From assembly GCA_018222765.1 (NCBI GenBank), contig JAAEZT010000024.1, positions 1 through 59,780 on the forward strand: a stretch of DNA of 59,780 bases, in the 5' to 3' direction. Made by a program: the position numbers and the translations under genes. Each line of letters starts with the position of its first letter. Positions within the stretch are counted from its first letter, which is position 1. Origin of the DNA: a bacterium (lineage in GTDB: Bacteria > Verrucomicrobiota > Verrucomicrobiia > Verrucomicrobiales > Akkermansiaceae). Shown piece after piece: positions 1 through 59,780 of this stretch. Under the pieces are notes generated by a model that had not been told where the DNA came from, made no database searches, and was given only the letters and a program-made list of their open reading frames with translations.

Positions 1-206
1 TCCCAATCACCTGCCCCATCCCTTTGCTTCTCCAAACAGGCCCCTTGAATTGAAGATCCCAAATAGCCAAACCAACCGAAACATCTGATTTGATCCACGC
101 AGGATGCTCGAGACCCGCCTTCCCCTGCCACTTCGCAGCACTGCGTATGACTCCCCCAATCGGTGAAACTTCCCCGCCCTCCCGCGCGTATGACCTCCCT
201 GCACTC

Positions 207-3200
207 ATGAACGTCCCGATTCTCACAAGCGCCGCCGCTCTCACACTCCTCCTTCCTCTGCAGGCCCAAATCAAGCCCTCGCCTGAATTCCCCGAAATTC
301 ATATTCCCGAGGGAACAAAAATTACCCAGTTCGCCACGGCGGATCAGGTCAACAACGTCACCGCGATTTGCATCGACGGAAAAAACCGCGTTTATGCTGC
401 CGAGACCCACCGCTGGCGCGTCCAGGTGCAAGACATTCGCCACGGCGGTAAAAACAATCGCTATCTCCGCGACCGCGTCAATGGCGACATCTCCACTATG
501 ACTCTCAAAGACCGCGAGGTTTACCACAAGCAGTGGTCCGGCGTAGAACCCGATTTTCTCAAGTGGGATCAATTCGACGACCAATCCGAAGTTATCAAAG
601 TCCTCGAAGACACCACCGGAAACGGCAAAGCCGACAAGACCACCGTTTTCCGTGGTGACTTTAACGAACCCCTCGCAGGCCCCTCCGGCGGCCTCATTGA
701 AAAAGACGGCACCGTTTACTTCGCCATGATCCCCGGCGTCTACAGCCTCAAGGACATCGATGGCGACGGAAAAGCCGAAGAAGTGAAAACTCTCGTCGAC
801 GGCTTCGGCGTGCGCGTGAGTTTCTCCGGACACGACTTGAACGGCTTCGCTTTCGGCCCCGACGGCAAACTCTACTGGTCCATCGGCGACCGCGGTTACC
901 ACGTCTATCAAGATGGCAAAACCTTCTCCCGTCCCGACAGTGGCGGAGTCTTCCGAAGCAATCCCGACGGAACGGAGTTCGAAGAATTCTACATCAACCT
1001 CCGCAATCCGAAAGAGATCGTCTTCGATGATTTCGGCAACCTCTTCACCGTCGACAACGACTACGACCAAGGCGACCGCGAACGCATCCTCTACCTCGTC
1101 GAACACGGCGACACCGGTTGGCGCATGGGACACCAAACGCTCGCCTCCTTCGGCGGCGTCGCCTGGGATCACCTCGGCTCAAAGCCACCCCGCAAAGAAG
1201 ATCAAATCGACGCCTGGATGAACGAAGGTATCTGGGAAACCCGTCACGACCGCCAGCCCGCCTTCGTGAATCCGCCCATCGCATACTCCGTCAACGGTCC
1301 CTGCGGCCTGGCCTACAACCCGGGCGTAACTACCATGCCGAGCAAGTTCGACAAAAACTTCTTCGTCGTCGGATACGTCGCCAATGCCGATCGCTGCGTC
1401 ATCGAAAACTTTTCCCTCGAACCCAACGGTGCGGAATTCAAACTCAAAACCCAGGAAGTCTTCCTAAAGGGCATCGCTCTCACCGACATCGATTGGAGCT
1501 ACGATGGTAAGCTTTACATCTCCGACTACGGCGGAGGATGGAGCAGACCAAATAAAGGAAACATCTACGCCATGACGGGCGACCGAAAGGACAACGCTGC
1601 CGCCGTGAAGGAGGTCGCTGAACTCTTCGCGAAGGGCTTCCCAAACATTGACTCCAAAAAGCTCGAAACCCTTCTCGACCACGCCGACCAGCGGGTCCGC
1701 TGCCGCGCCCAATACGCCCTCGCTGAACGAGGCAAGAAATCTCTCGCCATTTTCCAAAAAGCCCTCGCAACAGAAAACCCACTCCTCCGCCGCATCCACG
1801 GACTCTGGGGGATCGGTCAACTTGCACAAAAAGACCCCAAGGTTCTCGCCAACCTCAAAGGACTCCTTCTGGACAAGGAAATGGAAATCCGAGCCAACAC
1901 CGCGCGCGTTCTGGGCAACCACGCAGATCACAGCCACGCCTACCGTAGCGAGCTCATCGCCGCCATTGACGACTCATCCACCCGCGTCGGCGGACTCGCT
2001 GCCATTGCGCTCGCCAATGCCAAAGAAAGCAAGGCCGTTCAACCCGCCATCGCCTTCCTCGAACGCAATGCCGACAAAGACGTCGTCGTTCGCCATAGCG
2101 GCATTATGGTCCTCGCCAAAGCGGCCAAAGCTTCCGAGCTCGCTGCGCTCAAATCTCACAAATCCATCGCGGTCCGGCGCGCCGCCGTCGTGGCCCTCAG
2201 ACGCCAACAAGCACCCGAGATCGCAGCCTTCTTCGACGACACCGACGAAGCCGTTCGCCAGGAGGCAATCCGCGGAGCCTACGATGAAAACATCGTCGAA
2301 GCCTACGCCGCTCTCTCCGAACGTGCCCACGCTATTGCCAAGCGCGTCACTCCAAAAGTGAAGCACCACCCGCTCAGCGCGCGCCGGGCCCTTCACGCAG
2401 CCTGGACCCTCGCCCGCCCGCAGGACCTCAAGGTCATCGTCGGCATTATCAATGATTCCTCCATCGACAAGCGCATCCGCCGCGACGCCATCACCACCTT
2501 GCTCGACTGGAACAACCCACCGGTTGGAGATCCCGTCACCGGCTTCGCCCGCACCCTGCCCAAGGGGCGCACCAAACTGCCCGCCAATCTCATTGAGCAA
2601 CTGCAACCTTACTTCAAGTCGGCGCCTGCTAACAAGGAAGCGAACGAACTCCTTGCCCGCGCCCTCAAGCTCGTCAACCAGGATAAACTCGCCATCAGCT
2701 CAGCGCAGCTCAAAAACTACCTCAATGCCAAAGACGCTCCCGAAGACGCTCGACTCGAAGCTCTCAATATCCTCGCTCCACTTGAGACAAAAAACCCCGC
2801 GTGGAAAGATGAATTGAATACCCTCATCTCCGACAAGAGCGACAAGATCCGCAGCCGCGCCCGCTCGCTACTGGTCTTCCTCAACCCCGGAGCGCAGTCC
2901 CTCAAACTTCTCGCCGACACGCTGAAGGACAAACAAACCACCCTCGCCGAAAAGCAACTCACCATCAAAACTCTCGGCACAATCAACAAGCCCGAAGCCG
3001 GAAAGCTTATCGCCGCCGAGTTGAAAAAACTCACCGCGAAGAAACTCGAGGCCGAACTCGCCCTCGATGTCGTGATGGCAGCCGAAGCCTCCAAGTCACC
3101 ACAAGCCAAGAAAGCCCTAGCCGACTTCCGCGCCAAACTTCCCAAGGATGATCCCTTCGCCGAATGGAACGTTCTTTGTGAAACAGGTGGCGACATCGCC

Positions 3201-3629
3201 AAAGGAAAGGCCGCCTTCTACGGCCACGGGATCGCGCAATGCCAACGCTGTCACACCATGCACGGCGTCGGTGCCGACGTCGGCCCCGAGCTCGGAGCCA
3301 TCGGCAAGTTCAAAGACGCCAAGTATCTCCTCCGCTCCCTCGTCAATCCCGGTGCCGAAGTGGCCGAGGGATTTGGCTTGGGCACCATCACCTTAAAGGA
3401 CGGCACTGCCATCACCGGCACCATTCTCCCCAAGGATGACAAAGGAAACGCCCGCGTGAAGATCGAGCAGAAAATCACGGTCATCGCTCCCGACCAAATC
3501 GCCAGCCAGACTACCCCGGTCTCCGCGATGCCACCCATGGCCGGCATTCTCAACAAACAGGAAATGCGCGACATGGTCGCCTATCTTCTTTCCTGCAAAG
3601 AGGACAGAACCGACGACGAGCACAAGTAG
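207..3629 (+). CDS. PVC-type heme-binding protein: beta-propeller, HEAT repeats, cytochrome c
   Basis: Secreted oxidoreductase-like protein of 1140 residues. I start it at the ATG at 207 because a clean signal peptide follows (hydrophobic core LTLLLPLQAQ); the upstream 39 codons look non-coding. Residues about 30-450 resemble the sorbosone/glucose dehydrogenase-like propeller (PVC membrane-bound dehydrogenase type). Residues about 500-950 are alpha-helical HEAT-like repeats. The C-terminus is a cytochrome c domain with heme motif CQRCH at about 1012-1016 and a downstream MPPM segment that could supply the axial Met. This domain order is typical of Planctomycetes and Verrucomicrobia, where such proteins are thought to oxidise sugars in the periplasm. 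It converges on a DUF1501/PSD1 pair and lies near a sulfatase, which fits polysaccharide use. The substrate cannot be read from sequence. Confidence 0.9.
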   Translation: MNVPILTSAAALTLLLPLQAQIKPSPEFPEIHIPEGTKITQFATADQVNNVTAICIDGKNRVYAAETHRWRVQVQDIRHGGKNNRYLRDRVNGDISTMTLKDREVYHKQWSGVEPDFLKWDQFDDQSEVIKVLEDTTGNGKADKTTVFRGDFNEPLAGPSGGLIEKDGTVYFAMIPGVYSLKDIDGDGKAEEVKTLVDGFGVRVSFSGHDLNGFAFGPDGKLYWSIGDRGYHVYQDGKTFSRPDSGGVFRSNPDGTEFEEFYINLRNPKEIVFDDFGNLFTVDNDYDQGDRERILYLVEHGDTGWRMGHQTLASFGGVAWDHLGSKPPRKEDQIDAWMNEGIWETRHDRQPAFVNPPIAYSVNGPCGLAYNPGVTTMPSKFDKNFFVVGYVANADRCVIENFSLEPNGAEFKLKTQEVFLKGIALTDIDWSYDGKLYISDYGGGWSRPNKGNIYAMTGDRKDNAAAVKEVAELFAKGFPNIDSKKLETLLDHADQRVRCRAQYALAERGKKSLAIFQKALATENPLLRRIHGLWGIGQLAQKDPKVLANLKGLLLDKEMEIRANTARVLGNHADHSHAYRSELIAAIDDSSTRVGGLAAIALANAKESKAVQPAIAFLERNADKDVVVRHSGIMVLAKAAKASELAALKSHKSIAVRRAAVVALRRQQAPEIAAFFDDTDEAVRQEAIRGAYDENIVEAYAALSERAHAIAKRVTPKVKHHPLSARRALHAAWTLARPQDLKVIVGIINDSSIDKRIRRDAITTLLDWNNPPVGDPVTGFARTLPKGRTKLPANLIEQLQPYFKSAPANKEANELLARALKLVNQDKLAISSAQLKNYLNAKDAPEDARLEALNILAPLETKNPAWKDELNTLISDKSDKIRSRARSLLVFLNPGAQSLKLLADTLKDKQTTLAEKQLTIKTLGTINKPEAGKLIAAELKKLTAKKLEAELALDVVMAAEASKSPQAKKALADFRAKLPKDDPFAEWNVLCETGGDIAKGKAAFYGHGIAQCQRCHTMHGVGADVGPELGAIGKFKDAKYLLRSLVNPGAEVAEGFGLGTITLKDGTAITGTILPKDDKGNARVKIEQKITVIAPDQIASQTTPVSAMPPMAGILNKQEMRDMVAYLLSCKEDRTDDEHK

Positions 3630-3661
3630 GCGAAAGTGGCGTTAATATCGACCACGTCTCA

Positions 3662-3680
3662 GGGCTGAATCATTCAGCCC
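3662..3680. terminator. Perfect hairpin between convergent genes
   Basis: An 8-bp perfect stem (GGGCTGAA / TTCAGCCC) with loop TCA lies in the 147-bp gap between two convergent genes. There is no U-run on either side, so it may be a terminator without a U-tract or a REP-like element rather than a classic intrinsic terminator. Confidence 0.35.
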
Positions 3681-3776
3681 ACGTCGACTGGCAGGAGTGA
3701 CTCAAAACGCGTGGAGTGAAATCAACAGCTCGTTCAACCTTTACGATTTCGTGAAAGCCAGACGAGACTGAAAATT

Positions 3777-5273
3777 CTAGGCGAGAAGTTCTTTGATCAC
3801 ATGCCCGTGAATATCCGTGAGGCGGAAATCACGCCCTTGGTAGCGATATGTCAGCTTCTTATGATCAATCCCCAGGAGATGTAGAATCGTCGCGTTCAAA
3901 TCATGAATATGCATCGTTCCCGGTGTGTGCTTTTCCTTATCCGGCTGTGGCTTGAGCGGATTCCCATCAGCATCAGCGATGTTGTAACCAAAGTCGTCGG
4001 TCTTGCCATAAGTAATCCCCGGCTTCACTCCACCACCTGCCATCCAGGTCGTGAAACAACGCGGGTGATGATCACGCCCATAATTCTCCTTCTTCAAACC
4101 ACCCTGACAATAAGCCGTCCGCCCGAATTCCCCGCCCCAAACGACAAGCGTGTCTTCCAACATGCCTTTGCGTTTTAGGTCGATGATCAAGGCCGCACAG
4201 GCTTGGTCGATATCCTTACACTGCGATTCGTGTTCGCGAGGGAGATTGCCATGAGCATCCCAGCCACGATGAAAAATTTGGACATTGCGCACCCCTCGCT
4301 CAATCAAACGCCGGGCGTTCAGACAACACGCCGAAAAGGTTCCCGCCTGCCGGGCCTCTTCTCCGTAGAGCTTGAATGTCTCGTCAGACTCACTCGATAA
4401 ATCCATCAACTCCGGAACGGAGGTCTGCATGCGATAGGCCATCTCGTGCTGTTTGATCCGAGAGAGAATCTCCGGATCACCGAGCCGCTGGTGTTGTTCG
4501 TAGTTCAATGCAGAAAGCGCATCGAGTTGATTGCGTCGGTCCGACCTCGAAACATTTTTGGGATTCCCCAAATACAAAACCGGATCTCCCTGGCTTCGCA
4601 AAAGAACACCTTGATGCTCCGAAGGCATAAAACCACTCCCCCAAAGACGCCCGAACAAACTCTGCTCCGCGTGGGATGACTTGGCATGCATCACCACGTA
4701 ACCGGGCAGGTTCTCGTTCATATTCCCCAAACCGTAACTCAACCAAGACCCCATACTCGGACGACCCGGAATCTGGCTTCCTGTTTGAATGTAGGTAATT
4801 GCCGGGTCATGGTTAATTGCCTCGGTGAAGGTCGAGTGCACCACGCAGAGATCCTTCACCACCTTCGCAGTATGCGGAAGAAGTTCACTTACCCAGACTC
4901 CGTCCTGATTATTCTCCTGCCTGGTAAATTTGTATTTTGAAGGACACACCGGGAGGGTCTTTTGGCGCGAGGTCATCCCCGTGATACGCTGACCATCTCG
5001 AACATACTCCGGAAGATCCTTCCCGAACATTTCCTGCATCTTGGGCTTGTAATCCCACATGTCATGCTGACTCGGACCGCCGCTCATAAAGAGGTAAATC
5101 ACCCGCTTGGCCGTCGCCTTGTGATGCATCCCCTCACTTGTCGTGGCCGCCTGCAAACTCGGTCCCATCAATTGCGCCAGCGAGGCTGTCCCCAGCCCCA
5201 AGGCCGCCCGTCCAAAGAGTTGGCGACGGGTTTGACTCAGACCGTTCTCTTGAAAAATTCCAAATTCGTTCAT
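3777..5273 (-). CDS. DUF1501 family secreted protein
   Basis: A 498-residue DUF1501 protein (sulfatase-like fold, function unknown). The start at 5273 is chosen because it gives a twin-arginine-like leader ([14 protein letters not shown]) and lies only 5 bases after the stop of the upstream PSD1 gene; the longer open frame overlaps that gene. Visible family features are [12 protein letters not shown] near residue 65, [16 protein letters not shown] and [17 protein letters not shown] in the second half, and [15 protein letters not shown] near the C-terminus. In PVC bacteria DUF1501 genes are nearly always paired with PSD1 cytochromes, as here, and the pair probably works in the periplasm on a shared unknown substrate. 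Tat export is inferred. Confidence 0.92.
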
Positions 5274-5278
5274 CACGT

Positions 5279-7483
5279 TTAATAGAGTAAGATTGTCATA
5301 TCGCTCGCCAACACCGCGCCGGCGAGCTGGCTCCAAGCAGATTTTTCGTCGTGTTTGGCATCTTTGGCCTGCTTCAGAAGCTTCAAACAAACCGTCCGTT
5401 CATGCTCCGACGCGTCCCGACACGCAATCCATTGAAAGAGTTGATTCACTCTCTCAACATCATTCTTCTTTTCCGACAACAATCGTGACGCGACACCCTG
5501 TGCCATCGCCACTCGCTGCGGTTCGTTGAAGAGCGCGAGTGATTGCAACGGCGTATTTCCACTCGTCCGGCGCACGCAACTCACCTCCCGGCTCGGCGCA
5601 TCAAAGAGCGTCATCATGGGATGGGGGCTCGTTCGCTTCCAGTAGACATACAAGCTCCGCCGAAAGGCCCGCTGGTCCTTGTCGGCAACATACTTTTTGG
5701 TATTGCTCCCCGGATGGGACAAGGCCGCCCACATTCCGTCAGGCTGAAAGGGCTTAACTCCCTCGCCTCCCATCGTGGGATCCAACAACCCCCCTGCCCA
5801 AAGCCCGAGGTCACGAATCACTTCGGCATCGAGACGATAACTCGGACCACGACCCAGCAAGAGATTTTCCGGATCCTCTAAATCAGCCCTCCGCACGGAG
5901 TCCTGTCGGAAGGTCTTACTCATCACCATCATCTTCATTAGCCCCTTGTAATCCCAACCGCTCTCCTGAAAATCCACCGCAAGCCAATCCAGCAACCTCG
6001 GGTGAGTTGGCTGCCTTCCTTGTAGCCCAAAATCCTCCGGACTCCGTACCAAACCAGCGCCGAACACCGACTGCCAGAATCGATTCACCAAGACCCGCGC
6101 CACAAGAGGGTTTTCCCGCGAAGTCGTCCATTGAGCCAAACCGAGACGATTCTTGGGAGCATCTTTGGGAAAAGGATTCAACACCTTAAAGACACCCCGC
6201 GAAACCGGCTCGCCCATTGGTTCATTATATTCTCCACGCCGAAGCACCTTGGTCTCCCGCTTCTTCTTCAACTCCTCTGCTACCAAGGTCGTGGTAAATG
6301 CTTTTTCCAAATTAGCTTTTTCCTCATCCAATTTCTTTGCTTCTTCCGCAAAGTCTCCTTCACCTTTCGACTTTAGGGCCTCCCGCTTTTTCACATAAGC
6401 ATCCCACTGTTTCCAGGCCGCTGCATTTGCCGGCGCTTTCATCACTGGTTTGTATTCATACTTGTTCCCATCCATCGGGCTCTCGCTCGTGCTATTGAAG
6501 AAGGCCATCAACTGGTAATACTCTTCATGCACAATCGGGTCATACTTGTGGGTATGACAGCGCGCGCAATTCAAAGTCATCCCCAAAAAGATCGTTCCAA
6601 AATTCTCAGTGCGATCGAAGTTATTCTTGGCCTGAAATTCCGCCGGAATCGCTCCGCCTTCCGCGGTCGAAACATTCATCCGCACGTATCCCGTCGCCAC
6701 GCGTTGAGCCACGGTTGGACTCTCCAAAAGATCCCCCGCCAACTGCCAAGTGATGAAATCATCAAAAGGCAAATTCTCATTGAAGGCTTTCACCACCCAG
6801 TCGCGATATGGATAAATCCCGCGCTTGTTATCAAGGTGCAAGCCATGGGTATCGCCATAACGCACCGCATCCAACCAGTACCGAGCCTGATGCTCACCAA
6901 ATCGTTCGCTGCCCAGCAGCTGATCGACCAGTTCCTCAAAATCACCACTTTTGAGATACGCCTCCAGTTGCTCGTTCTCCGGCGGCAGCCCCGTCAGGAC
7001 CAAGGCCACGCGTCGAGCCAGCGTTTGGCGATCTGCTTCCGGAGCGAAGCCTTTCCCATCCAGTTTTGCCTCCACCAAACGATCAATACTCCCACCTTCA
7101 ACAGTCCCAGGCTTCACGAAAGCCCAATGCTCGGCATACTCCCCGCCGCTCTTAACCCATTGCGACAGCAACTCCCGCTCGGCCTTCGTCAATTGCTTCT
7201 CGGCATCCTCCGGCGGCATGGGATCTTTCTCATCATGGATGCGAATCAACAATTCACTGTTCTCCAGCTTCTCTGAATCAATTGCAGAATACCCGCCCAG
7301 ATCCTCCGTCGCCCCCTCATACGAATCCAAACGCACCTCGTCCTTCTTCGCATCCGGCCCATGACAGGCAAAACACTTATTCGAAAGAATTGGCAAAATC
7401 TCTGTCGAGAAATCCGGACCCTCTTCAGACCAAATTGGCCCCACCAACAAACAAGCGATCGCAATCTTCCGCATCCCCGTCAT
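5279..7483 (-). CDS. PSD1 / DUF1549-DUF1553 planctomycete-type cytochrome
   Basis: A 734-residue protein with a short signal peptide (ATG at 7483, or three codons later at 7474). The N-terminus has a PSCyt1 cytochrome motif CFACHGPD at about 37-44. The middle is the DUF1549 domain with a second CxxCH ([11 protein letters not shown]), and the C-terminus is DUF1553 ([41 protein letters not shown]). It is cotranscribed with the DUF1501 gene 5 bases downstream and divergent from a sulfatase gene. This set is common in polysaccharide-degrading PVC bacteria; the reaction is unknown but presumably redox, given two heme motifs. Confidence 0.92.
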
Positions 7484-7570
7484 TCCATGAACAATCCTGC
7501 CGATTGGAAAGGTTCAAATGCCTTTCTTCGTATCTTTGCTTTATCCCACCAATCGTCCTAGGGTTTCGCA

Positions 7571-8977
7571 ATGACCGCATTCAAGCAACTCACCCTGTCC
7601 CTCCTCTGTTTCAGCTCCGCCCTCGCTGCCGACAAACCCAACATCGTCATCATTCTCACCGACGACATGGGCTATGGCGATCCGACTTGCTTTAATCCCG
7701 ATTCCAAAATCCCCACGCCGCACATCGACAAGCTGGCCGCCGACGGAATAAAGTTTACCGACGCCCATGCGCCAGGTGCGCTGTGCCACGTCTCCCGCTA
7801 TGGCCTGCTGACCGGACGCTACCCCTTTCGCAAACGTATCGTCTGGAAAAACAATGCTGTCATAGACAAAGACCGCCTCACTCTCCCCGGAATGTTGCAA
7901 AAGAACGGCTACCACACCGCAATGGTCGGCAAGTGGCACCTCGGGTTTTTCGAAGATAAGAAATTTGAGGGAACTCTAAGTGGCGGACCGGCCGATCGTG
8001 GATTCGACACCTTCTTCGGCATCCGGGCCTCCACTGATATTCCACCTTACTTCTACATCCGTGACGACAAGGCCGTCATGCCGCCGTCTTTAAAAATCGA
8101 AGCAAACAACACCAAAGGCTGGTCACCGATCCAAGGAAAGTTCTGGCGCGCCGGGGGCATTTCCCCTGACCTCAAACTTGAGGAGGTCACGCCCCGCTTC
8201 ACCACTGAGGCGATCTCGGTCATCGAAAAACACGTCGCCAAAAAGGAAGACAAGCCCCTCATGCTCTACCTCGCCTATCCCGGCCCACACACCCCGTGGT
8301 TGCCCACCAGGGAATTTGTCGGCTCCACCAAAGTTGATCTCTACGGCGACTTCACCCACATGATCGACGCGGAAATCGGCAAGGTTCTCGGAGCCCTCGA
8401 CAAAACAGGAATGGCAAAAGACACCATCGTCGTCTTCACCGCAGACAACGGGCCGGTTTGGTATGACGTCGATACCAAAAAATTCTCACACGACAGCTCG
8501 GGTGGCCTGCGCGGGATGAAAGCCGACGCCTGGGAAGCGGGGCACCGCATGCCCTTCATCATGCGCTGGCCCGCCGCCATTAAGAGAGGACAAACCGCTG
8601 ACCGGACAATCTGTTTCACCGACCTCTTCCGCACCTTCGCCGATCTCACTGGCGCCGAGATTCCCAAGGGACAGGCACCCGACAGCGTCTCATTCCTTCC
8701 CACTCTCAAAGGAGGAAAGATCAACCCTCGCAAGCCCATCGTGATGGGAGCCGGACAAAATCACTTTCTCGTTCGTTCCGGCGACTGGAAACTCATTACC
8801 GGACCCGGCTCCGGCGGATTTTCAAAAATCGACAAAAAGGTTCTCAAGACTCTTCCCAAGGTCCAACTCTACAATCTCAAGGACGACCTCGGCGAAACCA
8901 ATAACCTCGCCGTAAAACACCCCGAAAAAGTCAAAGAACTCCAGGGCCTCCTTGAATCGATCCGTAACGAAAAGTAA
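7571..8977 (+). CDS. Secreted arylsulfatase-like protein
   Basis: A 468-residue sulfatase (alkaline phosphatase superfamily) with signal peptide 1-20. Metal ligands DD at 31-32 and the ADNGP segment are present, and KWHLG follows the active-site region. The formylglycine motif reads C72-H-V-S-R, followed by YGLLTGR; the usual C-x-P-S-R proline is Val. Cys72 and Arg76 are kept, so maturation by a formylglycine-generating enzyme is still possible but not certain. It probably removes sulfate esters from polysaccharides. It is divergent from the PSD1/DUF1501 operon and 8 bases from the downstream P450 gene, so the two are likely cotranscribed. Confidence 0.9.
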   Translation: MTAFKQLTLSLLCFSSALAADKPNIVIILTDDMGYGDPTCFNPDSKIPTPHIDKLAADGIKFTDAHAPGALCHVSRYGLLTGRYPFRKRIVWKNNAVIDKDRLTLPGMLQKNGYHTAMVGKWHLGFFEDKKFEGTLSGGPADRGFDTFFGIRASTDIPPYFYIRDDKAVMPPSLKIEANNTKGWSPIQGKFWRAGGISPDLKLEEVTPRFTTEAISVIEKHVAKKEDKPLMLYLAYPGPHTPWLPTREFVGSTKVDLYGDFTHMIDAEIGKVLGALDKTGMAKDTIVVFTADNGPVWYDVDTKKFSHDSSGGLRGMKADAWEAGHRMPFIMRWPAAIKRGQTADRTICFTDLFRTFADLTGAEIPKGQAPDSVSFLPTLKGGKINPRKPIVMGAGQNHFLVRSGDWKLITGPGSGGFSKIDKKVLKTLPKVQLYNLKDDLGETNNLAVKHPEKVKELQGLLESIRNEK

Positions 8978-8985
8978 TTTCCCCA

Positions 8986-10116
8986 ATGAGCGACTCCGAT
9001 CCCTTCGAGAAAGCCCGCAAAGACGACGGCGTTCTGACCTGTCCTTTCCAAGGCGAGTCTCTCCCCATGATTCTGCGTCACGCCGACGTGCGGGCCGCAG
9101 CCAAGGACTGGCAGACCTTCAGTTCCGATGCCCCCTTTCGCGTTCCCATACCTTCCGAGGAAGACCTCCGCACCATGCGGCAACTTCCCATCGAAACCGA
9201 CCCTCCCGAGCACAAGGAATACCGCAAACTCGTCGATCCATTCTTCAAGCGAGCCAAACTTCCTGAAGTCATCGAAAGGGTCGAGCAACTCATCACGCGA
9301 CTCCTCGACGAAGCCCACGGAAATGACTCCGTCGAAATCGTTCGCGACTTCGCGCTCCCGCTCCAATCACACGCCCTGACTTATCTCCTCAACGTGCCTG
9401 AGTCCGAAGCCGAAATCTGGATCAAATGGGGTATTCATGTCTTCCACGATCCCAATTCGCCTGATGAAAACATCGGCCTGGAACCCTACCTTCATCGGAA
9501 ATTCGACGAAGCCAAAACAAACCCCGGCCCGGACTTCTTCAGCGCCCTTACTCAAGCGAGCTATCAGGACCGCCCACTCACGCGCGACGAAATGATGGGC
9601 TACGCCAACCTGACCTTCGCCGGTGGACGCGACACCGTGATCCACACAATCTCCGGAATCATCGCCTACTTCGCCGGGCATCCCGAAACTCTCACCGAAC
9701 TTCGCAAAGAACCGAAAAAAGTCACTCACGCCGTCGAGGAATTCTTTCGTGTGCTCGCTCCGATCACCCACCTCGGACGGGTTTGTCCGGAGGCAAGCGA
9801 TGTCCAGGGAGTCGCCGTTCCACCCAATGGTCGCGTTTCCCTCTGCTGGTCATCCGCCAATCGAGATGAAGGGGTTTTCCCAAAACCTCACGAATTTCAG
9901 CTCAACCGCAAACCAAACCCACATGTCGCCTTCGGCTTCGGCCCCCACCTCTGTCTTGGTGCCGCCCACGCCCGCCTGCTCGCCCGCACTCTGGTCAACG
10001 CCCTCGCACAACGATCAGCCAAGATCAAGATTCTCGAGGAGACCAAACACGTTGAAAAACAAGCAACCTACACGCGCGTCAACGGGTATGACTCGCTTAC
10101 GGTGAGCTTCAAATAA
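8986..10116 (+). CDS. Cytochrome P450
   Basis: A soluble bacterial P450 of 376 residues. The heme-binding loop FGFGPHLCLG places the thiolate Cys at 323, the I-helix oxygen-activation motif AGGRDT is at 212-217, and the K-helix ExxR is at 252-255. It hydroxylates an unknown substrate and needs electron partners not encoded nearby. The start lies 8 bases after the sulfatase stop. Some P450s act in demethylation of 6-O-methyl-galactose in algal polysaccharide use; the sulfatase neighbour makes a glycan role conceivable, but that is inference. Confidence 0.93.
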   Translation: MSDSDPFEKARKDDGVLTCPFQGESLPMILRHADVRAAAKDWQTFSSDAPFRVPIPSEEDLRTMRQLPIETDPPEHKEYRKLVDPFFKRAKLPEVIERVEQLITRLLDEAHGNDSVEIVRDFALPLQSHALTYLLNVPESEAEIWIKWGIHVFHDPNSPDENIGLEPYLHRKFDEAKTNPGPDFFSALTQASYQDRPLTRDEMMGYANLTFAGGRDTVIHTISGIIAYFAGHPETLTELRKEPKKVTHAVEEFFRVLAPITHLGRVCPEASDVQGVAVPPNGRVSLCWSSANRDEGVFPKPHEFQLNRKPNPHVAFGFGPHLCLGAAHARLLARTLVNALAQRSAKIKILEETKHVEKQATYTRVNGYDSLTVSFK

Positions 10117-10272
10117 GATCACTCCGGCGGTGCACCACAAAGCCTCCCGCCAACGCATCACCAGCGACTCCCACTCCGGAGAAAAGAAGATCTGGTTCTC
10201 TCCAGGGAGGTAACTAATTCAATCACGCCAAAACTCCTTCCCAATCGTATCGGTCTCGACTACCCCTCCCCC

Positions 10273-12252
10273 GTGCTCGCCGTCAAAAATCTTCGCGTTG
10301 AATTTGGACCTCGTGTCATTTTCAAGGACCTCACCTTCTCCATCGGAGATAAGGAGCGCGTAGCTTTCGCCGGACACAATGGCGCAGGCAAGTCGACTCT
10401 GATGAAATGTATCGGCGGAGTCCTCCTCCCAAACGCCGGAGAGATCAATAAGCCGAAACACCACCGCATTGGCTACCTCCCGCAAGAAGGCATCCACATC
10501 ACCGGAATTTCGCTCTATGACGAAGTCGAATCCGCCTTCGCTGAAACCAAGGCCATTCAGGAAGAAGTGGCCCGTCTCGAGAAAGACCTCCCGAATCTCG
10601 ATCCCCGTTCCGCCCCATACTCGGATCTCCTCAATAAAATCGGCGAGCTCGAACTCCAGCTCGATGGCCACGATCCCGCCCGCATGCGTCCCCGCATTCA
10701 GGCCATCCTCAGCGGATTAGGCTTCAAGCAATCCGACCTGGAACGCGACTGCGGCGAATTTTCCGGTGGCTGGCAAATGCGCATCGCGATGGCCAAGCTC
10801 TTCCTCTCCGAACCCGAGGTCCTCCTCCTCGACGAACCGACAAACCACCTCGACATTGGAGCCCAGCGCTTCATGGAAAACTATCTTCATTCTTATAAAG
10901 GTGCCATCGTCCTCATCTCCCACGACCGCTCCATGATGGACGGCCTCACCACCCGCACCATCGCCTTCCACCACGGCCGCGCCGAGGAATTCACGGGAAA
11001 CTATTCCTCCTACGAAACCCAGCTCAAGGAACGTCAGGACAATCTACGCAAACAAAAAGTCAACCAGGACCGAGAGATCGCCAAGACCGAGCAATTCATC
11101 AACCGCTTCCGCGCCCAGGCCAACAAAGCCTCTCAGGTACAATCGCGCATCAAGCACCTGGCCAAGATCGAACGTATCGAGATCGATGCCGAGGACGCCG
11201 TGATGTCTTTCCGCTTCCCCGACCCTCCAGCCTCGACCCATCTTGTCGCCAAGCTCGAAAAAGCCGCCCAACAATACGGCGACCTCATCGTCTTTCGTGA
11301 CCTCGACCTAGAAATCACGCGCGGCGAGAAAATCGCCATTGTTGGCCCCAACGGTGCAGGAAAATCAACCTTCTGCCGCATGATCACTGGGGAAGAACAA
11401 CCGTCCTCCGGCCACCACGAACTTGGCCCCAAATCCAAGCCCTCATTCTTCAACCAAAACCACGCCGACGAACTCGATCCTGATCTCACCGTTCTCGAAA
11501 CCGTCGAGCAGATCCAAACCCGCGGGTCAAAGATGTCCGCCCGCGACGTCCTCGGCTGCTTTCTTTTCAAAGGCGACGACGTCTTCAAAAAAGTTGGCGT
11601 CCTCTCCGGTGGAGAACGGTCCCGCGTCGCCCTAGTCCGCATGCTCGTTCGCCCGGCCAACTTCCTAATCCTTGATGAGCCAACGAACCACCTCGACATG
11701 CAATCACAGGACATCTTGCAAAAGGCTCTCATCGACTACCCCGGCACTCTCCTCATCGTTTCCCACAACCGGAACTTCCTCGACAACATCGTTCAGAAAA
11801 CGATGGAGTTCCGCCCCAACGAAGATCCCCGCATGTTCGCTGGCAACCTCACCTACTACCTCGACAAAACCGAGGAGGACGAAAAAGCCGCCAAAGGACG
11901 CACTTCCCCCGCTCCCTCCCAATCTGCAAAATCAGCGACCGCCAAGGGGCCTCAACTCAGCTCCAAGGAACGCCGCAAAATAGAGGCTGCCATCCGAGAC
12001 AAACGCAACAAGGTCCTCAAGCCTCTGCAAAACGAATTCGAGTCCGTCGAAAAACAAATCGCGGACCTCGAAGGCGCCCAAGCCACCATCTCCGCCCACC
12101 TTGAAAAACCCGAAATCTCCAGTGACGCCGAGGAACTCCGCAAGGCCACCAACGCCTACGAACAAGCGTCCAAAAAACTGGAAATGGCCTACTCCAAATG
12201 GGAAAGCCTCAGCGACCAGATTGAAAAACTTCAAGCAGAGCTTGCAAACTAA
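10273..12252 (+). CDS. ABC-F family ATPase (ribosome-associated)
   Basis: A 659-residue protein with two ABC ATPase domains and no membrane segment. Walker A motifs are GHNGAGKST (34-42) and GPNGAGKST (about 358-366). Signature motifs are FSGGW and LSGGERSR (about 445), each followed by a LLLDEPTNHLD or LILDEPTNHLD Walker B. A charged inter-domain linker and a C-terminal coiled coil (about 560-659) are typical of ABC-F proteins, which act on the ribosome E site rather than in transport. The start codon is GTG. The subfamily (Uup, EttA, YheS type) cannot be fixed by eye; the C-terminal coiled coil is most Uup/YheS-like. Confidence 0.93.
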   Translation: MLAVKNLRVEFGPRVIFKDLTFSIGDKERVAFAGHNGAGKSTLMKCIGGVLLPNAGEINKPKHHRIGYLPQEGIHITGISLYDEVESAFAETKAIQEEVARLEKDLPNLDPRSAPYSDLLNKIGELELQLDGHDPARMRPRIQAILSGLGFKQSDLERDCGEFSGGWQMRIAMAKLFLSEPEVLLLDEPTNHLDIGAQRFMENYLHSYKGAIVLISHDRSMMDGLTTRTIAFHHGRAEEFTGNYSSYETQLKERQDNLRKQKVNQDREIAKTEQFINRFRAQANKASQVQSRIKHLAKIERIEIDAEDAVMSFRFPDPPASTHLVAKLEKAAQQYGDLIVFRDLDLEITRGEKIAIVGPNGAGKSTFCRMITGEEQPSSGHHELGPKSKPSFFNQNHADELDPDLTVLETVEQIQTRGSKMSARDVLGCFLFKGDDVFKKVGVLSGGERSRVALVRMLVRPANFLILDEPTNHLDMQSQDILQKALIDYPGTLLIVSHNRNFLDNIVQKTMEFRPNEDPRMFAGNLTYYLDKTEEDEKAAKGRTSPAPSQSAKSATAKGPQLSSKERRKIEAAIRDKRNKVLKPLQNEFESVEKQIADLEGAQATISAHLEKPEISSDAEELRKATNAYEQASKKLEMAYSKWESLSDQIEKLQAELAN

Positions 12253-12380
12253 AGGCCTCCCCTCAAAGACAGGCCGGAGAGAATCACGCCGCCCTCTATC
12301 AAACTGCCGAATACCGCCAATCCCTCATCGGAGCTACCGGCCCCGACCCAAGTTTACTGAATTCATGGCTAGCTAAGCTC

Positions 12381-15300
12381 CTATTTCCCCTCCGCAATGA
12401 GCTTGTTGACCAAAGCGAGCGCACCCAATGTTGGCTTTAGATTTGGTTCGAGGATAAGCGCTTTTTTAAGAAGCTTTTTTGCTTGGATAAGTTTCCCGTG
12501 GCTGGCGAGCATCGTGCCGTAGTCGTGATAAATCCTAGCAGAGGGCGCGATTACTAGGGCTCGTTCGAAGTGGGCCGCTGCGCGCTCTGGTTCCACTTCA
12601 GCCTTATAGCGTCTGGCGAAGGCGTAATGTTTTTGTACGAGTTCTTCTCCTAGAACTCCCTTTGGCCCACCCGCCGACTTCCACATGGCAGCCTCGAGAT
12701 AGAACAAGGAATCTTCCTCCAACCTCGCCTCGAATTGACGGGCCATGAGTTCAAGTGCGATTGCCGGATCGATGGGCTTGGTAAACCAACGACCTGCGAA
12801 CGGCGGAGCCAGAGCGTGCAACTGATCTACACTCGCTTTTCCGGTTGCTTTCAGATCTGAAAGCACTTCCTCCAATCTCAGCGAACCACGATAGAGAACA
12901 GAGACATTTCCCTCCCGGTCACAAAGTAGGGTCAAGGGAACCGCCATCGGCACGGTCAGATCAAACAAAGCCCGCTGGAATTCATCGATACGATCCACCG
13001 CATCGGGCTCAATCATTCCCCATTCAAAAGGCCATTTAGTTGAGTCGACGAGATTGTAAGCCTCCGAGATTCCATCAGCGCCATCCACTGAAAGTCCAAC
13101 CAGATCTATTCCTGCAGCTCGCAATTGATCAGCCGACTTCGCGAGCATCGCGAGATCCCCGGCGCAGTGTTCACAAAACGCCGACCAAAGCATGACCAAG
13201 CGAGGACTCCCCTTCCCAACGATGAGCTGCGGTTTGCCAAGAGCATTGCGATATCCGATCGGGGGCAGTGGAATTTTTGCCGGGAGGATGATACGGGCAT
13301 TTTTACTTTGATAGACCTCGGACGGAGTATCTGTAGGCCGAACCGCGCGCGGCGTCCGGGTCACCTCAACGGCTGTTCCGCCGCCTTCTTTGAGCAGATA
13401 AGCTCCACCAATCTCAGCTCCGCTAAATTTCTCCACCTCCCCCCCGGGCCACACTACTTTGATCTCTTGAATTTTTCCTGCATCCCCTAGGCCAAAGTGC
13501 AACCATCGACTCGATTGCGAGAGGAACAGATCACCAGCCCGCACTGACATGACGAGGCGCTTGGAAGCGTCATCAACGACCACTTCAGCGACCGCACCAA
13601 TAGCATCGCGATTGCTCGTGGTGCCCTCAAGTCGCAGCGCCACAAAATTACGAGAGCCCTCGCCCCCAGCATGTTGATTGAGCATCAAGCGAAGTCGTGG
13701 AGCGGTCCGGTCACGATACCACACATCGAGATCTCCATCTTGATCCCAGTCCACCATCGCCATGGCCCGCCCGTCGCCACTGTGATCAAGGCCGCTGATT
13801 GAGGAGACGTTCGCGAACCTCGCACCGCCCCGATTCAAAAGAAGTCGATTGCGCTCGTGGCCGCTCCAACTATGGCCATCCCGGACCAATTGAATGATGG
13901 CGGACCATGCACTGCCATAGCGCTTGGGGTCGGCCTGCTGTTTGGGCGACACGACCTGCCGCCAAAAGAAACTTCACAAATCATCGGACCGCGTGCCGGT
14001 GAGATAACCATTCGCCACCGCAATGTCCTCCCAGCCGTCATTATTGACATCAATAAACCCCGAACTCCAAGCCCAGCGCCCCATCGTCACTCCCGACGGC
14101 TCACTGACATCGCGAAAGCCACCTTTGCCATCCGCGGCAAAAAGCGAATTTCCCCGAGCCATTCTCTGTAAACCTTCGATCTCCGAAGACTCCCCAAAAT
14201 TCCCTTGGCAACTAATTCTCCGACCTGCCGACGAAAACATGTTCCCGACATACAGGTCCGCCGCGCCATCGCGATTGAAATCTCCCCATGCCACTGACAT
14301 CCCGGAAGCCATGTCTTCCACACCCAGCTCTGCGGCAATCTGATTAAATTTTCCGTCGTCATTCCGATAGAAACAATTGCGGCCGAAATCATTTGCGACG
14401 TAAAGATCCGGATCACCGTCGCGATCAAAATCCTCCCAAGCCGCCGAAAAACTCCAACGAGAATTATCCTCATCGAGACCAACTTGTTTGGTGACATCTG
14501 CGAATTGAAATCCTCCCAGATTCATCAGGAGTAGATTCCGCCCGCCATTCTCCGCATCATTAAAGGGCGTCGGAGAAGTCGCCTCAAATCCCCGAGCACC
14601 GGCAGTATCGCCGGCACTATAAACACAGGCATAAATATCGAGATCACCATCGCTATCGAAATCGGCTGCACTCAATGAGAAAGGATATCGCGCGCCTTGA
14701 TGACCACCACGCAGGGTGAATTTCCCATAGCCGTCATTCACGGCAAAAGCGATCACACCGATCGTCGCTACGACGAGATCCTGATCACCATCATTGTCGA
14801 GATCAATTAACAGCGCACTCCGTGAATCCTCCAACCAGTCAATACCGGCCTCAGCCGAAACATCACGCACCGTCCCATCCGCTTGCTGCAAATACAAGCG
14901 GTTGGGCAAACTCCCACCGTCACAGACGAAGAGATCCTCCATGCCATCGCCATTGACATCTCCAACAGCCAGACCTTGGTGCCCCGTCAGCGAAAAGTCG
15001 CCAAACCTCGTAATTCGCGATGCCCAAAAACTGGTCCCGGTCATCACCTGCGATTCAAAATGAGGCGTTTCACCGAGGACTGAGCGCGTGGCATCGACAA
15101 AGTGAACGCTCCCGGCCGATTCCTCGTAGCTCAAAAGATCCAAACTCAACAACTGAGGCGGGTCGAAATCGTTCCATTGCGCCCTCCACTCTGCCGTCAC
15201 CTGCCTTGGCTTTTTGCTCTCTGCCGAAAAACCTCGCAACTCAATCAAGATCTCGGTCACAAACCCGACTTCCTCTTTCGAAAAGCTCACTACTTTGACG

Positions 15301-15950
15301 TAAGACTTCATCTCGTCCTTCGCAAACACCGCCCGCAAATCCGCAAGTGCTTCCGCTCCCTTCATTTCAGGAAGGTCCCCGCCCTCCCACTTCGAGACAA
15401 TAAATCCGCCACGATGTTCCTGACTTTGCAAATCATCTGGCCGCAGATCGCAACAAACAAATCCTAAAGCAGCACTACTCCCATCAATTAAATGACGAAT
15501 CCGTTCTGCGACTGCAGCACTTAAGGATTCAGTTTCCCAATCCGCTCCCGGTTGAAGTTTCGCAATTTCATTAGCGACACCTATCGACTCCTGCGGGCCT
15601 TCATGATTCACCTCAGTCACGCTTGAACTCGAACGAGAAGCCGCAAACCGATCCTTGTCCTGCGCAGTTCGAAATCGAAGTTGAATGAGTTCATTACTCG
15701 CCTGAATGGCTTCCTCTTTTGAAGGCACCTCTTTTTTATCGGAGTCCCCGCCACAGCTCGGAAAAATGAGTAGCATCAAAGAACAGAGCAAAAGCGAGGA
15801 CCATTTTGATTTCGAATTCCCCCTCTTCTCATTCGCTCCCCAGTCTCGATCGGGAATCGTGTTCCTCCGTGAACCAATAAAAACTGCAAGCACCGGCGGG
15901 ATCATAAAGAGCGTCTTCTTGGGAGAAACTGTAACGAGCAATCCCACCAT
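12381..15950 (-). CDS. CRTAC1/ASPIC-UnbV protein with redoxin domain; predicted selenoprotein
   Basis: One long reading frame interrupted by a single TGA at 13974-13976. Reading it as selenocysteine gives about 1189 residues. The N-terminus has a hydrophobic lipoprotein-like segment ending in PSC. Then come FG-GAP/VCBS Ca-binding loops (DVNGDGMED, DLDNDGDQD, DFDSDGDLD, DFDRDGDPD, DFNRDGAAD, DVNNDGWED). Sec is at about 659 in DDL-U-SFFWRQVV, followed by another loop (DWDQDGDLD) and the ASPIC/UnbV domain (NRDAIGA, LHFGLG) at about 770-850. A redoxin-like region follows with WSAFCEHC (Cys about 926 and 929), then TPR-like helices. Both sides of the TGA are in the same frame and family, with no frameshift. 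A SECIS-like hairpin lies 7 bases after the TGA. The start is uncertain: 15950 is the longest ATG after the upstream terminator; 15905 is an alternative. A plain nonsense mutation is the other explanation. Confidence 0.8.
13941..13976 (-). promoter_or_regulatory. Putative bacterial SECIS hairpin with its TGA (CRTAC1 gene)
   Basis: On the minus strand the TGA is at 13976-13974. Downstream, TTTGGCGGCA (13966-13957) pairs with TGTCGCCCAAA (13951-13941), with one bulged C and one G-U pair, closing a 5-base loop GGTCG. The loop G is 18 bases after the TGA. The GCA-GGUC apex is what I remember for E. coli formate dehydrogenase SECIS elements, at nearly the same distance. Seen directly in sequence; function inferred. 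Confidence 0.7.
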
Positions 15951-15981
15951 GGCGAGACCGATATCAGTCACGAAGAAACCC

Positions 15982-16010
15982 AAAAAAAGAGCAGCCCGCA
16001 GGCTGCTCTT
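15982..16010 (-). terminator. Intrinsic terminator after entericidin-like gene
   Basis: On the minus strand a 10-bp perfect stem (AAGAGCAGCC / GGCTGCTCTT, loop TGCG) is followed by seven T. It ends the short lipoprotein gene and argues that the CRTAC1 gene downstream starts after it, ruling out the longest TTG start at 16037. Confidence 0.88.
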
Positions 16011-16037
16011 GGGAAGTATTTGCTGGAACTCCGCCAA

Positions 16038-16166
16038 TTAGCGGTTCGCAGCATTTTGAAGCTTCTGTCCGGCACCGGTGAGATCGCGGCCCAGACCTGT
16101 CATGGTCTGGCAGCTGGAAACGGCGAGGAAGGCAAATGCGGAAAGCAGAATAGCGATTTTTTTCAT
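16038..16166 (-). CDS. Entericidin-like small lipoprotein
   Basis: A 42-residue gene: Lys-rich start (MKKIAILL), hydrophobic core, lipobox-like AVSSC with Cys at 19, then a short polar tail with GLGRDLTGAGQKLQNAA. The tail resembles the EcnA/EcnB entericidin family (Gly-rich, G-x-D-x-x-x-A-G-x-K), tiny outer-membrane lipoproteins linked to stress. It is a complete unit, with a strong terminator just downstream and an AT-rich leader upstream. Whether it acts as a toxin or an envelope component cannot be said. Confidence 0.78.
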   Translation of the reverse strand: MKKIAILLSAFAFLAVSSCQTMTGLGRDLTGAGQKLQNAANR

Positions 16167-16246
16167 CAGGTTTGTCTCAGGTTGTGGTTATCCAAGGGAT
16201 TCCGAATCCGAAATCATCAGGAATTCAAGACAGAGAGAATAACAAT

Positions 16247-16268
16247 AAAAGGTGATTATCAACCTTTT
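16247..16268. terminator. Possible weak hairpin terminator
   Basis: AAAAGGT (16247-16253) pairs with ACCTTTT (16262-16268), AT-rich, with T-runs on both strands. It lies between the stop of the downstream-facing sulfatase and the start of the entericidin-like gene, so it may end the sulfatase transcript. Weak stem. Confidence 0.35.
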
Positions 16269-16420
16269 TTAACCAATTGGGCATAACAGCAGGCCACCCT
16301 GCGCTTCACTCCGATGAGACCCACCGAGAAAAGAACTCATTCTCGCGACAAAGTATGATTCGCTGTCTCGGTTCCATTTCCTCTGGAATCCTTACCATGA
16401 ATCGCGTTGCGACGTCCGAT

Positions 16421-18049
16421 TCACTTCTTTTTCTCCTGGCCCCTCTTCCCGACGAACGGACCGGCCATCGGAGGAGTCTCAAAAAACTTTCCGCCATCAA
16501 CCAAACGAGGATCGCTCGTCGACTTCAACTCAGCCATCAACTGGTCGCGTAGCTTCTTGACCGTCTTCACGTGTGCAGGATCGCCCGCCAAATTATTCAT
16601 TTGGTCGGGATCCGCTTTCAAATCATACAGCTCTTCGCGAGGTCGCTTGCCATAAGCATGATCGTAAAAAGGCTTAACCTTGGGATCTTTGCGATTGCTG
16701 ACTATCCATGCCTTTGTTGGCCCGGCATCCTCATCCGGGAGCGTTACAAAAGTGCTATTCGTCAGCTTCTCCACATTCGGCGCCCTATTACCATCGAGCA
16801 AATACGGATCGCCCAGAGGATAACGATCCGGTTTGAAATTAATCACGAAGAGATAGTCCTTCGTCCGAACCGCCCGCTGCGGATAGGGCAGATAACCTTC
16901 CCGCGCGACTGCCACATGGCGCTCGCGACCGAAAAATACCTCTGTCCGGCTCTCATCAACCTGACCGCTCTTTGCCAATTTCAAAGTGGGCCAAAGCGAC
17001 TTACTGGTCATCACCTCTGGAATATCCACCTTTCCCGACTCCAAAAACGTTGCGGCGAGATCTGGAAGCGACACTAAATCGTCGACCACCCTTCCACCTT
17101 TTATACCCGGCCCCGACAAAGCCAAAGAGACCCGCGTTCCAAAGTCATACAGATTGCACTTCCCATGCGGAAATCCAGCTGGACCGTGGTCCCCGGAAAT
17201 AGCTATAATGGTATTCTCGAACTCACCGGCTGCTTTCAATTCCTCCAGCAATATTCCCAAGGCCATATCAAAAGCCATCGCCTCGCCCAGATAGTCCGCA
17301 AAGTCTTGCCTCACTTCATGCACATCAGGCAAAAAGGCAGGCATCTTTCCCTTCAGAGAATCGGGATCAATCTTCCACAGCGCTTTGCCAGACCCCTTGA
17401 TCCACTTGCGATGTACATTCGTCGGGCCAAACCAATAGGCAAACGGTTGCCCCTCTTTTTTGGCGGCGAGCATCTGACGGAAATTATCGCGAACCTGCTT
17501 TGTCATCACCAGCTTCGCCTCCTCCACGGAGTTTCCCTTCGACACCATTCTCGTTACTGTCTGTGAAAAGCCATTATAGCTTCCACCGCCCTTCGCATAG
17601 GCATTGTCACTTCCGCCATAGGGCGCATCGCGCGGAGTCCCGGGGGACCAAACCTTCCAGGTGAAACCAATATGATAGCCTCCCTCCTTCAAGAGCAAAG
17701 GCCACGATGGGATGGAGTCATCCCAAACCGCCCCTTGCAAAATTGCCGCCGTGTTGGTTCGCCAAAAATGCTGCCCTGAAAGAATCGAGCTTCGACACGG
17801 CGTGCACGACGGAGCATTGACAAAGGCGTTTTTGAAGAGAACCCCTGAACTTGCCAGCGCATCGAAATGCGGAGTGTGTATCGCATCATTGAGCGTCCCC
17901 GGACCATCCGTCTTGGCGTAGGCAGACGCATGACGCCCCCAGTCGTCGGCGAAGGCGAACAAAATATTCGGCCGCTCGTCAGCCTCCAGAATAGAAACTA
18001 ACAAACTGGCGATCAGAATCAGCGGGCGGGAAAAAAATCGATTCATCAT
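16421..18049 (-). CDS. Secreted sulfatase (heparan N-sulfatase-like)
   Basis: A 542-residue sulfatase from the ATG at 18049, chosen because AGAGAGG lies about 6 bases upstream and a signal peptide (FFSRPLILIASLLVSILEA) follows. The formylglycine motif is canonical: SCTPCRSSILSGQ, with Cys-Thr-Pro-Cys-Arg. Metal residues are in FAFADDWGRHAS and SGDHGPAGFPHGK. The C-terminal PREELYDLKADPDQMNNLA segment is common in sulfatases of the N-sulfoglucosamine sulfohydrolase type. It likely hydrolyses sulfate esters or sulfamates of polysaccharides in the periplasm. It is transcribed alone. Confidence 0.92.
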   Translation of the reverse strand: MMNRFFSRPLILIASLLVSILEADERPNILFAFADDWGRHASAYAKTDGPGTLNDAIHTPHFDALASSGVLFKNAFVNAPSCTPCRSSILSGQHFWRTNTAAILQGAVWDDSIPSWPLLLKEGGYHIGFTWKVWSPGTPRDAPYGGSDNAYAKGGGSYNGFSQTVTRMVSKGNSVEEAKLVMTKQVRDNFRQMLAAKKEGQPFAYWFGPTNVHRKWIKGSGKALWKIDPDSLKGKMPAFLPDVHEVRQDFADYLGEAMAFDMALGILLEELKAAGEFENTIIAISGDHGPAGFPHGKCNLYDFGTRVSLALSGPGIKGGRVVDDLVSLPDLAATFLESGKVDIPEVMTSKSLWPTLKLAKSGQVDESRTEVFFGRERHVAVAREGYLPYPQRAVRTKDYLFVINFKPDRYPLGDPYLLDGNRAPNVEKLTNSTFVTLPDEDAGPTKAWIVSNRKDPKVKPFYDHAYGKRPREELYDLKADPDQMNNLAGDPAHVKTVKKLRDQLMAELKSTSDPRLVDGGKFFETPPMAGPFVGKRGQEKKK

Positions 18050-18343
18050 GGGAGACCTCTCTACTACGAGAGATTCACTCCAGACTATCAAAGTGCCGCT
18101 TCTACCAAACCACTCGAGTCACCACTTTGGGCTCCAGCTTCAGAATAAGCACCCACTCGATATCATCAGTGATGACTCAGTAAACTGAGAACCCTTGGAA
18201 TTAAATCGAAAAAAGAATTCACAACCCGCCGCTGAAAGACTGCGGACTCAACCGTTTCCGAAGCAACAAATCTTCAAAATGAATGATTGCTTGGATTTTT
18301 GAGAAAACATCCTAACTTACTGGGGACCTTAGCCCTATTCATC

Positions 18344-19036
18344 ATGAAAAAAACAATCCTTCTCCTGGGAGCGCTCGCTGTGTCGGCAGTCTCGCAGGCC
18401 CGCACTTGGACAAGTGCCAATGGCGAAAACACTTTCGAGGCCGACTATCTCTCGAGTGACGCCAATACCGTCACCGTTCTCAGAAACGGCAGAAAAGTCA
18501 TTTTTAAGATCGAGCTTCTTTCCAAGGAGGACAAAACTTGGATTGAAGCGGAGGCGAAAAAAGCAGTCCAAGCCGATGCCGACAAAAAAGCCGCAGCGGA
18601 ATTTTCCGAAAGCGACTTCGGCAAAGCTCTCGGGAAAATGCAGAAACTGGATGGAAAGAAATTCAGTAAGTATGAGCTAGAAACCGCACCCAAGCTTTTC
18701 CTCCTCTATTTTTCAGCGAGCTGGTGACCACCCTGCCGCTCCAGTGCTCCACAGTTAGTGAAGACCTACAACGAAAATATCGCCAGCAACTCCAAGGTAG
18801 AATTGGTCCACCTTTCGCGTGACCGCGATGAAGACGCGGCTACCGCCTGGGCCCAAAAAGAAAATATGCCCTGGCCTACTATCCTTAGCGAGGACGCCGA
18901 CGTAAAACAGCTCATCATGCCCTATTTTCCCGGCGGAAGAATGGGAGTTCCCAGCTACGTCCTCGTCGACCAAACAGGAAAGGAAGTCGCTCGCGGGAAA
19001 ACCGCCGCTTTTGCCAAGATCAAAGAAATGGAATAG
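18344..19036 (+). CDS. Thioredoxin-like protein with SHD1-like domain; predicted selenoprotein
   Basis: A 230-residue gene with one in-frame TGA at 18725-18727, read as Sec128. Residues 1-19 are a signal peptide. Residues 20-66 resemble the SLA1 homology domain 1 common in PVC proteins (RTWTSANG, FEADYL, LSKEDKTWI). A short charged helix leads to a thioredoxin/tryparedoxin-like domain: LLYFSASW-U-PPC, KVELVHLSRDRDEDAATAWAQ, MPWPTIL, and MGVPSYVLVDQTGKEVARG with the cis-Pro. The TGA replaces the first Cys of WCPPC, the classic position for Sec. The start at 18344 is chosen for the signal peptide. A SECIS-like hairpin follows the TGA and a strong terminator follows the stop. A gene caller would stop at 18727, losing the catalytic domain. 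Confidence 0.88.
18725..18763 (+). promoter_or_regulatory. Putative bacterial SECIS hairpin with its TGA (thioredoxin-like gene)
   Basis: CTCCAC (18747-18752) pairs with GTGAAG (18758-18763), one C-A mismatch, around the 5-base loop AGTTA. The loop GU lies 27 bases after the TGA, within the 16-37 base range I recall for bacterial SECIS. The stem is weaker than those of selD and the CRTAC1 gene. Confidence 0.5.
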
Positions 19037-19055
19037 CCCTCTTTACCTACGCCAA

Positions 19056-19088
19056 AACGACCCCCGGAAAACCGGGCGTCGTTTTTTT
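19056..19088 (+). terminator. Intrinsic terminator after thioredoxin-like gene
   Basis: Stem AACGAC + CCCGG paired with CCGGG + GTCGTT (one C-C mismatch), loop AAAA, followed by a run of T (19082-19088). It lies 20 bases after the stop codon at 19036, supporting that stop rather than the TGA at 18725 as the true end of the gene. Confidence 0.9.
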
Positions 19089-19286
19089 GTGATCGCTTAT
19101 AACGAAAACCGGACGCCGGACTGCTACGGCCTCGAGCCTCGAGCCTCTAATTTAACCCACCCAAACAACGAACGAATTGAGGCGGAACTCAACTTAAAAA
19201 TTCATGACGGCGGCAGATCCAAATTCCAGCGGAATAGCCGCTAAAATCAGGGATTTCTCTTTTTTGAGAAAAAGACTAAAATTTTA

Positions 19287-19311
19287 GTAACGCTCCGACC
19301 CGCTCTACGTC
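19287..19311 (+). promoter_or_regulatory. Putative ECF-type promoter of the sigma factor gene
   Basis: GTAAC (19287-19291), 16-base spacer, CGTC (19308-19311), 42 bases before the GTG start. An AAC-type -35 and CGTC -10 are typical of ECF sigma promoters. The same elements recur before the EF-hand gene at 21244-21269, suggesting autoregulation. The stretch 19089-19286 before it shows no gene. Confidence 0.5.
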
Positions 19312-19353
19312 TTAACAACTTGGGCAAATAGAGCCGCACCCAAAAATTACCCA

Positions 19354-19959
19354 GTGGATACCAATCATCAGCCTGTCACACCCGACATTCTCAGCGCCGT
19401 CCGCGCAGGTGATGAAACCGTAGCCAAGGAACTCGTAGAAATGCTCTACCCACTCGTCATCTCCATCGTTCGCCGTCATCGTCCCCGTTTGGAGGCCGAA
19501 GAGGACCTGTCGCAGGAGGTATTCATGAAAATGTTCACTCGACTCCACCAATATTCCGGCCCTCGGGCCTTCGAACACTGGGTCTCAAAAATTGCCGTCA
19601 ACACTTGCTACGACCGCCTCCGACGCCAGAATACCCGAAAAGTAATAAGTTTCGCGGAACTCGACACCGAGGAAGCGCAATTTCTAGGAAAAGCCGAAAG
19701 TTTCGGCACCGATTCCCCGACTTCCATCGAAGGGACCCCCGGCTTGGCCCACGAAGTCCTCGAAAAACTCTTCACGTCCCTGAGACCCAAGGAACAGATG
19801 ATCATCCGCCTCCTTGACCTCGAGGAAAAAACGGTCAACGAAGTCTGCGCCCTTCTTGACTGGAAAGCCTCCCGCGTCCGTGTCACCGCGATGCGGGCCC
19901 GACGCAAACTGGGCCAAGCTCTTGAATCGCTTGAACAATCAACCGTCCTACTCTCATGA
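19354..19959 (+). CDS. ECF-type RNA polymerase sigma factor
   Basis: A 201-residue sigma-70 family factor with GTG start. Region 2 is seen in EEDLSQEVFMKMFTRL and HWVSKIAVNTCYDRLRR; region 4 in LRPKEQMIIRLLDLEEKTVNEVC and the helix-turn-helix KASRVRVTAMRARRKL. There is no region 1 or 3, so it is extracytoplasmic-function type. The stop overlaps the next start (ATGA). The following small membrane protein is the best anti-sigma candidate. An ECF-like promoter upstream suggests positive autoregulation. The inducing signal is unknown. Confidence 0.9.
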   Translation: MDTNHQPVTPDILSAVRAGDETVAKELVEMLYPLVISIVRRHRPRLEAEEDLSQEVFMKMFTRLHQYSGPRAFEHWVSKIAVNTCYDRLRRQNTRKVISFAELDTEEAQFLGKAESFGTDSPTSIEGTPGLAHEVLEKLFTSLRPKEQMIIRLLDLEEKTVNEVCALLDWKASRVRVTAMRARRKLGQALESLEQSTVLLS

Positions 19960-20240
19960 ACCCCGAAGACCGCTGGCAAGAAATCGCCCCAAAATTCCGC
20001 ACTCCGCCCGAGAAAGACAAAGCTCCTTATGGATTCGCCACCCGCGTGGTTGCTGCCGCCAATCTGGGTCTGCCCAAGCAATCGCGGGCCCTCCTCCTCT
20101 GGCGTCGGTATTCCCTCAGTATGGCCGGAGCCGCCGCCATCCTCCTGGGCATCAATCTTCTTAACCAACCCCCGATCGATCAACAGTTCTTGCCTCTCCC
20201 CGAAGCTGACTTCTCAATCCCACACTCCATCGAATCATGA
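19956..20240 (+). CDS. Small membrane protein, possible anti-sigma factor
   Basis: A 94-residue protein: soluble N-terminus (about 1-48), one membrane segment (about 50-67, SMAGAAAILLGINLL) and a short periplasmic tail. It overlaps the sigma gene by 4 bases and the next gene by 4 bases (ATGA), so translation is coupled. The size, topology and position fit an anti-sigma factor, but I see no zinc HxxxCxxC anti-sigma motif, so this is position-based inference only. Confidence 0.65.
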   Translation: MNPEDRWQEIAPKFRTPPEKDKAPYGFATRVVAAANLGLPKQSRALLLWRRYSLSMAGAAAILLGINLLNQPPIDQQFLPLPEADFSIPHSIES

Positions 20241-20629
20241 AAACAACCCTTCGCGAATCCATCCTCATCGGAGCAGCACTTATCACAATTCTTGCCTCGG
20301 GCTTTGGTCTTGGCCGCCTTTCACCTCGCGAAAGCGCCCCAGCACCTACCGTTCCTGTCGATAATCTCTCCGAAGAAGTCCTCGCTTCCCTCCGCTCCTC
20401 GCTCAACTTAACCCCGGAGCAAGAGACCGAAATCGCTCCAGAACTCGAAAAACTTACCACCCTAGTCCTTGACAGCAGGCAGGAAGCTTTGATTCAATAT
20501 TATGAAAGTCTTTTAAACTTCCACGGCGAGATCGCCACGAAGCTTAACCTACGTCAACAAAAGATCCTGGAAGCCAATCGGAAACTCCTCCAACAAGAAT
20601 TTTCTGATCGATTCAATCCTCAAAGTTAA
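20237..20629 (+). CDS. Membrane-anchored helical protein, CpxP/heavy-metal-sensor-like
   Basis: A 130-residue protein with an N-terminal membrane segment (about 8-26) and a helical periplasmic part (LNLTPEQETEIAPELEKL, LNLRQQKILEANRKLLQ). The LTPEQ and LxxxQ pattern recalls the periplasmic heavy-metal-sensor and CpxP/Spy group, which often sits beside ECF sigma or two-component genes. No Cys or His ligands are present, so metal sensing is not supported directly. It overlaps the previous gene by 4 bases and lies 9 bases before the next. Confidence 0.65.
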   Translation: MKTTLRESILIGAALITILASGFGLGRLSPRESAPAPTVPVDNLSEEVLASLRSSLNLTPEQETEIAPELEKLTTLVLDSRQEALIQYYESLLNFHGEIATKLNLRQQKILEANRKLLQQEFSDRFNPQS

Positions 20630-20638
20630 GTCTGTCCA

Positions 20639-21220
20639 ATGCGCTCGTTCACCTCATCCATCGGAGTCTTCGCAATCGCGGTGGCCTTGGGGGTGATGAC
20701 AAACAAGGACGAACCTCAGACTGAAGACTCGGGTTTACCCGAAAAGGTCAGAGCGCGCAAAGTCGTCTCCAACACACGAAGCGATCACTCAACCATCAGA
20801 TCACGGCGTCCCGCCTTAAGCGAAGTCGAATCCCTCGCCTACTCTCGACTCGGCGAACTCACCGAGACGCTCTTCCTTGACCGGAATCAAATTGAAAAAC
20901 TCCGCCCCCTCATTCTGCGAGCCACTCCCGGATATCTCCCGGGGAATCGCTACGCCAGCTTTCAGCCCGATGCATCCGCAAACTCCCCGTTAGGCCCCCC
21001 TCTCCTCCGCTCTCATTTCGAGGACCAGCTCTTCGCCCTCCTTGATGGCGAACAACAACTCGACTACGCGGCATCTATTGCCGAACGCGAAGTCTGGTGG
21101 AGTAACATCATCGCACGACTCGAAGCCGATCTCGAAAATAATACCTCTCCTGAAGAAGATCTCCCCGCCTCGTCCGGCCCCACCTCCCACGGTCGGCGTA
21201 ACCTCTCAGAATCCGACTAA
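20639..21220 (+). CDS. Hypothetical secreted or anchored protein of the ECF cluster
   Basis: A 193-residue protein that I do not recognise. It has an N-terminal hydrophobic leader (FTSSIGVFAIAVALGVM), an Arg/Ser-rich region (about 40-60), then a helical part with LFLDRNQIEKLRPLILRA and FEDQLFALLDGEQQLDYAA. The second half resembles a CpxP-like fold in pattern (residues counted off helices and QxxxL spacing), so it may be a divergent relative of the gene before it. It lies 9 bases downstream of that gene and probably belongs to the same operon. Confidence 0.6.
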   Translation: MRSFTSSIGVFAIAVALGVMTNKDEPQTEDSGLPEKVRARKVVSNTRSDHSTIRSRRPALSEVESLAYSRLGELTETLFLDRNQIEKLRPLILRATPGYLPGNRYASFQPDASANSPLGPPLLRSHFEDQLFALLDGEQQLDYAASIAEREVWWSNIIARLEADLENNTSPEEDLPASSGPTSHGRRNLSESD

Positions 21221-21243
21221 GAAACACGTCATGAGAACTTTTT

Positions 21244-21269
21244 GTAACGCTCCCCGTCTCACGCTCGTC
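21244..21269 (+). promoter_or_regulatory. Putative second ECF-type promoter (EF-hand gene)
   Basis: GTAAC (21244-21248), 17-base spacer, CGTC (21266-21269), 24 bases before the ATG at 21294. The first ten bases, GTAACGCTCC, are identical to those upstream of the sigma gene at 19287, so both may be read by the same sigma factor. Confidence 0.5.
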
Positions 21270-21293
21270 ACTCAGAATGAAAGCCCACTGATC

Positions 21294-21926
21294 ATGCATA
21301 CTTACTTATTTCTCTGCCTTCTCATCTTACCCGTTACGGGTTTGGCCCAGGAGCGCACCTTTGGAAATGGCACGCTTTCAGAGTTTCTCTCACTCTACGA
21401 TGTCGATAATAGCGGCGGACTCTCACCCGAAGAACTAAGGGCTCTCAGCGCGGACCGCAAGAATAGCGGAAATAAGGAGGGTAAGGGGAATAAGGGGAAT
21501 AGTGCGAAGCGCGGGATTCAGCCCGGAAATGGCCCCAAAAACCGCGTGGCTCGCGTCAAAAACCGCTGGGACACCGACGGTGATGGTAAAATTTCTCACT
21601 CCGAACGCGAAGCCGCTAAATCGGCCATCCGTAAACAGATTGAAGCGCGACGCGGCCTTCGCTTTGACGAAGTTGATAACAATTCCGACGGATTTCTCAC
21701 CCTCGCTGAATTTAATAGCATCTCCGCAGTGAGTGCGGCTGATGAAGCCCGACCCGGAGTCAGTAATGAGCTCTATTACAATCTCGACCTCGACAATGAC
21801 GGCAAGGTTAGCAAGCAGGAATTTCTCAGAAAAATCGATTCCCTTCCCGTTGTTGATCCCGCCAAGATCCCCAAGCCCCACCCGAGGATCAACGATATGG
21901 CCCCTGCTCCAGTTCCCGCCCGCTAA
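21294..21926 (+). CDS. Secreted four-EF-hand protein
   Basis: A 210-residue protein starting at 21294, where a signal peptide follows (LFLCLLILPVTGLAQ); the longer open frame is an overlap with the gene before it. Four EF-hand loops are visible: DVDNSGGLSPEE (36-47), DTDGDGKISHSE (93-104), DNNSDGFLTLAE (128-139) and DLDNDGKVSKQE (165-176). Between the first and second is a Lys/Gly/Asn-rich linker (about 56-85). It likely binds calcium outside the cytoplasm. It is the last gene of the ECF cluster and has its own ECF-like promoter. Confidence 0.85.
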   Translation: MHTYLFLCLLILPVTGLAQERTFGNGTLSEFLSLYDVDNSGGLSPEELRALSADRKNSGNKEGKGNKGNSAKRGIQPGNGPKNRVARVKNRWDTDGDGKISHSEREAAKSAIRKQIEARRGLRFDEVDNNSDGFLTLAEFNSISAVSAADEARPGVSNELYYNLDLDNDGKVSKQEFLRKIDSLPVVDPAKIPKPHPRINDMAPAPVPAR

Positions 21927-21945
21927 TTGACAACTCCAGGCAATT

Positions 21946-22926
21946 TTGCAAATCGTGGCCAGCCCCCTGCATTCCATTATTCTCGGGATCACTCTGCTCA
22001 CTGCCCTCGCAGCCCCTGGAAAGACCGGGCTGCTCTACTCGACCGATTTTGAAAATTTCAACGTTGGCCCCGATCTTTGGAACGGACAATATGGATGGTT
22101 CTCAAATAGCTACGCTCAAACTGGTGGGCTTCAGGGAATCGACAACGGAGTTATCGAGGGCCTCGGGAAAACTTCTTTTCTCGGCTTTCATCAACCCACG
22201 GTAGGCTGGAACTATCTCACCCGGCAAATCAACCACGACCCTGTGGGCGAAGGAACTGCCACCATCGAAATCGATACTTTGATTGGATTAGAAGATTCCA
22301 CTAATGGTAGGTACGATTCCTTCTTCGCTACCCTCTACAATACCCAGGGTGACTTTCTGGCGGCCATTCAATTTAGCAACGAACGCGATAGTTTTGGCAT
22401 CTTCTACGACGATGGCGTCACCGTGCGAAACACCACAGTTCAATTCCTCCACGGAGAGCTTTCCCTCCTCGCAATTTCCATCGATTTTCAAAATAATCTT
22501 TGGAGCGCGGACTTCGATGGAATTCCTCTCTTCGAGAGCGTTCAATTTACCGCCTCTGGAAAGGCGCGAGATCTCGGCACATTTGCCTACGAATGGATCG
22601 TGACAGACCCAGACCCCGCGATGGCCGGAAACAACTGGCTCTTGGTCGCCGATTGCAGTATTTGGGCCATTCCCTTTGGAACTCCTACTGTAGAAACCTC
22701 CAGTCCTAGCTTCAACAACGATGGATTACCCACTCTCCAGTTTAGCGCGGAGATCGGATGGACCTACCAAATTGAATACACTAATTCGCTCGGTGAATGG
22801 CTGAGCGATCTCCCCAATTCGACTTTCGTAGCCAGCCAACCCGGCCAGGTTATCAACTTTACCGACGAAGATCCCCATCGCCCAGAGATGCGCTACTACC
22901 GCGTCAGGCGTCTCGTCACACCCTAA
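21946..22926 (+). CDS. Hypothetical secreted protein
   Basis: A 326-residue protein with a TTG (21946) or GTG (21955) start and a signal peptide (SIILGITLLTALAAP). The main part looks like a beta-sandwich of the concanavalin/LamG type (FENFNVGPDLWNG, YDSFFATLYNTQGDFLAAIQF). The C-terminal 80 residues (YQIEYTNSLGEW to RYYRVRRL) match a beta domain also seen at the end of the metzincin-like protein at 47343 (YTIQTSTNMVEW to KYYRVLK). This tail may be a surface or sorting domain of this organism. It is 19 bases after the EF-hand gene. Confidence 0.65.
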   Translation: MQIVASPLHSIILGITLLTALAAPGKTGLLYSTDFENFNVGPDLWNGQYGWFSNSYAQTGGLQGIDNGVIEGLGKTSFLGFHQPTVGWNYLTRQINHDPVGEGTATIEIDTLIGLEDSTNGRYDSFFATLYNTQGDFLAAIQFSNERDSFGIFYDDGVTVRNTTVQFLHGELSLLAISIDFQNNLWSADFDGIPLFESVQFTASGKARDLGTFAYEWIVTDPDPAMAGNNWLLVADCSIWAIPFGTPTVETSSPSFNNDGLPTLQFSAEIGWTYQIEYTNSLGEWLSDLPNSTFVASQPGQVINFTDEDPHRPEMRYYRVRRLVTP

Positions 22927-22957
22927 AAAATCCCGACTCCAAAGAGCCAGGATTTTT
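22926..22957. terminator. Bidirectional terminator between convergent genes
   Basis: AAAAATCC (22926-22933) pairs with GGATTTTT (22950-22957), with an inner CTC/GAG stem. A-run and T-run flanks make it work on both strands, ending the hypothetical gene and pgk. Confidence 0.75.
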
Positions 22958-22976
22958 GAGATGTTCCGATCGCCCC

Positions 22977-24176
22977 CTATGCTTCGGAAAGCGCTGCCAC
23001 TCCGGGCAGGACCTTTCCTTCGAGTAATTCGAGAGAGGCGCCTCCTCCGGTGGAGATAAAGTTCATCCGGTCAGCCACACCAAACTTGACCGCGGCGGTC
23101 ACGGAGTCTCCACCACCAACAATGCTCAAGGCACCGCTATCGGCAACCGCTTCGGAGATCTCTTTCGTTCCTTTGGCGAAACAATCTTTTTCGAAAACAC
23201 CCATTGGACCGTTCCAGAGAATCGTCTTGGCCCCGGCAACGACCGCCTTGAACTCTTTGATCGCGACGTCACCAATATCGATTCCTTCTTTATCAGAGGG
23301 AATAGTACCGCCTTGTCCATAGACTTCGGTATTCCAGGTTTCAGCTCCCTCCTTAAATTCCTTGGTGATTCGGGTGTCCGCGGGAAGAAGAAACTTCACC
23401 CCCTTGGCTTCAGCATTCTTCATAATCTCAAGAGCAAGCTCCATCTTATCGTCTTCGACCAGGCTCATCCCCACTTCATAGCCCTGCGCCTTGCGGAAGG
23501 TATAGGCCATCGCTCCACCGATAAGAATAGTGTCAGCTTTTTCTAAAAGCGCGGTGATCACCTCGATCTTGTCGCTCACTTTGGCTCCACCCATGATCAC
23601 GACAAAAGGACTTTCTGCATTGGCCAATTTCCCCTCTAAGAATTCGAGTTCACGCTCAATTAACAAGCCCATTGCACTCTGTTTCACATGATGGGTTACC
23701 CCTTCAGTTGAAGCATGGGCCCTATGTGCCGTACCAAAAGCATCGTTAACGAAGATTTCAGCGTTTCCAGCAAGCGACTTTGAAAAATTAACGTCGTTCT
23801 TTTTTTCCTCGCTGTAATATCGGGTATTTTCCAGAAGCAGCACCTCGCCATCAACAAGCCCGGCACGGAGTGCTTCTGCATCGTCCCCGATACAATCACT
23901 GGCGAATTTCACCTCACATCCCAGTGCTTCAGTCAGGCGAGCAGCAACAGGCTTCAGCGAATACTTTTCCTCTCGATCATTGGAAGGGCGTCCCATGTGG
24001 GAACAGATTACTAATTTGGCTCCTGCCGCCCGTAACTGCTCGATCGTGGGAAGAGCAGCACGGATGCGAGTGTCATCCGTAATCAAAAGGCTGTCATTGA
24101 GGGGTACATTGAAGTCAGCCCGCATGAGAACCTCTTTACCAGCGACATCAAGATCTCGAATTGTTAATTTACTCAT
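22977..24176 (-). CDS. pgk: Phosphoglycerate kinase
   Basis: A 399-residue glycolytic enzyme interconverting 1,3-bisphosphoglycerate + ADP and 3-phosphoglycerate + ATP in the cytoplasm. Features: RADFNVPLND near the N-terminus, SHMGRP, LLENTRYY, NDAFGTAHRAHAST, MGGAKVSDK, LIGGAMAYTF, WNGPMGVFE and GGGDSVTAA. The start at 24176 follows GGGAGGTG and matches the usual N-terminus. Normal length. Confidence 0.97.
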   Translation of the reverse strand: MSKLTIRDLDVAGKEVLMRADFNVPLNDSLLITDDTRIRAALPTIEQLRAAGAKLVICSHMGRPSNDREEKYSLKPVAARLTEALGCEVKFASDCIGDDAEALRAGLVDGEVLLLENTRYYSEEKKNDVNFSKSLAGNAEIFVNDAFGTAHRAHASTEGVTHHVKQSAMGLLIERELEFLEGKLANAESPFVVIMGGAKVSDKIEVITALLEKADTILIGGAMAYTFRKAQGYEVGMSLVEDDKMELALEIMKNAEAKGVKFLLPADTRITKEFKEGAETWNTEVYGQGGTIPSDKEGIDIGDVAIKEFKAVVAGAKTILWNGPMGVFEKDCFAKGTKEISEAVADSGALSIVGGGDSVTAAVKFGVADRMNFISTGGGASLELLEGKVLPGVAALSEA

Positions 24177-24265
24177 ATTGGTGCACACCTCCCGTGCCGT
24201 AGACACGCCTTTCTGTCAAGGATACGGAGACACCAGTTTCCCTGATCTTACCCTCTCCATCAGGT

Positions 24266-24300
24266 CAAAAAAACACCCGCCTTCGCTAGAAGGCGGGTGT
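24266..24300 (-). terminator. Intrinsic terminator after PEP-CTERM gene
   Basis: An 11-bp perfect stem (24273-24283 with 24290-24300, ACACCCGCCTT on the plus strand) is followed on the minus strand by seven T. It ends the gene at 24344. Confidence 0.92.
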
Positions 24301-24343
24301 GAAAACGAAAAGAAAAAGATTCGTGTTGCTTGCTGCGGTTGAG

Positions 24344-24985
24344 CTAGCGACGACGACGGGCGAGGAGTCCAAGCCCAGCAATCAAGCTAAGAAGCCCGGT
24401 TGATGGCTCAGGAATGACATCGCCAGCATCAAAGGTGATACCATCCACGAATCCTGCAAACGGAGCAGGAAGGGAGGCTGTATCAACAGGGACGGGGTTT
24501 GTGTTTCCAAATGCCACGTCATCTGGGCCAAGAAGGCGGCCCAAATCAACACTTGCGTTACCAGCACCATCCTGAGTTGGAAATGCACGGCCAAGATCAA
24601 AAACCAGAGCCTGAACTCCAGCAGCTGCATTGTATGTCACCAAGGCATAAAGCGCTTCACCGGCATTGGCGTTTCCACTATCGGACTCAACGGTACCGTT
24701 GAACAATCCGTTAATACTAAGAGACCCGTCTGCGCCTGACTGTGTGAATGCATCAATCACAGTCTGATCGTCTGTCACGGTATCTAAACCCGAAAGACCA
24801 GCTGCAAAAGCGGTCTCGAAAGTTCCAACCGCCCAGCTTGACAGCGAGTTGTCAATGGCAGCACCGGTGTTGTCAACGATTGGATTTCCAGCCGAGATTC
24901 CGCTGAAGTTCTGGAGTGTTACGTTGGTCGCTGCATTCGCAGCAGCGGGAATCGCAACCCCGAGAACAAGTAGTTTTAATTTCAT
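24344..24985 (-). CDS. PEP-CTERM sorting domain protein
   Basis: A 213-residue secreted protein with signal peptide (LLVLGVAIPAAANA), a Ser/Asn/Gly-rich body with low Cys content, and a C-terminal PEP-CTERM tail: IPEPST, then the hydrophobic segment LLSLIAGLGLL, then ARRRR. Such tails are cut by exosortase and accompany exopolysaccharide systems; an export locus lies at 37-41 kb. No exosortase gene is in the window. Confidence 0.85.
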   Translation of the reverse strand: MKLKLLVLGVAIPAAANAATNVTLQNFSGISAGNPIVDNTGAAIDNSLSSWAVGTFETAFAAGLSGLDTVTDDQTVIDAFTQSGADGSLSINGLFNGTVESDSGNANAGEALYALVTYNAAAGVQALVFDLGRAFPTQDGAGNASVDLGRLLGPDDVAFGNTNPVPVDTASLPAPFAGFVDGITFDAGDVIPEPSTGLLSLIAGLGLLARRRR

Positions 24986-25023
24986 ATTTTGTGTTTAGTA
25001 GAAGAGTTATTTTAGTTGGTCCT

Positions 25024-26040
25024 TTACAGAGTTCCATAGAAACTAGGAACGCCTGCTGAATTAGACTGGGCCGCGCCTGGATTCACAATGATCAAACCGG
25101 AGGCGTCATCAAGGGATACCGTTGCCGGGTCAACAGCGGCGCCGTTGTCTGCATTTGTCCACTCAGGAACGAAGGTGGTAAGGTTGGTGTTGTCGTAGTA
25201 ATACTTGTCGAAGCCACCATTGACGGGAACCCAGACCTGATCTGCTCCACCGGTTCCAGCATTACCAGCATCGAGTTGAGACTCGTTATCGGTGCCGAAC
25301 ATGGAGGCCAGAGTCGATCCTGCGGGAGAAACACTACTAATGTAGTTGAATCCGTTGGAAAGAGCGAAGTTTGTTTCGGTCAACTTGACTGAACCAGTCA
25401 CAACGAAGGTGTTAGCTCCACCGGCTCCGACAATGACGAGGCCATCGGTGTAAACCAAACTAACAGACGCCGGATCAACAACGGCATTGCTACCATCAGC
25501 GTTAGTCCATGCAGCCACGAAAGTCGTTAGGTTAGTATTGTCGTAGTAATACTTATCAAAGCCACCAGCTCCATCAGGAATCCAAACCTGATCAGCTCCA
25601 CCTGTTCCAGCGTTTCCTGCATCAAGATCTCCTCCATCGGCACCGAACACTGATTCCAATGTCGCAACAGGGCGGAGGGTATATGTGTCATCGACAGCTA
25701 CTGCTCCGGTCAAATCCACAGTAGGAATTTCAGTCGCGCTGTTGAAAGCCACAACCTCTTGGATGATACCGCTGCCGTTATTAATTTCGAGAATGTAAGA
25801 GCCATTGAGAGCTGAAAAATCAGCAGCAGAATCTTCAATGGAATCTGCGTCGATTGCGGTAATTGTCCCTGAAGCTACGGGAGCTTCGTGGAGACGAAGG
25901 CCGAGATAGTTAAATCCGTCTTGAATAGTGAGAGTTTCATAGCCGACAGGCTTTGAAGCCGATTCTTGAGCTGCGGCGCTACCAACGAGAAGAGCGGTAA
26001 GGCCCATCGCAGCAGCGGCTTTCAGAGTTTTTGTTTTCAT
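25024..26040 (-). CDS. TIGR02597-like duplicated secreted protein
   Basis: A 338-residue protein with signal peptide 1-24 (MGLTALLVGSAAAQ). Two halves are alike: about 55 residues running from LDAGNAGTGGADQVW through FDKYYYDNTNLTTF to DPA(S/T)VSL occur twice. I believe this matches the TIGR02597 family of Verrucomicrobia, function unknown, from memory. The protein is rich in Asp, Gly, Ala and Thr and suggests a surface or shell protein. The Lys-rich AT leader upstream (26041-26070) is the ribosome binding region. Confidence 0.75.
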   Translation of the reverse strand: MKTKTLKAAAAMGLTALLVGSAAAQESASKPVGYETLTIQDGFNYLGLRLHEAPVASGTITAIDADSIEDSAADFSALNGSYILEINNGSGIIQEVVAFNSATEIPTVDLTGAVAVDDTYTLRPVATLESVFGADGGDLDAGNAGTGGADQVWIPDGAGGFDKYYYDNTNLTTFVAAWTNADGSNAVVDPASVSLVYTDGLVIVGAGGANTFVVTGSVKLTETNFALSNGFNYISSVSPAGSTLASMFGTDNESQLDAGNAGTGGADQVWVPVNGGFDKYYYDNTNLTTFVPEWTNADNGAAVDPATVSLDDASGLIIVNPGAAQSNSAGVPSFYGTL

Positions 26041-26222
26041 TTTCTTTTTCTTTTTCTTTGGAGTTTATGACCCACTTTCACGAGGAAAATGAGTTTCCGC
26101 AGGTAATCCTCGGAAAAGCTATCGTCGGGGACGGGGGGTGGTCAATGCCTTTTTTGCCATTTTGTTCATTTTTTTAAGCGGAAAAACCCTTGTGATTTCA
26201 ACAAAGCACACCATTTCGCCAC

Positions 26223-27134
26223 CTACCACTGAGAAATCAGCTCAAACTCCTTCATTCTGGAATCCAAATCATGCAAAGTCACAGACTCCAAAGCTCTCGT
26301 AGAAAAGTCCTGGCAGGTGTAGGACGCGAGAATCGACCCAGTCACAACGGCCTGCCGAAGCTGGGCGAAATTGGGTGCCACAGCATTTTGAGAGGCCAGA
26401 TGCCCGATCATCCCACCAAGAAAGGTATCCCCCGCTCCTGTCGGATCCTCAAGGTCCCTCAAGGGCCAAGCCCCACAGCGAAAAAATTCGTCCTCACCAA
26501 ATAAGAGAGCACCGAACTCCCCCAGCTTGATTACAACGTATTTCGGCCCCTTCTCTCGGAGGCGCTCACCAGCCAAGATGAGATTATTCGTTCCGGCATA
26601 TTCACGAGCCTCTCCTTCATTGATCACCAAGAGGTCAATTTTTGCCAGCACCTCCTCCAATTCATCACGCGCAATGGCAATCCATAGATCCATGGTGTCG
26701 GCCACCACGAACTTCTCCGACGCCGTGCACTGGGAAATCAGCTGCAATTGGTTCAGCGGGGCCATGTTGGCCAGCACGACAAAGGGAGACGAAGCCAGGA
26801 CGTCAGGAACTTTCACTTCCCAGTGCTCCAGAACATTGATCGCCACATTATGGGTGGTTCTCTCATTCATATTTTCGTGATATTCACCACTCCAAGTGAA
26901 CGATTCTTCGCTCGAGTGCTCGAGACCACCAAGGTCTACCCCGTTACCCTCAAGCATTGTTAAATGGCTTGCTGGGAAATCATGACCCACGATCCCCAAA
27001 AGGTGAACCGGAGAGGCCAACTTAGCTGCAGCCAGGGCGGCGTAGCTCGCGGACCCTCCAAGGAGACCTTTCTCGTCTGCTGAGGGAGTTTTTACGTTAT
27101 CTATGGCGACTGAGCCGCCTACGAGTATCGACAT
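26223..27134 (-). CDS. PfkB family carbohydrate kinase
   Basis: A 303-residue ribokinase-type kinase. GGSASYAALAAAKL near 26-40 is the N-terminal PfkB motif, and DPTGAGDTFLGG (230-241) is the ATP-binding and catalytic motif with the base Asp236. Substrate unknown: sugar or nucleoside. It is 5 bases after thiE and probably in one operon with thiE, accC and accB. Confidence 0.9.
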   Translation of the reverse strand: MSILVGGSVAIDNVKTPSADEKGLLGGSASYAALAAAKLASPVHLLGIVGHDFPASHLTMLEGNGVDLGGLEHSSEESFTWSGEYHENMNERTTHNVAINVLEHWEVKVPDVLASSPFVVLANMAPLNQLQLISQCTASEKFVVADTMDLWIAIARDELEEVLAKIDLLVINEGEAREYAGTNNLILAGERLREKGPKYVVIKLGEFGALLFGEDEFFRCGAWPLRDLEDPTGAGDTFLGGMIGHLASQNAVAPNFAQLRQAVVTGSILASYTCQDFSTRALESVTLHDLDSRMKEFELISQW

Positions 27135-27139
27135 TCTAT

Positions 27140-27781
27140 TTAGTGGCTTTGGTTAGTTAGAGTAGAGAGTATCAAAGACGCTTGTTTCTTTGGGGAATCG
27201 GCCTGCAACAAATGAGACACCACGGCACATCGGCGGGCTCCGGCCGCAATAACCTCATCGAGATTCAGGGGCTTTATCCCGCCAATGCAAAATACGGGTA
27301 TTTCCGAACCCACGGTAGATTGCACTTCGGAAATATTACTTAATCCGATCGCCGGACGCCCCTCTTTTGTGGGTGTAGGGAAAAGGGGACCAAATCCGAT
27401 ATAATTAGCCCCCTCCTCCAGCGCGGACCGGGCCTGCTCGACCGAATGGGTGGAGCGCCCAATAATTACACCATCTTCAAGAACTTCTCTTGCGGCTAAC
27501 AAGTCCCCATCGTCTTGGCCCAGGTGCAATCCGTGGGCGCGACAATCCCGGGCAAGATTCACATGATCATTAACAACAAAGGGGATGGAAAACTCGTCGC
27601 ACGCCTCCCGGAGCAAAATCGCCAGAGGAAGCAATGCATCAGGCTGATGGGCTTTCGCCCTCAGCTGGAGCACGCCGACGCCTCCATCCAAGAGGGAGCG
27701 CGCCATTCCGACGGCCTGACTTTCATCAACATAGCCCAAGTCAACGATCCCATATAGGAGAGCGTCCGAAATACCGACCAT
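27140..27781 (-). CDS. thiE: Thiamine-phosphate synthase
   Basis: A 213-residue TIM-barrel enzyme joining HMP-pyrophosphate and thiazole phosphate. Family motifs: VLQLRAK (pyrophosphate site), FVVNDHVNLA, GLHLGQDD, IIGRSTHS, YIGFGPLFPTPTK and FCIGGI. The ATG is 3 bases after the accC stop. No TPP riboswitch is visible, as the gene is internal to an operon. Confidence 0.9.
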   Translation of the reverse strand: MVGISDALLYGIVDLGYVDESQAVGMARSLLDGGVGVLQLRAKAHQPDALLPLAILLREACDEFSIPFVVNDHVNLARDCRAHGLHLGQDDGDLLAAREVLEDGVIIGRSTHSVEQARSALEEGANYIGFGPLFPTPTKEGRPAIGLSNISEVQSTVGSEIPVFCIGGIKPLNLDEVIAAGARRCAVVSHLLQADSPKKQASLILSTLTNQSH

Positions 27782-27784
27782 CGC

Positions 27785-29140
27785 TTATAGCTCCTTCTCT
27801 TTCAGGTATTTCTCCACCCAAGCGATGTCGTATTTCCCGTTAATGAAATCCGGATGGTCAATAATCTCCTGCTGGAAAGGAATCGTCGTTTTGATTCCAC
27901 GAATTATGAATTCAGCGAGTGCCCTCCTCATTCGCGCAATGGCCACCTCCCGGGAGGAAGCGGTCACAATCAACTTTGCGATCATAGAATCGTAATGAGG
28001 AGGTACGGTGTAACCGGAATAGACATGCGTATCGACGCGAACTCCCTTGCCACCCGGAGCATACCAAAGGTCGATCGTTCCGGGACTCGGGGTAAAGTTA
28101 TTGTATGGATCTTCGGCATTAATGCGACATTCGATGGAGTGCCCTCGAGGCTCGGTTCCGATCACATGCTCCGAGACCGGATCTCCCGCGGCAATGCGGA
28201 TCTGCTCTTTAATCAACTCACAGCCCATTACTTCCTCAGTCACAGGATGCTCCACCTGAATCCGGGTATTCATCTCCATGAAATAGAAATCAGTAGCATC
28301 GGCATTCACCAAATACTCAATCGTTCCTGCATTCCGATACTCAATGGCTTTGATCAAACTGACCGAGGCAACAGCCATCCTCTCGCGGAGTTCCTCGGAA
28401 ATCAACGGACTTGGACACTCCTCGATGATCTTTTGGTTCCGACGTTGCATTGAGCAATCCCGCTCGCCCAACTGGAGGTAATTTCCGTAATTGTCAGCCA
28501 GTATCTGAAATTCGATATGGTGAGGATCAAGAACGAGCTTTTCGATGTAGCAATCCCCATTATTAAAGCAGGCTTCGGCCTCTTTGGATGCCGCATTGAA
28601 TTGGCTTTCGAACTCGCTTTCATCCATCACCGGGCGCATGCCACGTCCCCCTCCGCCGGCCGTAGCCTTCACCATGACCGGAAATCCAATCCCCTTGGCC
28701 AAAGCCAAGCCTTCTTCGATTGAGGCCACAATCCCATCAGACCCCGGGGTCACCGGCACTCCGTTTGCCAAAGCCGTGGCCCGGGCGGTATTTTTATCCC
28801 CCATGGTGCGGATTACCTCGGCAGAGGGTCCAATAAACTTAATGTTACAGCTTTCGCAGATCTCTGCGAAACGGGCATTTTCCGAGAGGAAACCATACCC
28901 CGGATGGATGGCATCAGCCTCCATGATCTCCGCAGCTGCGATGATCCGATCAGGCTTCAGATAACTTTCTTTACTAGGGCCCGGCCCGATACAGACCGCA
29001 TCATCAGCAAGTTGAACATGCATTGAATCAATATCAGCCTCGGAATAGACTGCGATTGATTCTACTCCAAGTTCACGGCAGGCACGGATGATTCTTAGGG
29101 CAATTTCACCCCGATTAGCTACGAGGACGCGCGAAAACAT
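27785..29140 (-). CDS. accC: Biotin carboxylase, acetyl-CoA carboxylase subunit
   Basis: A 451-residue ATP-grasp enzyme that carboxylates biotin on AccB, first step of malonyl-CoA formation. Motifs: RGEIALRIIRACRELG, KATAGGGGRGM (ATP loop), RDCSMQRRNQKIIEECPSP, MEMNTRIQVEHPVTEEV. Full length and normal. It is 18 bases after accB and 3 bases before thiE on the minus strand. Confidence 0.97.
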   Translation of the reverse strand: MFSRVLVANRGEIALRIIRACRELGVESIAVYSEADIDSMHVQLADDAVCIGPGPSKESYLKPDRIIAAAEIMEADAIHPGYGFLSENARFAEICESCNIKFIGPSAEVIRTMGDKNTARATALANGVPVTPGSDGIVASIEEGLALAKGIGFPVMVKATAGGGGRGMRPVMDESEFESQFNAASKEAEACFNNGDCYIEKLVLDPHHIEFQILADNYGNYLQLGERDCSMQRRNQKIIEECPSPLISEELRERMAVASVSLIKAIEYRNAGTIEYLVNADATDFYFMEMNTRIQVEHPVTEEVMGCELIKEQIRIAAGDPVSEHVIGTEPRGHSIECRINAEDPYNNFTPSPGTIDLWYAPGGKGVRVDTHVYSGYTVPPHYDSMIAKLIVTASSREVAIARMRRALAEFIIRGIKTTIPFQQEIIDHPDFINGKYDIAWVEKYLKEKEL

Positions 29141-29158
29141 AAGGAAATCAGGAGTAGG

Positions 29159-29635
29159 TTACTGAAGTCGAAAGAGAGCATCCCCAAACTGCACGGAATT
29201 GCCATCATCGACACAAACCTGGGCAATCGTTCCGGATTTTTCCGCCTTAATCTCATTCATCACTTTCATTGCCTCAATGATACAGAGCGTCTGCCCTTCA
29301 CTGACCGCATCACCGACTTCCACAAAATTGGGAGATTCGGGAGATGACTTACGATAAAAGGTCCCCACCATCGGTGAGGAGACTTCCTCTCCAGCAGGCT
29401 CGGGAGCAGCGCTCTCAGCGGCAGGTGCGGCATTTGCGACAGGTGCCGGAGCAGGGGCCGGAATCGGAGCGACAGGAGCCGGGGCTGAACCAAGAGATCC
29501 CAAAAGACTTTGAATCTCATCAAGATCTACCCCTTTCTTCAGTTTGAGATTAAAATCTTCCTTTTCGTATTGGAATTGCGAAAGCCCATGGTCATCCATG
29601 AGTTTGACGATTTTTTTGATTTCAGTGAGGTCCAC
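29159..29635 (-). CDS. accB: Biotin carboxyl carrier protein, acetyl-CoA carboxylase subunit
   Basis: A 158-residue protein from the GTG at 29635, chosen because AccB proteins usually begin with the (M)DL-x-x-IKK helix; the longer frame upstream looks non-coding. It has an N-terminal helix, a Pro/Ala linker (about 52-80), and a C-terminal biotinyl domain with EAMKVMNE, biotinylated Lys at about 124. It works with AccC just downstream. No strong Shine-Dalgarno is seen. Confidence 0.95.
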   Translation of the reverse strand: MDLTEIKKIVKLMDDHGLSQFQYEKEDFNLKLKKGVDLDEIQSLLGSLGSAPAPVAPIPAPAPAPVANAAPAAESAAPEPAGEEVSSPMVGTFYRKSSPESPNFVEVGDAVSEGQTLCIIEAMKVMNEIKAEKSGTIAQVCVDDGNSVQFGDALFRLQ

Positions 29636-29819
29636 AGAATGATTTTTTGGAGTTGCTGATGGCCAGTATGTCTTAAATGAACGAATGGGCAACCCTAAGC
29701 GCAAAGAGAATGTTCGTGCTTTCTGGCTTCCCCTTTCGGCATGATTTCGTCATACTGGCCCTTCCGGCGGGAATTCACTCTCTTCGGAACACCAACCTAC
29801 CGATCAACCACCGCTACCA

Positions 29820-31586
29820 GTGCTCGAACTGAAAGATGTTTGTTTTGCCATTAATAAAGATGGCGAACCCCATAATCTCGTCGACCGTGTCAGCCTCAAA
29901 ATTCCGCGAGGCCACTTCATGGCCATCGTCGGGCCCTCCGGTTGCGGAAAAACCACCCTGCTCAAGACCGTAGCCGGCCTCAATCCGGAATCTGACGGTT
30001 CACTGTGGTGGGATGGACGTGACCTTTCAGAGGAAGGTGACCTGGAGCCTTGGGAAATTGGATACGTTCCACAGTTTTCAATCGCCTATGACCAGCTGAG
30101 CGTCGACGAATCTGTCGAGGCCTCCACAAAGCTCCGCGTGAAAACCCGAGGAACCAAAGATCTCGATCACCGCATTGACCGCGTTCTCGAGGAAACCGGA
30201 CTGGCTCCCATTGCCGACCGGCCCGTAAGCGTTCTTTCGGGGGGGCAAAAAAGACGTCTTGGCCTCGCCATGGAGCTGGTTTCCGACCCCAAGCTCCTCC
30301 TTTGTGACGAGGTCACGAGCGGACTCGATCCTCGATCTGAACGGGAAATCGTCAATCTCCTCCACGACATCTCGCGCAAAGAAGGCCGCATCGTCCTCTC
30401 TGTCACCCACTCGCTGGCTCACCTGGAGCTTTACGACTCGATTCTAGTTCTTCATGAAGGCCGCGTCGCCTATCACGGCACTCCGGACCAGCTCACCCAC
30501 TACTTCTCAGTAGATCATACCGAGCTCGTCTACCCGCAACTCGCGAAGCAAAGCTCCGAAAAATGGCGTTCCTCTTGGCTCAAACACCGGGAAAGCTACT
30601 ACTCCAAGATCGAGCGCAACCGCAAAGCGCTCATTGATCAGGGGATTCTCAAATTGGAACACACCGTCTATACCGAGTCCGAAGAGGATGAAGACGGCGA
30701 AATCATTGCCGAGCCGCCTCCAGCCGTCAAAGCCCCGGGACTTCTGAGCCAATTCTCCACCCTTCTCAGCCGACGATGTAAAATCTTCGCGCGGGATCGG
30801 GGCCAAATCATCCTTCAACTGGCCATTCTAATCTGCTTCCCCCTTCTGGTGATCCTTTTCGCCGACCGGGCGAACGAGAGCATGCGCCAGTTCACCGGGT
30901 CAACCGGCGGAGATCTCCAGGAAGAATTCAAACTTCAAGTCGGCGTGGAACAAGACCGCGCCCAAGTTGGATCAGCGATCTCGGGAATGATTATGTTCCA
31001 GGTCGTGCTCCTTTCCCTGATGGGCTCGAATAATGCGGCCCGCGAAATCGCCGGGGAACGCCAAATTTTCGAAAAGGAAAAATTCGGAGGAGTAAGCCCT
31101 TTCGCCTATCTGATGAGCAAAGTGGCATTCCTTTCCTTCCTCATTCTTGTGCAATCCCTCTGGATGGCTTGGTTTGTGCAGTTCTTCTGGACCTTCGGCG
31201 GCGATTTCATGAGCCATGCTTTTTTCCTTATTCTGGTGAATGCAGCCATGACATCTATTTGTTTGGGGATATCCAGCTTGATGCGCACCGCAGAGCAAGC
31301 CTCACTGCTTTCAGTCTATCTGGTGGGATTCCAGCTTCCGCTTTCCGGGGCCGTTCTGGCTCTCCCCCTCACCGTGGAACCATTTACCCGCCCTTTCATT
31401 TCCGCCTATTGGGCTTGGTCAGGAAGCGTCACCTCATTAATCGGGAATTCCCGGACAGCCGTAAATACCGTCGTGGAAACGGCCCTCTCGGCCTCAAACA
31501 CATGCTTTTTTGTTCTCTCTATCCATATTATCATTGGACTCATCGCCTCTTGGATCGGCTCCAGCCGTCACCAATGGGACACATAA
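29820..31586 (+). CDS. ABC transporter, fused ATPase-permease (ABCG-like)
   Basis: A 588-residue half-transporter with GTG start. The ATPase is N-terminal: GPSGCGKTT (Walker A, about 38-46), LSGGQKRRLGLAMEL, LLLCDEVTSGLDP. A charged linker (about 270-305, EEDEDGE) leads to an ABC-2-type permease with six membrane helices (about 330-585). This order matches ABCG/White-type exporters; such proteins act as dimers. Substrate unknown. Two envelope proteins follow closely and may be cotranscribed. Confidence 0.9.
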   Translation: MLELKDVCFAINKDGEPHNLVDRVSLKIPRGHFMAIVGPSGCGKTTLLKTVAGLNPESDGSLWWDGRDLSEEGDLEPWEIGYVPQFSIAYDQLSVDESVEASTKLRVKTRGTKDLDHRIDRVLEETGLAPIADRPVSVLSGGQKRRLGLAMELVSDPKLLLCDEVTSGLDPRSEREIVNLLHDISRKEGRIVLSVTHSLAHLELYDSILVLHEGRVAYHGTPDQLTHYFSVDHTELVYPQLAKQSSEKWRSSWLKHRESYYSKIERNRKALIDQGILKLEHTVYTESEEDEDGEIIAEPPPAVKAPGLLSQFSTLLSRRCKIFARDRGQIILQLAILICFPLLVILFADRANESMRQFTGSTGGDLQEEFKLQVGVEQDRAQVGSAISGMIMFQVVLLSLMGSNNAAREIAGERQIFEKEKFGGVSPFAYLMSKVAFLSFLILVQSLWMAWFVQFFWTFGGDFMSHAFFLILVNAAMTSICLGISSLMRTAEQASLLSVYLVGFQLPLSGAVLALPLTVEPFTRPFISAYWAWSGSVTSLIGNSRTAVNTVVETALSASNTCFFVLSIHIIIGLIASWIGSSRHQWDT

Positions 31587-31604
31587 ACCACTTACCCTAA
31601 TATT

Positions 31605-32000
31605 ATGGCTCGTCGCGCAAGTTCAGGCGTTAATACTCAGGCTCTCCTCGTTGGAGCGATCGTTCTTATTATTGTTCTCGGAGGAGGATATTGGTTCATC
31701 AACCAGAAACCCTCTGGCTTTGACGCCCCAGTACTCGATGCGGTAAGCTTCCGGACCAACGGGCGGAGCCTTGCAGGCAACAAAAACCAGGTCACTGGCG
31801 TTCTCATCGACCGTGAAATCCGTGCTTCCTCGCAAATCGTCACTCTTGAAGTTGAACAGGACGGCAATCCAGTCCATGTTCCCATCATTATTCCCGACGG
31901 CTTTACCGCCGGGAACCTCAACCAAAAAGACACCTACACCTTTCTTATCGAGTTCAACACCGACGGAGTCCCCGTCGCCCTCGAAGTCACCCAACTTTAA
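31605..32000 (+). CDS. Hypothetical membrane-anchored protein
   Basis: A 131-residue protein, not recognised. One membrane segment near the N-terminus (about 14-32, LLVGAIVLIIVLGGGYWF), then a beta-rich outside part (QVTGVLIDREIRASSQIVTLEVEQDG). It lies 18 bases after the ABC transporter and 12 before the next gene, suggesting an operon and an envelope role. Confidence 0.75.
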   Translation: MARRASSGVNTQALLVGAIVLIIVLGGGYWFINQKPSGFDAPVLDAVSFRTNGRSLAGNKNQVTGVLIDREIRASSQIVTLEVEQDGNPVHVPIIIPDGFTAGNLNQKDTYTFLIEFNTDGVPVALEVTQL

Positions 32001-32012
32001 CCACCCAATCTC

Positions 32013-33911
32013 ATGAAAAAGATTCTCCTCTCCCTTTCCCTCACCCTCCCACTTGCCTCGCAAGTCTACACCCCGCCCAGTGGCGGCAGTTCAAGCAGAC
32101 CCTCCGGAGGAGGAAACGATACCGTCGTGCGATCCAAACCTCAACCCGGACCCTCGAACAACAAAACCTTCGGGAATGAGCTTCCCTTCTACAACCCGGC
32201 CGGAGAAACCATCTCCTGGAACGGCAGCACCTGGGCAGCCAGCGACAACCGCTTCTTCGAAGCCCGTTTTCAAAAGTATCTTAATGAGCCCGAAGAAAGC
32301 TCGGAGGAGGCAAAAAAATACCGCGCAACCATCGAGGAAATTCTAGCCATGATGTCACCTCATCGTAAGGGAGGCCCCGTCTTCCGCGATGCCGTCGCGC
32401 TCCTCCCGCGCGCATCCAGCTACCCAGGCGACGCCCGGCTTTGCGACTCACTCTCCAATGCTATCTACACCGCAATGCTCGCGAAGAAAGATGTCCGCGG
32501 GACAAAAGACCTTATTACAGCGATGGAGAAAGAGAAAAAGCGAGTCATCGGAGAAGCCGATTGGAAAGCCAAAACTGATCGGGACATCGTCGTTGGTGAC
32601 TCCAAGGCCGTCGGCGGCGGATCTGGTGGAGGCAACGGGAAAGACAAAGGCGGCAACAACGGCGATGCTACCCAAACTGGCCGTGGCGTCAATTCACTCG
32701 ACTATGTCAACAAGGTCAAACGTATCGCTGAGATCGAGGCTCTCAAAAAAGGCCACCAGTTGAAGACCGAAATCAAAACCGAACTTGCCAAGATGCAGTA
32801 TCAAGCCCTGATGGTGCAATTCTTCCTGCAACGTCGCTTCGAACACGTCGTGATGGCGTCCCGTTTTTACAACCAAATCTGGTCTGATGGCGATGGCACT
32901 CTCTACCTCGACGACAAGTCCGACCTCGACAAGATGTTTACCGAAAGCCTCGGAGTGAGCCCCACAGTCTCAACCTTGGACTCACTCGCGAATGAGGCCA
33001 TGCACGACGTGAACAAGGGCGTGGAAGCGTTCATTTTCTTGGTCGAGCAAGATGAACTTGAATCTGCCTCCAAGCGACTCTCCGAATCCTACATGATTGG
33101 AGAGTTCATGCCCTCGATTAACACCCTTGCTCGGACAAAGAAGCGAAAGGTTCTTGAATTCGTGCGGGAATCCTATGCCCTGCTCAACGCCATCGAATCA
33201 AAGGACTTCGCAACTGCCACCACGCAGATCAAAGTTCTGCAATCACAAGCTAAGGATTTTGACGCCACCAAAGCACAAGCAGCCGTCGCAACCTTCTCTC
33301 GCGCCAGCGACATGTCGATCATGATGGCCAAAAACCACCTGGCAGCAGGTGACGTCGAAAAGGCTCGTGAAGAAATTCAGAAGGCCATGGAAGTGTGGCC
33401 TCAAAATCCCAAATTAGCCGAATTTGACCGTCTGGTCGATGCCGGTGGATCGATGATTCAACTCAGAAATGATTTCGACAGATTGTTTGCCGAGAAGAAC
33501 TACCGCGAGGTCTTTAAACGCCAACACGAACTAGCACCCTCGATCAAAAACGACTCCGACCGGCAGGAAAAATTCCGTCAGGTCATCGAGAATATTGGCA
33601 CCATTGAACTCGCCATCAAAGGTAGCCAAGAATTGGGCCGCTTGGGGCAGCATTATGCTGCATGGGAGAAGTTGAAGCCCATTTACGACCGTTTCCCCGA
33701 CGATCCAAACCTCAACCAGGTGATGACCCAAATGCAGGGGAAGGCCTCGGCATTCACCAACGCACTCGACAGGGCAAACTCCTTGGAGGAGAACGGCAAT
33801 ATCGGTTCCTCACTCTCATGGTTCTACCGCGCCAGAGATCTTCATCCCGGAAGCACCATGGCAACCGACGGGATCAAACGTCTCGTCGACCGCGCCCTCA
33901 ACCTCAACTAA
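32013..33911 (+). CDS. Hypothetical secreted protein with TPR-like helices
   Basis: A 632-residue protein with signal peptide 1-17 and a Pro/Ser/Gly-rich start (TPPSGGSSSRPSGGG). A Gly/Asn/Lys low-complexity region (about 195-220) splits two helical parts. The C-terminal 200 residues show TPR-like pairs (AAGDVEKAREEIQKAMEVWPQNPKLAEF, LGQHYAAWEKLKPIYDRFPDDP, GNIGSSLSWFYRARDLHPGS). Probably a periplasmic scaffold. It ends overlapping the opposite DUF971 gene by 4 bases. Confidence 0.8.
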   Translation: MKKILLSLSLTLPLASQVYTPPSGGSSSRPSGGGNDTVVRSKPQPGPSNNKTFGNELPFYNPAGETISWNGSTWAASDNRFFEARFQKYLNEPEESSEEAKKYRATIEEILAMMSPHRKGGPVFRDAVALLPRASSYPGDARLCDSLSNAIYTAMLAKKDVRGTKDLITAMEKEKKRVIGEADWKAKTDRDIVVGDSKAVGGGSGGGNGKDKGGNNGDATQTGRGVNSLDYVNKVKRIAEIEALKKGHQLKTEIKTELAKMQYQALMVQFFLQRRFEHVVMASRFYNQIWSDGDGTLYLDDKSDLDKMFTESLGVSPTVSTLDSLANEAMHDVNKGVEAFIFLVEQDELESASKRLSESYMIGEFMPSINTLARTKKRKVLEFVRESYALLNAIESKDFATATTQIKVLQSQAKDFDATKAQAAVATFSRASDMSIMMAKNHLAAGDVEKAREEIQKAMEVWPQNPKLAEFDRLVDAGGSMIQLRNDFDRLFAEKNYREVFKRQHELAPSIKNDSDRQEKFRQVIENIGTIELAIKGSQELGRLGQHYAAWEKLKPIYDRFPDDPNLNQVMTQMQGKASAFTNALDRANSLEENGNIGSSLSWFYRARDLHPGSTMATDGIKRLVDRALNLN

Positions 33912-34207
33912 GCAAGACTGCGCAAGTAGTCAAAGGAGTAGATCCCGGTGTTGTGCCCGTCAGCCCAGTAAAGCTGGAGGGCATAGCCACCCACGATTTC
34001 ATAGCGTAAAAGCTCAAAGCTTTTTTCGACATGGGTGACCTTGGGCACCAAAACCTTACCGGTTACATCCGGCTCGCCCTGGCAAGCGGCACAGGGACAG
34101 GCTTTTCTCAGGTCGTCAAAACTAAGAAAAGTCTCCCCCCCGTCCCCCCAAGCCAAGGCAAGCTCATTGCCAATTGGCGCTATTTTCTTCAATTTGATTA
34201 CGCTCAT
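33908..34207 (-). CDS. DUF971 domain protein
   Basis: A 99-residue protein of the DUF971 / gamma-butyrobetaine-hydroxylase-like N-terminal family. The cysteine cluster CPCAACQGE at 37-45 and the C-terminal YALQLYWADGHNTGIYSFDYLR are typical. Members are linked to iron-sulfur or electron-transfer proteins, but function is not settled. It sits 6 bases after the yggS-like gene on the same strand. Confidence 0.88.
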   Translation of the reverse strand: MSVIKLKKIAPIGNELALAWGDGGETFLSFDDLRKACPCAACQGEPDVTGKVLVPKVTHVEKSFELLRYEIVGGYALQLYWADGHNTGIYSFDYLRSLA

Positions 34208-34213
34208 CGTCTC

Positions 34214-34888
34214 TTAAGGTCTCGGTCCAAAAATCGCCGAGCCCACTCGAACGATCGTCGAGCCCTCTTCGATCGCGATTTCAAAATCGCCGCTCATTCC
34301 CATACTCAATCCGGGAAAATTTCGTCCAGTCTGACGCTCAAGTTCTTCCTGTAATTGTCTCAGTTTAACAAACCATGGGCGCGAATCCTCCGGAGAATCT
34401 CCTTTCGGAGGGATGCACATCAATCCCTCCACTGAAAGATTGGACATTGCCAGAATCTCCTCCATCTGAGCGGTTACGTCGCCGGCAGTAAAACCGTGCT
34501 TACCCTCTTCCTCGCCAATATTCACTTCCAAATACACCTTGGGGTGCAAACCCAACTCCCCGGCAATGCGGTTGGTGTGAACCGCTAACTTAAGGGAAGA
34601 AATACTATGAATCACAGGGAATAGCTGGAGAACCTTGCGGACTTTGTTTCGCTGCAAAGTTCCAATGAAATGCCACTCTAATGCGTCGGGCAGAACGGGG
34701 ATTTTTTCCTCACCTTCCTGTAAACGATTCTCTCCAAACAAGAGCTGATCACACTCGGTCACCTCCTTGATCACCTCGGCTCCCCATGTTTTGGAGACCA
34801 CCAGAAGATCCACCTCGCGCCCTGAACGGACTGCCGCCCGGGACACCAGCTCACGGACCCGAAAAAGATTCCCTGCGATGGCAGACAT
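34214..34888 (-). CDS. YggS/PROSC-type PLP homeostasis protein
   Basis: A 224-residue alanine-racemase-fold protein without the second racemase domain. The PLP Lys is in VVSKTW at 33. Other family motifs: FGENRLQEG, WHFIGTLQRNK, VNIGEEEGKHGF, GLMCIPP, SMGMSGDFEIAIEEGSTIVRVGSAIFG. Controls PLP balance; no enzyme reaction is established. Same strand as the protease upstream, 11 bases apart. Confidence 0.93.
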   Translation of the reverse strand: MSAIAGNLFRVRELVSRAAVRSGREVDLLVVSKTWGAEVIKEVTECDQLLFGENRLQEGEEKIPVLPDALEWHFIGTLQRNKVRKVLQLFPVIHSISSLKLAVHTNRIAGELGLHPKVYLEVNIGEEEGKHGFTAGDVTAQMEEILAMSNLSVEGLMCIPPKGDSPEDSRPWFVKLRQLQEELERQTGRNFPGLSMGMSGDFEIAIEEGSTIVRVGSAIFGPRP

Positions 34889-34899
34889 GGAGACTTAAC

Positions 34900-37128
34900 C
34901 TAGTCTTTCCCGAGAACGCCGGCAATCTTGCTGGCCTTCACGGCGTCTACTAAATCTCCCAGGATTGCCAGCCCTTCCCGCTTGGTTACATCGAGACCGC
35001 TGGGCCATTCCGGGGTATCATCCAAGTCGGCAATCTCGTCTTTGGCACGACGCATATGCCACTCCTTGTCACTCTCCCGGTCAACTTGGGGAAGCTCGGG
35101 CTTTTCGATATCATCCAAGTTCATTCGATAGATCGTAAACTTTTTCTTATCCTGATTTTCCTGGATTTCGAAGCGCTTCAAGCGCTCGGCATTCCGGGCC
35201 TTCCGGCGCGCATCATTCTCGGCAATTTCAGCACGTCGTTTTTCAATATTGAGAGACACCGTGTTTTTCTTGAGCCGCTCCTGAACCCGCTCCTTATCCT
35301 CCAATACATATTCAAAATCTTTGCTCGCCTTCACTCGGACCTCGTTCTTTTCCTGAAGAACTGACAGAAAGAGATTCTGACGGTTAAAGGGACGGAAATC
35401 ACCCGCCTGTTTAATTGTATCGTGTGGCAAAGCATGGTCGGCATATTTCTCGCCAACTTCCAAAGCATCTCGAACGGACGGAAAGACGATATCGGGAATC
35501 ACGCCCTCTTTTTGAGTCGAACTTCCAGCAACCCGATAAAACTTTTGAATCGTTAACTTGACGGCACCAGCCCGGTCGTGGTCTGCGAAGAGTGGCATGA
35601 ATCGGGAGATTTCCAAAGGCTGTTGAACTGTTCCCTTTCCGAAGGTGGAAGACTCCCCCACAACGACGGCGCGATTGTAATCTTGCAGAGCTCCGGCAAG
35701 AATTTCACTGGCAGAAGCGCTTCCTTTATCAGTGAGCACTACCATGGGGCCATCGTATGTCGGTTTCCTTGAGGCATTCGAACCCAAAGATTCAACATGT
35801 CCGCTAGTGGCCTTAATCTGTACCACAGGACCACGTCCCACAAAAAAGCTGGTGATTCGGCGAACCTCCTCTAGGGACCCTCCGCCGTTCCCTCGGAGAT
35901 CCATGAGCAGTCCATCAATCTTTTCCTTGTTCAATCGATTAAGTAATTTTTCCAAGTCAACAGATACTCTGATGTCCCGATTTTCCGGATCGAAATAGAA
36001 TGATGGGAGCTTCACAACTCCCAGCTTCTTCGAGTTGGCTCCCTCGCCATAAGAATAGACTTCCGCCGTGGCCAATTCATCCTTCATGGTAACCACCTCC
36101 CTCCTGATGACGATCACTCTGGTTTCCCCGGGAGCGCCATCAGCAGGCTCAACCTTCAAGGCGACATCCGTCCCCTCTTCGCCGCGAATCTTTTCCACTA
36201 CCTTGTCAATCGGCAGGAACATGATGTCCACCCATTTTCCATCATTTAAGGAATCGACAGCAACCACACGGTCCTTGAGCTGTAGGTCACCCTGTCTATC
36301 AGCCGGACCATTGTTGACAATCCCGTCTATCTTGGTGGCTCCGTCATCTTCAGTCCGAAGCATCGCTCCAATTCCTACGAGCTTATTCTTAATTGAAACC
36401 CTAAATTCCTGCAGCTCCCTCGCACTAAAGTACTCTGAATGAGGATCATGAGCACGGGCTACCGCGCTCAAAAAATAATTCGCCACGTCCTCTTCGTCCG
36501 TTTTTGTAATTGTTTTGAGAAAGCGCTCATACCGTTGGGCGATCTTTTTTTCCGGAGGAAGCTCTTTCTCAAGGGGATTATCCTTCCCCTGCTCCTTAGC
36601 TCTCTTGGCGATTCCTTCCCTCCGAAGCGACTCTCCCAAAAGCGACTCCTCCAGCCGCAGCTTCCAGATTTCAGTGGCCTCAGCGCCATCTTTGGGCCAA
36701 GGAGCATCCTCGCGATCCTGCATGATTTCCCGGTCACTCTTGAAAGTGAAATCTCCATTTTCGAGAAGACTTTTTACCACCGCAATCCGCTCATTTACCC
36801 GCTGGCGATAGCGGCCGTAGATCTCACTGGCTGCCGGAATTGATTCCTCGGTCAGGAGAAGATCATGGAGCTTGCGCCCATATTTTTTTTGAAATTCATC
36901 AATGTCTCCTTTTTCGAAATACAATCTCGCGGGGTCCAAATCTCTAATAAAATCGTCAAATATCCGCTGACTCAGGTTTTCATCCGACGGAAGCCGCGCA
37001 TAGTGCCCATTTTGCAGGATGCGGAACATATTACTCCCGACAACGTTGAAGTCAGCTGCCACGGAAGGACAACTTGGTAGAAGCCACAAAGCGGCGATAG
37101 GAGCCATGAAACGGCGTAGTTTTTTCAT
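34900..37128 (-). CDS. C-terminal (tail-specific) processing protease
   Basis: A 742-residue periplasmic S41 protease of the Prc/Tsp long type. Signal peptide with ALWLLPSCPSVAA (a possible lipobox Cys). The middle has a PDZ domain (about 245-330, LVGIGAMLRTEDDG, GPADRQGDLQLKDRV). The catalytic core shows DKGSASASEILAGAL (Ser about 468) and GKGTVQQPLE (Lys about 493). The C-terminal DUF3340-like tail is charged and helical. It trims C-termini of periplasmic proteins. Confidence 0.93.
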   Translation of the reverse strand: MKKLRRFMAPIAALWLLPSCPSVAADFNVVGSNMFRILQNGHYARLPSDENLSQRIFDDFIRDLDPARLYFEKGDIDEFQKKYGRKLHDLLLTEESIPAASEIYGRYRQRVNERIAVVKSLLENGDFTFKSDREIMQDREDAPWPKDGAEATEIWKLRLEESLLGESLRREGIAKRAKEQGKDNPLEKELPPEKKIAQRYERFLKTITKTDEEDVANYFLSAVARAHDPHSEYFSARELQEFRVSIKNKLVGIGAMLRTEDDGATKIDGIVNNGPADRQGDLQLKDRVVAVDSLNDGKWVDIMFLPIDKVVEKIRGEEGTDVALKVEPADGAPGETRVIVIRREVVTMKDELATAEVYSYGEGANSKKLGVVKLPSFYFDPENRDIRVSVDLEKLLNRLNKEKIDGLLMDLRGNGGGSLEEVRRITSFFVGRGPVVQIKATSGHVESLGSNASRKPTYDGPMVVLTDKGSASASEILAGALQDYNRAVVVGESSTFGKGTVQQPLEISRFMPLFADHDRAGAVKLTIQKFYRVAGSSTQKEGVIPDIVFPSVRDALEVGEKYADHALPHDTIKQAGDFRPFNRQNLFLSVLQEKNEVRVKASKDFEYVLEDKERVQERLKKNTVSLNIEKRRAEIAENDARRKARNAERLKRFEIQENQDKKKFTIYRMNLDDIEKPELPQVDRESDKEWHMRRAKDEIADLDDTPEWPSGLDVTKREGLAILGDLVDAVKASKIAGVLGKD

Positions 37129-37256
37129 TATTGGTGAGAGATTTGTGCCAACAACAGACAGGTTGGCTAATTACTGTTCAAACTCTAGCAAAGGAGCGTC
37201 ACTCAGCCATGAGAATTTCCGTCTTTTCTCAATTTCACTCTCGCATCATTCCATAG

Positions 37257-37286
37257 AAAACGAGCTACCTCATCAAGGTAACCCGT
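37257..37286 (-). terminator. Possible terminator after polysaccharide export gene
   Basis: An 11-bp stem with G-U pairs (37260-37270 with 37276-37286, loop of 5) is followed on the minus strand by a short T-run. It lies 25 bases after the stop at 37312. Confidence 0.6.
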
Positions 37287-37311
37287 TCTCAAAATGAACT
37301 ACTCGCTGGTT

Positions 37312-37869
37312 CTATTGACCTTTCCAGTCTGTCTGCGGCACTTCGATCACGTCCCCGGGATAAATCTTTAAATTCTTATGACGGTCATCCTTTAAATTAT
37401 ACAGGTAGACTTTATCACCGCGGATTAGCTTAACTCGATTGGTCGCTCCAAAGGGAGTCTTCCCACCTGCTGTCTGTACTGCCGTATAAAGGGTCATTCC
37501 ATTCGTGAATGGCTTTGGTCCCGGAAGCTTGACCTGGCCTCCCACCGTAAACCTCTTCTGCACAAGCCCACCATCAGTCGGAGTAGTCACTTGGAAGTTA
37601 GGACTGGTGTAGATACCTTTGGCTTTGTAAGCCGTTGCAATCGCTTCCGCCAACTGATTGGGCGTCCTCCCACTTGCCTTAATCACCCCGATCTCCCAGA
37701 GGGTTAAAGTGCCAGCCGTCGAAACCTGGTAGAGAGAATTCAAACGAGCCTGCTCCGCTGGCGGAACACCCAAAACTTTAATTTCCAAGGTTTGATTCGC
37801 TGAGATTGATTGTCCCATGGCGACGCCAAGAGTCAGGGTGAGCAGGATGAAGGATAGAATTGTTTTCAT
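37312..37869 (-). CDS. Polysaccharide export protein (Wza/SLBB type)
   Basis: A 185-residue protein with signal peptide (ILSFILLTLTLGVAMG). It shows the Poly_export domain (TLEIKVLGVPPAEQARLNSLYQVSTAGTL start) and an SLBB-like domain (FTVGGQVKLPGPKPFTNGMTLYTAVQTAGG), ending with KIYPGDVIEVPQ. It is shorter than full Wza. It sits downstream of the BY-kinase gene with a 46-base gap, in an exopolysaccharide export set. Confidence 0.88.
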   Translation of the reverse strand: MKTILSFILLTLTLGVAMGQSISANQTLEIKVLGVPPAEQARLNSLYQVSTAGTLTLWEIGVIKASGRTPNQLAEAIATAYKAKGIYTSPNFQVTTPTDGGLVQKRFTVGGQVKLPGPKPFTNGMTLYTAVQTAGGKTPFGATNRVKLIRGDKVYLYNLKDDRHKNLKIYPGDVIEVPQTDWKGQ

Positions 37870-37915
37870 TTCTTTGAAGGTGCTGAATTGGCAGTAATTC
37901 CTGCCTTTTAATTTT

Positions 37916-40084
37916 CTAATATAAGTCTTCCGAGGAAGATGTCTCTGATTTTTTCTCCTCGGTTTTGGATGATGCCGGCGCTGCAGTCATTTGCTGAGGC
38001 GTTCCGGTCTCCTCCAGAGAACTTGGAGCATAATAAGTGTAATAACTGGTGTAGTATTGATATTGGCTGTCACTTCGGACGTCCACATTGTTCAAGACCA
38101 CTCCAATTACCTGTCCTCCGACATTTTCCACAGCCTGCTTCACGCGTAGCAGCATGTTTCTTGGAAGCTTGCGATGCTGCACCACAACCATGGTGAGATC
38201 CACTTCACTCGCCAGAACTGAAGCGTCGCTCACACCGAGAATAGGAGGAGAATCCACCAAGACGAGATCAAAGCGCTGCTTCACATCTTGCAAGAGCTCT
38301 GACATCCGACGCGAGTTGAGAATTCCAGCTGCATCAGCCGGCAGAATTCCTGATGGGAGGAAATACAAATTATCAACTGGTGTCTGTAGAATCACGTCCT
38401 CAAGAGCAAGATCTGTGGTGAGATAATTGGTGAGCCCCACGGAGTTATTAATATCGAAGAAGCTGTGAAGTCGCGGACGGCGAAGGTCAGCATCGATCAT
38501 TAAGGTCGTATATCCGCCTTGCGCACAGACATATGCCAGATTTACCAGCGTCGTCGACTTACCTTCTCCTGCTCCACCGGAGACAACCGTGATCGAATTA
38601 TCCTCGGGGTTTTTGCGGTTGAACTCGATATTCGTTCGCAGAATGCGATAAGCTTCAGCATCGGGACTCATTCCGCTCTGCTTATGCAGAACGCCAACAT
38701 CCTTGGGAATCACTGCCAAAACAGGCACTTGAAGATAACGCTCAACGTCTTCCAAGCTTTTCACTGAGGTATCCAAATGCTCCAGTAGAAAGGCGATACC
38801 AATCCCAAAAATCAACCCAACTCCCGCACCGAGGAGAAGATTCAGAGTGACATTCGGAAATGATGGAACTTTTGCTTTCTTGGCTCTCTCGTGAAGAGTG
38901 ATCGGAGTCCGCGGCATTTTCAATAGGACGCGTTGCTGTTGTTGCTTCACAGACATCTCGCGATACATCATCCGGGACTGCTCATACTCCTCTTTAGCGC
39001 TATTATATTGATGCTGACGCATTGAGAGATCCACAGTTCCGTCTTTCTTCTCCCGAACCATCTGCTTCATCTTTTCAACTTGCTTATCAACAAGATTGAG
39101 CCTGGTCTCCAGAACCTCCTTGAGTGACACCACTTCCTTACCGGCGTTTTCCAATGCTCCATCAGCTCTCATCTTCATTGCCTTGACCTCCGGGTGATTA
39201 GGACCAAGGCCACTCGCAATCATCGCACTTACCTGCTCTTCGGCCGCACGATAGCTTGTATAGTAGGTGGTCACCTGATTCTCCGGAAGCTCAAGCCCCG
39301 CAGCAGTTCGGATTAAATCATCGTTGGGGGTGTCAATCAGTTTGCGAATCTGAATCTGTATCTGGTCTCGACTTTGCTCCAGCCCGTCCAGCTTTTCCTG
39401 GGCGCGACGATACATCAGCTCTTCAGCCTGTCCCACTTGGCCGGAACTCCTTCCATCAAAGTAGGGAATCCCATATTGCTGAATAAGCACTGTGAGAGCC
39501 TTACGATAATCCTGAACCAAATCCCCCTGGTCCTGAAGCTCTTGGTTCAGAGCCTCCAGAGCCTCCAGAGCCCTCCCCTCCTCAGTGCTGTTGCGCCTCT
39601 CGATATATGCCCGGGAAACCGCTTCGGCTATTTCCTTGGCATCCTCCGGATTTGCATGGGTGACAATTATTTGAATGAAATCGGTTCCTCGGATAGGGAT
39701 GGTATCAACCACATTCTCCAGTGTCTTTATCGTCGAATCCATATCCAGACCCCAGCGCGCCGGTAATTCAATACTCTTCGCCGCTTCCGCGAGAGTCTCA
39801 GGCGCCGTAATCGTTTCAAACTCATTCTCCATGTAGCGGGGGGTCATTGTCGAACCAGGTGTCATCTGGGAACCACGCAGGAATGGAGTCATCAAAAGAA
39901 CTGAAGGATGCACCTGCACCACCGACGAACTCTCATATCTTCGGGGCATCACCGAGGTGATCACTGCCGCTGTCATGAATACGAGGAGAAATGTCAGGAC
40001 AATTACCCCAAAACGATTTTTCACGACCTGCCAATAATCGACTGATGGTGCGACATCAGCCTTTCTAACGTTTGTTCCTTGCAT
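37916..40084 (-). CDS. Polysaccharide chain-length protein with tyrosine kinase domain (Wzc-like)
   Basis: A 722-residue fused co-polymerase and BY-kinase. Wzz domain with two membrane helices (about 27-49 and 415-440) and a coiled coil between. The kinase has Walker A GGAGEGKSTT (about 503-512), Walker A' MIDADLRRPRLH and Walker B LVLVDSPP. The C-terminal tail has a tyrosine cluster (YQYYTSYYTYY) for autophosphorylation, then a Ser/Thr/Glu-rich end. It regulates export of an exopolysaccharide. Internal membrane protein. Confidence 0.93.
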   Translation of the reverse strand: MQGTNVRKADVAPSVDYWQVVKNRFGVIVLTFLLVFMTAAVITSVMPRRYESSSVVQVHPSVLLMTPFLRGSQMTPGSTMTPRYMENEFETITAPETLAEAAKSIELPARWGLDMDSTIKTLENVVDTIPIRGTDFIQIIVTHANPEDAKEIAEAVSRAYIERRNSTEEGRALEALEALNQELQDQGDLVQDYRKALTVLIQQYGIPYFDGRSSGQVGQAEELMYRRAQEKLDGLEQSRDQIQIQIRKLIDTPNDDLIRTAAGLELPENQVTTYYTSYRAAEEQVSAMIASGLGPNHPEVKAMKMRADGALENAGKEVVSLKEVLETRLNLVDKQVEKMKQMVREKKDGTVDLSMRQHQYNSAKEEYEQSRMMYREMSVKQQQQRVLLKMPRTPITLHERAKKAKVPSFPNVTLNLLLGAGVGLIFGIGIAFLLEHLDTSVKSLEDVERYLQVPVLAVIPKDVGVLHKQSGMSPDAEAYRILRTNIEFNRKNPEDNSITVVSGGAGEGKSTTLVNLAYVCAQGGYTTLMIDADLRRPRLHSFFDINNSVGLTNYLTTDLALEDVILQTPVDNLYFLPSGILPADAAGILNSRRMSELLQDVKQRFDLVLVDSPPILGVSDASVLASEVDLTMVVVQHRKLPRNMLLRVKQAVENVGGQVIGVVLNNVDVRSDSQYQYYTSYYTYYAPSSLEETGTPQQMTAAPASSKTEEKKSETSSSEDLY

Positions 40085-40134
40085 ATTTTTGGGAAAATTT
40101 AACCAATTCGAGGGTGCGGACGACTGATAGAGAC

Positions 40135-40174
40135 AAAAATCAGCCTTCGCAATGAAAAGACACCGCGAAGGCTG
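40135..40174 (-). terminator. Intrinsic terminator after beta-barrel gene
   Basis: A 10-bp perfect stem CAGCCTTCGC (40141-40150) with GCGAAGGCTG (40165-40174) is followed on the minus strand by A then five T. It lies just after the stop at 40203. Confidence 0.9.
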
Positions 40175-40202
40175 GAAATGTTCAGATTTTTATCTAATTC
40201 AA

Positions 40203-41420
40203 TTAAAACGTGGTATTGATACCAAGGTTGAAGCGGTTACGATCATACTCCCGGATGCTACCAATATCTGACGACAAGGTCTCAAAGTTGTATGATCCGT
40301 TGAGCCACATGGTGTCCGAAAGCTCAAGGCGAAATCCAAGAGAGAGGTTAAGACTGTCCTCATCAACATCGGGAAGCCCAGCCAAGAAAGAATCCACATA
40401 TCCCAGACTCACGTAGTTCACTCCAGCATTCAAACTAAGCTCTTCGGAGAGACCATATATTCCAGTAAGTCCAATACGCAGGGTTTCAGACCCTTCGAAC
40501 GGGATTGCGCCAACACCACCGAGAACAATCCTGCGAGCGTAATCTTCTACACCATACCGGAGGTAGGAACGAATGGCGAATTGCTCGTTGATTTGCGACC
40601 TCAGACTCGCCTCAACATACGGACTTGAACCTTCGCCTCCGCCGTCTACATCACGATTCTGAACACCAGCCTTAAACACTCCAAGAGTATTAGGACTGAA
40701 ACGATGCTCGAGACCGACCAAGAAATAACTGTTGGTGCTGTCAGACTCAAGAATTCCATCCACTTCGGTATGGCGATAGGTGAATGTTGCCACTGTTTGG
40801 GGGCTCAACTGATAGCGGAAATCGTTATATAACGTGAAGGACGAACGATCAAATCCATCGATATCGTCATAAGAAAGATCTTCGTAGCGAACCCCTGTGT
40901 ATGTTCCCAAGCGCTCTGACCAACGATAGCCCACAGCTTGATCAGTCGACCAACGAAGATAATCACCACTTACGGATCCCTGGAACCCTTGTGAGTAATC
41001 CGGTTCACGCTGCTTGGCCAAATTGTTGCGACTCACAATACGAAGCCTATCACTCAGGCGGTTAGTCCAATTAAGGCCGAAACCTGCAACTTCGGAGGAT
41101 TGGTCGGCACTCAGCCCCCCGACTTCGATATCTTCAAAATAATGCACTACGCCGAGCCGAGCAAAAAACTCGGTTGTCGTCGCTGGAGTCCGCGAGAGGA
41201 AGGAGGCTCCCACATAGGCTGATCCATATAAGGAACTCTGGTCTTCTCCTGGCAAAAAGGGCGCGGCGTTATCGTCAAACCCTAAACCAGCACCAGCCGT
41301 CCAAGTCAAAGGCAATGGCTCTGAGTCGTCATTCGAAGGCGCAAGATCAAAGAGGGATTGGGCACTGGCTGAACCGATACAAATCAAGCTCACTGCGGTT
41401 ACGGTAAATTGTTTTTTCAT
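40203..41420 (-). CDS. Outer membrane beta-barrel protein of exopolysaccharide locus
   Basis: A 405-residue protein with signal peptide (TVTAVSLICIGSASAQ), alternating beta-strand pattern (FTLYNDFRYQLSPQTVATFTYRHTEV, LSLGFRLELSDTMWLNGSYNFE) and a C-terminal Phe (NLGINTTF), typical of outer-membrane barrels inserted by BAM. It lies upstream of the kinase/co-polymerase gene and resembles the barrel proteins found in many exopolysaccharide loci. Separated by a terminator from the kinase gene, so it has its own transcript. Confidence 0.85.
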   Translation of the reverse strand: MKKQFTVTAVSLICIGSASAQSLFDLAPSNDDSEPLPLTWTAGAGLGFDDNAAPFLPGEDQSSLYGSAYVGASFLSRTPATTTEFFARLGVVHYFEDIEVGGLSADQSSEVAGFGLNWTNRLSDRLRIVSRNNLAKQREPDYSQGFQGSVSGDYLRWSTDQAVGYRWSERLGTYTGVRYEDLSYDDIDGFDRSSFTLYNDFRYQLSPQTVATFTYRHTEVDGILESDSTNSYFLVGLEHRFSPNTLGVFKAGVQNRDVDGGGEGSSPYVEASLRSQINEQFAIRSYLRYGVEDYARRIVLGGVGAIPFEGSETLRIGLTGIYGLSEELSLNAGVNYVSLGYVDSFLAGLPDVDEDSLNLSLGFRLELSDTMWLNGSYNFETLSSDIGSIREYDRNRFNLGINTTF

Positions 41421-41440
41421 AAAATTCTTAGGATGAAGTT

Positions 41441-41482
41441 AAAAAGAGGCCAAGGGATTGGCATTTGAGCTTCCCTTGGCCT
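41441..41482 (-). terminator. Intrinsic terminator after Ala/Pro-rich secreted protein gene
   Basis: An 11-bp perfect stem AGGCCAAGGGA (41447-41457) with TCCCTTGGCCT (41472-41482) is followed on the minus strand by CTTTTT. It follows the stop at 41488. Confidence 0.9.
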
Positions 41483-41487
41483 GAAAA

Positions 41488-42051
41488 TTAGAGGGTCGTG
41501 ATACACGGCGGGATTGGCACCGGCGCGAACACAGGTGGCAGTCCCGGAGGTGTTAGCGGAGACTCTCCACGGGGAGCTCCGACGGGATCACCAGACTCAC
41601 CTGGGGTATCCAAGGGATTCGGCGTGTCGACAACAGATGGGATGGCGTCCTTACCGAGACCACCCTTTTCGGAATGACCCTCGCCTCCGGCTTTGTCATA
41701 CTTCTCTACGACAGCCTGAATCTTGGAAATTGCGTCAGGTGCAATGGCGATTGCGCACTGGGCGATAATACGGAGTTGATCCGGAGCTTCCAAAATCGCG
41801 GTATCCACGATCAGAGCAACGGTCTTTTTGTCTGCGTCGGATGCGACGATAGCAGCCTTCACGATCTCGCAAGCGCAAGACTCGTTGGCAGCCACTTGGG
41901 CGGCGACGATCTCGAGCACATTGTTCGAGTCAGCAATAACAGCGGCTTTCACAGCGTCACTTACCTTGACGCAATCAGCGTCTTTGGCAGATGCCAAAGG
42001 CGCGGCGGCAAGAAGCACTGCAGTTAGCGCGAATTTCAGCGTTTTTTTCAT
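41488..42051 (-). CDS. Hypothetical secreted Ala/Pro-rich protein
   Basis: A 187-residue protein, not recognised. The start at 42051 gives a signal peptide (LKFALTAVLLAAAPLASA). The mature part is Ala/Val/Ile-rich helices with spaced cysteines (DADCVKV, ESCACEIV, IAQCAIAIA), then a Gly/Pro-rich C-terminal tail (about 135-187). It has its own terminator and sits between tRNA-Gly and the exopolysaccharide genes. The longer frame runs into the tRNA gene and is not coding. Confidence 0.78.
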   Translation of the reverse strand: MKKTLKFALTAVLLAAAPLASAKDADCVKVSDAVKAAVIADSNNVLEIVAAQVAANESCACEIVKAAIVASDADKKTVALIVDTAILEAPDQLRIIAQCAIAIAPDAISKIQAVVEKYDKAGGEGHSEKGGLGKDAIPSVVDTPNPLDTPGESGDPVGAPRGESPLTPPGLPPVFAPVPIPPCITTL

Positions 42052-42099
42052 GATTTTTGAGATTTTTTGAGGATGAGGTTTTCTTGTAAGTCTTTCTTT

Positions 42100-42173
42100 T
42101 GGAGCGGGTAGAGGGAATCGAACCCTCATGATCAGCTTGGAAGGCTGGAGCTTTACCATTAAGCTATACCCGC
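42100..42173 (-). tRNA. tRNA-Gly (anticodon TCC)
   Basis: On the minus strand: 7-bp acceptor stem GCGGGTA / TACCCGC, D-arm AGCTTAATGGTAAAGCT, anticodon loop CTTCCAA with TCC, T-arm with GGTTCGATTCC, discriminator T (typical for Gly) and encoded CCA. It reads GGA and, by wobble, other Gly codons. Confidence 0.97.
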
Positions 42174-42272
42174 GTCAGTGAATAAATATTTAGCTGCCAG
42201 CCCTGCAGGTCGCAAGCCTTTTTTTGGGGCAAATCCATCTATTTTTGTAGTATTTTCGGGCATTACGCCCAA

Positions 42273-43028
42273 TCAGAGCCCGGTGGGATGGTTGATAAAG
42301 ACTGATTTAAGACCAACTTTCTCGCCAATAAGTTGCGCGAGAGCCCTCACACCAAAAGTCTCCGTAGCGTAGTGACCTGCATACAAGACGTGCAACCCCA
42401 ATTCCTCTGCCAGGGGATGACTCCAATGAGGGCCCTCCCCGGTAATAAAAGTCTGGATCCCCTCTCTCGCTACCTCCTCAACCTCGCTTCCTGCGCCTCC
42501 GGTGATAATCCCAACTAATCCTGCGGGAGAATCGAGCTCTCCCCTCACAAGCACTTCCCCACCCACAGCAGCAGCTGCCAACTCCTTCAATTCGCCTACA
42601 GAACCTCCAAATCGAGCCTTTCTCCCCAATTCGATCCCTTTCCATGAAAAGAATGACTCTGTGTCCTTCAACCCTAGTTTTTTCGACAAAAGAATATTAT
42701 TCCCAAGATTAGGATGAACATCCAAGGGGATATGCGAGCTATAAATTGCCAAACCAGCGTCCATCGCCAGCTTGAGCTTATGGTATCCTGCGCCCGTGAC
42801 CGGACGCACTCCCTGCCAAAACATGCCATGATGCACCAATAGTAAATCGACTTCCTGATCGATGGCTTTTTGGATGACCGGGAGACTGGCGTCCACAGCC
42901 GCTCCCACTTTGGTGATCGCCCCGCCATTCTGAAGCTGCAAACCATTGTGCGCACCGGGGTAATCAGGAATCTCTGATGTTTTTAACTCACCGTCCAGAA
43001 ACTCCACTATCTCGTCCAATTTCGCCAT
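42273..43028 (-). CDS. Nif3-like dinuclear metal-center protein
   Basis: A 251-residue DUF34/YbgI protein from the ATG at 43028 (alternative ATG 18 bases upstream). The two-metal center is suggested by LLVHHGMFW and HIPLDVHPNLGNN, plus GEGPHWSHPLAEE and YAGHYATETFGV. Forms a hexameric ring in known structures; function is unclear (possibly a GTP cyclohydrolase-I-like or repair role). Convergent with no gene, next to tRNA-Gly. Confidence 0.92.
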   Translation of the reverse strand: MAKLDEIVEFLDGELKTSEIPDYPGAHNGLQLQNGGAITKVGAAVDASLPVIQKAIDQEVDLLLVHHGMFWQGVRPVTGAGYHKLKLAMDAGLAIYSSHIPLDVHPNLGNNILLSKKLGLKDTESFFSWKGIELGRKARFGGSVGELKELAAAAVGGEVLVRGELDSPAGLVGIITGGAGSEVEEVAREGIQTFITGEGPHWSHPLAEELGLHVLYAGHYATETFGVRALAQLIGEKVGLKSVFINHPTGL

Positions 43029-43232
43029 ATCTCCGATCAAGAACATCTCAACGTTTCACGCCAAGACCTAATTCCGGGAAATTCTTGAACCGAGAGCGAT
43101 CAGGCATAAGGAGTCAATCCCCCGCTTCTCATGTCGCGATGCCAATTCAAAACCCGAATTGATGCGCAAGCAGCTCGGCATGTTTGCATAAAATCCCTTT
43201 CAAATCTCAAATCTCTAACTAAAAACGCGCCC

Positions 43233-44543
43233 ATGTCCGACATGGAGCACACTTTGGCAACCGAAGCCACCCTCGAAGGAACCTCACTTCACACCGGCGA
43301 AAAAGTTACCCTCAACCTGAAGCCGGCCCCGGAAGGTCACGGATTCAAATTCCGCCGCGTCGATCTCCCCGACAAACCCTTCATCGATGCCGACGTCTCC
43401 AAAGTCCAAACCGTCGAACGAGCTACCACCCTCGCCGAGGGATCGGTTCGCGTTCACACCGTGGAGCACGTTCTCTCAGCCCTCGTCGGAATGGGCGTCG
43501 ACAATGCCTTGATCGAAATGGATGCCAACGAACCACCCATTGGGGATGGCTCCTCCGCTCCCTATGTCGAGCTAATCAAAAAAGCCGGCGTTCAGGAACA
43601 ATCTGTCCCCCGCCAAATCTGGGAAATCCGCGAACCCATTCATCTGGAGGTCGGAGACGGCTCCCTGATTACAATCGTCCCCTCGAAGGAGTTTCGCGTC
43701 TCCGTCACCAACGTGGGGAAAGACGGACGCTTCGTTCAGTATTTCTCCACCGTCGTGAATTCAGAGATCTACGAGAAAGAGATCGCTCCAGCCCGAACCT
43801 TTACCTTCTACGAGGACATCAAACCACTTCTGGACAAAGGCCTCATCAAAGGAGGCTCTCTCGAAAATGCTGTTGTCGTACGGGGTGACGAAATCATGTC
43901 CAAGGAGCCTATGCGATTCGACAACGAATTTGCGCGACACAAGGCCCTCGACCTCATCGGCGATTTGATGCTTTCCGGGAAAAAATTCAACGGGCACGTT
44001 ATCGCCGTCAAACCCGGCCACGGTCCAAATACCGAAGCAGCCAAGGCTCTCCAAAAAAACTACGCCGCCATGCGCGCGATGGTTCCTCCCGTCAAACTTC
44101 CCGAAGCCGAAGCGGTTCTCGATATCAAGGACATCCTCAAAATCCTCCCCCACCGTTACCCCTTTCTTCTCATTGATCGCGTCACCGGTTTCTCTTCCGA
44201 GATGAAATGCACCGCGATCAAGAATCTCACCATGAACGAGGAATTCTTTCAGGGACACTTCCCCGGACACCCCGTCATGCCGGGAGTCCTGCAACTGGAA
44301 GCGATGGCACAGACTGCCTCCATTCTCATTATGCGCATGCCGGATAATCAAGGAAAGATTGGCTACTTCCTCAGCGCCGATGCCGTCAAATTCCGCAAAC
44401 CAGTAGTCCCGGGCGACACTCTTTTCATCGACGCCGAAATCACAAAGCTCCGCCGTAATATTGGTCAAGCTATCGCCACCTGTTCGGTAAATGGCGAAAT
44501 CGTCTCCAGTGCAGAACTCAAGTTCGCCGTAATGGACGCCTAA
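43233..44543 (+). CDS. LpxC-FabZ bifunctional enzyme
   Basis: A 436-residue fusion. Residues about 1-285 are LpxC, the zinc deacetylase for UDP-3-O-acyl-GlcNAc in lipid A synthesis: HTVEHVLSALVG, IGDGSSAPY, APARTFTFYEDI, RHKALDLIGDLML and a conserved His in KFNGHVIA. Residues about 290-436 are FabZ, the 3-hydroxyacyl-ACP dehydratase: LPHRYPFLLIDRV, GHFPGHPVMPGVLQLEAMAQ. The start at 43233 matches LpxC (HTLATEATLEGTSLHTG). The fusion is known in Bacteroidetes and also in Verrucomicrobia. A Gram-negative outer membrane is implied. Confidence 0.96.
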   Translation: MSDMEHTLATEATLEGTSLHTGEKVTLNLKPAPEGHGFKFRRVDLPDKPFIDADVSKVQTVERATTLAEGSVRVHTVEHVLSALVGMGVDNALIEMDANEPPIGDGSSAPYVELIKKAGVQEQSVPRQIWEIREPIHLEVGDGSLITIVPSKEFRVSVTNVGKDGRFVQYFSTVVNSEIYEKEIAPARTFTFYEDIKPLLDKGLIKGGSLENAVVVRGDEIMSKEPMRFDNEFARHKALDLIGDLMLSGKKFNGHVIAVKPGHGPNTEAAKALQKNYAAMRAMVPPVKLPEAEAVLDIKDILKILPHRYPFLLIDRVTGFSSEMKCTAIKNLTMNEEFFQGHFPGHPVMPGVLQLEAMAQTASILIMRMPDNQGKIGYFLSADAVKFRKPVVPGDTLFIDAEITKLRRNIGQAIATCSVNGEIVSSAELKFAVMDA

Positions 44544-44591
44544 TCGCCGCGATACTTGACCGTCGGTAGATGGAATCTACATTTCATCACC

Positions 44592-45548
44592 ATGATCACC
44601 TTGCGGCTTTTCTTCCTCTCTTTCTTGTCCATTTCTCTCCTGAGTGGACAGGAGAAGGAACGCTCGCCTCAAGAGCGGTACTTCGAAGAATTGGTCAAAG
44701 CCTATAATTTTGTCATCGTCCAAGAGGAAGCCTTGAAAGCGGTCGCCAGGCAATTCCCGGAACTTGCGTCTGATGTTGACCAAGTCATCGCCGAACAAAA
44801 AAAATCCCCCCTTGGCACGGCTATCGCCGCCCTCAAAAAAGAGATCGGTGAACGCCTTGGCAGCAAAATGGATAAAACTGAGAGGGATCTCCGCCAACAA
44901 ATCGCCAAGAACGACCTGAGCGTCCCATTAACCCAAAAAAAAGCCCAGACCATGGCCAAACAATACGCCAAGGTCAAAGACGGCTTGGTCCCTACAGACA
45001 TCCTTCGCATCCTGGTTTCACTTCATCCCGACTACATCGAGACGCCCACCAAAGAAATCGAAGACGGGTGGCTCCAACCCATTGAAAAACGCAGCGGTGG
45101 AAAAACCTTCTCGATGTTTTTCCCTGGTAGCTGGAAACCTCGGGAAATGAAGAATCCCCGCAACCTGATCGGCGTGGTGCACAAAGCCGGCTATGGAATC
45201 TGCACGATGTCACTCACCGCGATCCCGGTGGCTCCGCAACTATACGAGCAAGAATACGCCAAACATTCCCCGGTCGAACTGGCCAAGCTTCTCATTCCAA
45301 AAAACACGAAAATCATTTCCGCAGCGGAAGTTGACTTCACCGAAACCAAAGGAGGCTTTTCGATCTACGACATTCAGGACGACGGACCTCCCAAAGCACG
45401 CGTCATGCAGTTCGCCGCCTACCAGGGGGAGCACTTCATCCTTCTGCAACTTTCCTTGGCTTTGAGAGATGATCACGACGTCGATTTTCTCACCAAAAAA
45501 TTTAAACCCGTCCTGATGCGCTGCGCCCAGAGTCTTCGCATCAAATAG
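44592..45548 (+). CDS. Hypothetical secreted protein
   Basis: A 318-residue protein, not recognised. Start at 44592 chosen for the signal peptide (LRLFFLSFLSISLLSG). The first half is helical and charged (EELVKAYNFVIVQEEALKAVARQFPEL). The second half looks like a compact alpha/beta domain (KTFSMFFPGSWKP, YGICTMSLTAIPV, YQGEHFILLQLSLAL). It lies 48 bases after lpxC-fabZ and may be cotranscribed. Confidence 0.75.
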   Translation: MITLRLFFLSFLSISLLSGQEKERSPQERYFEELVKAYNFVIVQEEALKAVARQFPELASDVDQVIAEQKKSPLGTAIAALKKEIGERLGSKMDKTERDLRQQIAKNDLSVPLTQKKAQTMAKQYAKVKDGLVPTDILRILVSLHPDYIETPTKEIEDGWLQPIEKRSGGKTFSMFFPGSWKPREMKNPRNLIGVVHKAGYGICTMSLTAIPVAPQLYEQEYAKHSPVELAKLLIPKNTKIISAAEVDFTETKGGFSIYDIQDDGPPKARVMQFAAYQGEHFILLQLSLALRDDHDVDFLTKKFKPVLMRCAQSLRIK

Positions 45549-45617
45549 TTGGCACCAATAGCACTGGGGATGGAATTCTCTCTTCCGACTTGGCATCCCG
45601 GATGCTAGGCCTTGCGC

Positions 45618-47204
45618 ATGGAATTGATCGACCTATCCGCCTGCGGAATCGAATCTGCAACCATCATCAGAAACCCCCCAGTCTCAAGTCTCTACATGGA
45701 GGCTATTCGTTACGAGAAATCCACCAGCCTCTCAGACCTCGGGGCACTCATCGCATACTCCGGAGAAAAAACCGGACGTTCCCCCAAAGATAAACGTATC
45801 ACCAAAAATACCGCCTCGGAGAATGTCGTCTGGTGGGGCGACATCAACATCCCCATCGACGAACACACTTTCGAAATCAATCGCGAACGAGCCAAGGATT
45901 ACCTCAATACCTGCGAACACCTCTACGTCATCGACGCCTTCGCCGGATGGGATCCCGACGAACGCATCAAGGTCCGCGTCATCTGCACCCGACCCTACCA
46001 TGCCCTCTTTATGCAGATCATGCTCATCACTCCGACAGCGGAGGAATTGGCAGACTTTGGAGAGCCTGATTTCACGATCTACAATGCTGGACGATTCCCC
46101 GCCAACCGCCTCACCGAAGGCATGACCTCCAAGACCTCCATCGATGTCTGCTTCGAAGATCAGGAAATGGTCATTCTGGGAACGGAATATGCCGGTGAAA
46201 TGAAAAAGGGAGTCTTCACCCTGATGCACTACCTCATGCCTTTGAAGGGACACCTTTCCATGCACTGTTCCGCCACGGCCGACCCAGAATCAAACCGCAG
46301 CGCCGTCCTCTTCGGGCTCTCCGGCACCGGAAAAACCACCCTCTCCGCCGATCCGAACCGCAAGCTTATAGGTGACGACGAACACGTCTGGACCAACAAA
46401 GGCATCTTCAATATCGAAGGCGGGTGCTACGCCAAAGCCATCGATCTTAGCCAGGAAACCGAACCCGATATTTTCCATGCCCTCCATTACGGTGCCGTTC
46501 TTGAAAATGTCGTCCATGATGAAAACTACGTCGTTGATTTCCACGACACCTCCATCACCCAGAATACCCGCGGAGCCTATCCCATCGAATTCATCAAGAA
46601 CGCCCAACTCCCCTGCCTCGCCGGTCACCCCACGGATCTCATCTTCCTTACCTGCGATGCCTTTGGCGTCCTTCCTCCCGTTGCCAAACTCAACCCATCC
46701 CAGGCCATGTATCATTTCATCTCCGGATACACCGCCAAGGTTGCCGGAACTGAAATGGGCGTGACCGAGCCAGAGGCCACCTTTTCAGCCTGCTTTGGCG
46801 CCCCCTTTCTTATCATGCACCCATCCCGCTATGCCGAGCTCCTCGCCGAAAAAATGGAGGAGCACGATGTCAATGTCTGGCTCGTCAATACCGGTTGGAT
46901 CGGCGGGGGCTATGGCGAAGGAGAACGGATCAAACTCAAATATTCCCGCGCTATCGTTGAGGCAATCTACAATGGCAAACTCGCTACCGCCCCCACGAAA
47001 ACCGATCCCGTCTTTGGATTCGAGATGATCTCCGAGTGCCCCAATGTGCCCTCAAGCGTCTTAATCCCCAGGGAATGCTGGAGCAATTCGGGAGACTACG
47101 ACGCGAATGCCCGAAACCTCGCCGATCTTTTCATCGAGAACTTCCGATCCTATCAGGACGGAGCAAGCAAGGATATCCTCTGTGGCGGACCGTCACCTGC
47201 TTAA
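45618..47204 (+). CDS. pckA: Phosphoenolpyruvate carboxykinase (ATP)
   Basis: A 528-residue enzyme converting oxaloacetate + ATP to phosphoenolpyruvate, CO2 and ADP, the first step of gluconeogenesis. Motifs: SGEKTGRSPKDK, FAGWDPDERIKVRVI, MHCSATAD, P-loop GLSGTGKTTLS (about 234-244), IGDDEHVW, GYTAKVAGTE, LVNTGWIGGGYG. The ATG at 45618 is preferred over the TTG two codons upstream. ATP-type, not GTP-type, from the P-loop context. Confidence 0.97.
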   Translation: MELIDLSACGIESATIIRNPPVSSLYMEAIRYEKSTSLSDLGALIAYSGEKTGRSPKDKRITKNTASENVVWWGDINIPIDEHTFEINRERAKDYLNTCEHLYVIDAFAGWDPDERIKVRVICTRPYHALFMQIMLITPTAEELADFGEPDFTIYNAGRFPANRLTEGMTSKTSIDVCFEDQEMVILGTEYAGEMKKGVFTLMHYLMPLKGHLSMHCSATADPESNRSAVLFGLSGTGKTTLSADPNRKLIGDDEHVWTNKGIFNIEGGCYAKAIDLSQETEPDIFHALHYGAVLENVVHDENYVVDFHDTSITQNTRGAYPIEFIKNAQLPCLAGHPTDLIFLTCDAFGVLPPVAKLNPSQAMYHFISGYTAKVAGTEMGVTEPEATFSACFGAPFLIMHPSRYAELLAEKMEEHDVNVWLVNTGWIGGGYGEGERIKLKYSRAIVEAIYNGKLATAPTKTDPVFGFEMISECPNVPSSVLIPRECWSNSGDYDANARNLADLFIENFRSYQDGASKDILCGGPSPA

Positions 47205-47342
47205 ATTTTCTTCTCACACAATTTGGCGGCCCCTCTTAAAAGAGTAGTGCTATCGTCAATTTCGGCACTCAAATCACTTCCATCTCCCAGCGAATGTGTT
47301 TTCTTGATTGTTCACAATCCCTGATCTTGTCACAACTCCGCC

Positions 47343-48689
47343 ATGCGCTTCACCGCTCTCCTTTTCGCCATCTGCCTCCCCTTGAATGCTCTGACCATTC
47401 AAATAGACTATAGTCTGGACTCCAATAATTTCTTCTCCGCCTCTGGAAACCCCGGTGGCGCCACCGGAGCAACCAAGGCCAGATCCGCCCTTGAAGCCGC
47501 CGCAGCCCGCTGGAGCGCAATCATCACCCAGACACTTCAACCTGTCTTCGTAAACGATCACCCCACCGCTGACATTCGCCTCTCTTTTCCCGATCCGTCC
47601 AACTTCACCGCCGGAGTCGAAAATCCAACAGCAATTTTTGAAGTCTATGAAGCAAGTTCGGCCGCATCCGCCGGGACAGACTCATTGGTCAGCCCAGGCT
47701 TGAGGCCCCCTGCCAATCAATATCGCAATGGCATCTCGATTCCCGCCGATACTTTCATCATTTACGTTGGAGGTCGCAGTCTTCCGGAAGACGCCCTGAC
47801 CGGAGGACTCATTGGCAATAACTACGACACCGTCATCAACGACCCTGACAGCTTTCTCAATCGCGGATTTAACAACGGAAACCTAAGCCTACCCACTTGG
47901 GGATCCTCCATCTCTTTTAACTCCAATGAAAATTCGGACGCTGATCCAAACACCCTGGAAAGAAAATGGCACTTCGATCACACCACAGAAGTCCCCGGAG
48001 ACACCAAAGACTTCTACTCAGTCGCCCTGGCTGAGATTGGACACGCTCTCGGCGTCGGACTATTTTACACCGATTGGACGAAATCCATCGTCAACTCGGA
48101 GTATCGCGGACCATTCACCCTCGCGACATATCAGGCCGAAAATGGCGGTGCTATCGACAGTCTGGAATTGCAGGGTCCTCAGAAAAGATACTTCGCCAGA
48201 GGATTCTATACCTCCAAGATCTTCAGTGGCGCCAACCCCAATTACGTTGGCACCGTGGGGCCCGGTGCCCAACAACCCCTCCTGTTCCAGGCCCGTCCGA
48301 CTGCACCACCTCCTTCGTCCCCTGACCTTCTCGACTTCGTCCCCGGCATTATTCCCGGCGAACGTTTCGAAATAACCAATCTCGACGTTGCGGCAATTAA
48401 TGACATTGGATGGAGTCGGATCGCCACCCCACCTGAAAACGAAGTTTCCTACGTGACCCTTACCAGAGGTCCCGGAGCAACAGTCACCCTGACCTTCCCA
48501 TCCGAAGTCGACGCCTCCTACACCATCCAAACTTCCACAAATATGGTAGAGTGGATGAACGTCACCCCCGCTTTCCCCAGCGAGGGAACCACAAGCGACT
48601 GGAAGGACGGGGAAGCAGGATTTAGCGACCCGCTTGGCCCGGCTTCTGCGAGGAGCGAAAAATACTACCGTGTCTTAAAGAACGACTAG
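47343..48689 (+). CDS. Metzincin-like secreted protein with degenerate zinc motif
   Basis: A 448-residue secreted protein with signal peptide (TALLFAICLPLNALT). It resembles matrixin-type proteases in its core (RSALEAAAARWSAII, FYSVALAEIGHALGVG, FEITNLDVAAINDIGW). The zinc motif HExxHxxGxxH is read as A230-E-I-G-H234-A-L-G-V-G-L240: two of three His ligands are replaced, so it is probably not an active protease. The C-terminal 85 residues (SYTIQTSTNMVEW to KYYRVLK) match the tail of the protein at 21946. Confidence 0.75.
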   Translation: MRFTALLFAICLPLNALTIQIDYSLDSNNFFSASGNPGGATGATKARSALEAAAARWSAIITQTLQPVFVNDHPTADIRLSFPDPSNFTAGVENPTAIFEVYEASSAASAGTDSLVSPGLRPPANQYRNGISIPADTFIIYVGGRSLPEDALTGGLIGNNYDTVINDPDSFLNRGFNNGNLSLPTWGSSISFNSNENSDADPNTLERKWHFDHTTEVPGDTKDFYSVALAEIGHALGVGLFYTDWTKSIVNSEYRGPFTLATYQAENGGAIDSLELQGPQKRYFARGFYTSKIFSGANPNYVGTVGPGAQQPLLFQARPTAPPPSSPDLLDFVPGIIPGERFEITNLDVAAINDIGWSRIATPPENEVSYVTLTRGPGATVTLTFPSEVDASYTIQTSTNMVEWMNVTPAFPSEGTTSDWKDGEAGFSDPLGPASARSEKYYRVLKND

Positions 48690-48973
48690 CGCATCTCTTC
48701 TCCAAACCGGCCAGATGCTCCATCTCTTCACGCGGACTCGGCGAGATGGAATAAGTTCTCCGACGTGAGCCTGGAACACTTCACATAGTTCCACTTCAGC
48801 AACGCCCTCTTCAATTTCGCTTTCCGAATCCGCCCCACAGTTGTTGCGACTTCAGGAAGCACTCTGGAGCCCTCTCTACTCGGTCCTTTCAAGGCTGCTT
48901 CTTGCTTCCAGCTTCGAGATTCCCTCCCAAATCATTCAATCCCCTGAAAGAATCATCATTCCGGAGTCGTTTT
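48690..48973. other. Intergenic region, nothing coding seen
   Basis: This stretch lies before the Fur box of feoA. I see no convincing open frame, RNA gene or repeat. It may hold the feo promoter upstream elements. Confidence 0.5.
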
Positions 48974-48996
48974 TTATTGCGAAACAGTCTCAATAA
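48974..48996 (+). promoter_or_regulatory. Predicted Fur box upstream of feoA
   Basis: A 23-base palindrome with outer arms TTATTG and CAATAA. It matches the ATTGAGAAT-type Fur box at about 20 of 23 positions by eye, and its arms TTATTGCGA / TCTCAATAA pair in 8 of 9 places. It lies 24 bases before the feoA start. It suggests iron-repressed transcription of the feo operon. Confidence 0.75.
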
Positions 48997-49020
48997 GCTT
49001 TCATCTCCCTAACGACTACC

Positions 49021-49269
49021 ATGTCCAACCTCGCACTACATCTCGAACGTGACTCCGCGCTGACTCTCAGTCAGGCCTCAACGGGTTGTGATTTCCAGAT
49101 CCGGGCCGTTGATGGCCCGGCCTGTCGCCAACTACGGGATATCGGTTTTTGCGAGCAAATGCGCGTCCGCAAGCTCACCAACGGTCGCAACATGCTCTGC
49201 ACCGTTTGCGGGACCCGCCTCGCCTTGAGCAAAGATCTCGCCGACCAAATCCAGGTCATTCCGGCCTAA
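49021..49269 (+). CDS. feoA: FeoA ferrous iron transport accessory protein
   Basis: An 82-residue FeoA SH3-like protein. It has the FeoA pattern ACRQLRDIGFCEQMRVRKL and a C-terminal TRLALSKDLADQIQV. It regulates FeoB GTPase activity at the membrane. The stop is 20 bases before feoB, and a Fur box lies upstream. Confidence 0.9.
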   Translation: MSNLALHLERDSALTLSQASTGCDFQIRAVDGPACRQLRDIGFCEQMRVRKLTNGRNMLCTVCGTRLALSKDLADQIQVIPA

Positions 49270-49289
49270 ACTCAACGACTTTTTCTCCG

Positions 49290-51275
49290 ATGAGTTCTTC
49301 CTCCATCGAGGCCCATATCGCCCTGATCGGAAATCCCAATTCCGGAAAAACCACCCTTTTCAACGCCCTCACCGGGCAAAACCAAAAAGTTAGCAATTAC
49401 GCGGGCGCAACCGTCTCCCGAAAATCCGGCCAGTTTTTCACCCCGCACGGACACCAGTTCGAACTCATCGATCTCCCCGGTTGCTATTCTCTCAGCCCAA
49501 ATTCCCCGGACGAAGAAGTCACCCGCGATTTCCTCCTCGGTGATCAGGAAGGCGAAACCCCACCCGATCTTGTCCTCTGCGTCCTCGATGCCACCCAACT
49601 CGAACGCCACCTTCAACTTCTCCTTCAGGTCATCGATCTCGGCTACTCCGTCGTCGTTGCCCTCAACAAAATCGATAGCGCCGAAGCCCAGGGCCTCCGC
49701 ATCGACCCCACTTCTCTGAGCGAAGACTTCGCTGTTCCTTTCGTTCCGCTCAGTGCGCTCAACGAAAGCGGCATCGTCCAACTCAAACAAGCTCTCCGCT
49801 TCCCCTTCCCATCCGCTCCCGGTCGCCTTTGGAAAGGCCCCGCCGAGTTGGAAGAATCTATCAACCTCTCGATCAAGGTTGCCCAAGAAGAGGGATTGCC
49901 TAAACCAGAGGCTCACGGCATCCAGCGTATCGCCTGCCCTAACGATTCCGACACTGAAGCCGAGCAATTTATTGTCAAGAAGCGCACCGAATTCATTCAA
50001 CGCGCCGTCGAAGCCGGACTGCAACGCCCCGACGACTCCGCCCGGGATCTCACTGACAAAATCGACACCCACGCCCTTCATCCCATCAAAGGCTGGTTCC
50101 TTTTCACCGGCATCATGTTAATGGTTTTTTGGACTATCTTCGAATTCGCCTCCATCCCGATGGACTGGATCGACGGAGCCTTCGGCTCGCTTGGCGAGTG
50201 GGTCACCAGCAAGATGAGCGAAGGCGATTTCCAAAGCCTTATTGTCGATGGCGTCATCGCCGGAGTTGGCGGCGTCCTCATCTTCCTTCCACAAATCGTT
50301 CTTCTCTTTTTCTTTATCAGCCTGCTCGAAAGCAGCGGCTACATGGCCCGCGCGGCCTACCTGATGGATCGTGTCATGAGCAGAGTGGGTCTCTCCGGAA
50401 AATCTTTTCTCCCACTGCTCTCCGGATACGCCTGTGCTATCCCCGGCGTCATGGCTACCCGCACCATCTCCAACGCCAAGGAACGCCTCGCTACCATCCT
50501 CATCCTTCCCTGGACCTCCTGCTCGGCACGCCTTCCGGTCTACGTCATGCTGATCCCGTTCCTCGTCACCGGCAGCCTTTCTCAAACCGCCATCATGTTC
50601 GGCATTTACACCGTCGGTACCATCACCGCACTGCTTGCCGCCAAGTTCCTCAAACCCCGCCTCGGCGCTACCGAACCACCACAATTCCTCCTCGAACTTC
50701 CTCCCTATCAAAAACCCCAGTGGAGTCATGTATTCCATCAGGTCTGGGAGCGCGCTTTTTCCTTCGTTAAGAAAGCCGGAACGCTCATTCTCGGTATCAG
50801 TATCCTCTTATGGTTCCTTGGCACCTATCCCAAGAGCAATTCCGATGACCCTGTGGTCCAACAGGAAAACTCCGCCATGGGCCGCGCCGGGAAACTCATC
50901 GAGCCCATCGTCTCTCCCCTCGGCTGGGACGCCCGCATGGGAACCGCCATGCTCACCTCCTTCGCCGCCCGCGAGGTCTTCGTCAGCAGCCTGGCCGTAT
51001 CCTACTCCGCCGACAGCGATGAACCCGAATCGGTCCGCGAAACCGTCACCAATGCCAAACGACCCGACGGCTCACCGCTTTTCACTCCTCTTGTCGCTCT
51101 CTCGCTCCTCGCCTTCTTCATCTACGCCCTTCAGTGCCTGCCCACCACCGCCGTGGTCAAACGTGAAACCGGCTCCTGGAAATGGGCCCTTGGACAACTC
51201 GGAGGTATGACGGCCTTTGCCTACCTCGCCGCCCTGGCCGTCTACCAAATCGGCAAACTCATCGGCTATTCCTGA
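49290..51275 (+). CDS. feoB: Ferrous iron transporter FeoB
   Basis: A 661-residue inner-membrane Fe2+ transporter. N-terminal GTPase: GNPNSGKTT (G1, about 14-22), VSNYAGATVS (switch I), DLPGCYSL (G3), NKIDSAE (G4). Then a helical GDI-like region and a membrane part with about 8-11 helices, including GYACAIPGVMATR and FVSSLAVSYS. Start at 49290 matches FeoB; the longer frame upstream overlaps feoA. The stop overlaps the next ATG (TGATG). Confidence 0.96.
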   Translation: MSSSSIEAHIALIGNPNSGKTTLFNALTGQNQKVSNYAGATVSRKSGQFFTPHGHQFELIDLPGCYSLSPNSPDEEVTRDFLLGDQEGETPPDLVLCVLDATQLERHLQLLLQVIDLGYSVVVALNKIDSAEAQGLRIDPTSLSEDFAVPFVPLSALNESGIVQLKQALRFPFPSAPGRLWKGPAELEESINLSIKVAQEEGLPKPEAHGIQRIACPNDSDTEAEQFIVKKRTEFIQRAVEAGLQRPDDSARDLTDKIDTHALHPIKGWFLFTGIMLMVFWTIFEFASIPMDWIDGAFGSLGEWVTSKMSEGDFQSLIVDGVIAGVGGVLIFLPQIVLLFFFISLLESSGYMARAAYLMDRVMSRVGLSGKSFLPLLSGYACAIPGVMATRTISNAKERLATILILPWTSCSARLPVYVMLIPFLVTGSLSQTAIMFGIYTVGTITALLAAKFLKPRLGATEPPQFLLELPPYQKPQWSHVFHQVWERAFSFVKKAGTLILGISILLWFLGTYPKSNSDDPVVQQENSAMGRAGKLIEPIVSPLGWDARMGTAMLTSFAAREVFVSSLAVSYSADSDEPESVRETVTNAKRPDGSPLFTPLVALSLLAFFIYALQCLPTTAVVKRETGSWKWALGQLGGMTAFAYLAALAVYQIGKLIGYS

Positions 51276-51391
51276 TGGATTGGCAAACACCAGCAGCCCT
51301 CACGGTCGTCATTCTCACGATCGTTCTTTTCCTCGCGAAAAAGAAATCGTCCAAATCCTGTGGCAGCGATTGCAAGTGCCCTAAAAGATAG
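51275..51391 (+). CDS. FeoB-associated Cys-rich small membrane protein
   Basis: A 38-residue protein overlapping the feoB stop (TGATG). One membrane helix (about 6-21, PAALTVVILTIVLFL), then a Lys/Ser-rich tail with CGSDCKCP (three Cys). This matches the FeoB-associated Cys-rich family that often follows feoB and may bind iron. Short but clearly coupled. Confidence 0.82.
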   Translation: MDWQTPAALTVVILTIVLFLAKKKSSKSCGSDCKCPKR

Positions 51392-51435
51392 CGCCCCTTG
51401 CGGATAAAGAAATCGGTGCTTAAGTGTTTGATCCG

Positions 51436-52008
51436 ATGAAAAAGATTATCGCCTTCATGCTCCTCACTTCCTGCGCGATCAACGCTCAGGACCCGGTAAC
51501 TCCCTCCTACAGCTCTGAAGCCCCCCTTCCAAAAGGCTGGCCCCAACCCGGCCCCTACAATCAGGTTGCCGAAAAATCCTACCCAAAATACCGCGCCGCC
51601 ATCACCAAGGGAGGCAGCAACACCATGTCCTTTTGGCGCCTTTTCGGGCACATCAAAAAGAAAGACATCCCTATGACTGCTCCCGTCGAAATGGCCCTGG
51701 AAGAAAAAGACGACAAGATGAAGCGCGCCTCTATGGCCTTCCTCTACCAGAACACTGAAGTCGGGACCACCGGAACTGATGGCGGCAAAATCGCCGTCGA
51801 AGATATCAAGCCTGAAAAAGTGCTCAGCTATACTTGGATGGGCGACGATAATGACACCAACATGGAGAAAGCCAAAGCTGCTCTCGAAGCATCGCTCAAA
51901 GAGAAGAAGCTCGCTCCAAAATCCTTCCGCCTTCTCGGGTACAACGGTCCGGGAACGCCGAAGACAAAACGCACCTACGAGCTCCAGGCGATTCTCGAAA
52001 GCAAGTAA
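51436..52008 (+). CDS. SOUL family heme-binding-like protein
   Basis: A 190-residue protein from the ATG at 51436 with signal peptide (IIAFMLLTSCAINAQ). It shows SOUL/heme-binding protein features: FWRLFGHIKKKDIPMTAPVEM and a C-terminal TYELQAIL. Members bind heme or other tetrapyrroles. Near feo genes, so a role in iron/heme handling is plausible. It follows the Cys-rich gene by about 45 bases; a separate promoter is possible. Confidence 0.88.
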   Translation: MKKIIAFMLLTSCAINAQDPVTPSYSSEAPLPKGWPQPGPYNQVAEKSYPKYRAAITKGGSNTMSFWRLFGHIKKKDIPMTAPVEMALEEKDDKMKRASMAFLYQNTEVGTTGTDGGKIAVEDIKPEKVLSYTWMGDDNDTNMEKAKAALEASLKEKKLAPKSFRLLGYNGPGTPKTKRTYELQAILESK

Positions 52009-52084
52009 GCTTCCTCTTCCCACCCTCGCGGCCCATCGATCCAAGGCCGCTAAAGTTTCATTGGACACCACGATGAGTAAATCA

Positions 52085-52423
52085 TTAAGGCATCCCCAGT
52101 TTATCGAGTGGGGGTTCCTTTACTACAGAAGGCGAGTGTTCAAGCATGCTCTTGCCATGCGCGGGCGGAGTCGCCTCATCAACCGTTCCATACACGATTA
52201 AGAGGGGCTCCTTCATGCCCACGACTCGATCGAAATTCATAAAGCGATCCCCAAGGAAAATCGGCACTCTCATCACCGTGCGATAGGTCGACTCAAAAGG
52301 TTTGGTCAACACCATCCCTGCATACTCTTGCTCCGAAGCCAACCAACAAGTCAGACCACCCTCCATTGATTGATCCATCAAAACGAGCGGTGCGACAGAA
52401 CGCCTCTGGCAAACAAATCTCGT
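52085..52423 (-). pseudogene. Remnant of an alpha/beta hydrolase gene
   Basis: An open stretch of about 112 codons resembling the C-terminal two-thirds of an alpha/beta hydrolase (BEM46/YfhR type). DQSMEGGLTCWLASEQEYAGMVL aligns with the GxSxGG nucleophile region, but both motif glycines are Asp and Glu. PLLIVYGTVDEATPPAHG holds the acid-residue loop, but the terminal segment that should carry the catalytic His is shortened. The N-terminal region is missing (stop at 52424-52426). Decayed gene. Confidence 0.6.
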
Positions 52424-52475
52424 TCAAGCAAAACTTGAATTTCTCACAAACCCACCCCAAACTCCCTCCTTTCCC

Positions 52476-53396
52476 ATGAATCTCCTTTCCATCGAACAAT
52501 CCGACGCGCAGCAGATCGACTATCTTCTCGACCTCGCCGCGGATCTCAAAGCAACTCGGGGCGCGCATAAATCCCAGCCTCTCGCCGGACAAACTTGGGC
52601 CATCATTTTCACCAAAGCCTCTACCCGCACGCGGGTCTCATTCGAAGTCGGCATTCGCGAACTCGGAGGCAGTGTCATGTTCCTTTCCAAAAATGACATT
52701 CAACTCGGACGCGGCGAACCGATCAAAGATACCGCACGCGTTCTGGGAAGCATGGTGCACGGAGCCATTATCCGGACCTATGACCAACAGGACGTCGTCG
52801 ACTTCGCCCAATTCTCCGGCATTCCCACCATCAATGCCCTCACCGACGAAGAGCACCCCTGCCAGATTCTCGCTGACCTTCTCACCATCCGTGAAAAACT
52901 CGGCGGCTGGAATGACAAGAAAATCGTCTTCATCGGCGACGGGGACAACAACATGTCTCGCTCGTGGATGTGGGCTGCCAAGTATCTCGAATTCGAACTG
53001 GTCGTCGCTGCGCCTGAATCCTGTCTCCCGTCCGAAGACTACATGACGCACCTCAACGCGCCCAACGTCACTCTCACCACTGATCCGGTCGAAGCAGCCA
53101 AAGGCGCCCACGTCATCAACACCGACGTCTGGCTTTCGATGGGACAGGAAGGCCAGACCGAAAAAGAAGCTCTCTTCGGCTCCTATCAGGTCAACTCCGA
53201 ACTCCTCACTCATTGTGCCGACAATCACATCGTCCTCCACTGCCTTCCTGCCTACCGAGAGAAAGAAATCACCGAGGAAATTCTCGAACTCCACGCCGAC
53301 ACCATCTTCCAGCAGGCCGAGAACCGCCTCCATGCCCAGAAGGCCGTCCTCGCTCGAATCGACTCCATCGATTCCCTCTCGCACACCAATCCATGA
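52476..53396 (+). CDS. argF: Ornithine carbamoyltransferase
   Basis: A 306-residue transcarbamylase forming citrulline from ornithine and carbamoyl phosphate. Motifs: STRTR (49-53), EEHPCQILADL, DVWLSMGQE, LHCLPAYREKEI. The HPCQ and HCLP features and SMG loop fit OTCase. Normal length. The stop overlaps the next gene (ATGA). Confidence 0.95.
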   Translation: MNLLSIEQSDAQQIDYLLDLAADLKATRGAHKSQPLAGQTWAIIFTKASTRTRVSFEVGIRELGGSVMFLSKNDIQLGRGEPIKDTARVLGSMVHGAIIRTYDQQDVVDFAQFSGIPTINALTDEEHPCQILADLLTIREKLGGWNDKKIVFIGDGDNNMSRSWMWAAKYLEFELVVAAPESCLPSEDYMTHLNAPNVTLTTDPVEAAKGAHVINTDVWLSMGQEGQTEKEALFGSYQVNSELLTHCADNHIVLHCLPAYREKEITEEILELHADTIFQQAENRLHAQKAVLARIDSIDSLSHTNP

Positions 53397-53890
53397 TCGC
53401 CCGACTGATCCGCGAAGCCTGGTCCCACTTCCGGGAACACGGCTTCAAGAAGACTCTCCTAAGTCGCAACACGCCCTTTCTGATTCAGTTCGGAAAATAC
53501 GGCGTTTGCGGTGTCTTCTCGGTTCTCGTTTTCCTCGCCGTAGCCTACTCCGGTGAAGCCATCTTCCCCGATCAACTCGGCTCCGACCTCCCCAGGGAGA
53601 CCCGTGCAAAATATCTGCCATACCTTCACTTCGCGGCCTTCCTCCCCTCCAACTTTGCCGCCTACGGCCTCAACCGCTGGCTCGTCTTCACCCCCGGTCG
53701 TCACAATACCTCCAAGGAAGTCACCCTCTTCACCATTATCTCCTTTCTCAGCTTCTCCGTCGGAGAGCTCCTCCCCGTCTGGCTCGTCGCATCCCTCGGC
53801 GTCCCCAACACCGTGGCCCACCTCTCCTTCGTTATTTCCTCAGCCATGGTGAACTTCGTCTGCCGGAAATTTTTCGTCTTCGAGAAATAA
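53393..53890 (+). CDS. GtrA family membrane protein
   Basis: A 165-residue protein from the ATG at 53393, overlapping the argF stop. Four membrane segments (about 30-51, 77-97, 112-132, 137-157), with QFGKYGVCGVFSVLVFL, SNFAAYGLNRWLVF and VNFVCRKFFVF typical of GtrA-like proteins, which help move undecaprenyl-linked sugars or assist glycosyltransferases. Coupling to argF is probably only transcriptional. Confidence 0.87.
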   Translation: MIARLIREAWSHFREHGFKKTLLSRNTPFLIQFGKYGVCGVFSVLVFLAVAYSGEAIFPDQLGSDLPRETRAKYLPYLHFAAFLPSNFAAYGLNRWLVFTPGRHNTSKEVTLFTIISFLSFSVGELLPVWLVASLGVPNTVAHLSFVISSAMVNFVCRKFFVFEK

Positions 53891-54099
53891 TCATTATTTT
53901 TCTCCGACAAAATCACCCGGCGTCTCTTTGTAGGATGCCACGGGCCCGAAACCCTCGTGCTCTCACTTCACCAACACCGATCCAATCAATGAATACCACA
54001 GTCCACCGCTTCAAGCTCCTGACCGACATCAACGGATTACAAACTCCGTGAGCCGGAAAGGTTGAATTTTTGGGGAAATAACCCTATTTTCTCGTCCCC

Positions 54100-56250
54100 G
54101 TGGGAGCCAACAACGTCAGAGATCGTCCTGGTCACTTCCTTCTCTGGGGAGGCGGAATCCTTGCCGCACTCCTCCCCTACCTCCTTCTCTTCGTCAAACC
54201 GGAGTGGCGGGCTTCGTGGATTCTCGATCCCGGACGCTTCGCGGACAATCTCGCCATCGCGATGCGGCACGTCCTCATCGGCGCGACTTTGGGAGGCTGG
54301 TTGTGGTTTCTCATCAACCGCGTCAACCCTATCGCCACGCTGCGCTCCTGGTGGAAAACGCCTAATCCTTTTAACTGGGTTTGGTTCGTTCTCAGCCTCG
54401 CCATCTATTCGATACACAACATTCTCGTCCTGATGAATCTCCCGCTCGGCACCGGGGAATTTATCTCCGCTGCCGCCGGACGCATCCTCACCGCGCTCAT
54501 CGTGCTTTCCCTCGTCTGGATCGGTGCGCGCATTGCCAGCCTCTCGGCACCACGCAAACTTCGCATGCTTCCCTGGGCCATCCCCGCCCTCATCCCGGGC
54601 TTTCTTGGAGCCGACGCCCTCGCCATTATCTTTTGGAAAAACTCCCTGCGCTTCGTAATTAACAAGATCGACGAAGACGGCCCCATCGACATCGCCCGTC
54701 AACTCGCTGCCGGTGGTATCCATCACTCGCCGGCGGTTGTCATCGCTGCGCTCCTGATTTTCGGAGCCGTTCTTTGTGGACTTTGTTACGCCAGCTTCCG
54801 TCTCTCGAAAAAGACCTCGCCTCGTCTGAACTTCAAACCAGCCTTCATCGTCCTCACTCTCGGCCTGACCTGGGGAGGCATCGCCGCGGAAAAAGCCTCC
54901 GGCTTCGCCTGGAAGTCGCGCAAGGCTCTGCGGATGGAACACAATTCCTACGAGATTCATCTCACTCCGATCAAGCCGGAACCCGGAGTCGTTTCCTATC
55001 GTGCGACCTGGAAGCAACCGGTCCGACCAGACATCTCAACCCACGCCACTTCGCAGCCGGACATTTTCTTTTTTATGCTCGAGTCCGTCCGTGCCGATGC
55101 CATCTCAGAAACGCACGCGCCTTTCCTAACGAAATTTCGCGATCAGGAATGCCAGCAACTTGGCCAAACCTGGGCCGGATCCAACGCGACCCACCTCTCC
55201 TGGTTCTCCGTCTTCAATGGACAACTCCCACCCTTCTGGGGGAACGCCATGGAAACGATTCGCGACGGGAAAGACCTCCCCGCCTCTCCCTTCATCGAGA
55301 TCCTCAAGAAGTCCAACTTCAATCTTGAAGCCCGCACTATCTGCGACCTGTCCTACCTTGGAATGGGCTCGACCAACTTTGGCTCGCCCCACGAATTGGG
55401 AGTTCTCAAAAGCGCACCAAACGGTTCTGATTTTGAAAATCTCCCCTACGCGGAACGGGAACGCCAGAACCTTGAAGAGACGATGGAGGCCCTTCGCAAC
55501 GCACCTTCCAGCGGCAACTTCCATCTTCTCGCCTACGACACGCCTCACTTCGATTACTCGTGGCACGATTCCTTCACCCCGCCATATACCGACTACGAAC
55601 CATCGGGCGGCTTCCACGCTTATCCGACTCATGAAGATATTGAACGCGTCCGCCGTCGTTACTTCAACGCCATCGCTTGGACCGATCACGAGATCTCTCG
55701 CTTCGTCGACTTCCTAAAAAAAGAGGGCCGATATGACGACGCCATCATCATTGTCACCGGCGACCACGGCGAAGAATTTCAGGAAAACGGATCGTGGTTC
55801 CATTGTTCATCGGTCGAGCCCGAACAAACCGCCGTCCCTCTCATGATTAAGTGGCCCAAAGGCACCGAAGCTCCCGACCAAATCAGCGCCTCCCACCTTG
55901 ACGTCCTTCCATCGCTCCTCGACTACCTCGGCTATCCCGAATCCACCTTCTCTTCACTCCCTGGACATTCCCTTCTCAAAACCCGCGAAGAAGAAGCTAC
56001 GCAAATCAACATCACCTCCTACTGCGGCATCATGGGCATCGCCATGGCCTGGCATCGCGGCGACTACACCGCAACTTTCCGATGGGACAACCCCTGGGCC
56101 ACCCAGCTCCCCGACACCATATCCCTCGATGATATCACCGGATCTGATGGCTCCCTCAATCTCGAGAATCCCGAGCAATGGGACCAGGCGCTCAAGAGGC
56201 ACTTCCCCGACGCTGCCGAACGCTACTTCTCGAAGTTTGAGAAAAAGTAG
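54100..56250 (+). CDS. Membrane-anchored sulfatase-fold transferase
   Basis: A 716-residue protein (GTG start) with five to six N-terminal membrane helices (about 12-240), then a periplasmic alkaline phosphatase-superfamily domain. Visible: FFFMLESVRADAI (metal), GSNATHLSWFSVFNG with candidate nucleophile Thr364, LAYDTPHFDYSW, and VTGDHGEEF (metal). This is the layout of LTA synthase or phosphoethanolamine/phosphoglycerol transferases, not of formylglycine sulfatases, so it probably transfers a head group to an envelope glycan or lipid. Convergent with the glycosyltransferase gene downstream (4-base gap). Confidence 0.85.
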   Translation: MGANNVRDRPGHFLLWGGGILAALLPYLLLFVKPEWRASWILDPGRFADNLAIAMRHVLIGATLGGWLWFLINRVNPIATLRSWWKTPNPFNWVWFVLSLAIYSIHNILVLMNLPLGTGEFISAAAGRILTALIVLSLVWIGARIASLSAPRKLRMLPWAIPALIPGFLGADALAIIFWKNSLRFVINKIDEDGPIDIARQLAAGGIHHSPAVVIAALLIFGAVLCGLCYASFRLSKKTSPRLNFKPAFIVLTLGLTWGGIAAEKASGFAWKSRKALRMEHNSYEIHLTPIKPEPGVVSYRATWKQPVRPDISTHATSQPDIFFFMLESVRADAISETHAPFLTKFRDQECQQLGQTWAGSNATHLSWFSVFNGQLPPFWGNAMETIRDGKDLPASPFIEILKKSNFNLEARTICDLSYLGMGSTNFGSPHELGVLKSAPNGSDFENLPYAERERQNLEETMEALRNAPSSGNFHLLAYDTPHFDYSWHDSFTPPYTDYEPSGGFHAYPTHEDIERVRRRYFNAIAWTDHEISRFVDFLKKEGRYDDAIIIVTGDHGEEFQENGSWFHCSSVEPEQTAVPLMIKWPKGTEAPDQISASHLDVLPSLLDYLGYPESTFSSLPGHSLLKTREEEATQINITSYCGIMGIAMAWHRGDYTATFRWDNPWATQLPDTISLDDITGSDGSLNLENPEQWDQALKRHFPDAAERYFSKFEKK

Positions 56251-56254
56251 GTAG

Positions 56255-57715
56255 CTACTTCTTCCGGTAAATTCTCACCGATTTGTAGGCGAAGGTCTCG
56301 ACCACCTCCCAGCCTGCTTTCTCGAGTCGCTCGGAAGTAAACCCAAAGTCATCCTGCACCGAGTAGTGCGCATCCCAAATTAGCAAGGTCCCCGAGCAAA
56401 GCTCAAGTGACTCGGGAGTATATCCGCCCCAGGCTTCCAGCTTTTTCACCTCGGTCTCGTAGAGCCAAAACGAAGCCGCCGCGTGATGATTGAGCACCTC
56501 GGCCCCACTGGCATTTTTAATGACCCACTCGCTGGCCTCCCTCACTCCCTGACCAAAGCGACTCTGCTTCATCGGCGGCGCAATTGGTTTCAAGCTGGCA
56601 TTGAGAACGGGCAATCCCGGAATGTGATTATCAGAAACACCCCACTGTTGTTGGGGCATCATCAATCCGGTCACCACCACTACTGCCAGGGTAGCCGCAG
56701 CGGGCTTGACACCAAACTTCTGCCACAAGCCATTGAACCCCCGAAGCGCCACCAAGGCCACAAAGGGAGCCATTGGCATGATGAAGTGATAGTACCCCCC
56801 CGAAGCAAAAAGCCCCTTCCAATAGATCAAGCTATGCATGACCAAATAGGCTGGGTAGGTCGCCCACAACCAGAGGCTCCAGTCGAGGTGACGCCACTTT
56901 TGAAAGGCTCCAAAAACCATCAACAAAACCACCGGAATCCCCGCACCGGTTGCGAGGTGCTTCAAGTACAACCAAATCGGCCCCGAACCATAATACTCTG
57001 TTGGCTTCGATTCAAAGAACATCATAAACGGCCACTCACCACGCATCAACCCAGTCGCAACGTTCATCACAATCAAGGGCAGGAAGGTGCAGAGGCCCAA
57101 CCACGCCGCTCTCGGAAAATCCTTCAAGGCCTCATTCCATTTCCCCTTCAGCAAATGCCGCGCGAATCCACCCGGCGCAAAAATAATCCAAAGCCCAAAC
57201 AGAGCCGACAACGCGATTCCCTCATGCCGCACCAAGGGAAGGTATCCCCAGCACAAAGCGGCCCATACCATCTTCTTACGCATCGCGAGAAAAACCCCGG
57301 CAACCCATACCACCATGAAGGGAGTCTGCGTCAGCACAGGATAGCTTAGCTCCGGAAACCACCACTGAAATCCCATTAAGAGTGGCAGGATTGACAAGCC
57401 AACCATGCCAAGGCGCTTTCCTTCGCGCGCCGTCAACCACATCGCAAAGCCCGCCAAGGCCAGCGTCCAAAGCCGCGCCGCCGTGAGGCCAAAGTAAGCC
57501 GGGATGAATTGCAAAATATTCCGCCCCGGTCGGCTCCATGGATGCCAAAGCTCACGCGGATCACTCCAGACATCTTTCGAGATCATGTAGTGGGCGATCT
57601 CGTCATCAAGAATCCACGCTTCATTGAAGAGGGCCCGATAAAGACTCCACGCCATGGCCACGCCCCAGCAGACCCAAAACCACTGGCCCAGCCCTCCCTT
57701 TGTGCGATCACTCAT
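56255..57715 (-). CDS. GT-C membrane glycosyltransferase (GT39/ArnT-like)
   Basis: A 486-residue polytopic protein (about 9-11 helices). The first outside loop has the acidic LDDEIAHY motif (D37, D38, E39), typical of GT-C enzymes using polyprenyl-phosphate sugars. The C-terminal ~150 residues form a soluble domain with less hydrophobic sequence. It overlaps the upstream GT2 gene by 8 bases, suggesting joint function: GT2 makes a polyprenyl-phosphate sugar, the GT-C enzyme uses it. Confidence 0.85.
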   Translation of the reverse strand: MSDRTKGGLGQWFWVCWGVAMAWSLYRALFNEAWILDDEIAHYMISKDVWSDPRELWHPWSRPGRNILQFIPAYFGLTAARLWTLALAGFAMWLTAREGKRLGMVGLSILPLLMGFQWWFPELSYPVLTQTPFMVVWVAGVFLAMRKKMVWAALCWGYLPLVRHEGIALSALFGLWIIFAPGGFARHLLKGKWNEALKDFPRAAWLGLCTFLPLIVMNVATGLMRGEWPFMMFFESKPTEYYGSGPIWLYLKHLATGAGIPVVLLMVFGAFQKWRHLDWSLWLWATYPAYLVMHSLIYWKGLFASGGYYHFIMPMAPFVALVALRGFNGLWQKFGVKPAAATLAVVVVTGLMMPQQQWGVSDNHIPGLPVLNASLKPIAPPMKQSRFGQGVREASEWVIKNASGAEVLNHHAAASFWLYETEVKKLEAWGGYTPESLELCSGTLLIWDAHYSVQDDFGFTSERLEKAGWEVVETFAYKSVRIYRKK

Positions 57716-58454
57716 CGTCAGCGCTCTTCCATTCGGTCACGTTCCGATCCAGAATATTGTAACGAAAGATGCACCAGATCGCGCGAAAGCCATCACGCAC
57801 CCCGATCTTTTTCCCCTCGTCATAACTCCGCGGATAATACGCCACCGAAGTTTCCATCACACGGAGTTTCATCTTGGCCAATTTCGCGGTGACCTCGGGC
57901 TCGAAACCAAAACGGTTTTCCTCTATCGGAATGGCTTGAATCACTTCACGCCGAAATCCTTTGTAACAAGTCTCCATGTCCGTGACGTGCAAATCGCTCA
58001 TCATATTGGAGAGCAAGGTCAAAAAACGATTTCCCATCGTATGCCAGAATCGTAAGACCGTCCGAGTTTCCTTTTTCAAATACCGGGATCCATAAACAAC
58101 ATCGGCCTCATCATTCGCGATGGGCGCAATCACTTTTTGAAAATCCACCGGATCATATTCCAGATCGGCATCTTGCACGATGACGTAGGGCTTGGTCGCT
58201 CCGGCGAAACCCGTCCGCAAAGCCGCTCCCTTCCCCTGATTATGGGTGTGCTGAATAAAGCTTACCCGCTCTTCCTTTTCTTCCCAGCCACGCGCGATGG
58301 CCGCGGTCTTGTCCGACGACCCATCGTCCACTAAAACCACCTCGCCCACCATCTCCTGCGCGAGGATCTTTTGGAGCACCTCATTTAGCGTTCCCGCTTC
58401 ATTATACATCGGCACAATAACCGACAATTGGCCCGGGGAAGCAGCTTCATTCAT
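57708..58454 (-). CDS. Glycosyltransferase family 2 (DPM/ArnC-like)
   Basis: A 248-residue GT-A enzyme with no clear membrane helix. VIVPMYNEAGTLNEVL and VDDGSSDKT bind the nucleotide sugar; IVQDADLEYDP is the DxD-like motif; GSRYLKKETRTVLRFWHTMGNRFLT and DMETCYKGFRREVI are typical of dolichyl/polyprenyl-phosphate mannosyl- or glucosyltransferases. It is upstream of and overlaps the GT-C gene by 8 bases. Confidence 0.92.
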   Translation of the reverse strand: MNEAASPGQLSVIVPMYNEAGTLNEVLQKILAQEMVGEVVLVDDGSSDKTAAIARGWEEKEERVSFIQHTHNQGKGAALRTGFAGATKPYVIVQDADLEYDPVDFQKVIAPIANDEADVVYGSRYLKKETRTVLRFWHTMGNRFLTLLSNMMSDLHVTDMETCYKGFRREVIQAIPIEENRFGFEPEVTAKLAKMKLRVMETSVAYYPRSYDEGKKIGVRDGFRAIWCIFRYNILDRNVTEWKSADDE

Positions 58455-58507
58455 GTCAGGGGTCAGTGAATCCTAATTCCCGCCCGCACTCAACCCCATT
58501 CCCGGGA

Positions 58508-58619
58508 GGGCGATCTAATCGAATATCTTCGGGGGACCGTTGCGGAATCTTTGGCTGCCGGGTATGGCCCCACCCATCGGGGCGAAAGCCTCACCGGCAA
58601 GCCTGAAATGGCTATCGCC
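58508..58619. ncRNA. Candidate structured RNA upstream of selD
   Basis: In the 355-base gap before selD a nested structure is visible. GGCGAT (58509-58514) pairs with ATCGCC (58614-58619). Inside, GGCT-GCCGG (58553-58561) pairs with CCGGC-A-AGCC (58594-58603), and GCCCC (58567-58571) pairs with GGGGC (58579-58583), followed by GAAA. It has no tRNA-Sec, SRP or known riboswitch features that I recognise. The strand is unknown. The rest of the gap shows nothing clear. Pairings are direct; calling it an RNA is inference. Confidence 0.35.
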
Positions 58620-58809
58620 ATAGGAAAAAAGCCCCAGAGAGATCAGGGCGAGGAGACAGAAATGATTTCATTATACTGTCTTGTTCCCGCTGCCTAGAAG
58701 GTCCGTTCCAAATCGATTCAAAAAAGCATCATAAAAATCGAAGAAAACATTCTGTGACATTTTCACCATATGGGGTTCTCAAATCCCAAAGGTGGTCTAT
58801 TCTGCCCCC

Positions 58810-59780
58810 ATGAGTCGCGATGACATCAAACGCCTGACAGAATTATCCTCCTGCGGAGGATGAGCCTCCAAGCTCGGCCAAGCCGAACTCACGCAGGTCC
58901 TGCGTGGCATTACCAATATCTCCGACCCCAATCTCCTTATCGGTTCCGCCAGCTCGGACGACGCCGCCGTTTATAAAATCTCGGAAGAGGTCGCGATTGT
59001 GCAAACCCTCGATTTCTTCACACCGGTCGTCGATGATCCCTACCTCTTCGGACAAATCGCGGCCGCCAACTCCCTCTCCGACGTCTACGCCATGGGAGGC
59101 AAGCCGATCACCGCGATGAACATCGTGGCCGTCCCCACCGATGAACTCTCACTCGACGTTATCAACCAAATCCTCCTCGGGGGAGCCGACAAGGTAGCCG
59201 AAGCTGAATGCGCCCTCGCCGGTGGTCACACTGTGCTCAATCCCCAACCGCTCTACGGACTTTCCGTGACCGGCTTGGTCAACCCCCACCACACCATCGC
59301 CAACACCGGCGGCAAGCCCGGCGATCACCTCCTCCTCACCAAGCCACTCGGCACCGGGATCATTTCCACCGCGATCCGCAAAGGTCTCGCCTCAGAGGAG
59401 CTGGAAGCAAAAGTCTCCAAGCAAATGGCCGAACTCAACACCCCCGGCTCCGCCCTCGCCACCGTGGGCATGACGCGCGCCGGCACCGACGTGACCGGCT
59501 TTGGGCTTCTCGGACACCTGAGCCACCTTTGCCGCGAATCCGGCGTGACTGCTCGCATTAATTCTTCGGCTGTTCCGGCGATCGATCCCGCGGTCATGGA
59601 ATTCGTCAAGGAAGGCCACGTCCCCGGTGGCAGCCGCAAGAACCTTGAACTCGCCAGAGAATTCACCACCTTTGCCGAGGGCGTTTCGGAAGAAACACAA
59701 ATCCTCCTAGCCGATGCCCAAACTTCCGGCGGCCTCCTCCTCGCCGTCAAACCCGACGAACTCCACGACGCCAAAGATAT
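58810..59780 (+). CDS. selD: Selenophosphate synthetase, Sec-containing, partial (right edge)
   Basis: The 3' end is cut by the window. It makes selenophosphate from selenide and ATP for selenocysteine synthesis. From the ATG at 58810, codon 18 is TGA (58861-58863), within SSCGG-U-ASKLGQAEL, the usual catalytic Cys/Sec loop. After it come SSDDAAVYKI, DFFTPVVDDPYLFGQIAAANSLSDVYAMGG, AGGHTVLNPQPLYGLSVTG, DVTGFGLLGHL and TSGGLLLAV, all SelD. Sec at this place is well known in SelD. An AUG-started frame after the TGA would lose the active site, so the TGA is decoded. A SECIS-like hairpin follows. Its presence implies a selenium-using organism. Confidence 0.95.
58861..58907 (+). promoter_or_regulatory. 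Putative bacterial SECIS hairpin with its TGA (selD)
   Basis: TCACGCA (58889-58895) pairs with TGCGTGG (58901-58907), with one U-G pair, around loop GGTCC. The first loop G is 33 bases after the TGA, within the range I recall for bacterial SECIS. The apex GCAGGUC matches that of the CRTAC1 gene. A second hairpin closer to the TGA (TCGGC 58874-58878 with GCCGA 58882-58886) has no GU in its loop. Confidence 0.65.

Follow-up and report, generated by a model that had tools for sequence, protein, structure and literature searches.

Does a TGA codon in the middle of a propeller gene specify selenocysteine (Sec), and if so, what would the residue do there? The question arises in a window of 59,780 nucleotides (the whole stretch of DNA analysed) from a member of the Akkermansiaceae. 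An initial annotation of this window had noticed that one TGA (13974-13976) splits a single frame without a frameshift, and had read the gene as possibly encoding a selenoprotein of a new family. Translation of 12381-16037 on the minus strand agrees with the first point: the sole internal stop is the TGA at 13976..13974, and the frame runs on without a shift from DVNNDGWEDIAVANGYLTGTRSDDL, which closes the part upstream of it, to SFFWRQVVSPK, which opens the part downstream. The second point finds support from 3 sides: Cys-containing relatives, the presence of SelA, SelB, SelC, and SelD, and a conserved hairpin. We consider it highly likely that the window gene encodes a selenoprotein with UGA decoded as selenocysteine; the claim is drawn from sequence, incorporation being inferred without any measurement of protein or selenium. 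Decoding as selenocysteine is well supported, and a redox role for the residue is an inference.

The gene occupies the minus strand, a detail that the initial annotation lacked. Its frame is open upstream to 16037; the ATG at 15950 coincides with the end coordinate given in the initial annotation, and ATGs later than this one are also possible as the start. The window protein meets the definition of the CRTAC1/ASPIC-UnbV group, FG-GAP repeats plus PF07593, and its match to Pfam FG-GAP_3 reaches 138.7 bits (cut-off 26.9) over 6 stretches. The redoxin-like domain with a CEHC motif, called at first reading, also stands. Pfam AhpC-TSA scores only 24.1 bits on the window protein alone, less than its 26-bit cut-off; a profile of 15 members matches the TlpA chains 1jfu (E 1.4e-12) and 4txo, such that membership of the TlpA/ResA thioredoxin-like group (sequence plus CxxC) is met via this profile and not via the window's Pfam score. 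Along the protein, the same profile matches human CRTAC1 (9etn) over the propeller, TlpA chains over the C-terminal domain, and TPR proteins over the last stretch. A crude lipoprotein signal pattern fits just 6/34 members, and L048 is an uncertain case among the 6; for this reason export is only inferred, and we describe the family product as probably an exported FG-GAP/ASPIC propeller. Coordinates are collected in the table.

Table. Features of the propeller gene and of selD in the window.
Feature	Position	Strand	Remarks
Putative selenoprotein gene	12381..15950	-	Start unsettled; ATG at 15950 is residue 30 of P0001
Gene stop TAA	12381-12383	-
In-frame TGA, inferred to be read as selenocysteine	13974..13976	-	Residue 688 of P0001
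FG-GAP/VCBS repeats (propeller)	13677..14990	-	Residues about 350-787, bounds by eye
Cys372	14922..14924	-	Candidate partner thiol; present in 66/91 Sec members
Cys471	14625..14627	-	Candidate partner thiol in the repeat register of Cys372; 67/91 Sec members
Predicted SECIS hairpin	13945..13963	-	7 bp in minimum-energy fold of 40 nt
Apical loop GGUCG of hairpin	13952-13956	-	Loop begins 17 nt past UGA
ASPIC/UnbV domain	13410..13604	-	Residues 812-876; PF07593 50.6 bits (cut-off 23.4)
TlpA/ResA-like thioredoxin domain	12900..13214	-	Residues 942-1046; CEHC motif 13164-13175
TPR repeat	12441..12539	-	Residues 1167-1199; 21.1 bits, below cut-off 27
selD	58810..59766	+	TIGR00476 374 bits, match 58831-59760; no stop seen up to 59766
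selD in-frame TGA	58861-58863	+	Context SSCGGU
selD hairpin ACGCA[GGUCC]UGCGU	58891-58905	+	32 nt after UGA; internal positive control

The TGA is shared by a family of related loci. We searched 97 related genomes, scoring at most 7 candidates per genome; among the matches listed, paralogues are numerous, and a single TGA is the rule with few exceptions. At 94 distinct aligned sites, TGA occurs 91 times and Cys 3 times, and the TGA sites are spread over 31 genomes. Two close relatives at 92% identity, L010 and L011, keep the TGA (judged by length, their contigs are identical with those of L015 and L016, and the two pairs count only once), and their dN/dS values after it, about 0.15 and 0.22, indicate purifying selection; an upstream comparison with L017, out of register at 33% identity, was ignored. 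A rival explanation without Sec is a pseudogene, a sequencing error, or 2 genes, the second starting anew past the TGA. A GTG codon does lie 21 nt past the TGA, where it could open the ORF 12381-13952, but the same TGA recurs across those genomes and in paralogues, purifying selection acts on both sides of it, and the 3 Cys members run through the site continuously. We give this explanation almost no credence: error, frameshift, and pseudogene are ruled out by the sharing of the TGA across relatives together with purifying selection, and the sequencing error at this codon that the initial annotation had named as fatal to its reading is excluded by the counts above. General reassignment of TGA was also rejected, because the codon is the ordinary stop of 5/24 window ORFs. 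Extra stops in L049, L114, and L121 are apparent only; judged against L117, they fall at or after the gene end.

Selenocysteine decoding calls attention to the RNA that follows the codon. The initial annotation had described a 10-bp hairpin with loop GGUCG just after the TGA; the hairpin and its loop are real, and the stem length is not, as 10 bp requires a bulge. Fold energy is ordinary (z -1.2, with 26/200 shuffles folding equally well), so the case for the hairpin rests on conservation, whose absence from relatives would have told against the initial reading. Relatives do retain the apical GGUC, at 81/91 TGA sites, with compensatory changes in the stem. Codons after the TGA appear far more uniform than the protein requires: AGT encodes 73/86 Ser at +1 (background 0.13), GTC 83/91 Val at +7 (background 0.39), and GTG serves in 74/77 cases at +8 (background 0.33), with CAG at 61/64 (background 0.57) and TCG at 53/63 (background 0.20). 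The GGUC loop presumably resembles that of Escherichia coli fdhF.

Stem pairing was compared with shuffled alignments in 2 groups of members, long and short, which number 75 and 16 in the pairing test and 76 and 15 in pattern counts, where L103 is counted as long. Paired cells make up 95.1% in 71 distinct long-group rows versus 88.6% in shuffles, and 87.5% versus 79.3% in the 16 short-group rows; none of 2000 shuffles reaches the observed pairing in either group, and every slid register is lower. The tested pairs and register were picked from these same sequences, which favours them over slid registers. In the long group the stem contains 21 double-change cells (covariation). Sequence variants of the region include CGA CAG GTC GTG TCG, CGC CAG GTC GTG GCG, and AGG CAG GTC GTG CCT. 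In a further case, CGC ACG GTC GTG CGC becomes AGC ACG GTC GTG CTC: the stem is kept while the peptide passes from WRTVVR to WSTVVL, a double protein change (Arg...Arg to Ser...Leu) that preserves pairing. Since the sites are related by descent, the probabilities for codon use and covariation cannot be treated as independent. For the 75 long-group rows RNAalifold found no shared fold (0.0); it returned a consensus structure only for the 16 short-group rows. In 2 fixed registers, 12/91 sites form fewer than 4 pairs; 7 of these 12 are GAG variants, which may pair with a larger loop. With these reservations and that on fold energy, the element meets the criterion for a SECIS, a stem-loop downstream of the UGA that conserves its apical G's. 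At gathering scores, Rfam models matched only a tRNA in the window.

What stands opposite the TGA in relatives without Sec is a second line of evidence. Non-Sec propeller homologues in Verrucomicrobiota align across the site and share the motif D/N-Y/H/F-[C/D/G]-x-x-F/Y-W; they differ from the window protein in lacking the TGA, in having open frames of 758-911 aa, and in the absence of both loop and stem at the 3 Cys sites scored. Of the non-Sec relatives, 14 carry the motif around the site, and the residue itself is Cys in 9, Asp in 4, and Gly in 1. This count omits 5 more distant matches (L142 Leu, L144 Phe, L149 Pro, L160 Ala, and L163 Leu), L212 and L213, which have a gap, and 4 gapped rows from the own genome that represent one protein. 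Cys forms come from genomes without detected SelA (G086, G089, G369, and G418), occur beside Sec forms in the SelA-positive G026 and G073, and are also present in the SelA-positive G074. The initial annotation had looked to this residue for a verdict, with Cys in favour and varied other residues against. The favourable outcome is met by the Cys relatives, several of them from SelA-less genomes; the adverse one is met in part, by the Asp, Gly, and more distant Leu, Leu, Phe, Pro, and Ala residues. With Asp or Gly in 5/14 relatives and other residues in the distant matches, a thiol at the site is not universal among relatives.

A tree of 103 rows places the 89 Sec rows together on one side of a branch (support 100/99), and the 9 Cys rows on one side of another (95/84). 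The letter at the site was masked and its neighbours were not; the tree is unrooted, the branch to L208 is long, and the program cautions about joins between long branches. The topology fits a single change from Cys to Sec with no return, the root being undetermined.

The genome is equipped to insert Sec. The initial annotation had placed selD in the same window and had pointed to selA, selB, and selC as genes to look for, and all 4 are present. A tRNA-Sec scores 54 bits with anticodon tca, SelA is found at E 4e-123, and SelB is a single ORF of 647 residues with GTP_EFTU, SelB beta-barrel, and SelB-wing_3 domains, its wing_2 match lying just at the cut-off (22.3 bits). The window's selD itself contains an in-frame TGA, and its hairpin has the apical GGUC in common with that of the propeller gene. 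Every genome in which TGA sites were read is SelA-positive (31/31, versus 53/97 overall; hypergeometric 2e-11, kinship not corrected), and the same holds outside the window's genus (9/9, where 28/70 have SelA, P 1e-4). In 12 SelA-negative genomes with all candidates scored, none of the matches listed contains the TGA. G004, G012, and G024, from the window's genus, have SelA and no TGA copy among the matches listed; SelA presence does not imply presence of the family.

These data bear on a rival account of decoding, in which a near-cognate tRNA (for example, that for Trp) reads through the UGA and the hairpin merely slows the ribosome. That process would leave a partly similar picture, an in-frame UGA conserved together with a hairpin behind it, but read-through by an ordinary tRNA does not account for the strict company of SelA, for a GGUC loop that is conserved and recurs after the UGA of selD, or for the residues in motif-bearing non-Sec relatives, where Cys is the commonest and Trp occurs in 0/14. 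We judge near-cognate read-through very improbable.

Given decoding as selenocysteine, we propose the following model. The ribosome would read the UGA at 13974-13976 as Sec, directed by a bacterial SECIS hairpin that begins 10 nt after the UGA and is coded within a conserved W-R-x-V-V-x peptide; SelB and tRNA-Sec would deliver the residue, machinery and hairpin being taken from the sequence and incorporation inferred. The product, probably exported, would be an FG-GAP/ASPIC propeller whose Sec residue occupies a loop after one repeat. In the long subfamily, Cys372 and Cys471 lie at the same register of 2 other repeats, and a TlpA-like domain is fused C-terminally; in the short subfamily, 8/15 members have a Sec-x-Cys motif instead. 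Sec would then act as the nucleophile in a thiol/selenol redox site that lies on the propeller outside the cytoplasm, and the fused CxxC domain could re-reduce it, a step that is likewise inferred and has not been demonstrated. We regard this redox mechanism as plausible and unproven, with about even chances of being right; there are no activity data.

The geometry of the model comes from the repeats. Cys372 and Cys471 each fall 12 residues past the first Asp of their own repeat, and the Sec loop departs from the corresponding place of a later repeat; from this shared register we infer that all 3 residues occupy one propeller face, and the 2 cysteines probably share a face with each other. Neither cysteine is invariant among Sec members, and one or both occur in 73/76 long-group members. 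AlphaFold2, run on an alignment of 3 rows (the window protein and 2 near-identical loci), gave a mean pLDDT of 29.5; because the prediction is this poor, the distance from Sec to the cysteines is undetermined.

The main competitor concerns function and leaves decoding untouched: Sec may bind a metal or be structural, with the thioredoxin domain serving another task. Sec, Cys372, and Cys471 could form a soft-metal site, the Asp found in 4 relatives would suit a ligand, and 9/11 short-group members with a known stop end within 227 residues of Sec. Most short-group members end before a thioredoxin domain, an absence that is not absolute, as the short-group member L113 has a CPVC. That CPVC counts against a metal or structural role, as does a thioredoxin-like CxxC after the ASPIC domain in 70/74 long-group members with enough sequence (scored as a text pattern), and most uncharacterised selenoproteins are held likely to have redox functions in a 2026 review (PMC13188914). 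A metal or structural role remains possible, and somewhat improbable in our estimate; we favour a thiol/selenol redox centre.

How does the window protein relate to known systems? It shares FG-GAP repeats and the ASPIC/UnbV domain with CRTAC1, and a profile of the Sec region has 9etn as its sole PDB match at E 0.001 or better (E 4.1e-19). Alignments to this chain miss the Sec loop, and the UGA-encoded residue, the thioredoxin-like domain, and the TPR belong to the window protein. With bacterial SECIS-dependent selenoproteins it shares an in-frame UGA, a downstream hairpin with apical G's, SelA/SelB/SelC/SelD, and Cys homologues; it differs from catalogued ones in that Sec would sit on a propeller and not in a thioredoxin-like fold. 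Its C-terminal domain resembles TlpA/ResA and the ResA-like WAxxUGC selenoproteins (NF041054), whereas in the window protein the thioredoxin domain keeps CxxC and the UGA is found in the propeller, about 270 residues before it; the score of NF041054 on the window protein is 15 bits against a cut-off of 300.

Searches for an earlier description came back empty within their scope. In NCBIfam release 20.0, the window protein matched 10 families, none near its cut-off, and 15 members matched 31 families, with no selenoprotein model for a propeller among the 25 shown. The 2026 catalogue comprises 119 bacterial selenoprotein families and subfamilies (PMC13188914); its Table 1, to the extent available, has no FG-GAP, VCBS, CRTAC1, or ASPIC row by name, and a few rows are unnamed hypothetical proteins. 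The terms FG-GAP, CRTAC, UnbV, and VCBS are absent from the text of PMC13188914, PMC12013277, PMC9312934, and PMC2398784. A planctomycete genome paper places its selenoprotein candidates in a supplement (PMC4807772). Among the papers listed, titles and the beginnings of abstracts, with subscription papers, preprints, and GenBank annotation outside the scope, yielded no description of an FG-GAP/VCBS/CRTAC1/ASPIC selenoprotein. We read the window gene as a member of a selenoprotein family that is new and sets Sec in a new fold context, a CRTAC1/ASPIC propeller that in most members carries a fused thioredoxin-like domain. The deep-Sep method, according to the 2025 paper on it, may miss selenoproteins without Cys homologues (PMC12013277); as the Cys relatives here are distant, we infer that the family may have been overlooked for this reason.

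The initial annotation had not seen that the family is large and multi-copy. The own genome has 8 TGA copies. When 3 genomes were scored more fully, at 150 candidates per genome, G026 had 17 copies, G073 had 9, and G021 had 8, the site being read as TGA in every copy. Whole-genome searches were limited to Verrucomicrobiota. In an even sample across the phylum (387 genomes, at most 7 candidates scored each), TGA copies among the matches listed came from the own genome and from G428, of another class, where SelA is present, all 3 sites read are TGA, and loop and stem are kept. The 10 ORFs scanned near own-genome members (one is SelB and one a member itself) share no gene partner; they include peptidases M24 and M3, gyrase B, PSD/PSCyt proteins, and CotH.

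Taken jointly, our reading is of an uncatalogued propeller family of selenoproteins with an extracytoplasmic Sec-Cys-Cys centre, re-reduction by its own thioredoxin domain, and one origin of Sec from Cys without return, reaching 17 copies in a genome. We hold this whole only tentatively, at a little short of an even chance; if true, the family would constitute a new class of enzyme, and much of the selenium in the group would go into it. The 17 copies from this one family may be set beside the highest total given for any bacterium in the 2025 deep-Sep paper, at least 46 selenoprotein genes (PMC12013277). The family adds a large group on an unusual fold to the selenoproteins.

We know of no biochemical activity assigned to bacterial CRTAC1/ASPIC proteins, and the Sec residue offers a concrete place to seek one. 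Propeller genes with an internal TGA are liable to annotation as 2 broken halves. A search of viral contigs with one peptide pattern returned no relative; among plasmid records, 77 have a match, all below 60% identity, and 15/20 of those shown are labelled CRTAC1 family protein.

At the Sec loci, the distinct aligned sites of the propeller family that carry TGA, serine directly after Sec is encoded by AGT or AGC at all 86 serine sites, with AGT accounting for 73 of the 86. These codons place the TGA in a strong UGA-A context, and this context perhaps plays a role against termination.

In the relative L012, protein residues 9-69 adjoin residues 1068-1218 and the middle part is absent; either an inner stretch has been deleted or the sequence is misassembled. 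The member L115 (G023:C9:146415-149220) is seemingly divided over two matches, with the break upstream of the TGA; this may be a genuine frameshift or come from faulty assembly. In a single genome, G073, the propeller protein occurs with Sec, with Cys, and with Asp (L167, L195, L207, and L208).

The window contains further features around and beyond the selenoprotein gene (table). The 42-residue ORF, by eye, ends C-terminally in ...GRDLTGAGQKLQNAANR, and by this motif we take it to resemble small lipoproteins of the entericidin type.

Features accompanying the selenoprotein gene in the window
Feature	Position	Strand	Remark
DUF1501, DUF1549/DUF1553 cytochrome-like protein, two sulfatases	3777-7483, 7571-8977, 16421-18091	-, +, -	surround selenoprotein gene
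Terminator-like hairpin and T-run	~15981-16012		by-eye reading; accompanies 42-residue ORF
42-residue ORF	16038-16166	-	by-eye reading; directly upstream of selenoprotein gene
Polysaccharide export (SLBB) protein and chain-length/tyrosine autokinase protein	37312-40084	-
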